A stretch of 64,000 nt of DNA from Halogeometricum pallidum JCM 14848 (GCF_000337095.1 NZ_AOIV01000041.1:252861-316860), one strand, 5' to 3'. Shown: positions 1 to 64,000, counted from the first letter of the stretch. Numbers and translations: made by a program. The notes: generated by a model not told the origin, from the letters alone.

Positions 1-220
1 GGCAGAAGCCGACGAACCGCTTCAGGTGCTGCGTCGTCACGTGCGACTCCGTCGTCGGGAAGACGTACAGGACGCCCCGCTTGCCGTCGCCGCGCTGACC
101 GACGATGAAGTACGTCTCGTCGGGTCGCTGCTTGACCGAGGTGTCCCACCCCCGTTCGTCCCACAGATCGGTCAGGAAGGAGACGAACGCCTCCGGTTCC
201 AGTTCCGGTAGTTTCTCCAT
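1..220 (-). CDS. restriction-endonuclease-like protein, N-terminal part (partial)
   Basis: The gene reads on the minus strand from ATG at 218-220 and runs off the left edge, leaving 73 visible residues that begin MEKLPELEPEAFVSFLTDLW. The pattern of an acidic helix, 'LWDERGWDTSVKQ', then two strands ('ETYFIVGQRG', 'KRGVLYVFP') resembles the start of Mrr/DUF2034-type restriction-endonuclease-like domains of haloarchaea, which act on DNA. The catalytic Asp/Glu-x-Lys part, if present, would lie mostly outside the window, so function is inferred only from this similarity. Confidence 0.55.
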   Translation of the reverse strand, partial: MEKLPELEPEAFVSFLTDLWDERGWDTSVKQRPDETYFIVGQRGDGKRGVLYVFPTTESHVTTQHLKRFVGFC

Positions 221-257
221 CACTCCGCCCCCCGTCCGTCCGAGTCGTGTTTTCCGT

Positions 258-2051
258 TCATTCGTCGTCTTCCCTCTTGGTTCCGCGCGCGAACAGTCCC
301 GCCGCCGCGAGAATCGCCGCCACGGCGACGGCGGGCGACAGCGGCACGCCCGTCCCCGAGGTGCCGTCGGACGGCCCCAGCGGCGTCTCCGACAGCACGG
401 GGTAGGGCGTCGCGGTGGGCGTCGGCGTGGTCGTCGCCGTCGCGACCGGCGTCCCCGTCGCGGCCGCCGGCGTCTCGGTCGGCGGCGACTCGAACGCGAC
501 GCGCGCGGTGTCGTTGACGACCCGCCCCGACCGGGTGTACTCGCTGTCGTTCCGCGAGTACGCCGCGTCGCCGTCCGAGTCGTTCACGAGTTCGGCGCGG
601 AGCGTCTGCGCTTCGTACAGGGGGAGCGACAGACCCGAGCTGACGTTCTCGTGTCGCCCCGGCGCGAGGTACTCCGAGCGGCCGACGCCGTCCCCGTCCG
701 CGTCGTGGATGCGGACGAACCCGCCGTCGGGCGCCTCGACGAACGCGAGCGTCACCACGGCGTCGTCGGCCGATTGGTCGTCGAACCGCACGGTCGCGTT
801 CGGGGCGACGAGCGTCACCTCCTGGGCCGTCTCCGGATAGAACTCGTCCGTCCACAGCGTCGCCGTCACGCCGCGCGTCGCGCCGCCGAGGTCGATGGTC
901 GTCTCGTACTCGCGGTTCGCGTCCACGGTGGCCTCGCTGATGAGGAGGAACGCGTCGGGTCTCGGCGACCGGAGGCGCACCTCCAGCGTCGTGTTCGGCG
1001 CGCGCGTCGTCTCCCCGCGGACGACGATGGTGTCGTTCTCCCAGGGGTACTGCACCGTGTCGTTCGCCGGTTCGAGCGACGCCTTCGACTCGACCACTCG
1101 GAACGTCGTCGCCGCGACGACGGTGTCCTCCTCGACCAGCCCGTTCGACGCGGTGAGCGTCAGGCGGGCCTCGTACTCGTTGCGCTCGGGGCGGTCCTCG
1201 TCCGGTTCGACCGCCGAGGTATCCCAGACGAAGTACACCGCGTCCTCCTCGAAGTCGGGGAGGACGGTGACGTTGGCCACGTCGTCCCGCCCCGCCGTGT
1301 GCGCGCCCGAATCGCTGTTCGGCGCGGGCGACACCTGCGAGACGTTCCACGCGATGCCGTTCGACGCCGCACCGCCGGTCAGGTCCTCGACGTTCAGCGC
1401 CGACTCCAGTCCCGACTCCTCGACGCGCATCACGGCGTAGTCCCCGGTGGCGACGACGTTCGAGTCGGACATCGTACCCGTGAGCGGTCCGACGTCCGCG
1501 TCGTCGCCGTCGGTGGCGTACTCGGCCACCGCGAACTCGGCGGGCGCGACGAACGACCCGGCGTGCATCTCCCCGCGCGGTTCGACGGTGAGCGTCGCCA
1601 CGGCGCGTTCGTCGCCCTCGACGCTGACGCTCATCAGGTACTTCGACGGCATGAGCGGCTTCGAGAGCGGTTTCGACAGGAGCGTCGCGTCGCCGCCCTC
1701 GACGAACTCGTCGGGGTCGGCGGCCGTCGTCGCGAAGGTGTCTATCGTCACCTCGTCGGTTCCGCTCCCGCCGAGGGAGACGACGAGGTGGAAGCCGCTC
1801 CCGGGTTCGCCGACGGTGACGTTCGCCGGGCCGGAGTGGCTGACGGTGAACGTCACCTCGTCGCCGCGGGTGACCGTCAGGTCGCCGCCGACGGAGGCGG
1901 CGGTTTCGGCGGCGAGGACGGCGGACGCGTCGGCATCGACGGCGACCGACCGCGTCCGCTCGTCGGGCGGGAGGGCGAGTGCGGGGGCGGCGGCGACGGC
2001 GACGAGCAGGAACGCCGCGACCAGCGCCGTGAGGGGGCGTGTCGGTTGCAT
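258..2051 (-). CDS. secreted, C-terminally anchored surface protein
   Basis: 597 residues. It starts with a Sec-type signal peptide (MQPTRPLTALVAAFLLVAVA, then a run of Ala) and ends with a Thr/Pro-rich stretch (about residues 535-565), a hydrophobic helix (about 570-590) and the basic/acidic tail GTKREDDE. Repeated strand-rich segments with many Asn-x-Thr/Ser sequons suggest N-glycosylated beta-sandwich domains, like haloarchaeal surface proteins of the BGTF/S-layer-like type. The Thr/Pro stalk before the last helix is what one expects for a wall-spanning linker. No enzyme motif is visible. It is probably an envelope protein; the ligand or partner is unknown. Confidence 0.8.
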   Translation of the reverse strand: MQPTRPLTALVAAFLLVAVAAAPALALPPDERTRSVAVDADASAVLAAETAASVGGDLTVTRGDEVTFTVSHSGPANVTVGEPGSGFHLVVSLGGSGTDEVTIDTFATTAADPDEFVEGGDATLLSKPLSKPLMPSKYLMSVSVEGDERAVATLTVEPRGEMHAGSFVAPAEFAVAEYATDGDDADVGPLTGTMSDSNVVATGDYAVMRVEESGLESALNVEDLTGGAASNGIAWNVSQVSPAPNSDSGAHTAGRDDVANVTVLPDFEEDAVYFVWDTSAVEPDEDRPERNEYEARLTLTASNGLVEEDTVVAATTFRVVESKASLEPANDTVQYPWENDTIVVRGETTRAPNTTLEVRLRSPRPDAFLLISEATVDANREYETTIDLGGATRGVTATLWTDEFYPETAQEVTLVAPNATVRFDDQSADDAVVTLAFVEAPDGGFVRIHDADGDGVGRSEYLAPGRHENVSSGLSLPLYEAQTLRAELVNDSDGDAAYSRNDSEYTRSGRVVNDTARVAFESPPTETPAAATGTPVATATTTPTPTATPYPVLSETPLGPSDGTSGTGVPLSPAVAVAAILAAAGLFARGTKREDDE

Positions 2052-2174
2052 CGGGGCGGCAGTTATCCGTCTCTACCCGGCATCCGGCATAAAAGACTGC
2101 GGTCGAGTACTCAGAACTGATAATCTCAACGACCGACACGAACGGTTCTCCGGGGGTCCCGGAGAGTGGCCCTC

Positions 2175-2453
2175 TCAGAGCAGGGTAGCGAACAGCGCGA
2201 CGGTGGCCAAGGCGCCGAGCACCACGAAGAGGACGTTCTCCGGCATCGGCGACCCGGGTTCGAGCGGTCCGAGCGGCGGGCGGTCCTCGCCGACCGCTTC
2301 TGCGATACCCACCTCGTCGGTCTCCTCGCCGCGGGCGTCGTCGGGTCGGTTCGCCTCCGAGTCGGGGGGCGCGCGGTCCGGGCCGCCGCGTCTGTCGACA
2401 TCGGCGTCGGGGCCGTCCCGTCGGTCGTCGGCGGCGTCGTCGCGGGTGTCCAT
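2175..2453 (-). CDS. small acidic tail-anchored membrane protein
   Basis: 92 residues. Residues 1-65 are extremely rich in Asp, Glu, Arg and Pro and look disordered. After 'PLEPGSPMPENV' a single hydrophobic helix ends the chain (LFVVLGALATVALFATLL). This layout is common among small haloarchaeal proteins (I believe DUF7312-like, from memory). It lies between the surface protein and pyruvate kinase, all on the minus strand. Function unknown. Confidence 0.7.
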   Translation of the reverse strand: MDTRDDAADDRRDGPDADVDRRGGPDRAPPDSEANRPDDARGEETDEVGIAEAVGEDRPPLGPLEPGSPMPENVLFVVLGALATVALFATLL

Positions 2454-2520
2454 CGGTTCGATCTAGGGGGCGGGTCGGCAAAGGCCTACCGCCCTCGCTC
2501 CGAGACTGCGACCCGGTCGT

Positions 2521-4305
2521 TCAGTTTCCGGGTCGCTCTTTCGCCGCTTTGGTCCGGTCGGACTCGTGTTTGATGACGTTGCCCTCGTAGACGATGCCGC
2601 GTTCGGCGTGCAGGGTGATTTCGGTGCCGGCGGCGACGCTCTGGGGGATGGGCGCGCCCGATATCATCGGGAGGTCCAGTTCGCGGGCGACCAACGCCGG
2701 GTAGCCCGTCATGCCGGGGCGGGCGTCGATGATGCCGCCGAGTTTCTTCGCGTCGCCGTCGAACTCGCCGTCGAAGGCGGCGGTGAGAGCGAGCAGCGCT
2801 CCCTCCGGAACGTCCGAGAGGTCGCCGTCGTCGGAGACGGCCAGCGGTCCGGCGACCCGCCCGCCCACGACCTTTCTCCCCGTCGCGACGGCCTCTGCGG
2901 CGACGTGGACCTTCAGCATGTTCGTCGTGTTCGTCCCCTCCAACTCGGTCATCATCCCCGAGAGGACGACGAGCGTGTCGCCGGAGGCGGCCACGTCGGC
3001 GTCGAGGGCGGCGTCGACGGCGTCGTCCATGATGTCGTTGATGCCGTTGCGGTAGTCGGCGTACTTCGGGATGACGCCCCACGAGAGGGTGAGTTGCCGG
3101 CGCACGCGGTCGTTCGGCGTCGTGGCGACGACGGGCACGCCGGGGCGGAACTTCGCCGTCTTCCGGGCGGTGTACCCCGACTCGGAGGCGGCGACGATGG
3201 CGCTGGCATTCACGTCGCGCGCGAGATAGCGTGCGGAACGGGCGAGCGCCTCGGTCCGCGACTCGCCTTCGGCGACGGGGACGTGCTGTTCTTGGTTCTC
3301 GGCGTACTCCTCGCTGGATTCGACCTGTCGGACGATGCGGTCCATCGTCTGAACGACGCGCACCGGGTTGTCGCCGATGGCCGTCTCGCCCGACAGCATC
3401 ACGGCGTCGGTGCCGTCGAGGACGGCGTTGGCGACGTCGGAGGCCTCAGCGCGCGTCGGTCGCCGGGAGTGGACCATCGAGTCGAGCATCTCCGTCGCCG
3501 TGATGACGGGCGTCCCCGTCGCGTGGCACTTGCGGATGATTCGCTTTTGGATGATGGGCACCTCTTCGAGCGGCATCTCCACCCCGAGGTCGCCGCGCGC
3601 GACCATCACGCCGTAGGACGCCTCGATTATCTCGTCGAGGTTCTCGACGGCGCCCGCGCGCTCTATCTTGGCGACGACGGGGATGTCGGCGCCGAGGTTC
3701 TCCAAGGCGTCGCTGATGGTGTAGATGTCCTCGGCGGAGCGAACGAACGAGGCGGCCACGAAGTCGGCGTTCTTCTCGGCGGCGACTTCGAGTTCGCGCT
3801 GGTCGCCCTCCGTGATGAGGTCGATGTCGAGTTTGACGCCCGGGAGGTTGACGCCCTTCCGCGCTCCGAGTTCCCCGCCGGACTCGATGCGCGCGACGAC
3901 GGCGTCGCCCTCGACGCGCTTGACGGTCGCTTCGATGCGGCCGTCGTCGAGCAGGATGGTGTCGCCGCTCTCGGCCGCCGCGATGGAGTACGAGAGGCCC
4001 ACCTCCTCGGGCGTCGCGTCCTCGCCCTCGACGAAGCGAACCTCGCTGCCGGTGTCGAGACGAATCGACCCGTCGATGGGCGCGGTCCGGACCTCCGGCC
4101 CCTGGAGGTCGACCATGGCGGCCAGCGGTTCCTCCGTGGCCTCGTCGACGGTTCGGATGCGGTCTATCACTTCCTCTCGGTGCTCCGGCGTGCCGTGACT
4201 GGCGTTCAGGCGCGCGACGCTCATCCCAGCGTCGGACAGCGCCCGAATCGTCGCCCGGTCGTCGGAGGCCGGCCCGAGCGTACAGACGATTTTCGCGTTT
4301 CTCAT
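2521..4305 (-). CDS. pyk: pyruvate kinase with C-terminal PEP-utiliser-like domain
   Basis: 594 residues. It converts phosphoenolpyruvate and ADP to pyruvate and ATP, the last step of glycolysis. Visible hallmarks are the N-terminal 'KIVCTLGPAS', the active-site loop 'VVAKIERAGAVENLDEII', the 'ARGDLGVE' segment and 'TATEMLDSM'. The enzyme is about 110 residues longer than the classical 470-480 form because a C-terminal swivelling domain like that of PEP-utilising enzymes is fused on (about residues 490-590). That domain reads 'GMTGYPALV' where active PEP synthases have 'GMTSHASIV', so the phosphorylated His is absent and a structural or regulatory role is likely. ATG 4303-4305 was chosen because the family starts M-(R)-N-A-K-I; an in-frame extension to 4374 crosses the promoter. 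The opposing enzyme, PEP synthase, is encoded 5.7 kb away. Confidence 0.97.
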   Translation of the reverse strand: MRNAKIVCTLGPASDDRATIRALSDAGMSVARLNASHGTPEHREEVIDRIRTVDEATEEPLAAMVDLQGPEVRTAPIDGSIRLDTGSEVRFVEGEDATPEEVGLSYSIAAAESGDTILLDDGRIEATVKRVEGDAVVARIESGGELGARKGVNLPGVKLDIDLITEGDQRELEVAAEKNADFVAASFVRSAEDIYTISDALENLGADIPVVAKIERAGAVENLDEIIEASYGVMVARGDLGVEMPLEEVPIIQKRIIRKCHATGTPVITATEMLDSMVHSRRPTRAEASDVANAVLDGTDAVMLSGETAIGDNPVRVVQTMDRIVRQVESSEEYAENQEQHVPVAEGESRTEALARSARYLARDVNASAIVAASESGYTARKTAKFRPGVPVVATTPNDRVRRQLTLSWGVIPKYADYRNGINDIMDDAVDAALDADVAASGDTLVVLSGMMTELEGTNTTNMLKVHVAAEAVATGRKVVGGRVAGPLAVSDDGDLSDVPEGALLALTAAFDGEFDGDAKKLGGIIDARPGMTGYPALVARELDLPMISGAPIPQSVAAGTEITLHAERGIVYEGNVIKHESDRTKAAKERPGN

Positions 4306-4326
4306 GGAGGCGAGTACAGGGCAACG

Positions 4327-4336
4327 CATAAAAAAG
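4327..4336 (-). promoter_or_regulatory. pyk TATA box
   Basis: On the minus strand the sequence reads CTTTTTTATG, 22-31 bases before the pyk ATG. This places the transcription start at or next to the start codon, as in leaderless haloarchaeal mRNAs. A CGAGTA half-site (4311-4316) lies between this box and the start codon; it equals one arm of the TrmB-type site seen upstream of ppsA, but the second arm is poor. Confidence 0.6.
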
Positions 4337-4418
4337 CCCGACGATGCCACTACTTCCGTGGTAAAAATAATCACCGTTAGCGCTCGGCAGTCCGGACGCC
4401 GTCACGAGCGGCGACGGC

Positions 4419-4751
4419 TCACTGTTCGGGCATCTCGTCGGGAATCCAGTCCGGCCGCGACCCCTCGTACGCGACCCGCCACTCCCCGAACTCGTCCTCT
4501 CCGTGCAGCGACGCCGCTATCCCGTCGAGGACGACCCGGTCGACCACGTACGCGCCGTCCGTTCGGCCGGTGAACCGCACCTCGAACCGCCCGTCGCTCT
4601 GGTCGTGGACGGCGACCCGACGGACGCCGTCGCGTATCCCCCTCGGCACGTCGGAGACGAACCGGAAGTCCGCCGCGGCGAGGCGCGTGGAGAGCCGAAC
4701 CGGCGGCCCGCGCTCGACGGCCACGTCGGCGCTCGTGAGGCCGAAGTACAT
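4419..4751 (-). CDS. hypothetical haloarchaeal protein
   Basis: 110 residues, soluble, with alternating strand-like segments ('MYFGLTSADVAVERGPPVRL', 'RFEVRFTGRTDGAYVVDRV', 'EWRVAYEG') and no Cys or membrane helix. It lies between pyk and a divergent PRC-barrel gene. I do not recognise the family. The regular strand pattern and the lack of an alternative gene on the other strand support it as a real gene. Confidence 0.6.
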   Translation of the reverse strand: MYFGLTSADVAVERGPPVRLSTRLAAADFRFVSDVPRGIRDGVRRVAVHDQSDGRFEVRFTGRTDGAYVVDRVVLDGIAASLHGEDEFGEWRVAYEGSRPDWIPDEMPEQ

Positions 4752-4840
4752 GAACGCTCACTCCCGGGTGGCCGACGAAACCGTTCCGACGGTCCGCTCC
4801 GCCATCACGCTTTAGCGCCGCGCGGGCGACACCGGAAGGC

Positions 4841-5071
4841 GTGCAGCACATCACGAACGACATCGTCGGCAAGCGCGTCGTCGGCCCCGACGGCGAGCGA
4901 ATCGGCAAGGTGGCGGGCGTACAGGACGGCAAGGCGATGCTGAAAGGTGACACGGGCGTCTCCGCCGACATGGAGGACGCCCTCAGCGGCGAGGACGACG
5001 AGACGCTGTCGCTCACCGCCGACCAGGTGGTCGAGGTGACCGACGACGAAGTGCGCGTCTCGCTCTCGTAG
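4841..5071 (+). CDS. PRC-barrel domain protein
   Basis: 76 residues, beginning at GTG 4841. The motif 'DIVGKRVVGPDGERIGKVAGVQDGKA' is the typical first half of a PRC-barrel, a small beta-barrel found alone in archaea and in RimM and photosynthetic reaction-centre H subunits. Stand-alone haloarchaeal versions have no established role; binding to RNA or proteins has been proposed. It is divergent from its left neighbour and convergent with metG, whose stop lies 18 bases downstream. Confidence 0.8.
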   Translation: MQHITNDIVGKRVVGPDGERIGKVAGVQDGKAMLKGDTGVSADMEDALSGEDDETLSLTADQVVEVTDDEVRVSLS

Positions 5072-5088
5072 TCGTCGCGGCCGACGAC

Positions 5089-7167
5089 CTACCGGACGCG
5101 CGTCCCGGGTTCGGCGTCGCCGTGGGTCGTCAGCAGGTCCGCCTGTTCGCCCGCGGCCAGCACCATCCCGTTCGATTCGACGCCGAACAGTTCGGCCTTC
5201 TCCAAGTTAGCTACGACGACCACCTTCTTCCCGGGCAGTTCCGAGAGGTCGTGAAGCTGTTTCAGCCCCGCGACGATTTGCCGCTCCTCGACGCCGATGT
5301 CGACGGTCAGTTTCGCCAGTTTGTCCGCGCCGTCGATGCCCTCGGCGTCGAGAATCTCGGCGACGCGGAGGTCGAGTTCCTGGAACTCCTTGAAGCCGAT
5401 TCGGTCCGCAAGCAGGGGTTCGAACTCGTCGCTCGCGTCCGCACTCCCGTCCTCGTCGGACTCGCTCTCCGCTTCGTCCTCCTCTTCGTCCGCCGCCGTC
5501 TCCGCGACGCGCGCCTCGAGTTTCTCGTTGAGTTCCTCGACGCGCTCTTCGTCTATCTTCTCGAACAGTTCCGAGGGCTCGTCGAACGACGCCGCCGGCG
5601 CGTCGAGGGCGGCGTCGACGCCGACGGCGTGCACGTCGCCGTCCTCGTTCAGGTCGGCCCAGAGGCGTTCGGCCTTGCTCGGCGCCACCGGTTCGAAGAG
5701 GACGCAGACGGCCTTCGCCACCTGCACGCAGTCGCGGATGACCCGCTCTTTCTCCTCGCCGTCGTCGAGTTTCCACGGTTCGTGCCGCTGGATGTACTCG
5801 TTGCCGAACTGCGCCAGTCGGACGGCGGCGTTGCCGACTTCGCGGACTGAGTAGTCGTTCACGCCCGCGCGGAACTCCTCGATGGCCGCCTCGATGCGGT
5901 CGCGCACCTCCTCGGAGAGGTCCGCCTCCGGCGTCCCCTCGTACTCGCGGTAGGCGAACAGCAGCGACCGGTAGAGGAAGTTGCCGACGGTTCCGACGAG
6001 TTCGTTGTTCACTCGGTCGCGGAACTTCTCCCACGAGAAGTCGACGTCCTGCTGGAACCCGCCGTTGGTGGCGAGGTAATAGCGGATGAGCGCCGGGGCG
6101 AAGCCCTCCTCCAGATACTCGTCGGCCCAGACGGCGCGGTTGCGCGAGGTGGAGAAGCCCTTGCCGTTCAGCGTGATGAACCCGGAGGCCATCACGGCGC
6201 GGGGTTCGACGTACCCCGTCGCGCGCAGCATCGCCGGCCAGAACACGGTGTGGTGCTGGATGATGTCGCGGCCGATGATGTGGACGATTTCGCCGTCGTT
6301 CCGCCACGCCTCCTCCCAGTCGAACGTCTCCGCGCCGACGCGTTCGGAGTACTGCTTCGTGGAGGCGATGTACTCGATGGGGGCGTCAACCCAGACGTAG
6401 AGGACCAGGTCGTCCTCCGTTTCGCCCGGGTAGTCGATGCCCCAGTCCATATCACGGGTGATACACCAGTCCTGCAGTTCGCCCTCTATCCACTCGCGCG
6501 GCTGATTCTGGGCGTTCGAGGTTCCCTCCAGTCGGTCGATGAACTCGTTCAGGTAGTCCTGCAGTTCCGAGACGCGGAAGAAGCGGTGGCTCCGCTCGCG
6601 GTACTCGGCGGGGTTGCCCGTCAGCGTCGACTCGGGGTCCTCTATCTCGCCGGGTTCGAGGTGGCGGCCGCACCCCTCGTCGCACTCGTCGCCGCGGGCG
6701 TGCGCGCCGCAGTACGGGCAGGTGCCCTCGACGTAGCGGTCCGGGAGCCACTGGTCGGCGTCGGGGTCGTAGGCGATCGGAATCTCTTTCTCGTAGAGGT
6801 AGCCCTCCTCCTCGAGGGTGCGGACCAACTCACTGGTCAGTTCCGTGTTCGTCTCGTCGTGGGTGTGCCCGTAGTTGTCGAACTCGATGTCGAACTTCGG
6901 GAACGTCTCCTCGTACGTCTCGTGGTGGCGGAGGGCGAACTCCTCGGGCGTGACGCCCTCCTTCTCGGCGTTGACGGCGACGGGCGTGCCGTGCATATCG
7001 GACCCGCTGACGAACGCTGTCTCCTGACCGAGTCGTTTCAGCGCGCGACTGTAGATGTCGCCGCCGACGTACGTCCGGAGGTGGCCGATGTGCAGGTCGC
7101 CGTTCGCGTACGGCAACCCGCAGGTCACCACCGCCGGGTGCTCCGTGGGGAATGGGTCGTGGCTCAT
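5089..7167 (-). CDS. metG: methionyl-tRNA synthetase
   Basis: 692 residues. It charges tRNA(Met) with methionine. The class I signature HIGH is at residues 26-29 and the KMSKS-equivalent loop appears as 'KGFSTSRNR' (about 345). A zinc knuckle, CPYCGA...CDEGC, is inserted at about 150-166. An acidic linker rich in Glu/Asp/Ser (about 545-580) joins the catalytic part and anticodon-binding helices to a C-terminal tRNA-binding OB domain of the EMAP/Trbp type (about 590-692, 'FQELDLRVAEILDAEGIDGA'). Many archaea encode that domain separately; here it is fused. The next gene on this strand lies about 200 bases upstream. Confidence 0.97.
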   Translation of the reverse strand: MSHDPFPTEHPAVVTCGLPYANGDLHIGHLRTYVGGDIYSRALKRLGQETAFVSGSDMHGTPVAVNAEKEGVTPEEFALRHHETYEETFPKFDIEFDNYGHTHDETNTELTSELVRTLEEEGYLYEKEIPIAYDPDADQWLPDRYVEGTCPYCGAHARGDECDEGCGRHLEPGEIEDPESTLTGNPAEYRERSHRFFRVSELQDYLNEFIDRLEGTSNAQNQPREWIEGELQDWCITRDMDWGIDYPGETEDDLVLYVWVDAPIEYIASTKQYSERVGAETFDWEEAWRNDGEIVHIIGRDIIQHHTVFWPAMLRATGYVEPRAVMASGFITLNGKGFSTSRNRAVWADEYLEEGFAPALIRYYLATNGGFQQDVDFSWEKFRDRVNNELVGTVGNFLYRSLLFAYREYEGTPEADLSEEVRDRIEAAIEEFRAGVNDYSVREVGNAAVRLAQFGNEYIQRHEPWKLDDGEEKERVIRDCVQVAKAVCVLFEPVAPSKAERLWADLNEDGDVHAVGVDAALDAPAASFDEPSELFEKIDEERVEELNEKLEARVAETAADEEEDEAESESDEDGSADASDEFEPLLADRIGFKEFQELDLRVAEILDAEGIDGADKLAKLTVDIGVEERQIVAGLKQLHDLSELPGKKVVVVANLEKAELFGVESNGMVLAAGEQADLLTTHGDAEPGTRVR

Positions 7168-7189
7168 GGTCGTGTCTCGTGATTCGCGC

Positions 7190-7345
7190 GGGCGGGACCA
7201 AAACGCCGTCGGGTTCTCTCTGACGCGCGTCGGAGGATCTCCGACGACTTCCCGCTCGCTGTGCTCGCGGGAACCCCGTCGGGTCCGCTTGGGCCCGTTG
7301 ACGCGGTTCTGCTGGTCGCTGGACTGGGCTCTGCTGTGTTAGATG
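7190..7345. repeat. hairpin-rich intergenic segment
   Basis: Between the metG start and the next gene are several short inverted repeats in a row: CGTCGGA/TCCGACG around 7228-7246, CCCGC/GCGGG around 7250-7271, and GGGTCC/GGGCCC-type arms near 7278-7292. The layout (AC-CAAAA followed by successive G+C-rich hairpins) resembles the dispersed repeats described at 17.8, 22.5, 24.8 and 27.3 kb, but similarity is too loose to count it as a full copy. Confidence 0.35.
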
Positions 7346-7364
7346 AACTGGAGTCGCCGACCGT

Positions 7365-7982
7365 TCAGAAGAGCGTCGACAGCGCTTCGACACCGACGAG
7401 CGTCACCAGCAGTCGGCCGACGCTCCCGACGAACGTGGCGACGGCGAACTTCACGTAGTCCTCTTCGAGGACCGAGAAGGCGTATATCGACAGCGTGTCG
7501 GGGAACGTCGGGACGCAGAGCGCCGCGGCGAGACCGGCGTACCCCCACGTCTGGGCTATCTCCAGCGTCTTCTCCTCGGTCCACTCCATGATGCCGAACC
7601 GCGACTCCCGGAGCTTTCGCTCGATGAAGCCGGAGTTCTTCGCCTCCTGTCCGATGTGGAACGCGAAGACGCTCCCCACCGCCTTGCCGACGCCGCTCAC
7701 GAGGATGATGACCGCGTACCGGGCGTTCTGAGAGAGCCCCAGATCCAGCGGCGCCAGCAGGACGACTTCGCTCACGCCGGGCAGGGCGAACGCGATGAGA
7801 AAGGAGTAGACGAAGATGATGACCAGCCCGAACCACCCCGTCGCGGTCTCGACGACCGACCGCAGACCGAAGTTCGGAAACAGGCTCCCGACGCCGTCCG
7901 CCGCGAGGTCGGCGACCGCGCCGGTGAGCGACGGCGACAGCGGAACCGACGAGAGCGCATCGAGGGCGGCGGCGAGGGACAC
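7365..7982 (-). CDS. DedA/YqaA-type (VTT domain) membrane protein
   Basis: 205 residues with four or five hydrophobic segments. 'SFLIAFALPGVSEVVLLAPL' and the later 'FGIMEWTEEKTLEIAQTWGYAGLAAALCVPTFPDTLSIYA' carry the features of YqaA/DedA (SNARE-associated) proteins: a re-entrant proline-containing loop and a second G-x3-P segment. Bacterial DedA proteins affect membrane potential and lipid-carrier recycling; the archaeal role is unknown. It lies downstream of the divergently placed decarboxylase cluster and upstream of metG on the minus strand. Confidence 0.8.
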   Translation of the reverse strand: MSLAAALDALSSVPLSPSLTGAVADLAADGVGSLFPNFGLRSVVETATGWFGLVIIFVYSFLIAFALPGVSEVVLLAPLDLGLSQNARYAVIILVSGVGKAVGSVFAFHIGQEAKNSGFIERKLRESRFGIMEWTEEKTLEIAQTWGYAGLAAALCVPTFPDTLSIYAFSVLEEDYVKFAVATFVGSVGRLLVTLVGVEALSTLF

Positions 7983-8060
7983 GGCTATCGGATTCTCCCG
8001 GACGCGACGACGTAAGTCTTGAGATTCGGCCCCCGGATGGGGCGCTTTCGTCCGTCGAAA

Positions 8061-9122
8061 TCAGCGGACCGCATCGAGGTCCGCGAGGAAGGCCGCGAGG
8101 GACTCGCGGGTGACGTGCGGCATGCAGACGACGCGGAGGAGGTCCGATCCGGTGCGCGAGACGCGCCACTCGCGGGCCCTGAGCGCCTCGAAGACGGCGT
8201 CGGGCACGTTGGCCGCGACGAGCGGTAGTTCAGGGTCCACCACGTCGATGTCCCGCCCTCGGAGTTCGTCGGCGAACCACGCGGCGAGGTCGGCGGCGCG
8301 TTCGTACTCGCGGCGGTAGCCGTCGGGCCACAGGGCGTCCATTGCTGCGGCGGCGGAGGCGACGCCCGCTCCGCTTCTGGTGCCCGTGAGCGTCGCCTGC
8401 GAGGTGGATTCGAGGTACGGCGTCTCGACGGCCAGCGCGTCGAGACCGTCCCGTTCGCGGAACAGGAGGCCGCCGGCCGGAATGCACGCCCGCCCGCACT
8501 TGTGCGGGTCGATGGTGAGCGAGTCGACGGGCGCGTGCGCGAAACTCCACGCGCGGTCGGTGAACGGAAGCAGGAATCCGCCCCACGCGGCGTCAACGTG
8601 GCAGAACGCGCCGGCGTCGTGGGCGATGTCGACCAGTTCCGGGATGGGGTCGACGCGCCCGAACTCCGTGCTGCCGGCGACGCCGACGACCAGCACCGTA
8701 TCGTCGTCGACGGCGGCGCGGACGGCGTCGAGGTCCGCGCGGCGGTCCGCGTCGGTCGGGACGAGGCGGAGTTCCACCCCCAACACGTCGGCGGCCTTGT
8801 TGAACGAGAAGTGCGCGCTCTCGGGGGCGACGACGTTCGGGTTCGAAGTCCGCTCTCGGCCCCGGTTCCGCGCCGCCCGGACGGCCTGGACGTTCGCTTC
8901 GGTGCCGCCGCTGGTGACGTAGCCGTGCGGGTCCGCGAGGCCGGCTATCTCCCCGAGGGTGTCGACGGCGTCGGACTCCAACTCGGCTACTTCCTCGTAG
9001 GTGGCGGGGTCGCCGGGGTTGGTGGCGAGGAACCGTTCGGCGGCGTCGCGCGCCGCGGGGTGCGGTTCGGTGCACATCGACGAGAGGACGCGGTCGAACG
9101 TCTGCGGCGCGGACCGCTGCAT
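8061..9122 (-). CDS. mfnA: PLP-dependent tyrosine/aspartate decarboxylase, MfnA family
   Basis: 353 residues. It belongs to the group II decarboxylases; in archaea MfnA removes CO2 from L-tyrosine (methanofuran route) or L-aspartate (beta-alanine for coenzyme A). Haloarchaea make no methanofuran, so aspartate decarboxylation for coenzyme A is the likelier role (inference). The PLP lysine is K208 in 'DPHKCG', with D177 in 'HVDAAWGG' and the phosphate-binding '[10 protein letters not shown]' near residue 72. ATG 9120-9122 was chosen because homologues begin a few residues before 'SSMCTEPHP'; the in-frame extension to 9341 is antisense to the next gene. Confidence 0.88.
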
Positions 9123-9231
9123 AGTCTCCGAGTGGGCGCCGCGGCGTTTATCAATTCCGTTGTACGTCGGCGTGGTGACGCCGCCCGCCGATAGCTCTTC
9201 GGCCCCGCGCCCCATCGAACGGCGTACCACC

Positions 9232-9951
9232 GTGACCGACTCCGAGTCCCCCGATTCAGACGGCGGGTCCGCGGCGCGGTCCGACGCGAGCGCCATCGGC
9301 GAACGGGCGGCGCCGGAGGACTCCCGGGCCGCGGTCGTCATCTCCGAGTTCTACCGCGTGGAGTCCAGACAGATGGCGAGCGGCCAGACCCGCATCGACC
9401 AGACGACGAACTGGGCCGTGACCGTCATGGCCGCTTTCCTCACCGTCGTCTTCTCCCAACCCAACCTCGCGGCGTACATCCTCCTCATCGGCATCCTCGC
9501 GATGTGCGGGTTCCTCCTGTTCGAGGTCCGCCGCTACCGCGCCTACGACGCGAGTCGCTCGCGGGTGCGATTGATGGAGCAGAACTTCTTCGCCGACGTG
9601 TTCGCCCCTCGAACGGACCCCGGAACCGAGTGGCGCAAGCACCTCGCCGTCGACCTCCGGACGCCGACGCTGAAGATGTCGTTCCGGGAGGCGCTCTCGC
9701 GTCGTCTGCGCCGCGTCTACGGCCCCCTGATGTCCGTTCTCGGACTCGCGTGGCTGCTCCGGATAACCATGTTCACCCCGCAGACGCGGTGGATAGACGC
9801 GGCCGTCATCTCCTCGGTCCCCGGCGAAGTCGTGGTCGTCGCCGTGGCCCTGTTCTACGCCGGGGCGGCCACCGTCGCCTACTGGCCCACCCGTCGGGAG
9901 GCGAGAAAAGATTTCCACGACACGGAGGTCGGAAAGTGGGAGAAGCCGTGA
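9232..9951 (+). CDS. DUF2270 family membrane protein
   Basis: 239 residues, beginning at GTG 9232. After an acidic 40-residue N-terminus comes '[20 protein letters not shown]', a signature I associate with DUF2270, then a pair of transmembrane helices (about 65-105) and a further pair near the C-terminus (about 175-225). The central charged region faces one side of the membrane. The family is widespread but uncharacterised. The gene is divergent from mfnA, with only about 110 bases between starts, and convergent with ppsA. Confidence 0.8.
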
Positions 9952-9967
9952 GACCCCGCTCGGCCGC

Positions 9968-12280
9968 TCAGCGGACCGAGTCGAGGATGAGTCGCTGTTC
10001 GACCCGCTTGACCTCGTGTTGTACGTCGCGGACGGCGTCGATGTTCGCCGAGATGGAGGAGACGCCCTCGTTGACGAGGAACTGGACCATCTGCGGCTTC
10101 GACGCCGCCTGCCCGCAGATGCTCGTCTTCACGCCCACCTCGCGACAGGTCTCGATGGTGTCGCCGATGAGTTTCAGCACGGCGGGGTGGAGTTCGTCGA
10201 ACCGCCCGGCGACGTTCTCGTTGTTGCGGTCGACGGCCAGGGTGTACTGCGTCAGGTCGTTCGTCCCGAACGAGACGAAGTCGAGGCCGACCTCAGCCAT
10301 CTCGTCGACGGCGAGGGCGGACGCCGGCGTCTCTATCATGACGCCCCACTCGCGCTTCTCGGGGTCGATGCCGGCCTCGATCATCAGCTCCTTCGCCTGA
10401 TGGACGTCTTCGGCGTCGTTGACCAAGGGGAACATGATCTCGACGTTGTCGTAGCCCATCTCGAACAGTTGTCGGAACGCCTCCAACTCGTGTTTGAACA
10501 GGTCGGGCTTGTCGAGACTGCGCCGAATTCCCCGGTAGCCGAGCATCGGGTTGTGCTCGCGCGGTTCGTCCTCGCCGCCCTCCAACTGCCGGAACTCGTC
10601 GGTGGGGGCGTCGAGGCTCCGGACGCGGACGGGACGCGGGTAGAACTCTTCTGCGACGCCGCGGATGCCGTCGACGAGTTCCTCGATGTAGGCGCGTTCG
10701 CTGTTGTCCTCGATGAATTTCGTCGGCGTCTTGCCCAGCGACAGCACCATGTGCTCGATGCGGAGGAGGCCGACGCCGTCGGCGCCCGTCGCGGCGGCGC
10801 GTTCGGCGGCTTCGGGGATGGAGACGTTCACCTTCACCTCCGTGGCCGTCATCGGCTTGACGGGCGTCTTCGGCCGCGCCTCCTCGATGGGTTCGCGCTG
10901 TTCCTCTTTTAGTTCCGCGCCCTCGCGGATGGTGCCCTTGTCGCCGTCGATGGTGATGGGCTGACCGTCAGTTATCTCGCGGGTGCCGGACCCGGTGCCG
11001 ACGACGGCGGGGACGCCGAGTTCGCGCGAGACGATGGACGCGTGGGAGGTCATCCCTCCCTCGTCGGTGACGATGCCCGCCGCGCGCTTCATCGCGGGCA
11101 CCATGTCCGGCATCGTCATCTCGGTGACGATGATGTCGCCCTCCGCCACCTGGTCGAGGTGGTCGAGTTTCGTGATGATGCGGGCGTTGCCGGCCGCGAT
11201 GCCGGGACTCGCGCCGAGGCCGCGCAGTATCATGTCGCCGGACCCCGAGGCCTGCCCCGTCCTCTCGGCCTGTCCGTTCTCGGATCCGCCGTCGCCGGCG
11301 GCGGCTTCGCGGGCCGCCGCCTCCTCTTCCTCCTCGTCGGAGATGGTGGTGATGGGACGGGACTGCAGCATGTACACCTCGCCCTCGTAGATGGCCCACT
11401 CCACGTCCTGCGGTTCGCCGTAGTGCTCCTCGACGCGTTCGCCGAGTTCGACGAGTCGGGCTATCTCGTCCTCCCCGAGGACGCGCGCGTCTCGCTTCTC
11501 GTCGGGGACGTCGATTTCGACCGTCTCGCCCGTCTCCTCGTCTTTGACCATCATCGTCTTCTTGTCGGCGACGGTGGCCGTCTCCACCTCGCCCGACTCG
11601 CGGTCGACGACGTAGTTGTCGGGCGAGACGGACCCGGAGACGACGGCCTCGCCGAGACCCCACGCCGCCTCGATGATGATTCGGGGGTCGCCCGTCGAGG
11701 GGTGGGAGGTGAACATCACGCCGGACTTCTCGGCGTCGACCATCTCCTGGACGACGACGGCGATGTCGACATCGCGGTGCGGGAAGCCCTTGCGGTTGCG
11801 GTAGTAGATCGCGCGCTGGGAGAACAGCGACGCCCAGCACTCCTTCACTCGCTGGAGCAGGTCGTCTTTCTGGACGTTCAGGTACGTCTCCTGCTGACCG
11901 GCGAACGACGCGTCGGGGAGGTCCTCCGCCGTCGCGGAGGAGCGAACCGCGACGAACGCCTCGCCATCGCTGATGTCGTCGTAGGTGGCGAGTATCTCCT
12001 CGCCTACCTCCTCCGGTACCGGCGTCTCCATGATGAGTTCGTGCGCCCGTTCGTGCGCCGTCTTCAGCGCCGCCGAATCCTCGTGGTCGACGTCGACGGC
12101 GTCGAAGAGTTCCTCGTCGATACCCGCTTCCTCGATGAACGAACGGTACGTCCCGGCGGTGACGACGAACCCCGGCGGCACGGGGAGGCCAGCCGAGGTC
12201 AGTTCGCCCAGTGAGGCTCCTTTACCGCCGACTGTGTCGATGTCGTCGGCGCGCACGTCGTCCAGCCAAACTACAGCCAT
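9968..12280 (-). CDS. ppsA: phosphoenolpyruvate synthase (pyruvate, water dikinase)
   Basis: 770 residues. It makes PEP from pyruvate and ATP, the committed step of gluconeogenesis from pyruvate or amino acids. Domains in order: ATP-grasp pyruvate-binding domain (1-320, 'GGKGASLGELTSAGLPVPPG'), an acidic/Ala-rich linker (about 320-350), the swivelling phosphohistidine domain with 'GGMTSHASIVSRELGVPAVV' (His near 420) and the PEP-binding TIM barrel ending with 'SICGQAASKP' (catalytic Cys). All catalytic elements are intact. A strong regulatory site and TATA box lie upstream (separate entries). Confidence 0.97.
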   Translation of the reverse strand: MAVVWLDDVRADDIDTVGGKGASLGELTSAGLPVPPGFVVTAGTYRSFIEEAGIDEELFDAVDVDHEDSAALKTAHERAHELIMETPVPEEVGEEILATYDDISDGEAFVAVRSSATAEDLPDASFAGQQETYLNVQKDDLLQRVKECWASLFSQRAIYYRNRKGFPHRDVDIAVVVQEMVDAEKSGVMFTSHPSTGDPRIIIEAAWGLGEAVVSGSVSPDNYVVDRESGEVETATVADKKTMMVKDEETGETVEIDVPDEKRDARVLGEDEIARLVELGERVEEHYGEPQDVEWAIYEGEVYMLQSRPITTISDEEEEEAAAREAAAGDGGSENGQAERTGQASGSGDMILRGLGASPGIAAGNARIITKLDHLDQVAEGDIIVTEMTMPDMVPAMKRAAGIVTDEGGMTSHASIVSRELGVPAVVGTGSGTREITDGQPITIDGDKGTIREGAELKEEQREPIEEARPKTPVKPMTATEVKVNVSIPEAAERAAATGADGVGLLRIEHMVLSLGKTPTKFIEDNSERAYIEELVDGIRGVAEEFYPRPVRVRSLDAPTDEFRQLEGGEDEPREHNPMLGYRGIRRSLDKPDLFKHELEAFRQLFEMGYDNVEIMFPLVNDAEDVHQAKELMIEAGIDPEKREWGVMIETPASALAVDEMAEVGLDFVSFGTNDLTQYTLAVDRNNENVAGRFDELHPAVLKLIGDTIETCREVGVKTSICGQAASKPQMVQFLVNEGVSSISANIDAVRDVQHEVKRVEQRLILDSVR

Positions 12281-12305
12281 TAGCGTTTGTCAATGCTTAC
12301 AAACC

Positions 12306-12312
12306 CCATAAG
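12306..12312 (-). promoter_or_regulatory. ppsA TATA-like box
   Basis: Minus strand CTTATGG, 26-32 bases before the ppsA ATG, consistent with a leaderless or near-leaderless transcript. Confidence 0.5.
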
Positions 12313-12346
12313 TACTTTCCGACCGACGCAATGATGAATAATACCC

Positions 12347-12362
12347 TACTCGGCTTCGAGTA
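12347..12362. promoter_or_regulatory. TrmB-type palindrome upstream of ppsA
   Basis: The sequence TACTCGGCTTCGAGTA has perfect six-base arms (TACTCG/CGAGTA) around GCTT. It fits TACT-N7-GAGTA exactly, the motif reported for the sugar-responsive regulator TrmB of Halobacterium. It lies about 35 bases upstream of the ppsA TATA-like box, the position expected for an activator site. Confidence 0.65.
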
Positions 12363-12385
12363 CGTAATTATCGCCGGAATCGTGG

Positions 12386-12634
12386 TCAATCTCCGCGTCG
12401 CTCCCGACCGTGGGTTTCACAGAGAATTTCGCCGGTTTCGGGGTTCAGATAGAACGGGTCGCCGGTCCCGACGGCGTCGCCGCAGACCGCACAGCCGTCG
12501 TCGTGGCGCAGGAAGTACTTCCCTCCCGCGCGCCCCGTCTCCAGTCGGTCCGCCCGGACGGCGACCCGAGTGAGTCCTTCGCCTATCTGGGTCCGCTCCG
12601 GCCCGTCGGCCTCCTCGAATCGAATCGGTCGCAT
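12386..12634 (-). CDS. small protein with CxxC zinc-knuckle-like motif
   Basis: 82 residues. The C-terminal half carries 'CAVCGDAVGTGDPFYLNPETG' followed by 'LCETHG', i.e. C-x2-C-x18-C-x2-H, a likely single zinc site. The N-terminal half is strand-rich without known motifs. Its start lies 8 bases from the head of a divergent ORF frame. I do not recognise a named family; binding to nucleic acid or protein would be a guess. Confidence 0.65.
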   Translation of the reverse strand: MRPIRFEEADGPERTQIGEGLTRVAVRADRLETGRAGGKYFLRHDDGCAVCGDAVGTGDPFYLNPETGEILCETHGRERRGD

Positions 12635-12729
12635 AGGGGAGAGTGGGTCCTCGACGGGGAAGCGTCTCCCGGCGCGCGACGACTCCCGACGGCGAGAGGT
12701 TCTTTACGTCGGAACCCCACCTACTTCTT

Positions 12730-13344
12730 GTGCAGTCCGACTTGGTGTCGGCGTTCCCGCCGTGGCTTCTCCTCGGCGTCGCCGGGGGACTCCTCGCGTC
12801 CGTGCTCGTCGCGAGCGTGTTCGTCGTCGGGAGGCGCCTCTTCCCCGACGAACCGACGGCGGGTGCCGTCGTCGACGGCGCCGGCCGCCGGCGGGCGGAG
12901 ATACGCGACTACCTGCGCGAGATAGGCGAACCGTTCGCCGAGGACCACCCGGTCCGCGGCGAGACGGTGGAGTTCTACCTCCCCGGCCGCGACGTGGCCG
13001 TGACGTTCGACGCGATGGCGTACTTCCGGCTGGAACGCGCCGGGACGTACACGGTGCTGTGCGAACACGAGATGCCCGCCCGCGGACTCGGCCGGCGCCT
13101 CCCGTTCGACGTGCCGGAACCGGAGCCCGTCGTCCCGAACGCCGCCGACCCCGTGGCGGCGGCGTTCGACCACCTCGACCTGCCGCGGAGCGCCGACCCT
13201 TCGGAGATAAAGGTCGCCTACCGAAACAAGGCGAAGACGGCGCACCCCGACCACAGCGGGTCGCAACCGGAGTTCCAGCGACTCCAGGAGGCGTACGCCA
13301 CGGCCAGAGAACACGCCGAGAGCAGTCCGCCCGCCCGCGTCTAA
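12730..13344 (+). CDS. membrane-anchored DnaJ-domain protein
   Basis: 204 residues from GTG 12730. A single transmembrane helix (about residues 8-32, 'PPWLLLGVAGGLLASVLVAS') precedes a soluble strand-rich domain. A C-terminal J-like domain (about 140-200) reads 'DHLDLPRSADPSEIKVAYRNKAKTAHPDHSG'. The catalytic His-Pro-Asp loop is intact (HPD in 'TAHPDHSG'), so it could stimulate DnaK at the membrane. Longer in-frame starts run over the neighbour's start region and code for no hydrophobic leader, so the GTG directly before the helix is preferred. Confidence 0.75.
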   Translation: MQSDLVSAFPPWLLLGVAGGLLASVLVASVFVVGRRLFPDEPTAGAVVDGAGRRRAEIRDYLREIGEPFAEDHPVRGETVEFYLPGRDVAVTFDAMAYFRLERAGTYTVLCEHEMPARGLGRRLPFDVPEPEPVVPNAADPVAAAFDHLDLPRSADPSEIKVAYRNKAKTAHPDHSGSQPEFQRLQEAYATAREHAESSPPARV

Positions 13345-13357
13345 CTTTAATTTTAGT
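13345..13357. terminator. T-rich convergent 3' junction
   Basis: The 16 bases between two converging genes hold CTTTAATTTTAG, a T-rich run in an otherwise G+C-rich region. Oligo-T is the usual archaeal termination signal; here it would serve the DnaJ gene on the plus strand. Confidence 0.35.
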
Positions 13358-13360
13358 CAC

Positions 13361-14158
13361 TCACCGCTCTGCGACCCGCGCCGCCTCCGTCACCTCGTAC
13401 AGCACGTCGCCGTCGCGGAGGGCGTCGGTCACGCGCCCCACCAGGTCCGTCGTCGCCACCACCACGGCCGCGAGTCCGCGCGCCGCGCCCGCCGCCGCCA
13501 CCTCGCCCGCGGCCAGCGACGTCTCCACCGCCACGTCGGCCTTCCGGAGCGACACGACCGCTTCGACGCCCGCCGCGACCACCACGTCCGCGTCGGCGCA
13601 CGCCTCGGCGAGTCGGTCCAGTTCGACGGTCCGGCTTCCGCCCGAACGCGCGGGCGGCACCTGCACGACGGTGACGCTCCCGGGGTCCATCTCGATGACG
13701 CCCTCGAACCCGGTGATGCTCACGTCCTCGTCCGCCTCGGCGGCCGTCGTCGTCACGCCCGTCGCCGGGCCGGCGTCCCCGGGCGTCGCGTGGAGGTGCC
13801 CCCCGCGGAGCGACAGGGTCACCGTCTCGCCCGCCTCGACGGCCTCCGTCGCGAGGGCGGCGTCCTCCTGTACGCTCTCCAGGACGTCGTCGGTGACGTG
13901 GTCGGCGAACCGCCGGAGGTCCTTCGCCTCCTGGAACAGCCAGTCGACGCCCTCCTTCGTCACGCGGTAGCGAGAACGCCCCTCCTTCTCCACGTAGCCG
14001 TCCTCGACGAGTTGTCGGGTGTACTCGCTGACCGCCTGACTCGTCACGCCCACCGCCTCGGCGACTTCGCCCTGACTCACCGCCGGTTGCCGGTCGGCGA
14101 TTTCGACGAGGATGCGGAGGCGCGTCGCCGTCCGTTTGTCTTCGAGGGCACCGCTCAT
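13361..14158 (-). CDS. winged-helix transcriptional regulator with C-terminal ligand-like domain
   Basis: 265 residues. Residues 10-80 form a winged helix ('RILVEIADRQPAVSQGEVAEAVGVTSQAVSEYTRQLVEDG...RYRVTKEGVDWL'). The C-terminal 180 residues are Ala/Val-rich alternating strands and helices. The N-terminus is typical of haloarchaeal MarR-like regulators. ATG 14156-14158 is followed directly by 'SGALEDKRTATRLRIL'; the long extension to 15376 is a shadow of the next gene. It is divergent from the phosphoesterase gene, about 115 bases apart. Target genes unknown. Confidence 0.78.
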   Translation of the reverse strand: MSGALEDKRTATRLRILVEIADRQPAVSQGEVAEAVGVTSQAVSEYTRQLVEDGYVEKEGRSRYRVTKEGVDWLFQEAKDLRRFADHVTDDVLESVQEDAALATEAVEAGETVTLSLRGGHLHATPGDAGPATGVTTTAAEADEDVSITGFEGVIEMDPGSVTVVQVPPARSGGSRTVELDRLAEACADADVVVAAGVEAVVSLRKADVAVETSLAAGEVAAAGAARGLAAVVVATTDLVGRVTDALRDGDVLYEVTEAARVAER

Positions 14159-14272
14159 ACCCGCTCGGAGGCGACGAGCGATGAAAAATCCCCCCGGCAC
14201 CCGCCGACGGCCGGCCTCCGCCGCACGCCGGCGGGCGTCACCGCTTTCCCCGCCCGCGCCGTCGGTGCCCGC

Positions 14273-14971
14273 GTGCACGACGTGACCTACCGCGACCGGG
14301 CGGCGTACCTCCCGTTCGCGGACGCCGTCGTCGTCGCGGACCTCCACGTCGGCCGCGCCGAGGCGTCGAACGTGGCGTTTCCGCTGGGCGAGGATGCCGA
14401 CCTGCGGGAGCGACTCGCCGCCCTCGTCGACGCGTTCGACCCCGCCGAGGCGGTGTTCGCCGGCGACCTGCTCCACCGCTTCGACGGCGCGACGGCCCGC
14501 GCGGCCGAGGGCGTGTCGGACCTCGTCGCCGTCTGCCGCGAGGGGGGCGCCCGGCCCGTGATGGTCCGCGGCAACCACGACACCGCCCTGCGGACGGCGT
14601 GGGACGGCGACGTCCGCGACGAGTACGTCGTCGCCGAGGACCCGAAGACGGTCGTCTGTCACGGCCACGCCGCACCGGAGACGGACGCCTCGCTGTACGT
14701 TATCGGTCACGTCCACCCGGCCATCACCGTCGAATCCGTCCGCCAACCCTGCTATCTCTACGGCGAGGGCGTCTACCGGGGCGCGGACGTGCTCGTGCTC
14801 CCGGCGTTCACCCGCCTGGCATCGGGCGTCCCCGTGAACGGGCTGTACGGACCGGACGCGGGGTCGCCCCTCGTGCCGGACGTGGACGCGTTCCGCCCCG
14901 TCGTCTACGACGAGGACGCAGAGGAGGCGCTGTCGTTCCCGCCGTTGGGGGAGTTCCGCCGGATGCTGTGA
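14273..14971 (+). CDS. ICC-like metallophosphoesterase
   Basis: 232 residues from GTG 14273. All calcineurin-type metal motifs are present: 'VVADLHVGR' (D-x-H), 'FAGDLLHRF' (G-D-x2-H), 'VRGNHDTAL' (G-N-H-D), 'VCHGHA' and 'VIGHVHPAI' (G-H-x-H). It matches the archaeal COG1407 group of predicted ICC-like phosphoesterases, often encoded near helicases. It should hydrolyse phosphodiesters with two metal ions; the natural substrate is unknown. Confidence 0.85.
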   Translation: MHDVTYRDRAAYLPFADAVVVADLHVGRAEASNVAFPLGEDADLRERLAALVDAFDPAEAVFAGDLLHRFDGATARAAEGVSDLVAVCREGGARPVMVRGNHDTALRTAWDGDVRDEYVVAEDPKTVVCHGHAAPETDASLYVIGHVHPAITVESVRQPCYLYGEGVYRGADVLVLPAFTRLASGVPVNGLYGPDAGSPLVPDVDAFRPVVYDEDAEEALSFPPLGEFRRML

Positions 14972-15023
14972 CCCGGCCGACTCGCCGGTCGTCGGTTCGA
15001 CCGGCCGCCGACTCCATTCGCGA

Positions 15024-16340
15024 CTACCGCTCGGCGTCGGCGCGGACCTTCTCGGCCGCCTCGCGCCCGCTTCGCATCGCGCCCTGAATCGACGACCACG
15101 CGGTGTACTCACCGGCGAGGTACGTCCGCCCGTTTGGTTCGCGGTGGTCCGGCAGGGCGTCGTGGATTCCCGGCGGTTGGGCGAACTGCGCGAACTCGAC
15201 CCGCTCGGTGTGCAGCGACTCCAGCGCCGGGAAGTCGCTCTCGTACCACGATTCGAGGGCGTCCCGGGTCGCTTCGAGCAGGTCGGAGGCGTCGCGGTCC
15301 ATCGCGGCCGACCCGAGGAACGTCGCGCACAGCAACTGGTCGTCGCCGTCGGGGGCGTATTCGGGGGCCACGTCACTCACGGGAACGACGATGTTCGGCG
15401 CGTCGTCGGCCGCGTTGAGGAGTATCTTCTTCCGCGTCCCCAGTTTCTCCCGCTTCGGCAGGCGGTAGTACTGCGTGACGCTGCTCCGCGCCTCGGTGGG
15501 TATCAGTTCCACGTCGGTCAGGCGCCGCGCCTCCTTCGGGTCGGTGGCGACGACGACGCGGTCGGCCTCCACCTCCTCCCCGCCCGCGGTGACGGTCACG
15601 GGGTGCGCGTAGCCGTAGTCGACCGGTTCGTCGTCGTCGCGCACCTCGTCCTCGATGGTCTCGACGCCGGCGTCGGTGACTATCTCCGCCCCGGCCGCGC
15701 GCGCCTTCGCGGCCAACTGCTCCGCGACGGCGCCCATGCCGTCGGCCGGGAGGCCGATGTCGCCCTCGCTCATCGCCTTGAACGTGTACTCGAAGACGCG
15801 CTTGGAGGTCGACAGCGACCGGTCCAACGTGATTCCGCCGTAGAACGGCGCGACGAAGCTCTCGATGTAGCCCTCCGAGAACCCCCACTCCGCGAGGTAG
15901 TCGCGGATGCTCCCGTCTTCGGCGGCGAATATCTCCGCTTCCGACTGCGAGGCGACGTGCTGGCGGAGCAACAGCGTTCGGAGTTTGTCGGTGGTCGTCA
16001 CCTCGCCGTTCCGGAGCGTCGAGAGCGTCGCTCGCGGGTCGCGCGTCGGGTCCGACAGCGTCGAGCGCTTCCCCGGGCGGGCGATGACCGCGCCGGGGGA
16101 GAAATAGCGCATATCGAGTTCCGAGAGGTCGAGTTCGCGCCGCACGGCGGGGTAGCCGGTGAAAAGCACCTGAAACCCCCTATCGAAGGTGAAGCCGTCG
16201 CGCTCCCGCGACCGAACCCGGCCGCCCACGTCGGGTCGTCGCTCGAACACGGTCACGTCCGCTCCAGCGTCCGCGAGGTGTCGCGCCGCGACGAGGCCCG
16301 CGAGGCCCGCGCCGGCGACGACGACGGTTTCTCCGTCCAT
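15024..16340 (-). CDS. FAD-dependent oxidoreductase (amine oxidase / phytoene-desaturase-like)
   Basis: 438 residues. The N-terminus is a textbook FAD-binding Rossmann fold (VVVAGAGLAGLVAARHLADAG, then E34 in 'VFERRPDVGGRVRS'). The C-terminus has the second FAD contact 'TYLAGEYTAWSSIQGAMRSG'. The pattern fits the amine oxidase / protoporphyrinogen-oxidase / carotene-desaturase superfamily, whose substrates cannot be told from sequence alone. ATG 16338-16340 lies directly before the Rossmann strand. The gene ends 53 bases from the convergent phosphoesterase. Confidence 0.85.
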   Translation of the reverse strand: MDGETVVVAGAGLAGLVAARHLADAGADVTVFERRPDVGGRVRSRERDGFTFDRGFQVLFTGYPAVRRELDLSELDMRYFSPGAVIARPGKRSTLSDPTRDPRATLSTLRNGEVTTTDKLRTLLLRQHVASQSEAEIFAAEDGSIRDYLAEWGFSEGYIESFVAPFYGGITLDRSLSTSKRVFEYTFKAMSEGDIGLPADGMGAVAEQLAAKARAAGAEIVTDAGVETIEDEVRDDDEPVDYGYAHPVTVTAGGEEVEADRVVVATDPKEARRLTDVELIPTEARSSVTQYYRLPKREKLGTRKKILLNAADDAPNIVVPVSDVAPEYAPDGDDQLLCATFLGSAAMDRDASDLLEATRDALESWYESDFPALESLHTERVEFAQFAQPPGIHDALPDHREPNGRTYLAGEYTAWSSIQGAMRSGREAAEKVRADAER

Positions 16341-16590
16341 GTTCGCACGTCGTTCGGCGGGCACAAAGAGGCGGGTGGTCCCGGACGGATACGGGCGGCC
16401 GATTACCGAACCTCTCGGACGGGAGAAGAGAACGTTTCCGCACCGTTCGGTACCGACGCTCAGTCGAGCGTCGACCACCTGCTATCTCGTCTTAGAATGT
16501 CGTTTATCGCTGTTGCGTCGCTCGCCAAAAGTATCGATTAAATGATATAACCGCCGCTGTAAAGGTGCAATAATTGTTAACACTAAACAT

Positions 16591-16597
16591 GATATAC
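16591..16597 (+). promoter_or_regulatory. TATA-like box of the exported-protein gene
   Basis: GATATAC lies 18-24 bases before ATG 16615; a second candidate (GATATAAC, 16544-16551) lies farther upstream and would give a leader of about 40 bases. GGAG at 16608-16611 is too close to the ATG for a normal ribosome site. Confidence 0.4.
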
Positions 16598-16614
16598 CCA
16601 CATCAACGGAGTGT

Positions 16615-17487
16615 ATGCAACCCAATCGTCGTTCGATCCTGAAGAGCATCGGCACCCTTACCATCGGAAGTGCCGTACTCAGCGGAACCGGTATGGGCGA
16701 GGGGGCCGGCTCGAATCGAGGCACCAGTCCTGGTGAGGGCTTCCCGCCGAAGGGTATCACCGAATGGGGAGACTCCGTCCAGATGGGAGACGGCAAAATC
16801 ACGACGTTCTCCTCGGTGACCCCCTCCAGTAACCCGAAGTACGTTGGTATTCATTTCGCCGAAGGTACCCTCGAAGGTCTGCCATACGCTGAAGATTTCG
16901 AGAGCGGCGACGCCGACGGACGGAAGGTACACGGCTTCTGGTCGAAGCCGTTCAACCTCGACTTCCCCGAGAACACCCCGGACCCGATCAGCTATGCGGG
17001 TTGCGGCTGGAATCCACAAGGTCACACGCCTCACGGCGTTTACGAAAGGCCACACTTCGACCTTCACTACCACATCTACGAGCCGAAAACGGTCGCCGGA
17101 ATCGGGCCGGGAATCATCGAGAATCTTCCCGACAGGAACATTCCGGACGGCTATCGGTTACTCGAGGGTGGCGCTATCGTTCCTGCAATGGGCGCTCATC
17201 TTGCGCCGAAGGACGCTCCAGAGTTCCACGGCGAAGAGTGGACGGAGACGCTCATCTGGGGTGTTGCTGACGTAGACGGTGATGGCGAGTACGAGAATAC
17301 CTTCATAGAACCGATGATTACGCTGGATTACTTCCAGAATCATCTCACCGGCATCGAGAAGCGGGACATTTCCCAGCCCGAAGTTTATCCGAAAGATGGC
17401 TACTACCCGACTACCTACACGGTACGTGACCTCGGCGAGGGAGGCTACGCTGTCGTGATGGAGGACTTCGAAAAACGCTCAGCGTGA
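16615..17487 (+). CDS. exported protein, TTHB210-like
   Basis: 290 residues. The N-terminus (QPNRRSILKSIGTLTIGSAV) has a twin-Arg followed by a hydrophobic stretch, as in Tat signals, and ends near 'LSGTGMGEG'. The mature part is rich in aromatic residues and His: 'HGVYERPHFDLHYHIYEP' (about 142-159), 'GAHLAPKDAPEFHGEEWTETLIWG', and an Asp-rich 'DVDGDGEY'. The 'PHFD-x-H' motif and length resemble the TTHB210/DUF5602-type domain of Thermus and other bacteria (from memory), a metal- or ligand-binding fold of unclear role. Codon use is less G+C-biased than in all neighbours, supporting transfer. It stands alone on the plus strand. Confidence 0.75.
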   Translation: MQPNRRSILKSIGTLTIGSAVLSGTGMGEGAGSNRGTSPGEGFPPKGITEWGDSVQMGDGKITTFSSVTPSSNPKYVGIHFAEGTLEGLPYAEDFESGDADGRKVHGFWSKPFNLDFPENTPDPISYAGCGWNPQGHTPHGVYERPHFDLHYHIYEPKTVAGIGPGIIENLPDRNIPDGYRLLEGGAIVPAMGAHLAPKDAPEFHGEEWTETLIWGVADVDGDGEYENTFIEPMITLDYFQNHLTGIEKRDISQPEVYPKDGYYPTTYTVRDLGEGGYAVVMEDFEKRSA

Positions 17488-17918
17488 CGTTCACACCGAG
17501 CTATTTTACGGACTATAAGATACTTACCGGCGTCATTTGAACTGTAAATCACCCGTATCGAGCGGTTCGCCGGCGGCGAGCAGAGCGCCCGTCGAGTCTC
17601 GCCTCGCGATGCTCGGCGAGACCGCGTTTTGCAACGTTCACGAGATGCACGGTGTTTCGTGAGCGAACGAGAACGGATGCGTTCCCGCGTGAACGGGGTG
17701 TCATCTATTAGCAAACAAAACAGTGGGCTGTGGTGAACATCCGCGAGCGACCGCAGGGAGCGAGCGGTTCACCGGTGGCGAGTAGTCGTAGACCGCGAGC
17801 CTCCGGCCCTTTTTGGTCCAGCTTTTTGCGACGAGCGGTCGCGCTCCGCGCGACCCGAGTCAGCAAAAAGGTGGGTGTAAATGACCAAAGGTTAGTCTAT
17901 CGCCCCGAACCCTCGAAC
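17488..17918. other. gene-free stretch with repeats
   Basis: This 431-base stretch holds no convincing gene. It contains two copies of a 22-base direct repeat that differ at two positions (17559-17580 and 17761-17782, starting CGAGCGGTTC), a hairpin with arms GTCTCGCC/GGCGAGAC near 17596-17622, and an inverted-orientation copy of the dispersed two-hairpin repeat (17810-17875). Confidence 0.6.
17810..17875 (-). repeat. dispersed two-hairpin repeat, copy A
   Basis: Read on the minus strand it begins CCCACCTTTTTGCTGACTCG, followed by an inner hairpin (GGTCGCGC/GCGCGACC), then CGTCGCAAAAAGCTGGACCA. The outer arms TTTTTGC/GCAAAAA pair. It matches copy B at 22511 nearly base for base outside the inner loop. 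It is oriented opposite to the following thrC-like gene. Confidence 0.75.
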
Positions 17919-19094
17919 ATGGACACGAGCGAGGCGTTCCTGGGACTGGAGTGCGCCGAGACGGGCGAGCGATACGACGCGGACGCGACGGGTGCGAGCG
18001 ACGCCGGCGCGCACCTCGTTCCGGCCTACGACTACGACGCCGTCGACTGGGCCGACGGCGGCCTCTCGGACCGGCCGACGGACACGATGTGGCGCTACGC
18101 GGACCTGCTCCCCTTCGGGTCGCCGCTGACGGCCAAGGAGGGGGGGACGCCGCTCGTCGAGTCGGCCGAACTCGCCGACGAAGTCGGCGTCGGGTCGCTC
18201 GGAATCAAAGACGAGGGTCGCAACCCCACCGGAACCGTCCTCGACCGAGGCCTCTCGCCGGCCGTCACCGCCGCCCGCGAGGCGGGCGCCGAGTTGGTCG
18301 CTCTCGCCTCGGCGGGCAACGCGGGGCAGTCGGCGGCGTCGTACGCGAGCATGGCCGACATCCGCTCGTACTCGTTCGTCCCCTCGCGCGCGCCGTTCTC
18401 GAACAAGGCGATGGTGAACGTCCACGGCGGCGAGATGCGCGTGGTCGGCGGCCGCTACCCCGACGCCGAGGCGGGCCTGCACGAGCAACTGAAATCGGAG
18501 TGGCACACGCTCCAGGAGTTCGACAACCCCTACCGCCACGACGGAATCAAGACGCTCGCGTTCGAGGTGGCCGAGTCGCGCGGGTGGGAGACGCCCGACG
18601 CCGTCGTCGTCCCGTCGAGCACCGGCGAAGTCGTCGCCGGCGTCTTCGCGGGGTTCGAGGCGCTCTCCGAACTCGGCTTGACGGCCGAGGTGCCGCCGAT
18701 ATTCGCCGCGCAGGCGTCGGGGTGTGCCCCCATCGCCGCCGCCCGCGAACGCGGCGACGAAGACGTGAAAGCGTGGGACCAACCGGACACCATCGTCGGC
18801 GAACTGGAGATTCCCGACCCGAAGGGCGGCGCGGCGGCGATAGACGCCGTCGAGTCGTCCGGCGGCGACACGCTCGCCCTCGACGACGAGGACATCCTGG
18901 AGAGCGCCGTCGTCGCCGCGCAGACGGCGGGCGTCGAAGTCGGCACCGCGGGCGGGGCGGCGATGGCGGCGGCGTGGCGACTCGCCGAGGACGGCGTTCT
19001 CGGGGAGGGCGACGACGTGGTGGTCGTCAACACCGAGTCGGGGACGAAGACGGCCGACGTCCTGCGCAGCCACCTCATGGGACAGGGTATCTGA
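17919..19094 (+). CDS. threonine-synthase-like protein lacking the PLP lysine
   Basis: 391 residues, fold type II PLP family, closest in layout to archaeal threonine synthase (O-phosphohomoserine to threonine). The phosphate-binding loop 'SAGNAGQSAASY' (about 130) and later Ser/Thr-Gly loops are kept. However, the usual 'NPTGSFKDRG' reads 'NPTGTVLDRG': residue 108, where lysine forms the Schiff base, is Leu (codon CTC at about 18240). No nearby lysine replaces it in register. It may have lost synthase activity, use another lysine, or bind PLP or an amino acid only. ATG 17919 is the first start after the repeat region and lies before a conserved-looking N-terminus. Confidence 0.85.
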   Translation: MDTSEAFLGLECAETGERYDADATGASDAGAHLVPAYDYDAVDWADGGLSDRPTDTMWRYADLLPFGSPLTAKEGGTPLVESAELADEVGVGSLGIKDEGRNPTGTVLDRGLSPAVTAAREAGAELVALASAGNAGQSAASYASMADIRSYSFVPSRAPFSNKAMVNVHGGEMRVVGGRYPDAEAGLHEQLKSEWHTLQEFDNPYRHDGIKTLAFEVAESRGWETPDAVVVPSSTGEVVAGVFAGFEALSELGLTAEVPPIFAAQASGCAPIAAARERGDEDVKAWDQPDTIVGELEIPDPKGGAAAIDAVESSGGDTLALDDEDILESAVVAAQTAGVEVGTAGGAAMAAAWRLAEDGVLGEGDDVVVVNTESGTKTADVLRSHLMGQGI

Positions 19095-19151
19095 GCGCGT
19101 CGACCCGGCTGAACGGACGCAACGATCGGATTTCACCCAACAGATATTTCC

Positions 19152-19167
19152 TTTAGATGCGTCTAAA
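19152..19167. promoter_or_regulatory. perfect operator palindrome of the dtxR-like gene
   Basis: TTTAGATGCGTCTAAA has perfect six-base arms (TTTAGA/TCTAAA). It lies between a TATA-like box (CAGATATTTC, 19141-19150) and ATG 19175, so it covers the expected transcription start. This is the place and shape of metal-dependent DtxR/SirR-type operators, implying autorepression of the regulator-exporter operon. Confidence 0.7.
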
Positions 19168-19174
19168 TCCTCGC

Positions 19175-19912
19175 ATGTTGAGCGACGTGATGGAGGACTA
19201 TCTGAAGGCGATCTACCAGATTCAGTCGACGTCGGGCGCGCCCGTCGCCACCTCCGCCGTCGCGGAGTACCTGGGGAAGACCCCGCCCACGGTGACGAGC
19301 ATGTTCGGAAAACTGGAGGAACGGGGGCTCCTCGAACGGGAGAAGTACAAGGGCGTCGAGTTGACCGAGGAGGGCGAGACGGTAGCGCTCGAAGTGCTGC
19401 GACACCACCGCCTGCTCGAAGCGTACCTCGCCGAACACCTCGACTACTCGTGGAGCGAGGTCCACGACGAGGCCGACGCCCTCGAACACCACATCTCCGA
19501 GGAGTTCGAGCGTCGCGTCGCGGAGGTCCTCGGGAATCCGACGGTCGACCCCCACGGAGACCCCATCCCGACGGCTGACCTCGCGCCCATCGACCACGAG
19601 GAAGCGGACACGCTGGGCGACCACGGCGTCGGCGACAGGGTGGTCGTCACCCGCGTCAGCGACCGCGAGGAGGAGGAACTGGAGTATCTGGAGAACGCGG
19701 GCGTCCTCCCGGGGACGCGGCTCGACGTCGTCGACGTGGCCCCCTTCGGGATGGTCACCGTCCGGACGGAGGGCGGCGACGAGCAGAGCCTCCCCGACTC
19801 CGTCGCGGCCTCCATCCGGGTCCGTCCGTTCGAGGGCGACCCGGCGGGCGGCGAGACGAACGGGACGGGCGACGATTCGGACGGGTCGAACGGCGAGGTG
19901 CCGACGACGTGA
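19175..19912 (+). CDS. DtxR/MntR-family metal-dependent transcriptional regulator
   Basis: 245 residues. Residues 1-65 form the DtxR winged helix ('MLSDVMEDYLKAIYQIQST...AVAEYLGKTPPTVTSMFGKLEERGLL'). The dimerisation/metal domain follows (70-140, with 'EVLRHHRLLEAYLAEHLDYSWSEVHDEADALEHHISEEF' split over several helices and rich in Glu/His ligands), then an SH3/FeoA-like domain (about 150-215) and an acidic tail. Such proteins sense Fe(II) or Mn(II). ATG 19175 is preferred because the in-frame ATG 19157 lies inside the operator. The stop overlaps the exporter start by four bases. Confidence 0.9.
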   Translation: MLSDVMEDYLKAIYQIQSTSGAPVATSAVAEYLGKTPPTVTSMFGKLEERGLLEREKYKGVELTEEGETVALEVLRHHRLLEAYLAEHLDYSWSEVHDEADALEHHISEEFERRVAEVLGNPTVDPHGDPIPTADLAPIDHEEADTLGDHGVGDRVVVTRVSDREEEELEYLENAGVLPGTRLDVVDVAPFGMVTVRTEGGDEQSLPDSVAASIRVRPFEGDPAGGETNGTGDDSDGSNGEVPTT

Positions 19913-20616
19913 GCGGCTATCTCGAAATCCTCGTCGTCGCCTTCGTCACCCAACTGGCGGTGCTGCCCGGGGAGAAGGTGCAGTTCATCATCGCCGCCCT
20001 CGCCACGCGCTACCGACCCCTCGTCGTCGTCGCCGCCGCGGGGTCGGCGTTCGCCGGGTGGACCGCCTTGGAGATTCTGTTCGGACAGGCGCTCCGGGCG
20101 ACGCTCCCGCCCCTCGCGCTGGATGCCATCACCGCGGTGCTGTTTCTCACCTTCGCGGTGCTCCTCTACCGCTCTGCGCCCACGCCGGGAACGACGCACG
20201 GGGACGCGGCCGCCGAGACGGACGGCGGCTTCGTGAACCTCTCGGAGCGGGTGGACCTCCCGGCGCCGATAGCCCGAATCTCGGGTTCGTTCGGCGGCTT
20301 CGTCCCCATCTTCGCCATGATGGCCGCCGGCGAGTTCGGGGACAAGACCCAGTTGGTCACCATCGGACTGGCCGTCGAGTACGGCGCCACCTCCGCCATC
20401 TGGGCCGGCGAGATGCTCGCCATCATCCCGGTGAGCCTCGCGAACGCCTACTTCTTCCACGCGTTCTCCCACCGCCTCGACATGCGGAAGGCGCACCTCG
20501 TCTCCGCCGCCCTCTTCTTGTTATTCGGGCTGGATACGGTGCTGCAGATGGCGACTGGGTTCTCCGTCTGGGAGACGGCCGTCGGCGCCATCACGCACGC
20601 CCTCGGCGTCGCGTGA
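19909..20616 (+). CDS. GDT1/TMEM165 (UPF0016)-type cation exporter
   Basis: 235 residues from GTG 19909, six predicted transmembrane helices in two halves. The second half has the canonical E-x-G-D-K-T motif ('AAGEFGDKTQLVTIGLA'), while the first half has the degenerate 'LPGEKVQFIIAALATRY'. The family exports Mn2+ and/or Ca2+ in bacteria, yeast and plants. The four-base overlap with a DtxR/MntR-type regulator makes manganese (or iron) efflux the best guess. The asymmetric motifs suggest that one half keeps the metal site. Confidence 0.85.
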   Translation: MSGYLEILVVAFVTQLAVLPGEKVQFIIAALATRYRPLVVVAAAGSAFAGWTALEILFGQALRATLPPLALDAITAVLFLTFAVLLYRSAPTPGTTHGDAAAETDGGFVNLSERVDLPAPIARISGSFGGFVPIFAMMAAGEFGDKTQLVTIGLAVEYGATSAIWAGEMLAIIPVSLANAYFFHAFSHRLDMRKAHLVSAALFLLFGLDTVLQMATGFSVWETAVGAITHALGVA

Positions 20617-20652
20617 GCGCAGCGCACCGCCGCCCCGTACGTCGTTTCGGTT

Positions 20653-20661
20653 GATTTATCC
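20653..20661 (+). promoter_or_regulatory. TATA-like box of the lysE-type gene
   Basis: GATTTATCC lies 24-32 bases before GTG 20685, supporting that start and a leaderless transcript separate from the upstream operon. Confidence 0.5.
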
Positions 20662-20684
20662 GCCTCTCGACCCCGAGGACGGAC

Positions 20685-21410
20685 GTGACGAACGTCGCCG
20701 CGACGCTCCTCGCGGGCGTCGTCTTCGGACTCGCCCTCGCCGCCCCGCCCGGGCCGATGAACGCCATCATCGCCGAGGAGAGCGTCGTCCACGGCTGGCT
20801 CTCGGGGTTCAAGGCCGGACTGGGCGCGATGACCGCCGACGCCCTCTTCTTCGTTCTCGCAGCCCTCGGCGTCGTCGCCTTCGTCGAGGAGTTCCCGACG
20901 CTCCGCGCGGCGATGGTCGGCGTCGGCGGCGTCCTGATGCTGTACTTCGCCTACGGGGCCGCACAGGACGTCCGGTCGTCGTTCCGACCCGCGGACGCCG
21001 TCGGCGACGCTGACGCGGTCGGTGCGAGCGACGGCGGCGCCGACCGGATAGCGGGGACGGGGTTCACGAAGGCGTTCGTCCTCGCCCTCACGAACCCCTA
21101 CCAGATACTGTTCTGGCTCACCATCGGCGTCGGCCTGTTGGACCCCGGAACGCTGGACGTGCTGGCGGAGACGCCGTACGTCGGCGCGCGTCTGACCGGC
21201 CTGCTCGTCGTGGAGACGGGGTCGCCAGCTCTCGTCGTCGGCTTCTTCGGCGGCATCCTCGTCTGGGTCACGGGCTTTCCGGCCGCCCTCGTCGGCGCCG
21301 AGCGACGGGTGAACTCGCTGGCCCCCGTCGTCGCCGGCGTGAGCGCCCTCGTCCTCGCGGGGTTCGGCGCGCTCTTTCTCTCGCAGTCGGTCGGCGCGTT
21401 CTTTGGATGA
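20685..21410 (+). CDS. LysE/RhtB-family amino-acid exporter
   Basis: 241 residues from GTG 20685. Six hydrophobic segments and the N-terminal 'ALAAPPGPMNAIIAEESVVHGW' (the P-G-P-x-N signature) place it in the LysE family of amino-acid or small-metabolite exporters. A second signature, 'ALTNPYQILFW', begins the second half. A charged Asp/Ala-rich loop (about 100-120) separates the halves. The substrate cannot be told. It lies between the exporter operon and egsA, all in the same direction. Confidence 0.85.
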   Translation: MTNVAATLLAGVVFGLALAAPPGPMNAIIAEESVVHGWLSGFKAGLGAMTADALFFVLAALGVVAFVEEFPTLRAAMVGVGGVLMLYFAYGAAQDVRSSFRPADAVGDADAVGASDGGADRIAGTGFTKAFVLALTNPYQILFWLTIGVGLLDPGTLDVLAETPYVGARLTGLLVVETGSPALVVGFFGGILVWVTGFPAALVGAERRVNSLAPVVAGVSALVLAGFGALFLSQSVGAFFG

Positions 21411-21416
21411 CCGGGC

Positions 21417-21431
21417 TAGCGTGAAACGCTA
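21417..21431. promoter_or_regulatory. inverted repeat upstream of egsA
   Basis: TAGCGTGAAACGCTA has perfect arms TAGCGT/ACGCTA around GAA and lies 33-47 bases before the egsA ATG, immediately after the lysE-type stop codon. It could be an operator or the stem of a short hairpin; it has no T-run after it. Confidence 0.4.
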
Positions 21432-21463
21432 ACACTTTCACCCGTCCCGCGGGAGGGTCGACC

Positions 21464-22510
21464 ATGTTCGAGAAGTCGACGTGGATCAAGCTCCCGCGGA
21501 ACGTCCTCATGGGCCACGGCGTCGTCGACGACCTCGCGGACGCGGTGGACGAACTCTACCTCACCGGGCGGCCGTTCCTCGTGACGAGTCCGACCCCCGA
21601 CCGGGTCGCCGGCGAGGCGGTCCGCGGGCAGTTCGACGACCCCGCCTCCGTCACCATCGAGACGGCGAGTTTCGAGACGGTCGAACGCGTCGTCGACGCC
21701 GCGGAGGCGGCCGACGCGGGGTACCTCCTCGCTCTCGGCGGCGGGAAAGTCATCGACACCGCGAAGATGGCCTCCGAGCGTCTCGGCTGCGGATTCGTCT
21801 CCGTCCCGACGGCGGCGAGCCACGACGGCATCGTCTCCGGGCGCTCCTCCATCCCGGAGGGGGACACGCGCCACTCCGTCGCCGCCGACCCGCCGCTTGC
21901 CGTCGTCGCCGACACGGCCATCCTCGTGGAGGCGCCGTGGGAACTCACCACCGCGGGCTGTGCGGATATCATCTCGAATTACACCGCGGTAAAAGACTGG
22001 CAACTCGCCCACCGCCTGAAGAACGTCGAGTACTCGGAGTACGGCGGCGCGCTCTCGCAGATGACCGCCGAGATGCTCGTCGGCAGCGCCGAGTCCATCA
22101 AACCCGGACTCGAGGAGTCCGCGTGGGTCGTCGTGAAGGCGCTTCTCTCCTCGGGGGTGGCGATGTCCATCGCGGGCACCTCCCGGCCCGCCTCCGGCGC
22201 CGAACACCTGTTCAGCCACCAACTCGACCGCCTCGTCCCCGGCCGCGCCCTGCACGGCCACCAGGTCGGCGTCGGGTCCGTCCTCACCGAGTACCTCCAC
22301 AGCGGCGAGAACGGCGAGTGGCGCGACATCCGCGACGCCCTCGACGAGGTGGGGGCGCCGACGACGGCGGACGGCCTCGACATCGACGACGAGACGGTCA
22401 TCGAGGCGCTGACGACGGCCCACACCATCCGCGACCGCTACACTATCCTCGGCGACGGCGTGAGCGAGGAGGCGGCGCGGGAAGCGGCGACGTTCACGGG
22501 TGTCATCTAA
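21464..22510 (+). CDS. egsA: sn-glycerol-1-phosphate dehydrogenase
   Basis: 348 residues. It reduces dihydroxyacetone phosphate to sn-glycerol-1-phosphate with NAD(P)H, setting the stereochemistry of archaeal membrane lipids. Visible features are the nucleotide-binding 'ALGGGKVIDTAKMASERLG' (about 90-108), 'VPTAASHDGIVSGRSSI', and the zinc ligands in 'SGAEHLFSHQLD' and 'HGHQVGVG', preceded by 'CADIISNYTAVKDW' with its Asp. The length matches archaeal EgsA. A dispersed repeat begins at its stop codon. Confidence 0.95.
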   Translation: MFEKSTWIKLPRNVLMGHGVVDDLADAVDELYLTGRPFLVTSPTPDRVAGEAVRGQFDDPASVTIETASFETVERVVDAAEAADAGYLLALGGGKVIDTAKMASERLGCGFVSVPTAASHDGIVSGRSSIPEGDTRHSVAADPPLAVVADTAILVEAPWELTTAGCADIISNYTAVKDWQLAHRLKNVEYSEYGGALSQMTAEMLVGSAESIKPGLEESAWVVVKALLSSGVAMSIAGTSRPASGAEHLFSHQLDRLVPGRALHGHQVGVGSVLTEYLHSGENGEWRDIRDALDEVGAPTTADGLDIDDETVIEALTTAHTIRDRYTILGDGVSEEAAREAATFTGVI

Positions 22511-22620
22511 CCCACCTTTTTGCTGACTCGGGTGCGCGGAGCGCACCCTCGTTGCAAAAATCTGGACCAAAAACGTCCGCGACTCGCTCGCTGACGCTCG
22601 CTCGCCGCGGTACGACCGCA
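22511..22620 (+). repeat. dispersed two-hairpin repeat, copy B
   Basis: It starts directly after the egsA TAA. Hairpin 1 has outer arms TTTTTGC/GCAAAAA and inner arms GGGTGCGC/GCGCACCC (22517-22560). It is followed by TCTGGACCAAAAAC, then hairpin 2 (CCGCGAC...GCCGCGG, around 22577-22611). It shares its order and many exact blocks with copies A, C and D. Confidence 0.75.
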
Positions 22621-22735
22621 GTGGTTACCGCAACCGCACTGCCTCCGTGCCGCACCGCCCCGTTCGCCTTACACTGCCAGCCGAAACCTCGCTCCGAATC
22701 CGAAGAGGGAATAGCGACGCTTCCCAACTCCTGAT

Positions 22736-23362
22736 ATGGCAACTGCGAGCGCCGACAACGCGGTGAAGGAGCATCCGCTGGCCGTCACGGCCGTCCTCTC
22801 GGTCGTCGGCTACGCCCTCGTCGTCGGGACGTTCCTCGGGTGGGTGCCCGGACGAGTGTTCCCCGACCTCTCCCTGACGCAGGTGAACACGCTGTCGGAC
22901 GCCATCGCCGTCGTCAACGCGGTTAACGTTCTCGTCATCGCCGCCGGGTGGCGCTGGATTCGGGCGGGCGAAGTGCGCAAACACGCCGCCGCGATGGTCA
23001 CCTCGTTCCTCCTCATCATGGTGTTTCTCGTGATGTATCTGAGCAAAATCGGCGGCGGCGGCACGAAGGAGTTCGTCGGCCCGGCGTTCGTCTACTACCC
23101 CTACCTCGCCATGCTGGCGATACACATCATCCTCTCCATCGTCGCCGTCCCCGTCGTCCTCTACGCCCTCGTCCTCGGAGTGACGCACACGCCCGCGGAA
23201 CTCCGGACGCAGACGCCGCACCGCCGCGTGGGCCGCATCGCCGCGGGGTCGTGGCTCCTGTCGCTGTCGCTCGGCGTCGTCACCTACCTCCTCCTGAACC
23301 AGGTGTACGGCTGGCGGTACGTCGAGTCCGCGACGGCGGCGCTGGTCGCCGCACCGCTCTAA
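22736..23362 (+). CDS. DUF420 family membrane protein (cytochrome-oxidase assembly-like)
   Basis: 208 residues with five hydrophobic helices and conserved-looking His residues ('AIHIILSIVAVP', 'VTHTPAEL', 'TPHRRVGRIAAG'). This is the DUF420 pattern; a Bacillus/Staphylococcus relative, CtaM, is needed for haem-A oxidase activity. A role in terminal oxidase maturation is plausible but unproven in archaea. Its stop overlaps the stop of a small ORF on the other strand. Confidence 0.8.
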   Translation: MATASADNAVKEHPLAVTAVLSVVGYALVVGTFLGWVPGRVFPDLSLTQVNTLSDAIAVVNAVNVLVIAAGWRWIRAGEVRKHAAAMVTSFLLIMVFLVMYLSKIGGGGTKEFVGPAFVYYPYLAMLAIHIILSIVAVPVVLYALVLGVTHTPAELRTQTPHRRVGRIAAGSWLLSLSLGVVTYLLLNQVYGWRYVESATAALVAAPL

Positions 23363-23508
23363 TTCGAGCCCGTTCTCCCGTCCGTATCGGCCCCTTCAGC
23401 GCTCCCCTCGCTCGATTCGTCGTAGATGTACCCTACCAGACGAGCGACGCCGCGACCACCGACGCTCCACACGGCGGCCTGAAACGTATTCCCGTCGTGA
23501 TCGTTCAC
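23359..23508 (-). CDS. possible 49-residue small protein
   Basis: GTG at 23506-23508 opens a 49-codon frame starting VNDHDGNTFQAAVWSVGGRG, with a G-rich turn, 'ARLVGYIYDES' and an acidic tail. The composition (Asp/Glu/Gly/Ser-rich, few basic residues) is haloarchaeal-like, and its stop overlaps that of the convergent DUF420 gene by two bases. The rest of the 317-base gap between the DUF420 gene and the glycosyltransferase shows nothing else. Evidence is composition only. Confidence 0.3.
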   Translation of the reverse strand: MNDHDGNTFQAAVWSVGGRGVARLVGYIYDESSEGSAEGADTDGRTGSN

Positions 23509-23650
23509 CCCGTAATCGCGACGTAGCGGACGAACGCGACGGGAAAGAAGTGCTCGCGGAGCGTTTCCAGCGTGCCGCTCGTTCGAACTCGCCGGCGTAT
23601 CCCTCCGTCGCTCGACGGAAGAGGGCGGCGGGGGGTCGAATGTCGAGGAT

Positions 23651-23657
23651 TTTTATC
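23651..23657 (+). promoter_or_regulatory. TATA box of the glycosyltransferase gene
   Basis: TTTTATC is centred 26 bases before ATG 23680, so transcription should start at that ATG rather than at the in-frame ATG 23674. Confidence 0.55.
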
Positions 23658-23679
23658 GTCCGGTCGCAAGCCGATGGGT

Positions 23680-24738
23680 ATGCGAATCGCGTTCGTCTCA
23701 ATGTACACCGCGCAACTCCGAGCGGACGGTGCGACGAGGCGACTGCGGCGGGTGGCCGAACGCCTCGCCGCGCGCGACCACGAGGTGTCGGTGCTCTGCG
23801 CGAAGTGGTGGGAGGGGGAGGTGTCCGCCTTCGAGCAGAACGGCGTGGAGTACGTCGCCGTCACGGAGGCGCCGTCGGCGACGACGTTCGCCTCGAAACT
23901 CCCCTTCGCCCTCCGACGCGTCAAGCCCGACGTGGTGCACGCGGCGAACAGTCCGCCCGCGCAGGTGTCGGGGGCGAAGACGGGCGCTCGACTCCTCCGC
24001 GTCCCCGTCGTCGTCGACTGGTGGGCCGAACGCGAGGGCGACGCCCCCGGCGGATGCAGGCGCGCGGCCCGAAGCGCCGACCGAGTCACGGCGCCCTCGC
24101 AGATGGTCAAGACCGACGTGCGCGAGTACGGCGCCGCCGAGGACGCCGTCCGTGTCGTCCCCGAGTCCGTCGACTTCGACCTGATCCGGAGGGTGGGGAC
24201 GGACGACCGGGCCGACCTGCTCTACGCGCGGCGCCTCGACGAGCACGCGAACGTGGAGTCGTTCTTCCTCGCCCTCGCGGAACTCCGCGACAGGGAGTGG
24301 CGCGCCGCCGTCGTCGGCGACGGCCCCGAACGCGACGCCGCCGAGCGGACGGCCGCGGAACTCCGCATCGCCGACCGGGTGACGTTCCTCGGCGACCTGT
24401 CCCCCGAGGAGTTCGTCCCGGTGATGAAGGGCGCGCACGTCTTCGCGCAGACGGCCGCCGTCGAACCGTTCGCGAACGACCTGCTGTGGGCGTTGGCCTG
24501 CGGGTGCGTCGGCGTCGTCGAGTACCAGGCCCGCTCCAGCGCCCACGAACTCGTCGTCGACTGCGACCGCGGCGCGCGCGTCACGAGTCCGCAGGAGTTG
24601 GCCGACGAGATAGCGGCCGCCGCGGACTACCCCCAGAAGTCGATAAACGAGGCGTTCGCGGACTACGACCACGACGACGTGATTCGCCGCTACGAGGCGG
24701 TCTACGAAGAGGCGATAGAGGGCTACGGCTGGTTCTAG
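23680..24738 (+). CDS. family 4 glycosyltransferase
   Basis: 352 residues, GT-B fold. The N-terminal domain begins 'MRIAFVSMYTAQLRADGATR' with a Gly-Ala-Thr-Arg loop and contains 'KPDVVHAANSPPAQ'. The C-terminal nucleotide-sugar domain has 'RVVPESVDFD', 'RRLDEHANVESFFLALAEL', 'AVVGDGPERDA', 'VTFLGDLSPEE' and the acceptor/phosphate motif 'AAVEPFANDLLWALACGCV' (E-x7-E type, the second Glu replaced by Ala). It probably transfers a sugar to a lipid or glycan. It is a single gene; the acceptor is unknown. Confidence 0.85.
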   Translation: MRIAFVSMYTAQLRADGATRRLRRVAERLAARDHEVSVLCAKWWEGEVSAFEQNGVEYVAVTEAPSATTFASKLPFALRRVKPDVVHAANSPPAQVSGAKTGARLLRVPVVVDWWAEREGDAPGGCRRAARSADRVTAPSQMVKTDVREYGAAEDAVRVVPESVDFDLIRRVGTDDRADLLYARRLDEHANVESFFLALAELRDREWRAAVVGDGPERDAAERTAAELRIADRVTFLGDLSPEEFVPVMKGAHVFAQTAAVEPFANDLLWALACGCVGVVEYQARSSAHELVVDCDRGARVTSPQELADEIAAAADYPQKSINEAFADYDHDDVIRRYEAVYEEAIEGYGWF

Positions 24739-24789
24739 AACCCTCGGTAGAAAGATGGACCACCGCCGGAATGCCCCGCTCTTCGGTTA

Positions 24790-24870
24790 GCAGCCAGAAC
24801 GCTGAGCGTTCTGGCGACAAAGAACCGCCGCGACGAGCGAGCGTAGCGAGCGAGTCGCGGTACAACCCCT
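24790..24870 (+). repeat. dispersed two-hairpin repeat, copy D (divergent)
   Basis: Hairpin 1 has ten-base arms CCAGAACGCT/AGCGTTCTGG around one G (24794-24814). It is followed by CGACAAAGAA, then hairpin 2 with arms CCGCGAC/GTCGCGG (24828-24860) and a GAGCGAGCG-rich loop. The second module matches copies B and C; the first keeps only the layout. Confidence 0.6.
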
Positions 24871-24894
24871 CGCCCGTTCTCCCTCGCTTACCGC

Positions 24895-25047
24895 CTACCA
24901 GCGGTGCCCGCCGATGTCGAGAATCGCCCCGCACCGGGAGCATTCGTACACCTGAAGCGGGTCCGTCCTGGCGTTCCGCGCCGGCGAGTCGCCCGCGGAC
25001 GCACCGCAGCGCAGACACGCCCCTTCCGACCGTCTCATCGTCGACAT
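24895..25047 (-). CDS. 50-residue zinc-ribbon-like small protein
   Basis: Two Cys pairs (C11-x2-C14 and C36-x2-C39) frame a 21-residue loop: 'GACLRCGASAGDSPARNART' then 'LQVYECSRCGAILDIGGHRW'. This is the layout of the tiny zinc-finger proteins common in haloarchaea. ATG 25045-25047 gives 50 residues; a second ATG three codons in is equally possible. No partner is evident. It lies in a 407-base gap that otherwise holds only repeat copy D. Confidence 0.65.
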   Translation of the reverse strand: MSTMRRSEGACLRCGASAGDSPARNARTDPLQVYECSRCGAILDIGGHRW

Positions 25048-25145
25048 ATTATCTCACACTCTTGAACGACGGCTGAGGAGATAGCTCTCCTTGCGCGTTT
25101 CCGGACGTTCTCGGCGCACCGCCGGTCGCGGAGAACCGGAGGCGA

Positions 25146-25796
25146 CTACTCCTCTTCGAGTTCGTAGTCGCCGCCGTACTTGAGGAAGAAGAACGCAAGC
25201 CCCATCGTCGCCACCATGGCGAACGTCGTGGCGATGCCGAGCGTCTTCGCGGAGTCCGGCACGGAGGGGACGTTCGACGGCGCGGGCGTCGAGATGGACT
25301 CGACGACTTCGATGGAACCGACCATCCCGGCCGACTTGTGCGGCTGGCAGTGGTACTCGTAGGTACCGAGCGTGCTGAACGTGTGTTTGTAGCTGAATCC
25401 CTCGTTCTCGATGGGTTCGTGGCCGCTCCAGTTCGACCCCTCGGGTTGGCTGTCGACGACGATGTTGTGGTTGTCCGACTGCCAGTTGAACGTCACCGTC
25501 GTTTCGGGGAGAATCTGCAGGGCTTCGCTGGTCCCGGGCGTGAAGACGAAGTCGCCGTCCGGGCCGACGGCGACGGTTTCGCTTCCGCCACCGCCCCCGC
25601 CGCCTCCGCCGCCCGATCCGGTGCCGGTGCCGCCGCCCCCGCCACCCGTTCCGGTGCCGGACCCGCCGCCGCCAGTGCCGGTGCTCGTACCCGTCTCCTG
25701 CGCCGCGGCGGTTCCCGCCGCACCCGCGGCCGCCGTCGTCCCGGCCGCGGTCGCGAGGAAGGCCCGGCGGGACATCTCCGCGTTGCCGTCAGTCAT
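25146..25796 (-). CDS. halocyanin-type blue copper protein (first paralogue)
   Basis: 216 residues. A Tat signal (SRRAFLATAAGTTAAAGAAG) precedes a Gly/Thr/Ser linker (about 35-75), one plastocyanin-like domain (about 75-165) and a C-terminal transmembrane helix (about 185-208) with an acidic tail. The type I copper ligands are visible: His in 'DNHNIV', then Cys, His and Met in 'YEYHCQPHKSAGMVG'. It should carry electrons at the outer face of the membrane. It closely resembles the halocyanin at 41071 in the cytochrome b cluster, but stands next to a peptidase gene here. Confidence 0.9.
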   Translation of the reverse strand: MTDGNAEMSRRAFLATAAGTTAAAGAAGTAAAQETGTSTGTGGGGSGTGTGGGGGGTGTGSGGGGGGGGGGSETVAVGPDGDFVFTPGTSEALQILPETTVTFNWQSDNHNIVVDSQPEGSNWSGHEPIENEGFSYKHTFSTLGTYEYHCQPHKSAGMVGSIEVVESISTPAPSNVPSVPDSAKTLGIATTFAMVATMGLAFFFLKYGGDYELEEE

Positions 25797-25880
25797 GTTC
25801 GGCGCTTGGGTGTCCGCTGTAGTGAATACTTTGGTTTGTCGTTCGAGGATGCCCCCTCGGAGACCGAACCCCGACCCGGT

Positions 25881-26936
25881 TCAGAGCGTGTAGTCGTGCT
25901 CGCCGGTCTCCGAATCGAGAAAGGCCGTCAGCAGGTCGATAGTCGCGTCCACGTCGGCGACGTGGGCGCTCTCGGTCACCGTGTGGAGGTACCGCGTCGG
26001 CACGGAGATGGCGCCGACGGGCTTGGCGCCGTGCGTCTTCTGAAAGCCCGCGGTGTCGGTCCCGCCGGCGGGGAGAATCTCGTGCTGGTAGGCTATCCCC
26101 TCGGACTCGGCCACGTCGCGCAGGCGACGGTGCACCTTCGGGTTCGTGATGACGCTGCCGTCTTTCAGTTTTATCGCGGTGCCGTCGCCGAGGGCGGTGA
26201 CGTGGTCCCCCGCCTCGAACCCGGGCACGTCGTTGGCGACGGTCACGTCGAGGGCGACGGCGAGGTCCGGGTCGATGTCGAACCCGAGCGCCGTCGCTCC
26301 GCGGAGACCGACCTCCTCCTGCACCGTCGCGGCGAAGTGAACCGTCACGTCGGGGTCCTCGATTCGCTCCGCGGCCGCCAACATCGCGAACAGGCAGACG
26401 CGGTCGTCGAGGGCCTTCCCGGTGACGTGCTCGCCCATCTCGACGGTCGTCTGCTCCATCGTCACCAGGTCGCCGACGTCGACCGTCTCTTTCGCCGCCT
26501 CGCCGTCGAGGCCGACGTCGACGTACACGTCTTTCACCTCGTCGGTCTTCTCTCTCTGCTCCTCTGAGAGCGTGTGCGGCGGCGGCGACCCGATGACGCC
26601 GGTCACGTCGCCGTCCTCCGTGTGTATCCGCACTCGCTGGGCCTTCAGCACGCGGGCGTCCCACCCGCCGAGGGCGTCCAACTGGACGAACCCCTCGTCG
26701 GTGACGTGTCTGACCATGAAGCCAATCTCGTCCATGTGCGCGGCGACGGCGACGGAGTACTCGGAGTCGCCCTCCACCGTCCCCACGACGTTGCCCATCG
26801 CGTCCGTCCGCACCTCGTCGACGTGCGCCTCCAGTTCTCTACGGACCACGTCGCGGACGCGGTCCTCGTAACCCGGAACGCCGCTCGTCTCGGTCAGCTC
26901 CTTCAGCAACCCGAAGTCGAACTCGTAGTCGGCCAT
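25881..26936 (-). CDS. M42-family metallo-aminopeptidase
   Basis: 351 residues, dinuclear metal peptidase of the tetrahedral (TET) type that trims short peptides. Metal ligands appear in 'AVAAHMDEIGF' (His), 'GKALDDRVCLFAML' (Asp), 'ATVQEEVGLRGA' (catalytic Glu pair), 'ALDVTVANDVP' (Asp) and 'RYLHTVTESAHVAD' (His). All are intact, so the enzyme should be active. ATG 26934-26936 is chosen since the family begins just before 'LLKELTETSGVPGYE'. It is divergent from the MTH865-like gene. Confidence 0.9.
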   Translation of the reverse strand: MADYEFDFGLLKELTETSGVPGYEDRVRDVVRRELEAHVDEVRTDAMGNVVGTVEGDSEYSVAVAAHMDEIGFMVRHVTDEGFVQLDALGGWDARVLKAQRVRIHTEDGDVTGVIGSPPPHTLSEEQREKTDEVKDVYVDVGLDGEAAKETVDVGDLVTMEQTTVEMGEHVTGKALDDRVCLFAMLAAAERIEDPDVTVHFAATVQEEVGLRGATALGFDIDPDLAVALDVTVANDVPGFEAGDHVTALGDGTAIKLKDGSVITNPKVHRRLRDVAESEGIAYQHEILPAGGTDTAGFQKTHGAKPVGAISVPTRYLHTVTESAHVADVDATIDLLTAFLDSETGEHDYTL

Positions 26937-27070
26937 GCGCGCACCTTCCCGCAGTCGGGACAAAAACGCTCGGCTCCCGGAACGTATCGGAAACGGAGAC
27001 GTATCAGAACTCACAACGGGTTTGCCGTGGTTCCGGAACGTTTTTCCGGCGCATGCGTGCATTGAGGGTC

Positions 27071-27334
27071 ATGGCAGACGTAGAGGCGGAACTCCGCGAG
27101 GAACTCATGGCAGCGTTCAGCGACGCAGACTACCCCGTCAAGAACCAGATGGACCTCGTCCCCGCCCTCCCGAACGGTCCGGGCACGCGCTTCGAGGCGG
27201 GCGACGGCGACGTGAGCTTCACCGCCATGGAGATGGCCGCCAAACTCGGCTCGCACCAGAACTTCCCCTACGACGACGCCGAAACCCTCGTCGACGACGT
27301 GATGGAGGGGCTGAAGGCCGAGGGGATGCTCTAA
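27071..27334 (+). CDS. MTH865-like small protein
   Basis: 87 residues. 'ADVEAELREELMAAFSDADYPVKNQMDLVPALPNGPGTRFEAGD' followed by 'VSFTAMEMAAKLGSHQNFPYDDAETLVDDVMEGL' is the pattern of the MTH865 family, a small EF-hand-like helical fold known from archaea and some bacteria, of unknown role. A T-rich box (GTTTTTCC, 27040-27047) lies 24-31 bases before ATG 27071, which rules out the earlier in-frame ATG 27053. A dispersed repeat starts two bases after its stop. Confidence 0.85.
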   Translation: MADVEAELREELMAAFSDADYPVKNQMDLVPALPNGPGTRFEAGDGDVSFTAMEMAAKLGSHQNFPYDDAETLVDDVMEGLKAEGML

Positions 27335-27336
27335 CC

Positions 27337-27445
27337 GAGCTTTTTGCACACTCGGGTCTCCTCGGGCCGCTTTGCGGCCCTGCGGGGACCCTCGTCGCAA
27401 AAAGCTCGACCAAAAACTCTCCGCGGCTCGCTTCGCTCGCCGCGG
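27337..27445 (+). repeat. dispersed two-hairpin repeat, copy C
   Basis: It begins two bases after the stop of the MTH865-like gene with GAGCTTTTTGCACACTCGGG. The inner hairpin is GGGCCGC/GCGGCCC, closed by CTCGTCGCAAAAAGCTCGAC, then CAAAAAC and hairpin 2 (CCGCGGC/GCCGCGG, 27421-27445). Outer arms GAGCTTTTTGC/GCAAAAAGCTC pair perfectly over 11 bases. Confidence 0.75.
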
Positions 27446-27576
27446 TGCGACTTCTCGATACGGTTTTTCCGGCAGTCGAGGCCGGTGAACAGTCGACCCA
27501 GTGAGCGACGCATTCGTTCCGCTCCGCTCCGGCCGCCACGCCAACTCTTACGGTTCCTCCGGGGGAACTCGGTTCC

Positions 27577-29382
27577 ATGCCGACCCACGACATCGAGCGA
27601 TACCTGAACGTTCGGAGCGCGTACGGCGTCTCCTTCGGCCCCGACGGCGAACGGCTCTCCTTTCTCATGGACACCACGGGCGTCCCGCAGGTGTGGACCG
27701 TCGACGGCCCCGGCGCGTGGCCCGAACAGCGGACGTTCTACGACGAACGGGTGACGTTCGCCTCGTGGTCGCCGAAGAATCCCGAACTCGTCTTCGGGAT
27801 GGACGAGGGCGGCAACGAACGCCAGCAACTGCTCCGTTACGACCCGGTCACCGGCGGCGTCACCGACCTCACGGGAATGCCCGACGCGAAGCACCGCTGG
27901 GGCGGGTGGAGCCACGACGGCGAGCGGTTCGCGTTCACCTCCAACCGCCGCGACGAGGCGGTGTTCGACGTGTACGTGCAGGGCCGCGGGGAGACGGGCG
28001 AGGCGGCGGAACTCGTCCGCGAGGGCGACGGATGGCTGACGGTCGGCGGGTGGTCGCCGGACGACTCGAAACTCATCGTCTCGGAGGCGTACTCGAACTT
28101 CGACCAGGACGTGTCGGTCCTCGACGTGGAGACGGGCGAGTTGACGCACCTCACCCCGCACGAGGGGACGGTCCGCTTCCAGAGCGCCTCGTGGGGGCCG
28201 GACGGCGAGAGTGTCTATCTCGTCTCCGACCGCGACGGCGACACGATGGACCTCTGGCGCGTGCGCGTCGACTCCGGGGAGTTCTCGCTCGTCACCGCCG
28301 ACGAGGAGTGGGAGATAGAGGGCGTCGCCGTCGACCAGGAGTCGCGCCGCGTCGTCTACTCCACCAACGTCGACGGCTACACCGAACTCGCCGTCGGCGA
28401 ACTCACCGACCCCGACCGAATCGACGAGTACGCCGTCCCCGACCTGCCGCGCGGCGTCGCCGGCGGCGTCTCCTTCTCGCCCGACGGCGGCCGCTTCGCC
28501 GTCACCCTCACGCGGAGTTCCGACACGACGAACGTCTACGTCGTGGACGCGAAGAGGGGCGAAACCGAGCAGTGGACGCGCGCGGCCACCGCGGGCATCC
28601 CCCGCGACACGTTCGTCGAACCCGAACTCGTCCACTTCCCGACGTTCGACGGCCGCGAGATTCCCGCGTTCTTCTCGCTGCCCGCGGCAGACCACGGCGA
28701 CGGCGAGACGCCGGTCATCGTCGACATCCACGGCGGCCCCGAGTCCCAGCGACGCCCGTCGTTCAACGCCGTCAAGCAGTACTTCCTCGCCAACGGCTAC
28801 GCCGTCTTCGAACCGAACGTGCGGGGGTCCGCGGGCTACGGCAAGGCGTACGGCCACCTCGACGACGTGGAAAAGCGCATGGACTCCGTCGCCGATATCG
28901 AGGCGGGCGTCGAGTGGTTGCACGACCACCCGGCGGTCGACCCCGACCGCATCGTCGCCATGGGCGGGTCCTACGGCGGATTCATGGTGCTCGCGGCGAT
29001 GACGGAGTATCCGGACCTGTGGGCCGCCGGCGTCGACATCGTCGGCATCGCCAACTTCGTCACCTTCCTCGAGAACACCGGCGAGTGGCGGCGCGAACTC
29101 CGGGAGGCGGAGTACGGGTCGCTCGCCGAGGACCGGGAGTTCCTCGAATCCATCTCGCCCATCAATAACGTCGAGAAGATACGCGCTCCCCTGTTCGTCC
29201 TCCACGGCGAGAACGATCCGCGCGTGCCCGTCGGCGAGGCGCACCAAGTCGTCGAGAAGGCGGGCGAACACGTCCCCGTCCGCGAGCTCATCTTCGCCGA
29301 CGAGGGGCACGGCTTTACCAAACGCGAGAACCGCATCGAAGCGTACGAGGCCATCGCCGAATTCCTGGACGAACACGTCTGA
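27577..29382 (+). CDS. S9-family serine peptidase (acylaminoacyl-peptidase-like)
   Basis: 601 residues. The N-terminal 370 residues form a beta-propeller with repeating 'FSPDG', 'WSPDD' and 'WGPDG' blades that gate access. The C-terminal alpha/beta-hydrolase has the catalytic Ser in 'MGGSYGGFM', Asp in 'GENDPRVP' and His in 'ADEGHGFTK', plus the oxyanion motif 'IHGGPESQ'. It should cleave short peptides in the cytosol; no signal peptide is present. It is a single gene, with the 242-base upstream gap holding repeat copy C. Confidence 0.93.
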   Translation: MPTHDIERYLNVRSAYGVSFGPDGERLSFLMDTTGVPQVWTVDGPGAWPEQRTFYDERVTFASWSPKNPELVFGMDEGGNERQQLLRYDPVTGGVTDLTGMPDAKHRWGGWSHDGERFAFTSNRRDEAVFDVYVQGRGETGEAAELVREGDGWLTVGGWSPDDSKLIVSEAYSNFDQDVSVLDVETGELTHLTPHEGTVRFQSASWGPDGESVYLVSDRDGDTMDLWRVRVDSGEFSLVTADEEWEIEGVAVDQESRRVVYSTNVDGYTELAVGELTDPDRIDEYAVPDLPRGVAGGVSFSPDGGRFAVTLTRSSDTTNVYVVDAKRGETEQWTRAATAGIPRDTFVEPELVHFPTFDGREIPAFFSLPAADHGDGETPVIVDIHGGPESQRRPSFNAVKQYFLANGYAVFEPNVRGSAGYGKAYGHLDDVEKRMDSVADIEAGVEWLHDHPAVDPDRIVAMGGSYGGFMVLAAMTEYPDLWAAGVDIVGIANFVTFLENTGEWRRELREAEYGSLAEDREFLESISPINNVEKIRAPLFVLHGENDPRVPVGEAHQVVEKAGEHVPVRELIFADEGHGFTKRENRIEAYEAIAEFLDEHV

Positions 29383-29467
29383 ATCTGGGATATTTGCCTC
29401 TACCCCGTCGGAGCTCCGTTACAAGTAGAGAAACCTATTAGTATCGACGCGGAGAATCGACCACAAG

Positions 29468-30679
29468 ATGTCGCGGCGGGAACACGGGGGGCGTATATTA
29501 GTGGTATTGCCCGATTCACCGGCCGAGAGCGAGTACTCCGCGCTCGTCGAATCGTTCCGGGCGGCGCTCGGAGCGCAGGTCATCGTCCGACAGGGGCGGA
29601 CGGCGACCGAGTACGTGTACGAACTGGGGCCGACCATCGACTGCGCCGTCTCGCTCTGCGACGACGACGAACTGGTCCGGTCGCTCGTGGACGCCGCCAA
29701 CGGCGTCCCGGTCGTCGTGTACGGCGAGACGGAGGTTTCGGACGTCGAGGAAGTCGTCCATCCGACGAACGGTATCGAGTCGTTCACGCGGCGCGTCGCC
29801 TCGGTCGTCGAGGATGACCTCCGGGAGAGCGAACTCGTGGACGGTAACAAAAAACTGACCGCGCTGAGCGTCCACGCCAGCGCCATCACCGGGTGCGAGT
29901 CGGTCTCGGAGGTGTGCGAGGAGACGCTCGCCGCCGCCATCGAAGCGCTCGCGTTCACGTTCTGTACGGTCGCGCTGGTCGAGGACGACCAAATCGTCCC
30001 GCGCGCGTCGACGCTCCCCCCGGAGGACCAAAACAGCTGTCACGTCAGCGAGGGCATCGCCGGGCGAACGTATCGGACGCGCGAGACGCAGGTCGTCGGC
30101 GACATCACCGCCGACGCGGACGCCCTCTTCTCTGCGACCCGAAAGTCGACGGTGAGCGTTCCGCTGGGGCCGTACGGTATCATTCAGGTCGTCTCCGACT
30201 CCCGCCGCGGCTTCGACGAACACGACGCCGAGTTCCTCGAAATCCTCGCGGGGTACACGACCGAGGCGCTGGCGCGACTGGACCGGGAGTCGGCGCTCAG
30301 AGCGGAACGGGACCGGCTCCACGCCTTCTTCGACAACCTCCCCGTACCGGCCGTCTACGTCGAGGAGGAGACGCCGGACGGCCGCGTCCGCTGCGAGGTG
30401 AACCGCGCGTACGAGCAGACGTTCCAGCGGGGCCCGAACCGCTCGAATCCCTCCGTCGAAGCGGCGTTTCCGAACGAGACCGAGCGACGACTGTTCGCCG
30501 ATTACCTCTGGTCGGGCGACGCCGTCGCAGCGGAGGTCGACCGCGAGACGGTCGGAGGCGACCGGCAGACGCTGGAACTCACCATCGTTCCCGTGCCGAG
30601 TTCGGGCCCCACCGGTTCGGCGTACGGCGTCTACAACAGCGACAGGCCGCGGCTGTCGGCGCGGCACGAACTGTCCTAA
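29468..30679 (+). CDS. GAF/PAS sensor protein without kinase domain
   Basis: 403 residues. Residues 8-115 look like a degenerate receiver ('RILVVLPDSPAESE', 'VPVVVYGETE'), but the strand where the phospho-Asp should sit reads 'IDCAVSLCDDDE', so phosphorylation is doubtful. Residues 135-280 form a GAF domain ('EGIAGRTYRTRETQVVGDI', 'SVPLGPYGIIQVVS'). Residues 285-395 look like a PAS domain ('FFDNLPVPAVYV', 'CEVNRAYEQTF'). No HTH or HATPase domain follows, so it would act by protein contact. It is a single gene ahead of the B12 pair. Confidence 0.7.
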   Translation: MSRREHGGRILVVLPDSPAESEYSALVESFRAALGAQVIVRQGRTATEYVYELGPTIDCAVSLCDDDELVRSLVDAANGVPVVVYGETEVSDVEEVVHPTNGIESFTRRVASVVEDDLRESELVDGNKKLTALSVHASAITGCESVSEVCEETLAAAIEALAFTFCTVALVEDDQIVPRASTLPPEDQNSCHVSEGIAGRTYRTRETQVVGDITADADALFSATRKSTVSVPLGPYGIIQVVSDSRRGFDEHDAEFLEILAGYTTEALARLDRESALRAERDRLHAFFDNLPVPAVYVEEETPDGRVRCEVNRAYEQTFQRGPNRSNPSVEAAFPNETERRLFADYLWSGDAVAAEVDRETVGGDRQTLELTIVPVPSSGPTGSAYGVYNSDRPRLSARHELS

Positions 30680-30721
30680 ACGTCCGTTAGAGTCAAACGG
30701 TGCGCCGGCGAACTAACGCTC

Positions 30722-31153
30722 ATGAGCGCCGACGCGGAACGCGGTCAACAACAGCGAACCGTCCGTTGTCTCATCGCCAAGGTCGGACTGGACGGCCACG
30801 ACAGGGGGGCGCACGTCATCGCGCGCGCCTTCCGGGACGCCGGGTTCGAGGTGGTCTACTCCGGCCTGCACCGCGCGCCGGAGGAGATAGTCCAGGCGGC
30901 CGTCCAGGAGGACGTCGACGTGTTGGGCATCTCCATCCTCTCGGGGGCGCACAACACCTTGGTCCCCAAGATAATCGACGGGCTGAAGGAGTACGACGCG
31001 TTCGAGGACACGCTCATCCTCGTCGGCGGCATCGTCCCCGACGAGGACCGCCCGAAACTCAAGGAGATGGGCGTCTCCGAGGTGTTCGGCCCCGGCACGC
31101 CGATGAAGGAGACCATCGAGTTCGTCCGGAACAACGCGCCCCGCCGCGACTGA
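30722..31153 (+). CDS. mcmA2: methylmalonyl-CoA mutase cobalamin-binding subunit
   Basis: 143 residues, a stand-alone B12-binding domain. The base-off/His-on signature D-x-H-x2-G is seen in 'AKVGLDGHDRGAHVIARAF', with the later 'LGISILSGAHNTL' and 'ILVGGIVPDED' of the same fold. With the separate catalytic subunit (not in this window) it would interconvert methylmalonyl-CoA and succinyl-CoA in propionate metabolism. It overlaps the next gene by one base (TGATG), showing co-transcription with the mutase chaperone. Confidence 0.93.
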   Translation: MSADAERGQQQRTVRCLIAKVGLDGHDRGAHVIARAFRDAGFEVVYSGLHRAPEEIVQAAVQEDVDVLGISILSGAHNTLVPKIIDGLKEYDAFEDTLILVGGIVPDEDRPKLKEMGVSEVFGPGTPMKETIEFVRNNAPRRD

Positions 31154-32292
31154 TGAGTCACGCCGAAAACCGCGGCGAGGCGCGCGTCGACGCTCTCGTC
31201 TCGGACCTCCTCGACGGCAAGCACCGCGCCCTCGCGCGGGCCATCACCAAGATAGAAAATCGGAGTCCGGGCTACCGGGAATTGGTCTCCCGCCTCCACG
31301 CGCACACCGGCGGCGCCGACGTCGTCGGCATCACGGGGAGTCCCGGCGCGGGCAAGTCGACGCTCGTGGACAAACTGGCGAAGGCCTATCGGGACGCGGG
31401 GTTCACCGTCGGCGTCATCGGCGTCGACCCCTCCTCGCCGTATACCGGCGGGGCCGTCCTCGGCGACCGCATCCGGATGGCCTCGAACGTCGGCGACATG
31501 GACGTGTTCTTCCGGTCGATGAGTGCCCGCGGCCAACTCGGCGGCCTCTCGACGGCCACCTCGGACGCGGTGAAGGCGCTCGACGCGTTCGGCAAGGACA
31601 AGATACTCGTCGAGACCGTGGGCGCCGGGCAGAGCGAGGTGGACGTCGTCCGCACCGCCGACACCGTCACCGTCCTCGTCCAACCGGGCAGCGGCGACGA
31701 CGTGCAGATGCTGAAGGCGGGCATCCTCGAAATCGGCGACGTGTTCGTCGTCAACAAAGCCGACATGGACGGCGTGAACCGCACCGTCGCCGAGTTAGAG
31801 GAGATGATACATCTCCGGGACAACCCCGGCGCGACCCTCGACTCGGGTCACCACGGCGTCGACGCGGGCCTGCCGAAGGGCGTCTCCGAACACGACGGAA
31901 CGCACGGGGACACACATGGCGGGGGCGCGCGCGACGAGGGGGCGGACGGGTCCGAGGACGCCGACGACGGGTGGGAACCCGCCGTCGTGGAGACGGTGGC
32001 GACCACCGGCGACGGCGTCGAGGAACTCGTGGAGACGCTGGCCGCCCACGCCGACTACCTCGCCGAGTCGGGCATGCGCGAACGGAAGGCCCGCTCCCGG
32101 TACGCCGAGGAGATTCGGCAACTACTCCGCAACGACGCGAACGCGCTGCTGAAGGAGGAACTCGACCGGCGCGGCGGCGCGGAGGCGTTGGCCGAGGCGG
32201 TCGCCGACCGCGAGACGGACCCGTACGCCGTCGCCGACGAGGTGTTCGAACCGCTCCGCGAGTGCGTCGAGGCGCGCCGCGGGGAGGAGTGA
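31153..32292 (+). CDS. meaB: MeaB/ArgK-type GTPase, methylmalonyl-CoA mutase chaperone
   Basis: 379 residues. The G-domain has Walker A 'GSPGAGKSTL' (about 62), the switch segment 'VGVDPSSP'-like 'IGVDPSSPYTGGAVLGDRIR', 'ETVGAGQSEVDV' and the guanine motif NKAD in 'VFVVNKADMDG'. MeaB protects the mutase and gates cobalamin loading. A loop of about 50 residues (about 232-278), rich in His, Gly and Asp ('HHGVDAGLPKGVSEHDGTHG'), is inserted after the NKAD motif, where most homologues have only a short connection. The start ATG 31153 overlaps the upstream stop. Confidence 0.93.
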   Translation: MSHAENRGEARVDALVSDLLDGKHRALARAITKIENRSPGYRELVSRLHAHTGGADVVGITGSPGAGKSTLVDKLAKAYRDAGFTVGVIGVDPSSPYTGGAVLGDRIRMASNVGDMDVFFRSMSARGQLGGLSTATSDAVKALDAFGKDKILVETVGAGQSEVDVVRTADTVTVLVQPGSGDDVQMLKAGILEIGDVFVVNKADMDGVNRTVAELEEMIHLRDNPGATLDSGHHGVDAGLPKGVSEHDGTHGDTHGGGARDEGADGSEDADDGWEPAVVETVATTGDGVEELVETLAAHADYLAESGMRERKARSRYAEEIRQLLRNDANALLKEELDRRGGAEALAEAVADRETDPYAVADEVFEPLRECVEARRGEE

Positions 32293-32308
32293 GCATCTCC
32301 CAGTAGGC

Positions 32309-32316
32309 TATAATAT
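32309..32316 (+). promoter_or_regulatory. TATA box of the hydrolase gene
   Basis: CTATAATA, 22-29 bases before ATG 32338; among the clearest TATA matches in the window. Confidence 0.6.
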
Positions 32317-32337
32317 CGTCGCCCTCTTTCTCCCCGT

Positions 32338-33261
32338 ATGAAACTCCGAACGATAGCCGGCGGAGTCGTCGCCGGCGTCGCCGGCGTCGCCGCCGCGAAC
32401 GCCGTCCTCTCGCGCCGCGCGCCGCCCCTCGAACCGGCCCTGTCGGGCGAACAGCACACCTACCGCTGGCGCGGCATCGACGTCCGTTACGCCGAGGCGG
32501 GCGACGAGGACGCCCCGACGCTCGTTCTCCTGCACGGCGTCAACGCCGCCGCCTCGAACGGCGAGTTCCGCGAGGTGTTCGACGAACTGGCCGAGGACTA
32601 CCACGTCGTCGCGCCCGACCTGCCGGGGTTCGGCACCTCCGACCGGCCGCAACTGCGCTACTCGGCGTCCCTCTACGAGGACTTCGTCGGTGAGTTCGTC
32701 TCGGAGTACGACGACCCCGCCGTCGTCGCCTCCTCGCTCACCGCCTCGTACCTCGTCGGCGCCGACCCCGACGTCTCGCGGATGATACTCGTCTGCCCCA
32801 CCGAACGCGGGGGTCCCGACCCGATGCAGTGGCTCCGCGAACTGATCCGCACACCCCTCGTCGGCGAGGCCGTCTTCAACCTCCTCGGGTCGAAGCCGTC
32901 CATCCGCTACTTCAACGCCGACCACGGCTACGCGGACCCCTCGCGCGTCTCCGAGGAGTGGATGGACTACGAGTGGCGCACCGCCCACCAGAAGAACGCG
33001 CGGTTCGCGCCGGCGTCGTTCATCAGCGGCTACCTCAACTCCGGGGTGGACCTCGAGTCCGCGCTGGCGGAGGCGAATGCGCCCGTAACGCTCGTCTGGG
33101 GGAGAGAGTCCGACATCACGCCGCTGAAGGACGGCCGCGAACTCGCGGAGGCGGCCGACTGCAAACTCGTCGTCTTCGACGACGCGAAACTCCTGCCGCA
33201 CGTGGAGTTCCCCGAGCAGTTCCTCTCGACCGTCCGGGAGGAGATGGGCGGGTCGACGTAG
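32338..33261 (+). CDS. alpha/beta hydrolase with N-terminal hydrophobic segment
   Basis: 307 residues. It begins with a Gly/Val/Ala-rich hydrophobic helix (about 5-22) that may anchor it. The hydrolase core has the oxyanion motif 'LLHGVNAAASN' and 'DLPGFGTSDRP'. The nucleophile elbow, normally G-x-S-x-G, reads 'VVASSLTASYL', so a Ser is present but both glycines are replaced by Ala or Ser. The acid and base may be Asp in 'GRESDITPL' and His in 'KLLPHVEFPEQF'. Substrate unknown; activity is plausible but uncertain. Confidence 0.8.
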   Translation: MKLRTIAGGVVAGVAGVAAANAVLSRRAPPLEPALSGEQHTYRWRGIDVRYAEAGDEDAPTLVLLHGVNAAASNGEFREVFDELAEDYHVVAPDLPGFGTSDRPQLRYSASLYEDFVGEFVSEYDDPAVVASSLTASYLVGADPDVSRMILVCPTERGGPDPMQWLRELIRTPLVGEAVFNLLGSKPSIRYFNADHGYADPSRVSEEWMDYEWRTAHQKNARFAPASFISGYLNSGVDLESALAEANAPVTLVWGRESDITPLKDGRELAEAADCKLVVFDDAKLLPHVEFPEQFLSTVREEMGGST

Positions 33262-33269
33262 GCGCCTCG

Positions 33270-33668
33270 TTACTCCCCCCGGCGGCCCGCGCCGGACAAC
33301 CACGCCCCGAGTGCGAGCAGGGCGGTTCCGAGCAGAACCCACCCGGAGAGTCTCGCGACCGTACCGGCCAGCGGTTCCGTGCTCCCCCCGGCGACCGTCG
33401 AGTACACCTGGAGCAGAAACAGCGAAAGCAAGAGGAGACCCGTCCCCGCGGCGCCGGCCGCCAGCGTCGCTCGGGCCGTCGGCCGCGCGTAGAGGTACGC
33501 GGCTAACCCCGCGGCGAGAACCAGCGGCAGCACTCCCAGGTTCGCCGCCAGTTCGACCGCGAGCAAGAACAGGAGCGGAACGCCGAGGGCAACCAGCACG
33601 CGACGGCGTTCGCTGGCGGCGACGAACCCGACGAGGGGATTCGCCGCGGTCCGGGGTTGAGAACTCAT
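33270..33668 (-). CDS. four-helix membrane protein
   Basis: 132 residues. After 'SSQPRTAANPLVGFVAASERR' come four closely packed hydrophobic helices and a short Arg-rich tail. No charged or catalytic residue stands inside the membrane. The start ATG 33666-33668 is the only one that keeps the first helix without a frame shared with the opposite strand. Family and role unknown. It ends 8 bases from the convergent hydrolase stop. Confidence 0.7.
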   Translation of the reverse strand: MSSQPRTAANPLVGFVAASERRRVLVALGVPLLFLLAVELAANLGVLPLVLAAGLAAYLYARPTARATLAAGAAGTGLLLLSLFLLQVYSTVAGGSTEPLAGTVARLSGWVLLGTALLALGAWLSGAGRRGE

Positions 33669-33802
33669 GCCGACTAACGGACCTCGACCGTCAAATGTGC
33701 TCGCACCGGCCGTCCGAGGCGGGCGTCGGTCGGTCGGTCGCGCGCCGTTCGCGTCGTCGGGAACTCGCGTCACCGCTCGGTTTCGGGTCCCGCCCCGACC
33801 GC

Positions 33803-34177
33803 TCACCGCGGGCGGAACACGACCGTCGCGTCGCCGGTGTCGGGGTTCTCCGCCGTCTCGACGCCGACGGTATCGCCGACGTCCACGCCTTCCGCCGTCG
33901 CGTCGCGCAGGACGCCCGTCAGGCGCACGGCGCCGAACGAGGCGATGGCCGTGACGTACGGCGTCTGCCCCGCGAAGTCCGGACCGGCGACGTGTACCTC
34001 CGTGTACGTCTCGACGGTTCCCTCGGCGGGGAGCGGCGTCTCCGTCAACTCGGTCGCACCGCAGTGCGGGCAGGTCCGCCGCGGCGGGAGCGACCCGTGT
34101 CCGTCCGGACATTCGAGGTAGAACGCCTCGTCGGTGCCGAGCGCTTCCACCCACTCGTCGTAGCCGTGGTCCGTCAT
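33803..34177 (-). CDS. DUF35 zinc-ribbon/OB-fold partner of the thiolase
   Basis: 124 residues. A zinc-ribbon half with 'LECPDGHGSLPPRRTCPHCGA' (Cys/His ligands) precedes an OB fold ('VETYTEVHVAGPDFAGQTPYVTAIASFGAVRLTGVL'). DUF35 proteins bind CoA in the OB fold and form a complex with archaeal thiolases and HMG-CoA synthase, channelling acetoacetyl-CoA. The start overlaps the thiolase stop by four bases (ATGA), so the two are translated together. Confidence 0.9.
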   Translation of the reverse strand: MTDHGYDEWVEALGTDEAFYLECPDGHGSLPPRRTCPHCGATELTETPLPAEGTVETYTEVHVAGPDFAGQTPYVTAIASFGAVRLTGVLRDATAEGVDVGDTVGVETAENPDTGDATVVFRPR

Positions 34178-35340
34178 CGGTCCACCTCCAGCACGTGGAC
34201 GACGGCGCTGGCGACGGTGCCGCCCGCGTTGTGCGTGACGCCGACGCGCGGGTCCGAGAGGGCGTCGCTGTTGACGTGGTCGCCGCGGAGCAGTTTCGCC
34301 ATCTCGACTATCTGCGCCCCGCCGGTGGCGCCGACGGGGTGGCCCTTCGCCTTCAGGCCGCCCGAGAGGTTGACGGGGAGTTCGCCGTCGCGTGTCGTTC
34401 GGCCCTCGCGCGCCGCCGAGACGCCCTCGCCGTGTTCGAACAGGCCGAGCGATTCGACCGCCAGCACCTCGGCGATGGTGAAGCAGTCGTGCACCTCGGC
34501 CACGTCGACGTCGTCGGGGCCGACGCCGGCGTCGTCGTAGGCCGCCTCGGCCGCCTCCGTCGCCGCGGGCGTCCGCGAGAACGCCTCGCGGTCCTGCAGG
34601 GCGAGGTTGTCGCCGCCCTGCCCGCTCCCGGCGATTCTGACGGGCGCGTCGAGTCCGTGCTCCTCGGCGTAGTCGTCGCTGACGAGGACGACGGCGCTCG
34701 CGCCGTCGGTGATGGGGCAGGCGTCGAACAGGTGAAGCGGGGTCGCCACGGGCGGACTGTCCATCGCCTCCTCGACGGTCACCTCCCGGCGGTACTGCGC
34801 GAACTCGTTTGGCACGGCGTTGGCGTGATTCTTCACCGCGATGTGGGCCAAATCCTCGCGGGACCCGCCGTACTCCTCGAAGTACGCGCGGGCCATCAGG
34901 GCGTACGCGCCGGGGAAGGTCATCCCGGCGCGCACCTCGAACAGTTCGTCGGCGGCGATGGCCAGCGACTCCGTCACCTCTGTCGTCGGGAGGTTCGTCA
35001 TGCGCTCCATCCCGCCCGCGAGGAGCACGTCGTGCTCTCCCGCGCGAATGGCCTGCACGGCGTGTCTGACGGCCACCCCGGCGGAGGCGCACGCCGACTC
35101 GTGGCGCGTCGCGGGGCAGTCGAGGCCGGCGGCCTCGGCCATCAGCGGTCCCTGGTGTCCCTGTCGCTCGGCGAGGGCGCCCATGAAGTTGCCGTAGTGG
35201 AGTCCCTCGAACGCCTCGCGGGCGACGCCGGCGTCCTCGCGGGCCGCAAGCGCGGCCTCCGCGAACAGGTCCCGTCCCGTCCGCTCCGGTTGCCGCCCGA
35301 ACGGCGTGAGACCGACTCCGGCGATTCGAACGTCGTTCAT
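34174..35340 (-). CDS. thiolase (acetyl-CoA C-acyltransferase, SCPx-like)
   Basis: 388 residues. The nucleophile is Cys in 'RHESACASAGVAV' (about 84), the general-base His is in 'GHPVGATGG' and the C-terminal loop is 'GVTHNAGGTV', where classical biosynthetic thiolases have a Cys; this is usual for archaeal and SCP2-type thiolases. It condenses or cleaves acyl-CoA, feeding the mevalonate route or beta-oxidation; which one is not clear from sequence. It forms an operon with the DUF35 gene. Confidence 0.93.
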   Translation of the reverse strand: MNDVRIAGVGLTPFGRQPERTGRDLFAEAALAAREDAGVAREAFEGLHYGNFMGALAERQGHQGPLMAEAAGLDCPATRHESACASAGVAVRHAVQAIRAGEHDVLLAGGMERMTNLPTTEVTESLAIAADELFEVRAGMTFPGAYALMARAYFEEYGGSREDLAHIAVKNHANAVPNEFAQYRREVTVEEAMDSPPVATPLHLFDACPITDGASAVVLVSDDYAEEHGLDAPVRIAGSGQGGDNLALQDREAFSRTPAATEAAEAAYDDAGVGPDDVDVAEVHDCFTIAEVLAVESLGLFEHGEGVSAAREGRTTRDGELPVNLSGGLKAKGHPVGATGGAQIVEMAKLLRGDHVNSDALSDPRVGVTHNAGGTVASAVVHVLEVDR

Positions 35341-35506
35341 GCACGAACGTAGGTGACAAACGACCTATGAACCTGCCGGACGCGGCGACCCGTCGCGTCG
35401 GGTCGCGGGCCGTGCGAGCGACCCGCGCCGTCGGCGCTCCGTCCGGGAACCGGCCGTCGACGCGGGGCACCCAAACGATTAGTTTCCCCTCGGTGGACGT
35501 GCGCAC

Positions 35507-36814
35507 ATGACAACGTGGATCGGCGAGACGTTCACCAGCGACTTCGGCTGGGACCTCCTCGAATCGCTCGTGGACGTCGGCGACCGGATGGCCGGGTCGC
35601 CCGGCGAACGCGAGGCGATGGAACTGACGCGCGGGGCCTTCGAGGCGGCCGGCGCGCGCGACGCGAGAATCGACACGTTCGACATCCAGGGGTGGGAGCG
35701 CGGCGACAGCGCCGTCCGCGTCGACGGGACGACGCAGGACTGTATCGCCCTGCCGCGCAGTCCGTCGGCGACGGCGACGGGCGAGTTCGTCGACCTCGGC
35801 TACGGCCTCCCGGAGGATTTCGACGACGACCTCTCGGGGACGGTCGTGATGGTCTCTTCGACCGTTCCCGACTACTACGAGCGGTTCATCCACCGCCGCG
35901 AGAAGTACTACCACGCCGTCGAGGCGGGCGCGGAGGCGTTCGTCTTCGCCAACCACGTCGAGGGCTGTCTCCCCCCGACGGGGAGCGTCGGCACCGAGGA
36001 GGCGCCCGTCGGGGAGATTCCCGCCGTCGGCGTCAGCAAGGAGGTGGGCGCCCGCCTCGTCCGGCGCTTCGAGGGCGAGGAGACGACCGTCGAGGTGAAC
36101 TGCGAGACGCCGGACGCCGAGAGCGGCAACGTCCACGCCGAACTCGGTCCCGACACCGAGGAGGAACTGCTCGTCACCGGCCACCTCGACGCGCACGACA
36201 TCGCCGAGGGGGCGTGGGACAACGGATCCGGTACCGCGATGGCGGCCGAACTCGCGCGAATCCTCGCCAACCGGGAGGACGAACTCGACACGCGCGTCCG
36301 CTTCGTCGTCTTCGGCGCCGAGGAGGTCGGACTCGTCGGGTCGACCCACGAGTCCGAGCGGTTGGGCGACGACAGGGCGAACGTGCGTGCCGTCGTGAAC
36401 CACGACGGCGTCGTCTTCGGTCGGACCCTGAAGTTCGACACGCACGGCTTCGAGGAGCTCGAAGCGGCCGCCAAGGCCGTCGGCGACCGGTTCGACCACC
36501 CGGTGTCGACGAACCCCGAACTCGTGCCGCACAGCGACCACTGGCCGTTCACCCGGTGGGGCGTGCCGGGCTACATGGTCTCCTGTGAGACGCAGGGTCG
36601 CGGCCGCGGGTGGGGCCACACGTTCGCCGACACCCTCGACAAACTGGAGGTGCGCAACCTCCGCGAGCAGGCGGTGCTCCTGGCCGACCTCGTCGTGAAC
36701 CTCGCCGACGAGGGGACCGAGATACCGCACAAAGCGGAGTCGGAGATGGCCGACCGGCTCGAAGACGAGGACCTCGCGGCGGGGATGCGAATTACGGGTG
36801 ACTGGCCGTACTGA
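35507..36814 (+). CDS. M28-family aminopeptidase
   Basis: 435 residues, no signal peptide. Metal ligands and catalytic residues are visible: 'VTGHLDAHDIAEGAWDNGSG' (His and two Asp), 'FVVFGAEEVGLVGS' (Glu pair), 'AVVNHDGV' (Asp) and 'WGHTFADTLDKLE' (His). An apical PA-like domain (about 95-205) is inserted before the metal site. This fits cytosolic M28 peptidases; substrate preference is unknown. It stands alone on the plus strand, 166 bases from the divergent thiolase start. Confidence 0.9.
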   Translation: MTTWIGETFTSDFGWDLLESLVDVGDRMAGSPGEREAMELTRGAFEAAGARDARIDTFDIQGWERGDSAVRVDGTTQDCIALPRSPSATATGEFVDLGYGLPEDFDDDLSGTVVMVSSTVPDYYERFIHRREKYYHAVEAGAEAFVFANHVEGCLPPTGSVGTEEAPVGEIPAVGVSKEVGARLVRRFEGEETTVEVNCETPDAESGNVHAELGPDTEEELLVTGHLDAHDIAEGAWDNGSGTAMAAELARILANREDELDTRVRFVVFGAEEVGLVGSTHESERLGDDRANVRAVVNHDGVVFGRTLKFDTHGFEELEAAAKAVGDRFDHPVSTNPELVPHSDHWPFTRWGVPGYMVSCETQGRGRGWGHTFADTLDKLEVRNLREQAVLLADLVVNLADEGTEIPHKAESEMADRLEDEDLAAGMRITGDWPY

Positions 36815-36856
36815 GACGACCCCGCCGACGGCGGCCGAGAGCGTCGAACCGCCGGG

Positions 36857-36865
36857 TCTTTTACC
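36857..36865 (+). promoter_or_regulatory. TATA box before the mini-ORF/NAD-kinase-like unit
   Basis: TCTTTTACC lies 23-31 bases before the mini-ORF ATG 36888, so the transcript would begin at that ATG and not at the main gene. Confidence 0.5.
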
Positions 36866-36887
36866 GCGCCGACTGTACCCGAACACG

Positions 36888-36923
36888 ATGTCTCGAAGAG
36901 GCGCGCCGGAGGTCGGAGCGTGA
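36888..36923 (+). CDS. leaderless 11-residue mini-ORF (MSRRGAPEVGA)
   Basis: ATG 36888 sits at the expected transcription start. Eleven codons later the stop TGA (36921-36923) overlaps the GTG start of the next gene (GTGA). Ribosomes starting on the leaderless end would finish exactly on the next start codon, so reinitiation could couple the two. It could be a regulatory leader or a chance frame; the same design recurs at 63792. Confidence 0.35.
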   Translation: MSRRGAPEVGA

Positions 36924-37702
36924 CTCGCGACGCGCCCGTCGTCGTCGTCCGCGGTGGCGGCGGAGACGCCGACGGGGTCGCGGACGCCGTGTCGGCCGCC
37001 GGCGGCGTCGTCCGTCGCGACATGCGCGGCGGGACGGAGCGGGGTGCACGCGACCGAATCGGGAGCGCCGAGCGGGCTGACCGGGTCGAACGGACGGACG
37101 CGGACGCCCTCTTCGCCGTCGGCGAGGACGCCCTCCTCTCTCTCGCCGCCGAGGACGTGTCGACGCCCATCCTGCCGGTCGACTGCACCGTCGGCCACCG
37201 GTCCGTTCCCCCGGAGCGCGTCGGCGACGCGGTCCGACGACTCCGGTCGGGCGAGGGCCGGGTGGTTTCTCACCCCGCCCTCTCCGTCGCCGTCGCCGGC
37301 GAACCGGCGGGTACCGCGCTCGCCGACGTGACGCTGATGACCGACGCACCGGCGCGCATCTCCGAGTACGCCATCTCGACGCCCGAAGAGCGCGTCGGCT
37401 CGTTTCGCGCCGACGGCGTGGTCGTCGCCACGCCCCTCGGCAGCACCGGCTACGCCCGCGCGGCCGGCGGCCCGACGCTCGCCCCCGACACGGGCGTCGT
37501 CGCCGTCCCCATCGCCCCGTACACGACGCTCCCGGACTCGTGGGTGTTTCGCCTCCCGGTCGTCCTCTCGGTCGAACGCGACGAGGCGTCCGTCTCGCTC
37601 ATCGTCGACGCCGAGGAGCGTCGGTCGGTCCCGCCGCACGCCCCCGTCGAACTCGCCGTGAACGGGCACCTGCCGTTCCTCCGTTTCGGCTCCGACTCGT
37701 AA
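36920..37702 (+). CDS. NAD-kinase-like protein with degenerate catalytic motif
   Basis: 260 residues from GTG 36920. The C-terminal half keeps the NAD kinase signature 'RADGVVVATPLGSTGYARAAGGP' (D-G-x3-x-T-P-x-G-S-T). The usual G-G-D-G-T motif with the catalytic Asp is replaced by 'FAVGEDALLSLA', and the 'NE' motif region reads 'LMTDAPARISEYAIS'. Thus the dinucleotide pocket may remain while ATP-dependent phosphorylation is doubtful. Haloarchaea usually also carry an ordinary NAD kinase elsewhere, so this may be a divergent paralogue with another role. Confidence 0.8.
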   Translation: MTRDAPVVVVRGGGGDADGVADAVSAAGGVVRRDMRGGTERGARDRIGSAERADRVERTDADALFAVGEDALLSLAAEDVSTPILPVDCTVGHRSVPPERVGDAVRRLRSGEGRVVSHPALSVAVAGEPAGTALADVTLMTDAPARISEYAISTPEERVGSFRADGVVVATPLGSTGYARAAGGPTLAPDTGVVAVPIAPYTTLPDSWVFRLPVVLSVERDEASVSLIVDAEERRSVPPHAPVELAVNGHLPFLRFGSDS

Positions 37703-37791
37703 CGGACCCGCAGTTCACCGCTCGGTCGGCGGGACGGGTCACGTCGATGCGAGAAAAGCAGAACCGAGAGCGGAACCGCCGTCGAACCGCC

Positions 37792-38238
37792 TCAGATGAC
37801 GGCGTTCCAGACGGGGGCGATGACGAAAAAGAGGCTCACGTACGCCGCGTACATGAGCACGAGGATGGACGCTCCGAGCGCCGCCTTCGGGCGTTCCAGT
37901 TCGAGGGCCTTCGAGCGCGCCTCGACGCGGCGCGACTCGAACTCGAAGAAGTCCGTGAGGAACAGACCGACCACGAGCACTGACAGCACCATTCCCGGAT
38001 GCGGGTCGATGAAGAGAAACAGGAACGACGCGAACACGAGGAGAAGCGTCGTCGCGGTGTGCGGGAGGTACCGCGAGAGCGTCTCGTCGTCGTCCTCGTC
38101 TGCCTGCTTGACGTGCGAGCGGTGCGCGAGTATCCGCGTCACCATGTTGATGAGGACCAGCACCACGATGGCGTACTTGAGCGCCGGTTCGATGGCGTCG
38201 ATGCCATCGAGCGGAACGAGGAACTGTAGCGGTTGCAT
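37792..38238 (-). CDS. small membrane protein of the cytochrome b cluster (I)
   Basis: 148 residues, four predicted helices: about 20-37, 63-82, 84-95 and 122-143, with a charged loop 'ADEDDDETLSRYLPHT' between the first two and an Arg/Glu/Lys-rich cytosolic loop 'FFEFESRRVEARSKALELE'. I recall this family as DUF7313 in haloarchaeal cytochrome b clusters, unverified. It is the last gene on the minus strand of that cluster, separated by 115 bases from the next. Its role in electron transfer is inferred from context only. Confidence 0.75.
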   Translation of the reverse strand: MQPLQFLVPLDGIDAIEPALKYAIVVLVLINMVTRILAHRSHVKQADEDDDETLSRYLPHTATTLLLVFASFLFLFIDPHPGMVLSVLVVGLFLTDFFEFESRRVEARSKALELERPKAALGASILVLMYAAYVSLFFVIAPVWNAVI

Positions 38239-38353
38239 ACCTCACTCTCCGTGTACGACTCATTAGAGTTTTTCCAATCCGACGCGCCCGCGGGGCGTCG
38301 CGCACGACGTTCGCGGACGCTCGCCGACCGAAGAACCGAGAAAGCGAGGAGAG

Positions 38354-38626
38354 CTACTGCGAGCGCCGGTCACGGATGGCGGAACGCGCCTGCCGCCCGG
38401 CGGGGATGAGCACCCAGAACGTCAGCATTCCGATGAGCGCGAAGTAGAGGAGGCCGTCCATCAGCGCGATGCCCATCGCGTCGAACAGCGACCCGCCGCT
38501 GGAGGCGGACTCGATGAGCTGTCGGCTGCTCTCGAAACTGCTCGTTCGGTACCATCCGGCCAGAACTAACCAGCCGAGACCCGCAGCGGTGACGATACCG
38601 AGCCCCTTGATGAACTCGTCAGCCAT
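38354..38626 (-). CDS. small membrane protein of the cytochrome b cluster (II)
   Basis: 90 residues, two helices (about 7-25 and 53-75) separated by a Ser-rich loop ('SSFESSRQLIESASSGG') and ending with the basic tail 'GRQARSAIRDRRSQ'. ATG 38624-38626 overlaps the end of the upstream gene by eight bases, so they are in one operon. Probably DUF7314-like (from memory). No cofactor ligands are evident. Confidence 0.75.
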   Translation of the reverse strand: MADEFIKGLGIVTAAGLGWLVLAGWYRTSSFESSRQLIESASSGGSLFDAMGIALMDGLLYFALIGMLTFWVLIPAGRQARSAIRDRRSQ

Positions 38627-39032
38627 TGTTATCTGACGGTTCGTCGGAGTCCTCTTGAGACTTTCCCATTCCTTGGGCGCGAAAGCGCGTCCCGAGGGTG
38701 TACACACCGGCGCCGAAGGCGATACCGGCGAGTCCGACGACGGCCAGCACCGTATTCATCACGCCGTCGGCCACCGAGACGCCGACGAGCGACAGCGCTC
38801 CCGTCACGATGGCGCCGAGAAAGCTCACGTTCAGCGTCGCCGCGTCGAGGAACATGAAGCCGACGACGACGCTGCCGACGGCGATGAGCGTCGAGAACAC
38901 GGTCACCGTCTTGTAGAGCCGCATCGGTACGACCACGTCCCGGCGGCCGCGGCGACTCTCGCTCGCGCGTTCGTCGCCGTCTCCGCGCGGGGTCGGTGTC
39001 GAGTCGACGCTCGTCCCGTTTCCGTCGGTCAT
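38619..39032 (-). CDS. small membrane protein of the cytochrome b cluster (III)
   Basis: 137 residues. A hydrophilic 35-residue start is followed by three helices (about 42-62, 68-88, 92-112) and an acidic tail. It overlaps the downstream gene by eight bases and starts 61 bases after the cytochrome b C-terminal gene. Probably DUF7315-like (from memory). It could be an accessory subunit of the cytochrome complex. Confidence 0.75.
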   Translation of the reverse strand: MTDGNGTSVDSTPTPRGDGDERASESRRGRRDVVVPMRLYKTVTVFSTLIAVGSVVVGFMFLDAATLNVSFLGAIVTGALSLVGVSVADGVMNTVLAVVGLAGIAFGAGVYTLGTRFRAQGMGKSQEDSDEPSDNNG

Positions 39033-39093
39033 CGACGGACGTTAGAGCGGAGGGAAAAAGGGCCTTTCGCGATTCGGCGGGGCCGCGCGGGAC

Positions 39094-39861
39094 TTACTTG
39101 GGCGGCCGGAGCCGGTAGTAGCGCTTGTTGAGGTCGTACATGTACCCCTCGCGCATCGTCTTCAGCACCGCGTACGTCACGAAGCCGCCGACGATGGGCG
39201 CGAGGAACGTCAGGTCGAACAGCAGGTGGATGTTCCCCGGGAAGAGGTTCTTGATGGCCAGGACGCTGATCGTGAACGCGAAGATGACCCCCGCGATGCC
39301 GACGGCCGCCCAGAACGGCTGTTCGACGGGTCGGCGCGCGCTCCCTTTGTTGAGGAACGGCACCATCGCGATGAAGCCGACGACGACGCCGTTAGCGAGC
39401 ACGCCGTACGTCCGGTCGGCCATCAACTTGGACCCACCGAGCACGGCCAGTTCGGGGTTCAGCGGACCGAGCTTCAACAGGCCGAAAGACCAGTAGAGAT
39501 ACCAGTCGGGCAGGATGATGGCCGGAGTGGAACTCGGGTTGGCCGGCGGGCCGATGTGCGGCGGAAGCGTCGCCGAGAGGAACAGCATCATCCCGGTGAA
39601 GAAGCTCGCGATGGCGAGGTTCCGGATGACCTCGTGGGGCCACGTCGGGAACGCGAGCACGTCGCGTTCGACGTAGTCCGAGGCCTGTCGCATGTCTTGG
39701 TCCTCGCGCCGGGAGCGCTCGAAGTACTCGTAGGTGAGTCGAGAGAGTCCCACCGTGCGCTCTTTGCGCTCGCGCCACGTCGGCGTCTCGTCGTCCGGCG
39801 CGACGATGCCACTTCCGTCCGATCGAACGTCGTCGTCTGTGTTTGGTTCGTTTTCGGTCAT
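39094..39861 (-). CDS. cytochrome b C-terminal part (subunit-IV-like)
   Basis: 255 residues. An acidic 85-residue N-terminus precedes three or four transmembrane helices. The quinol-oxidation (Qo) signature P-E/D-W-Y is present as PDWY, residues 118-121, in 'AIILPDWYLYWSFGLLKL'. It corresponds to PetD of b6f complexes and to the C-terminal third of mitochondrial cytochrome b. With the preceding gene it forms the split cytochrome b of a quinol-oxidising complex. Confidence 0.93.
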   Translation of the reverse strand: MTENEPNTDDDVRSDGSGIVAPDDETPTWRERKERTVGLSRLTYEYFERSRREDQDMRQASDYVERDVLAFPTWPHEVIRNLAIASFFTGMMLFLSATLPPHIGPPANPSSTPAIILPDWYLYWSFGLLKLGPLNPELAVLGGSKLMADRTYGVLANGVVVGFIAMVPFLNKGSARRPVEQPFWAAVGIAGVIFAFTISVLAIKNLFPGNIHLLFDLTFLAPIVGGFVTYAVLKTMREGYMYDLNKRYYRLRPPK

Positions 39862-39874
39862 TGGTCTATCACTA

Positions 39875-40681
39875 TCAGTGCGGCTCCGCGATTCCCTGCA
39901 TCCACACGATGCCGATGTGGATGGCGATGAGCGTGGTCACGACGAACGGCAACAGGAAGACGTGTATGATGTACATCCGTTGCAGCGTCGATTGGCTCAG
40001 CGAGAACCCGCCGAACAGCAGTTGCGCGATCCACTCGCCGATGAGCGGGATGGACAGCGACATCTCGACGCCGATCTGTCCCGCCCAGTAGGCTAGCTGG
40101 TCCCACGGGAGCAGGTAACCGGTGTACCCGAACACCATCGTCAGGCTGATGAGGATGATGCCGAGCAGCCAGTTGAGTTCGCGCGGTTCCTTGTAGGCGC
40201 CGGTGAAGTACACGCGGAGCATGTGGAGGAACACGGCGGCGACCATCACCTGCGCGGACCATCGGTGGACCGAGCGCAGCATGAAGCCGAACTGCAGGTC
40301 GCGCATGATGAACGCGATGCTCTCGTAGGCGACACTCCCGGCGGCTTCCGTACCCGCCGCGGCCGACGGCGAGTAGTAGAAGCCGAGCAACGCGCCGCTG
40401 ATGGCGGCGACGACGTAGGCGAGCGTCGAGAACAAACCGAGAGTGTACAGGGGGTACCAGTACCAGAACTTGTTGTCGAGGTTGTACTGCTCGGTGTGGC
40501 TCTTCGGCATCTGGAGGTTGACCCGGTAGTAGAGGGTCTCCATCAGTTCCAGATAGTCCACGATTCGGAACCGCTTGTCGAGCCAGATGAGCGTCGTGAG
40601 GAACGTGGACTCCACCGGAGTGAGGTCCTTCTCCTTCATCCAGCCCTTGTGGTCGTAGTCGTCTTTTCGTTCTAAGCTCAT
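39875..40681 (-). CDS. cytochrome b N-terminal part (b6-like)
   Basis: 268 residues, four transmembrane helices. The four haem-ligating His are visible as two pairs: H139 and H153 in helix B ('RSVHRWSAQVMVAAVFLHML') and H240 and H255 in helix D. The 14-residue spacing of the second pair is as in cytochrome b6. It carries two b haems across the membrane. ATG 40679-40681 is two bases after the preceding stop, so translation is likely coupled; the 16-codon extension upstream is a shadow. Confidence 0.95.
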   Translation of the reverse strand: MSLERKDDYDHKGWMKEKDLTPVESTFLTTLIWLDKRFRIVDYLELMETLYYRVNLQMPKSHTEQYNLDNKFWYWYPLYTLGLFSTLAYVVAAISGALLGFYYSPSAAAGTEAAGSVAYESIAFIMRDLQFGFMLRSVHRWSAQVMVAAVFLHMLRVYFTGAYKEPRELNWLLGIILISLTMVFGYTGYLLPWDQLAYWAGQIGVEMSLSIPLIGEWIAQLLFGGFSLSQSTLQRMYIIHVFLLPFVVTTLIAIHIGIVWMQGIAEPH

Positions 40682-40683
40682 TG

Positions 40684-41070
40684 TTACCTCTTGTAGTACG
40701 GGTAGACGGCGCGCTTGACCTGGTCCCACGCCCCGGTCCCGAAGTCGGTGCCCTCCACTTGGTCCTCACGGATGTAGACGTCTTCCCACTTCCGACGCCG
40801 TTTCTTGACTATCACCACGTCCGGGAGGAACTCCTTGCGGTACAGCGCCAGAATGAAGGCGAGGTCGATGAAGACGACGGCGAGGATGCCGCCGAGGAAC
40901 ATGTTCCCCGTGTCGGACAGTCCCCATCCGGAGACGAGCCCATAGGTGAACATGAACACGAAAACGACTTCGATGATGGCCAGGAGGACGATGGCGATGG
41001 CCGCGGCGGTGCTCTCGCGGGCCGGTTCGTAGCGGTGGATGTCCCCGTAGGTGCTGCCGCTGGAAGACAT
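40684..41070 (-). CDS. small membrane protein of the cytochrome b cluster (IV)
   Basis: 128 residues with two helices (about 22-45 and 55-78) and a C-terminal soluble part rich in Lys, Arg and aromatic residues ('VVIVKKRRRKWEDVYIREDQ' and 'WDQVKRAVYPYYKR'). It sits directly between the halocyanin and cytochrome b genes with one to two bases on either side. I recall it as DUF7318. No Cys-His cluster is present, so it is not the Rieske protein. Confidence 0.78.
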   Translation of the reverse strand: MSSSGSTYGDIHRYEPARESTAAAIAIVLLAIIEVVFVFMFTYGLVSGWGLSDTGNMFLGGILAVVFIDLAFILALYRKEFLPDVVIVKKRRRKWEDVYIREDQVEGTDFGTGAWDQVKRAVYPYYKR

Positions 41071-41736
41071 CTATCCGTTCCTCCCCGTGCCCGTGTGTGC
41101 GGACTCGCCGTACTTCAGGATGTAGAACGTGAAGATGGCCGTCACGATGATGCCGAGGATGGTGGCGGCGCCGACCCAGTGAGCCTGAATCGGGACGCCG
41201 AGTTCTTCGAGTTCCTTCTCGCCGCCCCCGCCGCTGCTCGGATTCTCGACCACTTCGACGGTGCCGACCATCCCGGCCGACTCGTGCGGTTGGCAGTGGT
41301 ACTCGTAGGTGCCGAGCGTGCTGAACGTGTGGGTGTAGGTGAACCCCTCGTTCTCGATGGGTTCGTGACCGGACCAGCTCGAACCTTCGGGCGTGCTGTC
41401 CGGGACGATGTTGTGGTTGTCCGACATCCAGACGAACTCCACCGTCGTGCCGGGGGCGATTTGGAGTGCTTCGTCGGTGCCGGGGGTGAAGACGAGGGAG
41501 CCGCCGGGGCCGACTTCGACCGTCTTCGACGCGCCGCCGCCACCGCCGCCACCGCCGCTACCTGCTCCGGTGCCGGTGCCTCCGGAACCGGTTCCTGTTC
41601 CTGCCCCTGTCCCGGCGGTGCCAGACCCGCCGGACGTCGAAGTGCCCTCTTGGGCGGCCCCGACTCCGGCGGCGGCAGAGGCCGTCGCGGTCGCGGCAGG
41701 GACGCTTGCCGCTCTCAGAAAGTCCCGCCTTTTCAT
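41071..41736 (-). CDS. halocyanin-type blue copper protein of the cytochrome b cluster
   Basis: 221 residues. It has a Tat signal 'KRRDFLRAASVPAATA', a Gly/Thr-rich spacer (about 30-70), one cupredoxin domain and a C-terminal anchor helix (about 190-210). Copper ligands: His in 'DNHNIV', then Cys, His and Met in 'YEYHCQPHESAGMVG'. It lies first among the tightly packed genes leading into cytochrome b, and probably takes electrons from that complex. It is a close paralogue of the protein at 25146. Confidence 0.93.
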   Translation of the reverse strand: MKRRDFLRAASVPAATATASAAAGVGAAQEGTSTSGGSGTAGTGAGTGTGSGGTGTGAGSGGGGGGGGASKTVEVGPGGSLVFTPGTDEALQIAPGTTVEFVWMSDNHNIVPDSTPEGSSWSGHEPIENEGFTYTHTFSTLGTYEYHCQPHESAGMVGTVEVVENPSSGGGGEKELEELGVPIQAHWVGAATILGIIVTAIFTFYILKYGESAHTGTGRNG

Positions 41737-41761
41737 ACAGAAAATTCTCAGGATGGAACGC

Positions 41762-41770
41762 GCTTAAACC
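41762..41770 (-). promoter_or_regulatory. TATA-like box of the halocyanin-cytochrome b operon
   Basis: Minus strand GGTTTAAGC, 26-34 bases before ATG 41736. It suggests a leaderless start for the operon at the halocyanin gene, separate from the upstream gene. Confidence 0.5.
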
Positions 41771-41832
41771 CACCGACTCCCCCCGCCATCGGCCCGCTGT
41801 CGGCGTCTTAGTCCCCCTGTGGAACGGGCGTC

Positions 41833-42672
41833 TCAGGTCCCGCCGGGTCGTCCGTCAGTTCCGGACTCGTCGGTCGTCTCGGTGGATTCGAGCGCCGCAC
41901 CACTCGCGTCGTCGACGGGGACGAAGTCGGGTCGGCCGTGCTCGCGGACCGCCCGGAGTCGGTTGCGGTACTCCTCGGTCCGAAAGCGGTCCGAGAGGCG
42001 GGCGTTCGCCACGACGACGAACAGGAAGAAGCCGACGAGGAGGAAGAACGCGGCGACGACGGGCGGGACGATGTTTATCTGTCGCCCCGAACTGAACGGG
42101 ATGAAGTCGGTGAACAGCCACAGTCCGAGGAGGACCAGACCGCCGAGCATCTGTCCGCCGGCGATTATCTGGAGGATGGTGTTGCCGAGTTCGCTCGACT
42201 GCTCGACGACGGCGTCGGGGTCCGGGAGCGCGTAGTTCTCCGGCGGTTCCTGCACCTCGAAGTCCTCCATCGAACAGAGGACGAGCGAGGGTTCCACGTC
42301 GCGGTAGACGGTCCCTTCGCCCTCCAGCGACCCGTCGGCGCCGACCAGCGCGTACCCCTCGTCGGAGTAGACGAGCACGTGCGGTTCGCCGTCGACGGCG
42401 ACACGTTCGACGACGCCGAATATTTCCCGCCGGGCGACCCGGTTCTTCAGTTCCTTCTCCAGTCGGACGAGCAGTTCCTCGCCGACGATCCACGAGTCGG
42501 GGTCGAACGCCGCCTCCCACTCCTCGGCGGTCATCTCCGCCATGTCCTCCGGCCCGAAGTCGTCGAAGTCGTACTTCTCCTCGACCTCTTGGCGCAGGGC
42601 CTCCAGTTCGACGTCGCTCGGGTCCGAGGGCGGCCGCTCCGCGTCGGCCTGTTCGTCTGGCGATTCGCTCAT
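41833..42672 (-). CDS. two-helix membrane protein of the cytochrome b cluster (V)
   Basis: 279 residues. An acidic N-terminal part (1-130; 'EEKYDFDDFGPEDMAEMTAE', 'DPDSWIVGEELLVRLEKEL') is followed by a strand-rich section ('EPHVLVYSDEGYALVGADGS'), two transmembrane helices (about 165-185, 200-222) and a hydrophilic tail. Probably DUF7319 (from memory). It lies upstream of the halocyanin on the same strand with 96 bases between. The role is unknown, but the gene is placed as part of the respiratory cluster. Confidence 0.75.
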   Translation of the reverse strand: MSESPDEQADAERPPSDPSDVELEALRQEVEEKYDFDDFGPEDMAEMTAEEWEAAFDPDSWIVGEELLVRLEKELKNRVARREIFGVVERVAVDGEPHVLVYSDEGYALVGADGSLEGEGTVYRDVEPSLVLCSMEDFEVQEPPENYALPDPDAVVEQSSELGNTILQIIAGGQMLGGLVLLGLWLFTDFIPFSSGRQINIVPPVVAAFFLLVGFFLFVVVANARLSDRFRTEEYRNRLRAVREHGRPDFVPVDDASGAALESTETTDESGTDGRPGGT

Positions 42673-42776
42673 CGGCCGGAGATTGGAGGTGAACCACTGT
42701 TAGGGTGACGGTCGGTTCTCGGTGTTTGAGGAGGGGCCCTCGGGTGCGACCGGCGTACGTCACCCCGGAGTCGGGC

Positions 42777-42784
42777 CATTTAGG
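42777..42784 (+). promoter_or_regulatory. TATA-like box of the divergent membrane protein gene
   Basis: CATTTAGG, 25-32 bases before ATG 42809, in the 136-base divergent gap. Confidence 0.45.
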
Positions 42785-42808
42785 CCGCTTCGCTCCTAAC
42801 CCTCGGCG

Positions 42809-43288
42809 ATGGCATCCGAGTCGACCATCGCGACGGTCGCCGCGCTGATGGTCACGGCCAGCTTTCCGTTCTACATCTACGGCGCGTGGTACATCATCGA
42901 GGCCGAGACGGTGACGTGGGACGTGCTCGTCCGCCACCTCTCGTTCATCGTCCCCGGACTGGTGCTCAACACGATTCCCGTCGTCTTCTGGATGGCGCCG
43001 CGCCTCCTCGTGCAACTCGGCGGCCTCTCGGCGCTCCACGCGGTGCTCGGACTCCAGGCGTACGCGATGCTCACGTTCGCGCTCACGGGCATCGTCCGCA
43101 TCTTCCAGGCCAAGCGGAACGCCGACCTCTATCACAACCCCGACCAGGAGATAGACTTGGACGACCTCCACGAGAACATGGGCGCCTGGCGCGGCCGCCT
43201 CCGCGTCGGCGTCGTCGGCTACGTGCTGTTCTGGCTTCTGGCGTGGTTCCTCGGCGCCTACCAGTACCTCTCCTCGTACGTGTTCTGA
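42809..43288 (+). CDS. membrane protein divergent from the cytochrome b cluster
   Basis: 159 residues with four helices (about 7-27, 44-64, 72-95, 130-155) and His residues near helix ends ('VRHLSFIVPG', 'LSALHAVLGL', 'ADLYHNPDQE'). The loop 'NPDQEIDLDDLHENMGAWRG' is acidic. I believe it is DUF7321-like. It is divergent from the cluster and may share its control region. Function unknown; the His positions would permit metal or haem binding, but that is speculation. Confidence 0.72.
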   Translation: MASESTIATVAALMVTASFPFYIYGAWYIIEAETVTWDVLVRHLSFIVPGLVLNTIPVVFWMAPRLLVQLGGLSALHAVLGLQAYAMLTFALTGIVRIFQAKRNADLYHNPDQEIDLDDLHENMGAWRGRLRVGVVGYVLFWLLAWFLGAYQYLSSYVF

Positions 43289-43306
43289 GCCCCGCTTCGC
43301 CCCCGC

Positions 43307-43990
43307 TCACCACGCCTCGCCGCTGGCTAAGTCGACCTCGCTGTCGAGCTTCGAGGACGGGCAGACGTCTTCGAGGACGCACGCCCCGCAGTCGGGGTTG
43401 CGCGCGGTGCAGACGGCCCGTCCGTGGCTGATGAACAGATGCGTGAGCTGCTGCCAGTCCTCCTCGGGGACGACGGGCATGAGGTCCTCCTCGATTCGCT
43501 CGGGACGCTCCTCCTCGGTGATTCCTAACCGCCGGGAGAGCCGCTGGACGTGCGTGTCGACGACGATTCCCTCCACCACGTCGTGGCCGTGCTGGAGGAC
43601 GACGTTCGCCGTCTTCCGGCCGACGCCCGCGAGGTCGGTCAGTTCGCTCATCGTGTCCGGCACCTCGCCGCCGTGCTTCTCGACGATGTCCGCGGCCGCA
43701 GACCGGATGTACTTCGCCTTGTTGTTGTAGTAGGTGATAGAGCCGATGTCGTCGGCGAGTTCCTCCTGGTCGGCCGCCGCGAACGCCTCGGCGGAGGGGT
43801 ACTTCTCGAAGAGGTCGGCGGTCACGGAGTTCACCCGTTCGTCGGTGCACTGCGCCGACAGCACCACCGCGACGAGCAGTTCGAGGCGGTTCGAGAACTG
43901 CAGGGAGATGGTCGTGTCGGGGTACTCCTCGTAGAGTCGGTCGAGTATCTCTCGCACCTGCGCGTCGCGAGCGTCGAGCGGTGTTCCCAT
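43307..43990 (-). CDS. nth: endonuclease III (DNA glycosylase/AP lyase)
   Basis: 227 residues. It removes oxidised pyrimidines and cuts at the abasic site. The helix-hairpin-helix-Gly-Pro-Asp motif is 'LAGVGRKTANVVL' with the catalytic Lys, then 'GIVVDTHVQRL' with the catalytic Asp. A C-terminal [4Fe-4S] cluster loop C-x6-C-x2-C-x5-C is seen in 'CTARNPDCGACVLEDVC'. All key residues are intact. It is a single gene, convergent with the upstream membrane protein gene. Confidence 0.95.
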   Translation of the reverse strand: MGTPLDARDAQVREILDRLYEEYPDTTISLQFSNRLELLVAVVLSAQCTDERVNSVTADLFEKYPSAEAFAAADQEELADDIGSITYYNNKAKYIRSAAADIVEKHGGEVPDTMSELTDLAGVGRKTANVVLQHGHDVVEGIVVDTHVQRLSRRLGITEEERPERIEEDLMPVVPEEDWQQLTHLFISHGRAVCTARNPDCGACVLEDVCPSSKLDSEVDLASGEAW

Positions 43991-44049
43991 ACTCGGCGAT
44001 GGCGGCCCCCGATGTTGAGTGGTTCGGGTCCGCGTCGGTCGGTCTCGGG

Positions 44050-44415
44050 TCAGGACAAGGCCTGTCGCACCGCGTCGAGGAACCCGTCCCGCGTGACCGG
44101 TTTGACCAGGTACGCGGCGACGTCCTCCTCGGCGACGTGGGCGTCGGGTCGGTAGGCGCTGACGACGACGACGGGACGGTCGCCGCCGAGGCGGTCCAGC
44201 ACTTCGGGTCCCGAGAGCGCCGGCAGTTTCCGGTCGAGGACGAGCGCGTCCACGTCGTCGGTGGCAGCGGCCAGCGCCGCCTCGCCGTCGAGGGCGGTGA
44301 GGACGGTCACGTCCTCCCAGTCGGCGAGCCACAGCTCGTAGGTTCCCAGCAGGTCCTCGTCGTCCTCGACGACGAGAACGGTTCGCCCCCCCGACTCCGT
44401 CGGCTCGCCTTCCAT
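44050..44415 (-). CDS. stand-alone response-regulator receiver domain
   Basis: 121 residues, one CheY-like domain. The acidic pocket is 'VEDDED', the phospho-Asp is in 'ALVLDRKLPALSGPEVL', Ser is in 'VVVVSAYRP' and Lys is in 'YLVKPVTRDG'. No output domain is present. It is divergent from the large histidine kinase gene, 85 bases between starts, so the kinase is the likely phosphate donor. Confidence 0.9.
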   Translation of the reverse strand: MEGEPTESGGRTVLVVEDDEDLLGTYELWLADWEDVTVLTALDGEAALAAATDDVDALVLDRKLPALSGPEVLDRLGGDRPVVVVSAYRPDAHVAEEDVAAYLVKPVTRDGFLDAVRQALS

Positions 44416-44471
44416 AGAGAAGAGACGGCCGGTACGTTCAATAGCGTAGCGGTACAGCCGGACCGGGAGTC

Positions 44472-44478
44472 CTTATAG
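44472..44478 (+). promoter_or_regulatory. TATA-like box of the histidine kinase gene
   Basis: CTTATAG, 23-29 bases before ATG 44501; it favours that ATG over the in-frame TTG at 44495. Confidence 0.5.
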
Positions 44479-44500
44479 CTTCAAGCCCCTATAGTTGGCT

Positions 44501-47416
44501 ATGCATACGGGGCCTTCTGGAGGGGAGGACGCTTCGACCGAGCAGGTCATCGCCGAACCGGCGGAGATTCTCGAACGCGTCTCCGACGCGTTCTACGCTC
44601 TCGACACCGAGTGGCGCTTCAGATACGTCAACGAGCAGGCAACGAAACTGCTCGACCGCTCCGAGGAGGACCTGCTGGGCCGCTCGGTCTGGGAGGCGTT
44701 CCCGGGCGCCGCCGAGACCGTCGTCTGGCCCGAGTTCCACGAGGCGATGGAGACGCAGGAATCGACCAGCTTCGAGTTCTACTACGATTTCCTGAACGGT
44801 TGGTTCGAGGTGAGCGCCCACCCCTCCGAGACGGGACTGTCCGTCTACTTCCGCGACGTGACGGCCGAGAAAGAGCGGGAGCGGCGGCTCGCAGAGACGC
44901 GGCGACGGTACCGGACGCTCGTCGACAACTTCCCCAACGGCTCGGTGGCGCTTTTCGACCACGACCTGCGGTTTCTCGTCACCGGGGGCGACGCCGACAA
45001 ACTGAACGGCATCCGGTCCGAGCGGCTGTCGGCCTTCGAGAACGACGATTTGGTGGGTGAACGGCTCTCGGACGTAGTGTCTCCCGACGTGGTCGACGAG
45101 GTGGAACCCCACTACCGGGCCACCCTCGACGGGGAGACGCGGACGTTCTCGCTTCCCATCGGCGACCGGGTCCACCGCCTCCGGACGGTCCCGGTCCGCG
45201 GGGAGGACGGCGACGTGCTCGCCGGCCTCGCAATCTCCCAGGACGTCACCGAGCGCTTCGAGAAACAGCGGGAGTTGGAGAACCGCTCGAACCAGCAGGA
45301 GATGATCGCGGAACTCGGACGGTTGGCGCTGGAACATCCGCCCTTAGACGACCTGTTCGACCGGGCGACGGAGGCCGTCGCGGAGACGCTCGGAAACGAC
45401 TACTGCAAGGTGTTGGACCTCACCGACGACGGTCGGGAGCTATTCCTCCGCTCGGGCGTCGGGTGGAAGCCGGGGCACGTCGGCGAGGCGTCCGTCGCCA
45501 ACGACGAGCACACGCAGGCCGGTTACACTCTGCTGTCCGAGAACCCGGTCGTCGTCGACGACCTCGCGACCGAGACGCGCTTCTCCGGTCCGGACCTCCT
45601 CATCAACCACGGCGTCGTCAGCGGAATCAGCACGACCATCGGCCCCGTCGACGACCCCTGGGGTATCCTCGGCACCCACGACACCGAGGAGCGGTCGTTC
45701 ACGGAGTACGACGTGGACTTCGTCCAGAGCGTCGCCAACATCCTCGCGACGGCCATCGACCACCGCGAGTTCGAGCGCGAGCGACGGTCGCAGCGCGAGC
45801 GACTGGCGGCGCTGAACGACCTGAACTCGCTCGTCCAACAGATATCCGAATCCGCGGTCAAGCAGTCGACTCGCGCGGAGATAGAGCACCTCGTCTGCGA
45901 CGCGTTGGCCACCTCGGACTCCTACGTGTTCGCGTGGATCGGCGAGGCGGACGAGGCGACGGGCGACATCGTCGCGCGGAGCGAGGCCGGCGTCGAGGAC
46001 TACATCGCGAACATCAGGCTCAACGTCGACGGACCCGGTCGGGACGGCCCGACCGTGCAGGCGCTTCTCACTGGGGAGATGCAGGTCGTACAGGACGTCG
46101 ACGAGAGCACGAACTACGCCCCCTGGCGCGGCCACGCGAGGGCGTACGGCTACCGGTCGTCGGCGGCGATTCCGGTCGGATTCGGGAACGACCGGTACGG
46201 CGTTCTGAACGTCTACTCCGAGCGCCCCGGCGCGTTCGGGGCGGAGGAGCGGACGGCGCTCTCGCGTCTCGGAACCATCGTCGGCCACGCGCTCCGGTCG
46301 GTCGAGCGGGACCGACAACTCCGCGAGAGCGAGCGACGCTACCGGACGCTCGCGGAGAACATCCCGAACGGCGCCGTCGCCCTCGTCGGCACCGACCTCA
46401 CCTACCTGCTCGCGGCGGGGTCGAACTTCGACGATGCGGACCTCGACCCCGGGGACATCGAGGGCACACACATCGACGACGTGACGTTCCTCCCGCAGGA
46501 GGTGCTCGAACCGGTGAACGACGCGCTCAGAGCGGCGCTGGCGGGCGAAACGAGGACCATCCGAGCCGACCTCGAGAACCGAGTAGTGGAGTTCCGCACG
46601 GTCCCCGTCCACGACGAGGGCGGCGAGGAGATTCGAGCCGCGATGATACTCTCGCAGGACATCACCGAACGCGTCCGCCGCGAGGAGGATTTGGAACACG
46701 AACGGGAGCGACTCGAACTGATGAACCGGCTCATCCGCCACAACCTCCTCAACAGCCTCAACGTCGTGGACGCTCGCCTGGAGTTCGTCGAGGAGAAGGT
46801 CGACGCGAGCGTCGCCGAGCATCTGGCGACCGCGCGGAAGCGGACCGACTCGATGATCGAACTCGTCCAGACGATCCGCTCGCTGATGAACGCCATCGTC
46901 GAGGCGGACGGGGTGATGCTGGAATCCGTCTCGCTCGACGAGTGTATCCGCGCCAAACTGACCGCCACGCGGGAGCTATACCCCGACGCGGAACTCGCGT
47001 ACGAGGGGCCGACGGACGTGACCGTCGTGGCGAACGAACTGCTCGGCGAGGTGGTCGAGAACCTCCTCGTCAACGCCGTCCAGCACAACGACAAGCCGAC
47101 GCCGAAGGTGACCGTCGACGCCGTCGTCGACGGGGAGACGGTGACGCTCGTGGTTTCGGACAACGGTCCCGGCGTCGACCCCGACCTCGAATCGCGGGTG
47201 TTCGACAAGGGGGCCAAGGGGTTCGAGAGCCCGGGCACCGGGTTCGGCCTCCACCTCGTCCGGGAAATCGTCGAGGCGTACGGCGGCGACGTCTCCGTGG
47301 AGAACCGACCGGAGGGCGGGGCGACGTTCCGCGTGGTGCTCCCGCGGGCGAGCGACGACCCGGACGGCGCCGAAACCGAATCCGAGTCCGAGTCAGACTC
47401 CGAGGTGGATAGTTAA
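44501..47416 (+). CDS. multi-sensor histidine kinase (PAS-PAS-GAF-GAF-PAS-HisKA-HATPase)
   Basis: 971 residues, no transmembrane helix, so it senses internal signals. Order: PAS (about 20-130, 'SDAFYALDTEWRFRYVNEQA'), a second PAS-like domain (about 140-260), two GAF domains (about 265-425 and 435-610, including 'DSYVFAWIGEAD'), a third PAS (about 620-740), a His-kinase dimer helix 'NRLIRHNLLNSLNVV' with phospho-His, and an ATPase domain with the N box 'VENLLVNAVQHND', 'DNGPGVD' and 'GTGFGLHLVREIV'. An acidic Ser/Glu tail ends the chain. Probable partner: the divergent receiver protein. Confidence 0.9.
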   Translation: MHTGPSGGEDASTEQVIAEPAEILERVSDAFYALDTEWRFRYVNEQATKLLDRSEEDLLGRSVWEAFPGAAETVVWPEFHEAMETQESTSFEFYYDFLNGWFEVSAHPSETGLSVYFRDVTAEKERERRLAETRRRYRTLVDNFPNGSVALFDHDLRFLVTGGDADKLNGIRSERLSAFENDDLVGERLSDVVSPDVVDEVEPHYRATLDGETRTFSLPIGDRVHRLRTVPVRGEDGDVLAGLAISQDVTERFEKQRELENRSNQQEMIAELGRLALEHPPLDDLFDRATEAVAETLGNDYCKVLDLTDDGRELFLRSGVGWKPGHVGEASVANDEHTQAGYTLLSENPVVVDDLATETRFSGPDLLINHGVVSGISTTIGPVDDPWGILGTHDTEERSFTEYDVDFVQSVANILATAIDHREFERERRSQRERLAALNDLNSLVQQISESAVKQSTRAEIEHLVCDALATSDSYVFAWIGEADEATGDIVARSEAGVEDYIANIRLNVDGPGRDGPTVQALLTGEMQVVQDVDESTNYAPWRGHARAYGYRSSAAIPVGFGNDRYGVLNVYSERPGAFGAEERTALSRLGTIVGHALRSVERDRQLRESERRYRTLAENIPNGAVALVGTDLTYLLAAGSNFDDADLDPGDIEGTHIDDVTFLPQEVLEPVNDALRAALAGETRTIRADLENRVVEFRTVPVHDEGGEEIRAAMILSQDITERVRREEDLEHERERLELMNRLIRHNLLNSLNVVDARLEFVEEKVDASVAEHLATARKRTDSMIELVQTIRSLMNAIVEADGVMLESVSLDECIRAKLTATRELYPDAELAYEGPTDVTVVANELLGEVVENLLVNAVQHNDKPTPKVTVDAVVDGETVTLVVSDNGPGVDPDLESRVFDKGAKGFESPGTGFGLHLVREIVEAYGGDVSVENRPEGGATFRVVLPRASDDPDGAETESESESDSEVDS

Positions 47417-47442
47417 GTCCCCGCGCGCGGAACCGACGCGGT

Positions 47443-47568
47443 ATGGTAGACACCGACGCGCCCCCCTGGCGCGCCGCCCTCGGGACGTTCGCCGGCTACG
47501 GCGGAATACTGCTGTTGCTGTTCGTCGTCCTGTTTCTCCTGCCGTACGCCGTCGTCAGTGCGCTCTGA
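47443..47568 (+). CDS. 41-residue single-helix membrane protein
   Basis: ATG 47443 opens 41 codons: an acidic start (VDTDAPPWRAALGTFAGYGG) followed by one strongly hydrophobic helix ending 'LLPYAVVSAL'. It begins 26 bases after the kinase stop, in the same direction. The 'PWRAALGTF-x-GY' pattern before the helix is one I have seen in small haloarchaeal membrane proteins. Function unknown. Confidence 0.6.
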   Translation: MVDTDAPPWRAALGTFAGYGGILLLLFVVLFLLPYAVVSAL

Positions 47569-47666
47569 ACGACGCCGCGAACAGAAAAGTTCGGCTTCCG
47601 CGCTCTCCGTCGCGCCGTCCGAAAACGCCGACCGGAGGTCGGCGTCGCTCCGCCCTCGAATCCGAC

Positions 47667-48884
47667 TTACGCGAACGCGCGGGAGGCGTCGGCGTCGTCG
47701 TCGGTCTCGGCCTGAATCTTCTCCCAGGCGGAGACGAAGTCGTTCATGTATATCTCCGTGCGGTCGTCGCGGATGGCGAACATGCCGGCCTCGGTGCAGA
47801 TGGCCTTCACGTCGGCGCCGGAGGCGTCGTCGGCCATCTCGGCGAGTCGCGCGAAGTCCACGTCGTCGGCGACGTTCATGTTGCGCGTGTGGATCTGGAA
47901 GATTATCTCGCGGCCCTCCATGTTGGGCTTGGGAACCTCGATGAGGCGGTCAAAGCGGCCCGGCCGGAGGATGGCGGGGTCGAGCATATCGAAGCGGTTC
48001 GTCGCCGCGATGATGCGGATGTCGCCGCGTTCGTCGAAGCCGTCCATCTCGGACAGCAGTTGCATCATCGTGCGCTGGACCTCCGCGTCGCCGGACGTCT
48101 TCGAGTCCGTGCGTTTCGAGGCGATGGCGTCTATCTCGTCGATGAAGAGGACGGCGGGTTCGTTCTCGCGGGCGACCTCGAAGAGGTCGCGGACGAGTTT
48201 CGCACCCTCGCCGATGAACTTGTGGACAAGTTCGGAGCCGGCCATCTTGATGAACGTCGCGTTCGTCTGGTTGGCGACGGCCTTCGCCAGCATCGTCTTC
48301 CCGGTGCCCGGCGGACCGTAGAGGAGGACGCCGGACGGGGGCTGGATGCCCACTTTCTCGAACATCTCGGGGGATTCGAGCGGCATCTCGACGGTCTCGC
48401 GGACCTCGTTCATCTGCTCTTCGAGGCCGCCGATGTCGGCGTACGTCACGTCGGGGCTGTGCTCGACCTGCATGACCCGAGCGCGCACGTCCGTTTCGTT
48501 GTCGAGTCGCTTGACGATAGAGAGAGAGTTGTTGACGGCCACGCGGGAGTCGGGCTCTAACTCCTCGCGCAGTTCGTCGGTGACTTCCGTGAGGGCCTCT
48601 TGGTTGTTGCCGTGCTGTTTGATGATGACGCCCTCGTCCGTTATCTCTTGGACGGTGGCGACGAACAGGGGCGACTGTTTGAGCTTCTTGTTCTCGTGCG
48701 TGAGTCGCTCCAACTTCTGCTGGTACTTGTTGTTCTCAGCGTTCGCGTCCAGCAACTTGTCCCGCATCTCTTCGTTCTGAGATTCGAGGACATCGAGGCG
48801 CTCTTGGAGCGCCTGAATTTTCTCCTGCTGCGACGCCGCGTCCTCTTCGTAGGGAAGGTCGACGTCGTCCACAGTGTCGGTCAT
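47667..48884 (-). CDS. pan: proteasome-activating nucleotidase PAN
   Basis: 405 residues, AAA+ ATPase that unfolds proteins for the 20S proteasome. N-terminal coiled coil (about 18-70, 'QQEKIQALQERLDVLESQNE'), OB domain (about 75-135), then AAA+ with Walker A 'GPPGTGKT' (about 190), Walker B 'AVLFIDEIDAIAS', and the Arg-finger region 'LDPAILRPGRFDR'. The C-terminus, which docks into the proteasome, ends '-S-R-A-F-A': it keeps hydrophobic-aromatic-X but with Phe instead of the usual Tyr of the HbYX motif. The gene stands alone. Confidence 0.96.
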   Translation of the reverse strand: MTDTVDDVDLPYEEDAASQQEKIQALQERLDVLESQNEEMRDKLLDANAENNKYQQKLERLTHENKKLKQSPLFVATVQEITDEGVIIKQHGNNQEALTEVTDELREELEPDSRVAVNNSLSIVKRLDNETDVRARVMQVEHSPDVTYADIGGLEEQMNEVRETVEMPLESPEMFEKVGIQPPSGVLLYGPPGTGKTMLAKAVANQTNATFIKMAGSELVHKFIGEGAKLVRDLFEVARENEPAVLFIDEIDAIASKRTDSKTSGDAEVQRTMMQLLSEMDGFDERGDIRIIAATNRFDMLDPAILRPGRFDRLIEVPKPNMEGREIIFQIHTRNMNVADDVDFARLAEMADDASGADVKAICTEAGMFAIRDDRTEIYMNDFVSAWEKIQAETDDDADASRAFA

Positions 48885-49040
48885 CGTCTGCTGTAGGGTA
48901 GCGTTTCATAAGAGGCTTCGGGTAGCCGGCCTTTCTGACCATCTCGCGGCCGATACGGTTTCGTGCTGTCGGCCGCTGTCCCCGTCGCGTTCCGGGGCGT
49001 CCGACCGAATTAATTCACAGAGGTAATAATTCGATACAGC

Positions 49041-49050
49041 AAATATTATT
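49041..49050 (+). promoter_or_regulatory. TATA box of the small wHTH gene
   Basis: AAATATTATT lies 29-38 bases before ATG 49079. Transcription would begin near 49070, after the upstream in-frame ATG 49067, so ATG 49079 is preferred. Confidence 0.6.
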
Positions 49051-49078
49051 ACGCTACATCCACCAGATGAGGGTACGA

Positions 49079-49342
49079 ATGAGCACCACCGAGGTAGTCG
49101 GGACGGACGAGGGGTCGAGCGACCGCTGGGAACCGATTCGCGAGATGCCGCCGAGCGCGAAACTCGTGGCGAAAGTGCTGGACTACGACGACACGCTGAC
49201 GCAGAGCCAACTCGCCGAGGAGACGCTCCTCCCGCCGCGGACGGTCCGATACGCCCTCTCGCGTCTCGAAGACGCGGACGTCGTCGACTCGCGGTTCTCC
49301 TTCTCCGACGCCCGCAAGCGGCTCTACACACTGAACATTTAA
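49079..49342 (+). CDS. small winged-helix DNA-binding protein
   Basis: 87 residues. Residues 30-87 form a winged helix: 'KLVAKVLDYDDTLTQSQLAEETLLPPRTVRYALSRLEDADVVDSR' with a short wing 'RKRLYTLNI'. This is a common haloarchaeal MarR/TrmB-like single-domain regulator. An acidic N-terminus (about 20 residues) precedes it. The upstream region is A+T-rich and may hold its own operator. Targets unknown. Confidence 0.8.
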   Translation: MSTTEVVGTDEGSSDRWEPIREMPPSAKLVAKVLDYDDTLTQSQLAEETLLPPRTVRYALSRLEDADVVDSRFSFSDARKRLYTLNI

Positions 49343-49367
49343 ACCGGAGCGCGGGTCCAGACGCCCC

Positions 49368-49886
49368 GTGACCCGCGTCTCGTCCTCCCCTTCGACCGCC
49401 GCACACGGTTCTCAAACCGCTTCGGATCCGTCGGCCGTCTCCGATTCGAAGCCGGAGGCGCCCGCGCCTTCCCCCGATTCCGTCCGCACCGCGCTCAGAG
49501 CGCTGGCGACCGACGGTCCCCCGTCGCCGGGGTCGGCGTTCCGGGAGACGGTCGCCGAGGCCGACGCGGCGACGCCGTCCGCCCCCGACGCCGCGGCGTT
49601 CGTCTGCGCGGGCCGACTCCCCGAACTCTCGCGGGCCGTGGCCGACGCCGAGGCGGCCGGTGAGACGCGCGTCGCGGCGACCGGACGACGCGCGCTGGCG
49701 ACTCTCCGGCGACTCGACGCGGCCGCCGGGCGCGCATTCGGTTCTGACCCTGAGGATGCCGAGCGCGTGGCGACCACAGACGGGGGGTTCGACGACTCCG
49801 GCGGACCGGGGGACGACGGCCGCGACCACTTCCGCCGCGGTCACGACATCGTTTTACCGCGGACCGACCAATCCGCGAACAGATGA
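49368..49886 (+). CDS. hypothetical Ala/Asp-rich protein upstream of mre11
   Basis: 172 residues from GTG 49368. The first 35 residues are Ser/Pro/Ala-rich and probably disordered. Residues 38-135 look helical and Ala-rich ('SVRTALRALATDGPP', 'GRLPELSRAVADAEAAGETR', 'GRRALATLRRLDAAAG'). Its stop overlaps the mre11 start by four bases (ATGA). The TATA-like box for mre11 lies inside its end. No known domain; the overlap suggests a link to Mre11-Rad50. Confidence 0.6.
   Translation: MTRVSSSPSTAAHGSQTASDPSAVSDSKPEAPAPSPDSVRTALRALATDGPPSPGSAFRETVAEADAATPSAPDAAAFVCAGRLPELSRAVADAEAAGETRVAATGRRALATLRRLDAAAGRAFGSDPEDAERVATTDGGFDDSGGPGDDGRDHFRRGHDIVLPRTDQSANR
49851..49858 (+). promoter_or_regulatory. 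internal promoter of mre11-rad50
   Basis: GTTTTACC, 25-32 bases before the mre11 ATG 49883, lies within the end of the preceding gene. Confidence 0.5.
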
Positions 49887-51316
49887 CACGGGTGATACAC
49901 ACCGGGGACACCCACGTGGGGTACCAGCAGTACCACTCGCCCGAACGGCGTCGGGACTTCCTCGACGCCTTCCAACGGGTGGTCACAGACGCCGTCGAGG
50001 AGGAGGTGGACGCCGTCGTCCACGCGGGCGACCTGTTCCACGACCGGCGGCCGGAACTCCGCGACCTGCTCGGCACCATCGAGGTGCTCAGGGAACTCGA
50101 CGACGCGGGCATCCCCTTCCTCGCCGTCGTCGGCAACCACGAGTCGACCCGCGGCGGGCAGTGGCTGGACCTCTTCGAGAACCTCGGCCTCGCCGAACGC
50201 CTCGGAGACGAACCCCGACTCGTCGGCGACACCGCCTTCTACGGCCTCGACCACGTCCCGAAGTCGCGCCGCGACGAGTTGACGTACGACTTCGAACCGC
50301 ACGACGCCGCCCACGCCGCCCTCGTCGGTCACGGCCTGTTCACGCCGTTCGCCCACGCCGATTGGCAGACGGAGACGGTGCTCGGGGAGTCGAACGTCGA
50401 GTTCGACGCCTTCCTCGTCGGCGACAACCACGCGCCGGGCACCGAACGCGTGCTGGAGACGTGGGTGACGTACTGCGGGTCGACCGAACGCGCAAGCGCC
50501 GCCGAGGCGGAGGCCCGGGGCTACAACCTCGTCGAGTTCGGCGCGGAGGTGGACATCCGCCGGCGCTCGCTGGAGACGCGACCGTTCGTGTTCGTCTCCG
50601 TGGACCTCGCCGAGGGGGAGGGGGCCGACCGCGTCCGCGAGCAGATTCGCCAGCGCGACGTGACCGACGCCGTCGCCATCGTCGAACTGACCGGCGAGGG
50701 CGACCCGGTGACGCCCGCCTCCGTCGAGGAGTTCCTCACCGAACGGGGGGCGCTCGTCGCCCGCGTGACCGACCGCCGACAGACCGAGTCCGAATCGGAA
50801 CTGAGCGTCTCGTTCGCGGACCCCGACGACGCGGTGCGCGAACGCGTGACCGACCTCGGCCTGTCGACGGCCGCCCGCGACGTGGAGGAGACGGTCCGTT
50901 CGAGCAAGACGGCCGACTCGAAGGTCCGCGAGGAGGTGAAGACCCACGTCGACTCGCTGGTCGAGGCGGACGACCTCGCGGCGTTCTCGCCGGCCGAGAG
51001 CGGTGACGACGGGGCCGACTCAGCAGGAACCGGGACCGACGCCGGGGAGGCCGAATCCGAGGCTGCCGGGGACGAAAATGGAGAACGGTCGCCCGAGGAC
51101 GCGCCGGAGACAGAGGTCGTCGAAGCGGGCTCGGGCGAGACGGACGGCGGCGAAGTCACCAATGTCGCCGGAGACGACGACGACACCGGGACGGACACCG
51201 CAACCGTCGGAGACGACACCGCCGACGCCGCTGACGACACCGATACCACCGACGACACCGCCGACGCCGACGACACCGACGACTCGGACGGCCAGTTCAC
51301 CATGGAGGACTTCTAA
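49883..51316 (+). CDS. mre11: DNA double-strand-break repair nuclease Mre11
   Basis: 477 residues. The metal-dependent nuclease motifs are complete: 'HTGDTHVGY' (D-x-H), 'VVHAGDLFHD', 'AVVGNHEST', 'LVGHGL' and 'LVGDNHAPG'. Residues 1-340 are the phosphoesterase and capping domains. The last 100 residues are a Glu/Asp/Thr/Gly-rich, probably disordered tail ending 'GQFTMEDF', which fits a PCNA-interacting (PIP) motif Q-x2-h-x2-F. Mre11 and Rad50 are adjacent (TAA then ATG with no gap), forming the complex that tethers and processes broken ends. Confidence 0.96.
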   Translation: MTRVIHTGDTHVGYQQYHSPERRRDFLDAFQRVVTDAVEEEVDAVVHAGDLFHDRRPELRDLLGTIEVLRELDDAGIPFLAVVGNHESTRGGQWLDLFENLGLAERLGDEPRLVGDTAFYGLDHVPKSRRDELTYDFEPHDAAHAALVGHGLFTPFAHADWQTETVLGESNVEFDAFLVGDNHAPGTERVLETWVTYCGSTERASAAEAEARGYNLVEFGAEVDIRRRSLETRPFVFVSVDLAEGEGADRVREQIRQRDVTDAVAIVELTGEGDPVTPASVEEFLTERGALVARVTDRRQTESESELSVSFADPDDAVRERVTDLGLSTAARDVEETVRSSKTADSKVREEVKTHVDSLVEADDLAAFSPAESGDDGADSAGTGTDAGEAESEAAGDENGERSPEDAPETEVVEAGSGETDGGEVTNVAGDDDDTGTDTATVGDDTADAADDTDTTDDTADADDTDDSDGQFTMEDF

Positions 51317-54001
51317 ATGCGCTTCGACCGGATTCGACTCCAGAACTTCAAGCCCTACGCCGACACCGACCTCGAACTGACCGACGGCGTGACCGTGATC
51401 CACGGGCTGAACGGCAGCGGGAAGTCCTCGCTGCTCGAAGCCTGCTTCTTCGCGCTGTACGGCGCGCACGCGCTGGACGAGACGCTGGAGGACGTGATGA
51501 CCACCGGCACCGAGGAGGCCGAAGTCGAGTTGTGGTTCACGCACGACGGCGCCTCCTACCACATCGACCGGCGCCTCCGGAAGTCCGGCGACCGGGTCCA
51601 GACCGCAAAGTGCGTGCTCGAAGGTCCAGAGACGACCGTCGACGGGTCGCGCGACGTGCGCGGGTTCGTCACCGACCTCCTGCGGATGGACGCCGAGGCG
51701 TTCGTCAACTGCGCGTACGTCCGGCAGGGCGAGGTGAACAAACTCATCAACGCGACGCCGGCCCAGCGGCAGGACACGATAGACGAACTGCTCCAACTCG
51801 GCAAACTGGAGGAGTACCGCGTCCGCGCGGGCAACGCCCGCCTCGGCGTCGAGGACGTGTTGACCGAACGGCGCGGCGGCCTCTCGAAGGTCGACTCGCA
51901 GATAGAAGCCAAGGAGGACGCCGACCTCCACGCGCGGTTGAACGCCTTGGAGACCGAGCTCGGCGAGGTCGACGCGAAGATAACGAACTACGAGGAACAG
52001 CGAGAACGGGCGGTGTCGACGCGCGAGGACGCCCAAGACGTCCTCGAATCCTATCGCGAGAAGCGCGCGGAACTGGACGACCTCGACGAGGATATCGCCG
52101 ACCTGCGCGAGACCATCGAGGCCGACGAGCGAAAGCGGGAGTCGCTCCGGAGCGAGGTCGGCGAGGCGCGGGACAGAGTCGAGGAACTCCGCGCCCGCAT
52201 CGACGACCTGCGCTCGGAGGCGGACCTCGACGAGGCGACGGCGGACGCCGTCGCGGCCCGGCGCGAGGAACTCGACGCCCGGGAGGAGACGGTGCGCGAG
52301 GACCTGACCGACGCGCGGCAGCGCCGGACGATGCTGTCGAACCAGGCCGAGAAGCTCCGCGAACGCGCCGAGGAGTTCGAGTCCCGAGCGACCGAGAAGC
52401 GCTCCCGAGCGGAAGAGTTAGACGACGCCGCAGAGGAGGCCGAGGCCGAACTCGAACAGCGGCGAGAGCGACTGGAGACGCTCGAAGGAGAACTCGACGA
52501 CCTCGAAGCCGAGTTCGCGGACGCACCCGCCGAACTCGGCGGCGCGTCGGCGCACCGCGAGGAGGTTCGGGAGGCGTTAGCCGACGTGCGCGAGCGACTC
52601 ACCGAGGCGAACGCCGAACTGGAGAACGTCCGCGACAGGGCCGAGGAGGCGCGGGAACTCCGCGACGCGGGCAAGTGTCCCGAGTGCGGTCAACCCGTCG
52701 AGGACTCCCCGCACGTCGACGCCATCGGCGAGTACGAGGAGCGCATCGAGGAGCTAGAGAGGACGCTGTCGAACCTCCGCGACCGGCGCGAGACGCTCGA
52801 ATCGAAGGTCGAGCGAGCGGAGGAACTGGTCGAGGCGGAGAACAGGGTCGGCGAACTCCGGAGCAGTCGGGACCTGTTCGAAGAGCGCATCGACGACGCC
52901 GAGGAGACCGTCGAGGAGCGCCGAACCGAGGCCGAGTCGCTGCGCGAGACGGCCGACGAACTCGACGCGGAGGCCGAGGAGAAGTGCTCGGCGGCGTCGA
53001 CGCAGGCGGAGGCGGCCGAGGAGGCCGGAGCGACCGTCGTCGAACTCGAAGCCGACGTGGAGGCGGTTGCGGACGCCGAGGAGCGACTCGACGCGCTCTC
53101 CGACCGACTCTCAGCGCTCGAAGAGACCCACTCGGAGATAGACCGCCTCGAAGAGCGGCGGGAGAACGTCGCCGAACTGAACGACGAGCGCCGGGAGCGG
53201 CTGGCCGAGAAGCGCGAGCGTCGCTCGTCGCTCGCCGAGGAGGTGGACGAATCGACCGTCGAGGACGCCCGAGAGCGCGAGGAGAAGGCGGCGGACTACG
53301 TCGAGCAGGTGGACGAGGCGTTGGCGACCCTCCGAGAGGAGCGCGACGAACTCCAGAGCGACGTGGGGGGCGTGAAAGGCGAACTCCGGCAGTTGGAGGA
53401 GCTCCGGGAGGACCGCGAGGAGCTCGCGGCCCGCGTCGACGCCCTCGAATCGCTCCACACCGAGATAGAGGAACTGGAGGCGATGTACGGCGACCTGCGC
53501 GCGGAACTCCGCCAGCGCAACGTCGAGAGCCTCGAACGGATGCTGAACGAGACGTTCGACCTCGTCTACGGCAACGACGCCTACTCGCGCATCCGCCTCG
53601 ACGGCGAGTACGAACTGACGGTGTTCCAGAAGGACGGCACCGCGTTGGACCCCGAGCAGTTGTCCGGCGGCGAGCGTGCGCTGTTCAACCTCTCCCTGCG
53701 CTGCGCCATCTACCGCCTCCTCGCGGAGGGAATCGAGGGGGCGGCGCCGATGCCGCCGCTCATCCTCGACGAACCGACCGTCTTCCTCGACTCCGGGCAC
53801 GTCTCGCGCCTCGTGGACCTCGTCGACGAGATGCGCGACCTGGGGGTCCGACAGATAATCATCGTCAGCCACGACGAGGAACTGGTCGACGCGGCGGACG
53901 AACTCGTGACGGTGGAGAAGGACCCGACGAGCAACCGGTCGTCGGTGCGACAGGAGGACGCGGCGGCCCTCGCCGCTGCGGAGTCGCTCGCCGACGACTG
54001 A
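51317..54001 (+). CDS. rad50: DNA double-strand-break repair ATPase Rad50
   Basis: 894 residues. ABC-type ATPase split by a long coiled coil. Walker A '[16 protein letters not shown]' (about 28-43), Q-loop region '[12 protein letters not shown]', then heavily charged coiled coil (about 160-445), zinc hook 'CPECGQPV' (about 453), returning coil (about 470-715), signature '[20 protein letters not shown]' (about 780) and Walker B '[14 protein letters not shown]'. The D-loop and '[11 protein letters not shown]' are present. It directly follows mre11; no gap suggests equal synthesis. Confidence 0.97.
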
Positions 54002-54035
54002 CGCCGACGGGGTCGACGGCCGGGCCGACGGCCGG

Positions 54036-54470
54036 CTACTCCGCTCGGCGTCCGCCCCGGAGTTCGGTGACCGCTCGCTTCGTCGTCTCCGTCGCGGCGT
54101 AGCCGCGTTCGCCGTAGACGGTCGTCTCTTCGAGGAGCCCCGCCGCGCGGAACTCCCCGAGGAGGCCGTGGAGGTCGGACTCGCAGAGGTCGTAGGCCTC
54201 CAGCAGTTCGACCACCGAGACGGCCCCGCGGTCGGACAGTTCGACGAGCAGTCCCAGCGAACGCTCGTCGTGGACGGCCGTCATCAACCGCCTGACGGGC
54301 CCCGAGACGGCCGACGCCGCGGTCGAAAGCGGGGGGTCGCCCTCGAACGTCACGTCGTCGTTCTCGACGTACCGCTCCTCGCCCGTCTCCGGGTCGCGGA
54401 CGCGACTGGAGTCGCCGGAGCGTTTGACGAGCAGGTAGCGCTTGCCGTCGCCGTCGCGGACCGTCTGCAT
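54036..54470 (-). CDS. winged-helix-like haloarchaeal protein
   Basis: 144 residues. Residues 1-45 are strands ('RYLLVKRSGDSSRVRDPETGEERYVENDDV') like a small SH3-type fold. Residues 65-135 are helical and look like a winged helix ('DERSLGLLVELSDRGAVSVVELLEAYDLCESDLHGLLGEFRAAGLL' and a wing 'TTVYGERGYAATE'). Possibly DUF7346 (from memory). It is convergent with rad50, 34 bases apart. A DNA-binding role is likely from the fold only. Confidence 0.7.
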   Translation of the reverse strand: MQTVRDGDGKRYLLVKRSGDSSRVRDPETGEERYVENDDVTFEGDPPLSTAASAVSGPVRRLMTAVHDERSLGLLVELSDRGAVSVVELLEAYDLCESDLHGLLGEFRAAGLLEETTVYGERGYAATETTKRAVTELRGGRRAE

Positions 54471-54527
54471 GGTCGAGCGGAGGGCGGTGAGACGAATAGG
54501 GGTTGCGCTCGGGTCGGTCGGACGGGC

Positions 54528-54920
54528 TCAGGCTTCGTCGGTTTCGCTCTCGTCTGTTCCGGCGACGTCGGTTTCGGTTTCGTCGGCCTCGTCGCCCTCG
54601 CGGAAGTCGCGGTAGAAGTAGTACGCCCGGACGAGGGCGAACGCGCCGACGGCGACGGCCCCCCCGCCGATGATGAGATTCCCCCGGAAGTAGACGAGCA
54701 TCGCACCGATGCTGATGCCCGCGACGGCGACGTTCACGAGGACGACGGTGGCCCAGAAGGCCCGCTGGAGGTCGCCGTCGATGGGCGTCTCCTCGTCGGG
54801 TTCGGAGTTCGGGACGTCGACGGCGGGGACGTTCGATAGCTCCGCCTCGGGGTCGCCCCAGCGCTCCTCGGGGTTTTCCTCGTCCGGCTCGTCGGGCCAC
54901 GGGTCCGAGTCGCGCGACAC
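54528..54920 (-). CDS. two-helix acidic membrane protein
   Basis: 130 residues. An acidic, Pro-rich N-terminus (1-48, 'DPWPDEPDEENPEERWGDPE') precedes two helices (about 52-75 and 78-98) and the tail 'FYRDFREGDEADETETDVAG' with Glu/Asp/Thr repeats. I recall it as DUF7322. No motif hints at function. It lies in the small-gene group between rad50 and polB1, on the opposite strand. Confidence 0.72.
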   Translation of the reverse strand: MSRDSDPWPDEPDEENPEERWGDPEAELSNVPAVDVPNSEPDEETPIDGDLQRAFWATVVLVNVAVAGISIGAMLVYFRGNLIIGGGAVAVGAFALVRAYYFYRDFREGDEADETETDVAGTDESETDEA

Positions 54921-54996
54921 GTCCGCGGGGACGGCGGGGGTGACGAAAAGCGGTTCGTTTCGCGGCGCGCCGGGTGGACGTTCGTGTCCGTCCCGC

Positions 54997-55185
54997 CTAC
55001 ACGAACTCCTTCAGCGTGACTGTTCGCGTCGTCTCAACCCACGCGAGCGGGTTCTGCGGGTCGTAGAAGACGACTCCGCCGTCGATGTCGTAGGACTCGA
55101 CGTCGTCGAGTCCGTTCGCTTCGCCCGCCGACGACTGCGCGGCAGGCGACCGATCCGTCCGCTTCGAGTTCGCGTGGTCGGTCAT
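54997..55185 (-). CDS. small conserved haloarchaeal protein (DUF7331-like)
   Basis: 62 residues from ATG 55183-55185. The C-terminal block 'GLDDVESYDIDGGVVFYDPQ' followed by 'NPLAWVETTRTVTLKEF' is recognisable as a short family that recurs many times in haloarchaeal genomes. The N-terminal 25 residues are polar and disordered. An A+T-rich stretch (ACATTTAG on the minus strand, about 55211-55218) lies 26-33 bases before the start. Function unknown. Confidence 0.72.
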   Translation of the reverse strand: MTDHANSKRTDRSPAAQSSAGEANGLDDVESYDIDGGVVFYDPQNPLAWVETTRTVTLKEFV

Positions 55186-55310
55186 GGTAGTACAGCATGG
55201 TATGGGATGACACACTAAATGTGTTGTGTATTCGCACCTTCTTTTCCTGACATATATTTTGCCGCTAACGATAGTCGCCGAGACGGGGGTACAACGGCGA
55301 AAAGCCGAGG

Positions 55311-55317
55311 TTTTTAG
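55311..55317 (+). promoter_or_regulatory. TATA-like box of polB1
   Basis: TTTTTAG, 24-30 bases before ATG 55341; predicts a leaderless polB1 mRNA. Confidence 0.5.
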
Positions 55318-55340
55318 CCGGGAGTGCCGAACGGGTCGGC

Positions 55341-58067
55341 ATGAAGCAGGCAGGCCTCACGGACGGCGATTGGGGTGGTGGCGGCGACGCCGACGGCGCG
55401 CGGCCGCAGGCCGAGGCCGAACACGTCGCGGGCAACGGGAGCCAGCACGTCTCGGACGTCGTCGACGCCGAGGAGATACGGTTCCCCGACGCCGACGGCA
55501 CCGTCGAACTCGCCGTCACGCAGGTGGACTACACCGTCGAGGGGAGCGGTAACCACGAGTACCCGGTCGTCCACGTCTTCGGTCGCACGCGCGAGAACGA
55601 GACCGAGCACATCCGCGTGCTCGGGCTCGAGCCCTACTTCTACGCGCCGACCGACACGCTGGACGACGACCTCCTCGATAAGTCGGTCATCACGCGGACC
55701 GAGGCGGGGTACGAGAGCATCCGCGGCGAGGACCTGACGAAAATCTGCACGCGCACGCCGCGGGACGTCGGGCAGATTCGCGACGAGTTCGACCACTACG
55801 AGGCGGACATCCTCTTTCCCAACCGCCTCCTCATCGACAAGGACATCCAGAGCGGCATCTGCGTCCCCGCGCGCCGCCTCGACGACGAGGACGGCACCGT
55901 CCAGGTGCCGCACGACGAAGTCGTCCCCATCGACGTCGAGGCCGACCTGCGCGTGAACACCTTCGACATCGAGGTGAACGACCGCGCGGGGTTCCCCGAG
56001 GAGGGCGAAGAGCCAATCATCTGTCTCACCTCCCACGACTCCTACCGCGACGAATACATCGCGTGGCTCTACAACGCCCCGGAGGCCGGCGACGGCGTCG
56101 AGGCGCCGACCGACCTCGGCGACTACCAACCGCTGGACGACGCCACGGAGGTCGAGATTCGCGCGTTCGACCGCGAGGGCGAGATGCTCGACGCCTTCGT
56201 CCGGTACATCGAGGAGACGGACCCGGACGTGCTCACCGGCTGGAACTTCGAGGACTTCGACATGCCGTACTTCCTCGACCGACTGGACGTCGTGAATCCG
56301 ACCTCCGACTACGACTTGGACCCCGACCGACTCTCCCGTATCGGTGAGGTGTGGCGGAGCGGATGGGGCGGCCCCGACGTGAAGGGACGCGTCGTGTTCG
56401 ACCTGCTGTACGCCTACAAGCGCACGCAGTTCTCCGAGTTGGAGTCCTATCGCTTGGACGCCGTCGGCGAACTCGAACTCGACGTGGGCAAAGAGCGCTA
56501 CACCGGCAGCATCGGCGACCTCTGGGAGGAGGACCCGAAGCGACTGCTCGAGTACAACGTCCGCGACGTGGAACTCTGCGTCGAGATAGACCGCAAGCAG
56601 GACGTCGTCGCCTTCTGGGACGAGGTGCGGACGTTCGTCGGGTGCAAACTGGAGGACGCGACGACGCCCGGTGACACCGTCGACATCTACGTCCTGCACA
56701 AGGTCCACGGCGAGTTCGCGCTCCCCTCGAAGGGCCGCCAGGACGCCGAGGAGTACGAGGGCGGCGCCGTCTTCGACCCCATCACGGGCGTCAAGGAGAA
56801 CGTCACCGTCCTCGACCTGAAGTCGCTGTACCCGATGTGCATGGTGACCATCAACGCGTCGCCGGAGACGAAAGTCGACCCCGAAACGTACGAGGGCGAG
56901 ACGTTCCACGCGCCCAACGGGACGCACTTCCGGAAGGAACCGGACGGCATCATTCGGGAGATGGTGGACGAACTCCTCGAAGAGCGCGAGGAGAAAAAGC
57001 GCCTGCGCAACGAGAACGACCCCGGCAGCGCGGCATACGAGCAGTTCGACCGCCAGCAGAGCGCGGTGAAGGTCATCATGAACTCGCTGTACGGCGTGCT
57101 GGGCTGGGACCGCTTCCGCCTGTACGACAAGGAGATGGGCGCCGCCGTGACGGCGACCGGTCGCGAGGTCATCGAGTTCACCCAGCGAACGGCCGACGAG
57201 ATGGATTACTCTGTCGCATATGGGGACACCGACAGCGTCATGCTCGAACTCGGCCCCGACGTCTCGAAGGAGGACGCAATCGAGCAGTCGTTCGACATCG
57301 AGGAGCGAATCAACGACGCCTACGACGAGTTCGCGCGCGACCAACTCGGCGTCGACTTGGACGGCGGGGAGGAGCACCGCTTCCAGATCGAGTTCGAGAA
57401 GCTGTATCGACGGTTCTTCCAGGCGGGCAAGAAGAAGCGCTACGCCGGCCACATCATCTGGAAGGAGGGCAAGGACGTCGACGACATCGACATCACCGGC
57501 TTCGAGTACAAGCGCTCGGACATCGCTGCCGTCACGAAGGAGGTCCAAAAGGAGGTCATCGAGATGATCGTCTACGGGGAGTCCAACGACACGATCAAGG
57601 AGTACGTCCACGAGGTCATCTCCGACTTCCAGGAGGGGAACCTCCCGCTGGACGAGGTGGGGATACCGGGCGGTCTCGGCAAGCGCCTCGACGCCTACGA
57701 CACGCGCACCGCACAGGTCCGGGGGTCGCTGTACGCCAACGCCTTCCTCGGGACGAACTTCGGTCGCGGGTCGAAGCCGAAACGCATCTACCTCGCGAAG
57801 GTCCACCCCTCGTGGTTCCGCCGGATGGAAGACGAGAGGGAGTTCGACCCGCAGCGAGATGACCTGTACGGGCAGTTCAAGCGCGACCCGGACGTCATCT
57901 GCTTCGAGTACGAAGACCAGGTGCCCGAGGAGTTCGAGGTGGCCTGGGACACGATGCTGGAGAAGACGTTAGAGGGTCCCATCGCCCGCATCATCGAGGC
58001 GCTCGGGATGTCGTGGGACGAGGTAAAGTCGGGCCAACAGCAGACTGGGCTCGGGAGCTTCATGTGA
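55341..58067 (+). CDS. polB1: family B replicative DNA polymerase
   Basis: 908 residues. The 3'-5' exonuclease motif is 'NTFDIEVND' (about 206), with 'GWNFEDFDMPYF' and 'YNVRDVELC' completing it. Polymerase motifs: A 'DLKSLYPMCM' (about 491), B 'QSAVKVIMNSLYG', C 'AYGDTDSVM' (about 626). The last residues 'QQTGLGSFM' make a PIP box for binding the PCNA clamp. None of the intein sites used in many haloarchaeal PolB genes is occupied here. A Gly/Asp-rich 40-residue extension precedes the N-terminal domain. Confidence 0.97.
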   Translation: MKQAGLTDGDWGGGGDADGARPQAEAEHVAGNGSQHVSDVVDAEEIRFPDADGTVELAVTQVDYTVEGSGNHEYPVVHVFGRTRENETEHIRVLGLEPYFYAPTDTLDDDLLDKSVITRTEAGYESIRGEDLTKICTRTPRDVGQIRDEFDHYEADILFPNRLLIDKDIQSGICVPARRLDDEDGTVQVPHDEVVPIDVEADLRVNTFDIEVNDRAGFPEEGEEPIICLTSHDSYRDEYIAWLYNAPEAGDGVEAPTDLGDYQPLDDATEVEIRAFDREGEMLDAFVRYIEETDPDVLTGWNFEDFDMPYFLDRLDVVNPTSDYDLDPDRLSRIGEVWRSGWGGPDVKGRVVFDLLYAYKRTQFSELESYRLDAVGELELDVGKERYTGSIGDLWEEDPKRLLEYNVRDVELCVEIDRKQDVVAFWDEVRTFVGCKLEDATTPGDTVDIYVLHKVHGEFALPSKGRQDAEEYEGGAVFDPITGVKENVTVLDLKSLYPMCMVTINASPETKVDPETYEGETFHAPNGTHFRKEPDGIIREMVDELLEEREEKKRLRNENDPGSAAYEQFDRQQSAVKVIMNSLYGVLGWDRFRLYDKEMGAAVTATGREVIEFTQRTADEMDYSVAYGDTDSVMLELGPDVSKEDAIEQSFDIEERINDAYDEFARDQLGVDLDGGEEHRFQIEFEKLYRRFFQAGKKKRYAGHIIWKEGKDVDDIDITGFEYKRSDIAAVTKEVQKEVIEMIVYGESNDTIKEYVHEVISDFQEGNLPLDEVGIPGGLGKRLDAYDTRTAQVRGSLYANAFLGTNFGRGSKPKRIYLAKVHPSWFRRMEDEREFDPQRDDLYGQFKRDPDVICFEYEDQVPEEFEVAWDTMLEKTLEGPIARIIEALGMSWDEVKSGQQQTGLGSFM

Positions 58068-58149
58068 ACGCGGCGCACGTGGCGGCGATGGGTGGAGGCG
58101 GCGGAAATACGGGCTTCGCTCGTCGCCGGATTCGAGATGCGGTCCAAAC

Positions 58150-58222
58150 ACACCCTTTCTGAAAAGCAAATAAATTTTCTCTCGCGTTAAGCGAGCGGTG
58201 GCGAATGCGTAACCATTATGCG
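58150..58222 (+). promoter_or_regulatory. A+T-rich promoter region of sufCBD
   Basis: This stretch carries CAAATAAATTTT (58167-58178), a small hairpin CTCGC/GCGAG (58181-58195) and CATTATG (58213-58219). The last lies 45-51 bases before the sufC ATG, giving a leader of roughly 20 bases. The exact start cannot be fixed by eye. Confidence 0.4.
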
Positions 58223-58263
58223 TCGCACTACCCTCCGTTCTCGTACGAGGCGACGAGACAACA

Positions 58264-59175
58264 ATGGCTACACTCGAAATCAAGAACCTCCACGCGAAAG
58301 TCGCGGAGGACGACGGTGAAACGATTCTTCGTGGCGTCGACCTGGAAGTCAAATCGGGCGAGATCCACGCGCTGATGGGTCCGAACGGCTCCGGGAAGTC
58401 GACCACCTCGAAGGTCATCGCGGGACACCCCGCCTACGAGGTGACCGACGGTGAGATCCTCCTGCACCTGGAGGACGACGAGTTCGGCGACGACGTCGAG
58501 ATACCCGAGGACAAGCGCACGTGGAACCTCCTCGATCTGGAGCCGAACGAGCGCGCGGCGCTCGGCATCTTCCTCGGCTTCCAGTACCCCGCGGAGATAG
58601 AGGGCGTCACGATGACGAACTTCCTCCGCACGGCGCTCAACGCGAAGCTCGAAGAGCGCGAGGAGCTGTTCGAGGGCGACGAGGACGAGGAAGCCGAAGA
58701 GGAGGAGTCCGGCTACGAGACCTCCCCGATGGAGGGGCCCGCCGACGAGGGCGAGATCGGCGTCGCCGAGTTCCAGCAGCTCCTGAAGGAGAAGATGGAG
58801 CTTCTGGACATGGACGAGAAGTTCGCCCAGCGCTACCTCAACGCCGGCTTCTCCGGCGGCGAGAAAAAGCAGAACGAGGTGCTGCAGGCGGCCATCCTCG
58901 AACCGTCCATCGCGGTGCTCGACGAGATCGATTCGGGGCTTGACATCGACCGCCTGCAGGACGTCTCGAACGGGATCAACGCCCTCCGCGACGAGCAGGG
59001 CACGGGCATCCTCCAGATCACCCACTACCAGCGCATCCTGGAGTACGTCGAACCCGACCACGTCCACATCATGCTCGACGGCGAAATCGCCAAGAGCGGC
59101 GACGCGTCGCTCGCAGAGCAGCTCGAGGACGAGGGGTACGACTGGGTCCGCGAGGAAGTCTACGGGACAGCCTAA
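58264..59175 (+). CDS. sufC: SufC ATPase of iron-sulfur cluster assembly
   Basis: 303 residues, ABC-type ATPase that powers the SufBCD scaffold. Walker A 'GPNGSGKSTTSKVIAG' (about 39), Q-loop 'GFQYPAEIEGV', signature 'NAGFSGGEKKQNEVLQA' and Walker B 'IAVLDEIDSGLDID' are intact. It is about 50 residues longer than bacterial SufC because an acidic Glu-rich loop (about 135-170) is inserted in the helical region, a salt-adaptation-like feature. First gene of the sufCBD operon. Confidence 0.96.
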   Translation: MATLEIKNLHAKVAEDDGETILRGVDLEVKSGEIHALMGPNGSGKSTTSKVIAGHPAYEVTDGEILLHLEDDEFGDDVEIPEDKRTWNLLDLEPNERAALGIFLGFQYPAEIEGVTMTNFLRTALNAKLEEREELFEGDEDEEAEEEESGYETSPMEGPADEGEIGVAEFQQLLKEKMELLDMDEKFAQRYLNAGFSGGEKKQNEVLQAAILEPSIAVLDEIDSGLDIDRLQDVSNGINALRDEQGTGILQITHYQRILEYVEPDHVHIMLDGEIAKSGDASLAEQLEDEGYDWVREEVYGTA

Positions 59176-59211
59176 TACGCGTCGAGCCCGCAACTACAAC
59201 TACACATCATC

Positions 59212-60642
59212 ATGAGTTCAGATCAAAACCACCTCAAAGAAACCGACACGGAAGCTCGCTTCGAGTTCAAGAAGGAGCAGAATTCGTCGTTCCAGGCTGA
59301 GAAAGGCCTGACCGAGGAGACGATTCGCGTCATCTCCGAGGACAAAGACGAACCCGAGTGGATGCTGAAGCGGCGCCTCCGCGCGCTGAAGCAATTCCAG
59401 AAGATGCCGATGCCGACCGACTGGCCCGGCCAGCCCGACCTCTCGGAGGTCGACGTCAACGAGATCGTCCCGTACATCCGACCCGACGTGGAGACGCGCG
59501 GGAGCGTCGACGACTGGACGGACCTGCCGGACGAGATCAAAGACACCTTCGACAAACTGGGCATCCCCGAGGCCGAGAAGAACGCGCTCTCGGGCGTCGG
59601 CGCCCAGTACGAGTCCGAGGTCGTCTACCAGAACATGCAGGAGCGCTGGCAGGACAAGGGCGTCGTCTTCATGAACATGGACCAGGCGGTCCAAGAGCAC
59701 GAAGACCTCGTCAAGGAGTACTTCATGACGAAGTGCGTCCCCCCGAGCGACAACAAGTTCGCCGCGCTTCACGGCGCCATCTGGTCGGGCGGGTCGTTCG
59801 TCTACGTCCCCGAGGACACGACGGTCGACATGCCCGTGCAGGCGTACTTCCGCATGAACTCGGAAGGCATGGGTCAGTTCGAGCACACGCTCATCATCGC
59901 CGAGGAGGGCTCCGAGGTCCACTACATCGAGGGCTGCTCGGCGCCGAAGTACTCGGCGTTCAACCTCCACTCCGGCGGCGTCGAAGTGTTCGTCGGCGAG
60001 GACGCCCACGTGCAGTACTCGACCGTGCAGAACTGGTCGAAGAACACGTACAATCTCAACACCAAGCGCGCCATCGTCGAGAAGAACGGCCGCATGGAGT
60101 GGATTTCCGGCTCCATGGGGTCGAAGGCGACGATGCTGTACCCCGCGACCATCCTGAAGGGCCGCGGCGCCTCCGACAACCACATCACCATCGCCTTCGC
60201 GGGCGAGGGCCAGAACATCGACACCGGCGCGAAGGTCTACCACAACGCGCCGGACACGAAGTCGACCATCGAGTCGAAGTCCATCTCGAAGGACGGCGGC
60301 CGGACGAACTACCGCGGCCTCGTCCACATCTCCGACGGCGCGCGCAACTCCTCGACCGCAGTGGAGTGTGACGCGCTGATGTTCGACAACGAGTCCACCT
60401 CGGACACGATGCCGTACATGGAGATCAACGAGTCCACCGTCGACGTGGCTCACGAGGCGACCGTGGGAAAAATCGGCGACGAGGACATCTTCTACCTCCA
60501 ATCGCGCGGCCTCGACGACGACGACGCCAAGCAGATGATCGTCTCGGGCTTCATCGAGCCCATCACGGAGGAACTGCCCATCGAGTACGCGGTCGAACTG
60601 AACCGCCTCGTCGAACTGGAGATGGAGGGTAGCCTCGGGTAA
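59212..60642 (+). CDS. sufB: SufB scaffold protein
   Basis: 476 residues. The right-handed beta-helix core shows 'FAALHGAIWSGGSFVYVPED', 'HTLIIAEEGSEVHYIEGCSAP' with the conserved Cys used for cluster assembly, 'TVQNWSKNTYNLNTKRA' and 'RTNYRGLVHISDGARNSST'. Near the end 'YLQSRGLDDDDAKQMIVSGF' is the family signature. It forms the SufBC2D complex with its neighbours. The start follows sufC by 36 bases and its stop is one base from sufD. Confidence 0.96.
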   Translation: MSSDQNHLKETDTEARFEFKKEQNSSFQAEKGLTEETIRVISEDKDEPEWMLKRRLRALKQFQKMPMPTDWPGQPDLSEVDVNEIVPYIRPDVETRGSVDDWTDLPDEIKDTFDKLGIPEAEKNALSGVGAQYESEVVYQNMQERWQDKGVVFMNMDQAVQEHEDLVKEYFMTKCVPPSDNKFAALHGAIWSGGSFVYVPEDTTVDMPVQAYFRMNSEGMGQFEHTLIIAEEGSEVHYIEGCSAPKYSAFNLHSGGVEVFVGEDAHVQYSTVQNWSKNTYNLNTKRAIVEKNGRMEWISGSMGSKATMLYPATILKGRGASDNHITIAFAGEGQNIDTGAKVYHNAPDTKSTIESKSISKDGGRTNYRGLVHISDGARNSSTAVECDALMFDNESTSDTMPYMEINESTVDVAHEATVGKIGDEDIFYLQSRGLDDDDAKQMIVSGFIEPITEELPIEYAVELNRLVELEMEGSLG

Positions 60643-60643
60643 T

Positions 60644-61852
60644 ATGAGTGCGCAGCTACCAGCCAGCCTCTCGGAGGAGACGGTCAGAGAGATATCCGAC
60701 GGGCGCGACGAGCCCGAGTGGCTCCTCGAGACCCGTCTGAACGCGCTCGAAGCGCTCGAAGAGGTCGACCTCCCGGACGTCATCCAGACGCCCGGTCGCC
60801 GCTGGACGGACCTCGAATCGCTCGACTACGAAGAGCTCGTCGACCCGCTGAACCAGTCCGACGAGACCGAACGCGTCACCGACGAGGGCGTCCACGTCCT
60901 CCCGTTCACCGACGCGTTCGAGGAGTTCGGCGACGTGCTCGAAGAGAACTTCGGGGCGACGCTCGACCCCGAGTCGAACTACCTCACCGCGCTGTCGACG
61001 GCGCTGTTCACGACGGGGACGTTCATCTACGTGCCCGAGGGCGTCGACGCCGAGGACGTGAAGGTCCGCGCGGAGATGAACTCGAAGTCGCTGTTCAGCC
61101 ACACGCTCGTCGTCACCGAGCAGTCCTCCTCCGTGACGATTCTCGAACGCATCGAGAGCGGTGCGGAGACCGAGGGCGACCGGTACTTCTCGAACCTCGT
61201 CGAAGTCGCGACGGGCGAGAACTCCTACGTCCAGTACGGTTCGCTGCAGAACCTCGACGACGACACGTACCACTACACGCTCAAGCGCGGCGACGCCGGC
61301 GTGTACGGTACCATCAACTGGATCGAGGGCAACATGGGCTCTCGGCTCACGCGCTCTGACGTCGAGACCGAACTCAACGGCGACTCCTCGGAGACGCAGA
61401 TCGTCGGCGCGTTCTTCGGCCACGAGGACCAGCACCTCGACCTCAACGCCCGCGTCTGGCACCAGGCCGAGAACACGACCGCCGACCTCGTGACCCGCGG
61501 CGTCCTCGACGACGAGGCGCGCTCGGTGTACGAGGGCGTCCAGGACGTCGGCCGCGACGCGTGGAACACCTCCTCGTACCAGCGGGAGAACACGCTGATG
61601 CTCTCCGATGAGTCCGAGGCGGACGCGTCGCCGAAGCTCATCATCCACAACCACGACACCGAGGCCTCCCACTCCGCGACGGTCGGTCAGGTCGACCAAG
61701 AGGACCTGTTCTACATGACCTCGCGGTCGGTGCCGGAGCGGCAGGCCCGCAACATGCTCGTGGAGGGCTTTTTCGTGCCCGTCCTCGACGAAATTGCGGT
61801 CGATGAGTTCCGAGAGGACCTCGAAGAACTCATCTCCGCGCGCCTGCGGTAG
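60644..61852 (+). CDS. sufD: SufD subunit of iron-sulfur cluster assembly
   Basis: 402 residues, paralogue of SufB. Similar blocks: 'YLTALSTALFTTGTFIYVPE', 'HTLVVTEQSSSVTILERIES', 'GSLQNLDDDTYHYTLKRG', 'HSATVGQVDQEDLFYMTSRS' and the C-terminal 'PERQARNMLVEGFFVPVLDEI'. It keeps the conserved His used with SufB Cys at cluster assembly ('HNHDTEASHSA'). The operon here is C-B-D only; no cysteine desulfurase (SufS) gene is in this window. Confidence 0.96.
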   Translation: MSAQLPASLSEETVREISDGRDEPEWLLETRLNALEALEEVDLPDVIQTPGRRWTDLESLDYEELVDPLNQSDETERVTDEGVHVLPFTDAFEEFGDVLEENFGATLDPESNYLTALSTALFTTGTFIYVPEGVDAEDVKVRAEMNSKSLFSHTLVVTEQSSSVTILERIESGAETEGDRYFSNLVEVATGENSYVQYGSLQNLDDDTYHYTLKRGDAGVYGTINWIEGNMGSRLTRSDVETELNGDSSETQIVGAFFGHEDQHLDLNARVWHQAENTTADLVTRGVLDDEARSVYEGVQDVGRDAWNTSSYQRENTLMLSDESEADASPKLIIHNHDTEASHSATVGQVDQEDLFYMTSRSVPERQARNMLVEGFFVPVLDEIAVDEFREDLEELISARLR

Positions 61853-61888
61853 GCGCGCTCTCTGCGTTCTCTGTGCGGACCTCTGCGA

Positions 61889-61903
61889 ATTTTTGTTTTC
61901 TCT
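61889..61903 (+). terminator. T-rich terminator after sufD
   Basis: TTTTTGTTTTCTCT-type run about 40 bases after the sufD stop, within the 120-base gap to the convergent amylase-family gene. It is the longest T-run of the region. Confidence 0.55.
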
Positions 61904-61972
61904 GTCCCTGCGGTGTTCCGACCCGACAGCGGCGGGGACGGCGATGACGACGCGGACCGGTTGAGACGGCCG

Positions 61973-63631
61973 TCAGGGTCGACCCAGCGGCACCCGCTCT
62001 CCCTTCCGGTCGCCGCGCACCCACGCGTAGTCGCAGGCGTCGAGCGAGAACGTGCACTGTCCGTCCTCGACGCGGTACTCGCCGGGGCCGACGACGCGGG
62101 TGCAGGCGTCCGCGGGCGGTTCGAACTCGACGGTGACCTCGCGGGACTCGTCGGCGGTGTTGTGCGCGGTGAGGAGGACGGTGCTGCCCTTCGTGAGGCG
62201 GTGGACCCACACCTCCTTCGGCGGCACGTCGAGCACCGTGAGGTCGCCCGTCCCGATTTCCGAGCAGAGGCGCCGGGCGTCCACGATGCGCTCGATGCGC
62301 CGGAGCAGGGAGTTCGGTTCGACCATCTGGTCGGCGACGTTGATCTCGTCGTAGCCGAACCCCCCCTCGCTCGTCGCGGGGTTGACGAGTTCGGCGGGGT
62401 CGGCCGTCGAGAATCCGCCGTTCGCGTTGTCGGACCACTGCATCGGCGTTCTGACGGCCTCGCGTTCGGGCAGCGAGAGGTTCGCACCCATTCCTATCTC
62501 GTCGCCCGCGAGCATGACGGGCGTCCCGGGCATCGAGAACATGAGGCTGTTGGCGAGGGCGATTCGGTCGTGGTCGCCGTCGTACAGGTCCGCGAGTCGG
62601 AGGCGGTGACCGCGGCCGAATATCCAGGAACTGCCGTCCTCGTCGCCGAAGAACTGCCGACCGTGGTCCATCGCCTCCCACGGCAGTTTCAGGAGGTTCC
62701 ACTCGTCGTGGTTGCGGAGGAAGTTCGCCCAGTGGCCCACGTGGGAGATGTCGGGGAGAACCTCCAAGGCGCGGTGGAGGGGCCAGGTGTCCTTCACGCC
62801 GACGCCGTAGACGAGGTGGGCGTTGAGGACGAAGTTGAACATCATATCGAAGGAGTCGCCGCCGCCGAAGTAGTACGCCAGTTCGTCCGGTTGGTCGTCG
62901 GCCTCGGCGAGGAGGACGGCGTCGTCCTTCTTCTCGTGCACCCGCGAGCGCATCCGCTTGAACAGGTCCATCGGGTCGGACAGTTTGGAGCCGTTGTGCC
63001 CCTTCGGCATCGTCATCGGGTGCGCGGCGTCGATGCGGAAGCCGTCGACGCCCAAATCGAGCCAGAACTCCAACACCTCGAATATCTCCTTCTGCACGGC
63101 GGGGTTCGCCACGTTGAGGTCGGGTTGGAAGTGGTAGAACTGGTGGTAGTAGTGTTTCTCTGCCACCTCGTCGTACGTCCAGACGCCGTCCTCGTAGTCG
63201 GGGAAGATGTTCCCGCGCTTCTGGGCGTTGTCGATGTCGCTGGTCCAGAGATAGTAGTCGTGGTACTTCGAGTAGGGGTCACGCCGCGCGCGCTTGAACC
63301 ACGGATGCTGGTCGGAGGTGTGGTTGAACACCATGTCGATGAGCACCCGGATGCCGCGTTCGTGCGCCCGTTCGAGGAGGTCCGCGAAGTCGCCCAGCGA
63401 CCCGAGTTTCGGGTCGACGGCGTAGTAATCGGAGACGTCGTAGCCGTTGTCCTGGATGGGACTGGGGTAGAACGGCCGAAGCCACAGACAGTCCACCCCC
63501 AGTTGCTCGATGTAGCCGAGGCGGTCGATGAGGCCCCGTAGGTCCCCCCAGCCGTCCCCGTCGGAGTCGTTGAACGTCTTCACGTCGATGGAGTAAATTA
63601 TCGCGTCGCGGTACCAGTCCGGATTCGCCAT
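61973..63631 (-). CDS. GH13 enzyme, trehalose-synthase / maltose glucosyltransferase-like
   Basis: 552 residues, (beta/alpha)8 barrel. It starts 'ANPDWYRDAIIYSIDVKTFN', then 'VDCLWLRPFYPSPIQDNGYD'. Catalytic residues: nucleophile Asp in 'VDGFRIDAAHPM', acid Glu in 'VLLAEADDQ', and Asp in 'FLRNHDEWNL'. This order and the aromatic-rich N-terminus match TreS-like proteins that interconvert maltose and trehalose, though oligo-glucosidase activity is possible. The length is right for TreS without a fused maltokinase. ATG 63629-63631 is chosen; the 15-codon extension upstream has no family resemblance. Confidence 0.88.
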   Translation of the reverse strand: MANPDWYRDAIIYSIDVKTFNDSDGDGWGDLRGLIDRLGYIEQLGVDCLWLRPFYPSPIQDNGYDVSDYYAVDPKLGSLGDFADLLERAHERGIRVLIDMVFNHTSDQHPWFKRARRDPYSKYHDYYLWTSDIDNAQKRGNIFPDYEDGVWTYDEVAEKHYYHQFYHFQPDLNVANPAVQKEIFEVLEFWLDLGVDGFRIDAAHPMTMPKGHNGSKLSDPMDLFKRMRSRVHEKKDDAVLLAEADDQPDELAYYFGGGDSFDMMFNFVLNAHLVYGVGVKDTWPLHRALEVLPDISHVGHWANFLRNHDEWNLLKLPWEAMDHGRQFFGDEDGSSWIFGRGHRLRLADLYDGDHDRIALANSLMFSMPGTPVMLAGDEIGMGANLSLPEREAVRTPMQWSDNANGGFSTADPAELVNPATSEGGFGYDEINVADQMVEPNSLLRRIERIVDARRLCSEIGTGDLTVLDVPPKEVWVHRLTKGSTVLLTAHNTADESREVTVEFEPPADACTRVVGPGEYRVEDGQCTFSLDACDYAWVRGDRKGERVPLGRP

Positions 63632-63760
63632 ACCGTCCCGTTCCAACGGGGGATACGTCACTTTTGCCGTAGTCACCGCCGCCGCCGCCCCGAATCGCGG
63701 CGCCGTTCAGCGGGAGGTCCGGAGACGGACGCGACCACCCCGCGACGACCGGAGGGAACC

Positions 63761-63767
63761 GCTTAAG
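63761..63767 (+). promoter_or_regulatory. TATA-like box before the second mini-ORF unit
   Basis: GCTTAAG, 25-31 bases before ATG 63792, so the transcript should begin at the mini-ORF's ATG. Confidence 0.45.
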
Positions 63768-63791
63768 TCGGTCACAACCCTGCGAACGTGT

Positions 63792-63833
63792 ATGAACGAC
63801 AGAGTATCGCACGCGCCCGAGGTGACCGTATGA
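63792..63833 (+). CDS. leaderless 13-residue mini-ORF (MNDRVSHAPEVTV)
   Basis: ATG 63792 lies at the predicted transcription start. Its stop TGA (63831-63833) overlaps the ATG of the next gene (ATGA). The layout repeats that at 36888: a leaderless short frame ending exactly on the main start codon. It may be a translational coupler, or the main gene may be misread in its start. Confidence 0.35.
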   Translation: MNDRVSHAPEVTV

Positions 63834-64000
63834 GCGTCGGCCGCCGCGTCACCTCAGACCACCAACTCGCCCGTCTCCTCCAGATCGGCATCGTCTTGGA
63901 GGAAGTGGTCGAGGCGCGGGCGCACCACCACTACCAGTCGCTCGCGGACGACGAGCGCGAATCCGACGAGGAGATAGAAGAACTGCTCGAACACGCCGTC
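63830..64000 (+). CDS. unknown helical protein, N-terminal part (partial)
   Basis: 57 residues visible from ATG 63830 to the window edge. The segment 'QLARLLQIGIVLEEVVEARA' is followed by 'HHHYQSLADDERESDEE' and 'IEELLEHAV', a helix pair with His and Glu clusters as in small ferritin-like or four-helix metal-binding proteins. The rest lies outside, so the family is not certain. Confidence 0.55.
   Translation, partial: MSVGRRVTSDHQLARLLQIGIVLEEVVEARAHHHYQSLADDERESDEEIEELLEHAV

Follow-up and report, generated by a model that had tools for sequence, protein, structure and literature searches.

A haloarchaeal family of small hairpin repeats at gene ends, probably non-autonomous mobile elements

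Elements in the Halogeometricum pallidum window

Three complete elements are present in the window, that is, the whole stretch of 64,000 nucleotides of Halogeometricum pallidum JCM 14848 DNA that was analysed, counted from its first base. Element A (17810-17873, minus strand) has a complete core of the form CACC-T5-hairpin-A5-GCTGGACC-A5 and was matched by covariance model R1 (G000:C41:270670-270733, E 1.8e-16). Unlike the two elements described next, it does not start behind a TAA codon; it is inverted and sits immediately upstream of a gene for threonine synthase (17919-19094, plus strand; best E 1e-83 with NCBIfam threonine synthase models, under their equivalog cut-offs). The site of element A holds an orthologous copy in genome G003, and degenerate remains in G004 and G002. 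Element B (22513-22573, plus strand; R1, E 8e-12) possesses a complete core with a short inner hairpin, followed by a second hairpin, CCGCGACTCG...CGCCGCGG, read from the sequence at 22577-22610 (plus strand). It begins 2 bases past the TAA of the gene encoding NAD(P)-dependent glycerol-1-phosphate dehydrogenase (21464-22510, plus strand; NCBIfam equivalog NF002022, 515 bits against a cut-off of 413). Element C (27337-27416, plus strand; R1, E 2.5e-13) has a complete core with a long nested inner hairpin, and likewise begins 2 bases past a TAA, that of a gene for an MTH865-like small protein (27071-27334, plus strand; Pfam PF07747, E 1e-26). Its second hairpin, CCGCGGCTCGCTTCGCTCGCCGCGG, was also read at 27421-27445 (plus strand). 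G002, G003 and G004 carry orthologous copies of B and are filled at the site of C, and G001 is empty at both sites.

Elements A, B and C share one layout, namely CACC or GAGC followed by TTTTT, a nested hairpin, AAAAA, GCTG or GCTC, and then GACCAAAAA. The six occurrences of TTTTTGC in the window all fall within these three elements (1.0 expected; none of 100 shuffles reached six). In the whole genome, TTTTTGC-N25-54-GCAAAAA was found at eight places, against one for the reversed control pattern. A preliminary description of this DNA had proposed at least four elements with one architecture, with B and C starting close to a stop codon and a second hairpin following the element. The proximity to stop codons was confirmed for both B and C. 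The second hairpin is present in B and C but not in that form in A, and the common architecture holds for A, B and C but not for the fourth candidate, D (24790-24870), in which the landmarks are missing.

Candidate D has neither the T5 tract, the A5 tract nor GACCAAAAA; it holds a different hairpin and a typical second hairpin, and was rejected as a fourth intact member. The probable relic of an element's right half, CCCTCGGTAGAAAGATGGACCACCGC, lies at 24741-24766 (plus strand), 2 bases past the TAG of a glycosyltransferase gene. It matches the family consensus at 15 of 26 positions, which is weak by sequence alone, being equalled by 3.7% of random windows. The orthologous position in H. limi (G002), one of four congeners compared, is occupied by an intact copy, and it is this copy and the placement after a stop codon, more than the sequence match, that speak for a relic at 24741-24766. 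The hairpin formerly taken for the inner hairpin of D, CCAGAACGCTGAGCGTTCTGG (24794-24814, plus strand), is of another kind and may be read as inserted into the relic, whose second hairpin, CCGCGACGAGCG...GAGTCGCGG, has the typical form in the sequence at 24828-24860 (plus strand). D is thus probably a relic with another hairpin inserted. Related CCAGAA...TTCTGG hairpins were observed after GACCA in four copies elsewhere (L048, L097, L115 and L133), and this second hairpin family appears to be inserted at the GACCA of elements.

Family consensus and distribution

Model R1 was built from an alignment of 13 copies (A1) made without use of structure. Copy numbers come from covariance model searches and counts per genome are lower bounds. 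The genome of H. pallidum harbours at least 19 copies (E < 0.002), plus several weaker ones. R1 matches were found in at least 44 of 60 relatives, and in at least 39 of the 47 near-complete genomes of the order Halobacteriales, with a median of at least six and a maximum of at least 37 copies per genome among the 47. Genomes with copies include Haloferax, Halobellus, Halobium, Haloarcula, Halorientalis and Halomarina; among the R1 matches listed there was no copy in Haloferax mucosum or in the Haloquadratum walsbyi MAG J07HQW1. The search of this genome and its relatives, which the preliminary description had recommended, yielded many further copies.

In a phylum-wide R1 search of 148 genomes, matches were almost confined to the order. 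Weak matches near E 3e-4 were seen outside it in four genomes of about 1 Mb (G113, G131, G161 and G167). The plasmid collections searched gave one match, in Natrinema, and the phage collections none.

The per-column consensus of 113 copies reads, on the left, C(A)(C)C-TTTTT-N-C, a short variable arm, TCGGGT and a variable hairpin, and on the right, ACC-N-CTC, a variable arm and GC-AAAAA-(G/T)CT(G/C)GACC-AAAAA, so that the right end is (G/T)CT(G/C)GACCAAAAA. Elements measure about 60-85 bases, plus the optional second hairpin. Among 4227 Rfam covariance models none matched the window at its gathering score, and on six element loci the sole Rfam match, with E values up to 1 allowed, was a tRNA.

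Structure and covariation

Among 80 distinct sequences, 17 of the 22 base pairs vary on both sides; at the first pair, 60 sequences have C-G, 20 have G-C and none has a mismatch. These pair counts lean towards structure, as the alignment was fitted to the model. The covariation score was 0.305, compared with 0.080 in shuffles (none of 500 reached 0.305) and 0.014-0.043 in slid versions. The first alignment of 13 copies, built structure-free, gave the same picture. In addition, the sequence 3' of copies gave more stable folds than its shuffled versions or DNA farther away.

Inner hairpins were compared across 14 groups of orthologous sites in five congeners. They are identical in 6% of ortholog pairs and in 1% of other pairs, and their mean similarity is 0.72 and 0.69, respectively, a value attained in 24 of 300 permutations. 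Since hairpins at orthologous sites in sister species are nearly unrelated, these blocks turn over quickly. Several species thus have element sites in common, but what these sites contain is replaced over time, and some of the covariation is passed on in blocks. Either repeated insertion at the same sites or conversion between copies would account for the turnover. Two-sided pair changes partly represent the replacement of whole hairpins, and therefore do not measure site-by-site selection. The compensatory changes that had been taken as a sign of selection on structure are real, and variation between copies leaves the stems intact, but the changes are at least partly block replacements.

Placement at gene ends

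In 82 of the 176 distinct copies the start lies 0-6 bases past the stop codon of a coding-like ORF that reads in the same direction as the copy, against 0-3 for shifted positions, the gene calls near elements being crude calls from ORFs and GC by codon position and not an annotation. The stop codons before these 82 copies are TAA (49), TAG (24) and TGA (9). A tRNA tail lies within 45 bases before another 14 copies. The proposed placement at gene ends is thus strong and general. Genes that carry elements at orthologous sites include those for glycerol-1-phosphate dehydrogenase (before B) and the MTH865-like protein (before C), a gene that from the look of its sequence we take to be PhoU-like, tRNA-Pro and tRNA-Arg.

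At eight tRNA loci (L107, L137, L132, L146, L147, L149, L167 and L084) an extra unit separates the intact tRNA gene from the element. Each of the unit's two hairpins is followed by a copy of the tRNA tail, inverted after the first hairpin and direct after the second. In G000 the unit is missing at two of the loci (L043 and L049). In Haloferax elongans (L181) the element downstream of the dehydrogenase gene is followed by an acetyltransferase-like gene, of which three other Haloferax species have just the 3' remnant at this site.

Insertion and target duplication

Direct repeats with a score of at least 22 flank 32 of the 176 copies (about 18%), compared with 3 of 528 random positions at the same loci (0.6%); at a score of 25 there are 30 such copies, with none expected from re-paired flanks. 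In the other 144 copies no target duplication was seen. The duplications are 29-86 bases long, with a median of 46 (25 cases outside three arrays, the repeat abutting the CACC end), and the duplicated flanks are mostly gene ends. The clearest cases have the complete gene joined to the side of the second hairpin, at or a few bases from its stop codon, with a shortened copy of the gene's tail beyond the CACC end. Tandem repetition of element and duplicated flank, with a spacing of about 150 bases, was observed at L279, L280, L282 and L284, in Halobellus salinus, Halorientalis persicus, Haloparvum sedimenti and Haloarcula vallismortis.

Filled and empty sites were found in related genomes. In one insertion the duplicated flank is the start of a gene. 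This Haloferax gene, presumably Gfo/Idh-like judging by its N-terminal sequence, has a single, intact start directly after its neighbour in eight genomes, whereas an element with a 43-base duplication separates the two in seven others. At another gene end, in the genus of G014, G014 and G105 possess an element with a 55-base duplication and G104, G106 and G107 are empty. An element follows the glycerol-1-phosphate dehydrogenase gene in five Haloferax species and is absent in five. Each insertion adds roughly 69-127 bases, a range implying that some events leave out the second hairpin. Mobility with target duplication is well supported by these sites, in agreement with the earlier suggestion of small non-autonomous mobile elements, for which target duplications and empty sites had been proposed as a check. 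Copies with clear long duplications are mostly inverted relative to the gene, and those past stop codons are in the sense direction; as the two classes differ, that one process made both is something we infer.

Similar to MITEs, the elements insert with target-site duplication, though the duplications (mostly 29-86 bases) are variable and far longer than usual. They could be MITEs of a transposase family other than Y1, making long staggered cuts, and their short length, their large number and a CACC junction precise to about 10 bases agree with this. Nevertheless, a near-fixed duplication length is typical of known transposases, and the wide variation observed here makes this origin rather unlikely.

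Transcription termination

T5 tracts are present in 79-91% of copies, and T tracts lie downstream of genes, as in the T-stretch terminators of haloarchaea. In Haloferax volcanii these comprise a T tract just 3' of genes, with termination at the C that follows (PMC7237163), and T5 tracts lying no more than about ten bases from a stop codon agree with the mapped examples. Where a copy lies inverted, reading on from the gene leads through the second hairpin to two T5 tracts. In G002, G004 and G106, all that relics retain is the T-rich half adjoining the gene, GCAAAA(A)-CTGGACCAAAA(A), at the stop codon. The position of T5 tracts past stop codons and tRNA ends, these relics and the published Haloferax terminators together suggest use as terminators, and a terminator role predicted from position and sequence is likely. 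The two options of the preliminary description, a role at transcript ends and small mobile elements, thus each find support, and they are compatible with one another.

A5 tracts are retained at 0.94 and 0.89 next to a co-directional downstream gene and at 0.86 and 0.78 next to a convergent one. Being kept equally well where no convergent gene is present, they are not kept for site-by-site bidirectional termination, and this was rejected as their cause. A simpler explanation is that they belong to the structure of the element itself.

Ordinary terminators inherited with their genes, and alike by shared constraint without being mobile, would also lie at stop codons and tRNA ends, and the same genes indeed carry copies in several species and genera. 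However, the sequence identity extends well past T tracts and hairpins, A5 tracts are retained without a convergent gene, and orthologous sites barely exceed unrelated ones in the likeness of their inner hairpins. Pairs of filled and empty sites, and also the long target duplications, largely refute such inheritance, which we consider improbable.

The strong covariation, the conservation of the unpaired TCGG and CTC segments and the fixed position past stop codons would also suit RNA elements of mRNA 3' ends, conserved mainly for stability, processing or protein binding. However, the T5 tract before the hairpin is expected to end most transcripts ahead of it, and copies with gene-tail duplications are mostly inverted, therefore the gene would carry the opposite strand. 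There is only a small chance that this is their main role.

Spread of the elements

We consider it probable that the copies constitute one haloarchaeal family of small non-autonomous mobile repeats, which insert at gene ends and whose T5 tracts are able to terminate transcription. An element would insert at a gene end and copy 29-86 target bases in most traceable cases, and since the target bases are duplicated the gene would remain intact. T5 tracts read outward at both ends, one beside the CACC end and two on the other strand, so that an inserted copy could terminate the neighbouring gene in either orientation.

Long target duplications are unlike the Y1 transposase class, which counts against REP-like or PATE-like repeats moved by a Y1 (IS200/IS605-type) enzyme. 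Despite the short, palindromic copies at gene ends and the abundance of Y1 transposases in haloarchaea (PMC3119063), such movement is very unlikely, since the ends lack a GTAG or CGTC tag, Y1 counts (PF01797) showed no correlation with copy number (rank correlation -0.17, p 0.27), and six near-complete genomes with at least ten copies have no Y1 match. Three near-complete genomes with at least three transposases have no element. Y1 transposase was rejected as the driver, because its counts do not follow copy number, and so was target-primed retrotransposition, with a reverse transcriptase (RVT_1, PF00078) in one of 60 host genomes.

For the mobile repeats proposed here, our guess is that copying takes place when replication or repair switches templates at a gene end. 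This route is favoured mainly because some tRNA loci have, ahead of the element, the tRNA tail in direct, then inverted, then direct orientation, a pattern that would fit fold-back switching. That a terminator-like hairpin spread to gene ends without a dedicated transposase, via template switching where transcription ends, is a tentative proposal, less likely than not. If true, it would leave long, variable copies of gene ends and rapidly exchanged hairpin blocks. The long gene-end duplications hint at an insertion process unlike both tested enzyme types.

If the mobile-repeat reading is right, terminators across an archaeal order partly come from a small mobile repeat, and the evolution of gene ends is tied to mobile DNA. 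Haloferax is genetically tractable and its species differ in filled sites, so terminator role and mechanism are testable there.

Comparison with known systems

SPRITE, RUP and BOX of Streptococcus pneumoniae are likewise small, dispersed and probably mobile, and SPRITE has a terminator-like hairpin, as the haloarchaeal family may (PMC10969869). They differ in being bacterial, and the likeness rests on their descriptions, which, in the parts available, mention no long gene-end duplications. SMR-A of Haloquadratum walsbyi is also haloarchaeal, about 110 bases long and multicopy, with inverted repeats, and the mobilisation route of SMRs is unknown (PMC3119063). However, SMRs insert without target duplication into palindromes (PATE) of other mobile elements (PMC3119063), and the gene-end family makes 29-86 base duplications of gene ends. 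Similar to REP and REPIN sequences, which are associated with RAYT transposases, the elements are short palindromic extragenic repeats, often 3' of genes (PMC3733652). In contrast to the terminal GTAG/CGTC of REPs (PMC3733652), their ends are CACC/GAGC and GACCAAAAA, and they have a longer nested structure and no link to a Y1 transposase.

The T-stretch terminators of Haloferax volcanii differ from the family in being sites and not a dispersed homologous repeat family. Integron attC sites, like the haloarchaeal elements, are folded repeats right after a gene end, with a conserved outer stem and a variable terminal stem. Nonetheless, their R' box is defined as GTTRRRY, whereas the elements end in (G/T)CT(G/C)GACCAAAAA, and they belong to cassette arrays, whereas the haloarchaeal copies are dispersed. 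A description of the family was not found in the open-access literature searched; other papers may exist. Small mobile repeats with terminator-like hairpins are already known, and it is this hairpin family, together with its long gene-end duplications, that appears to be new.
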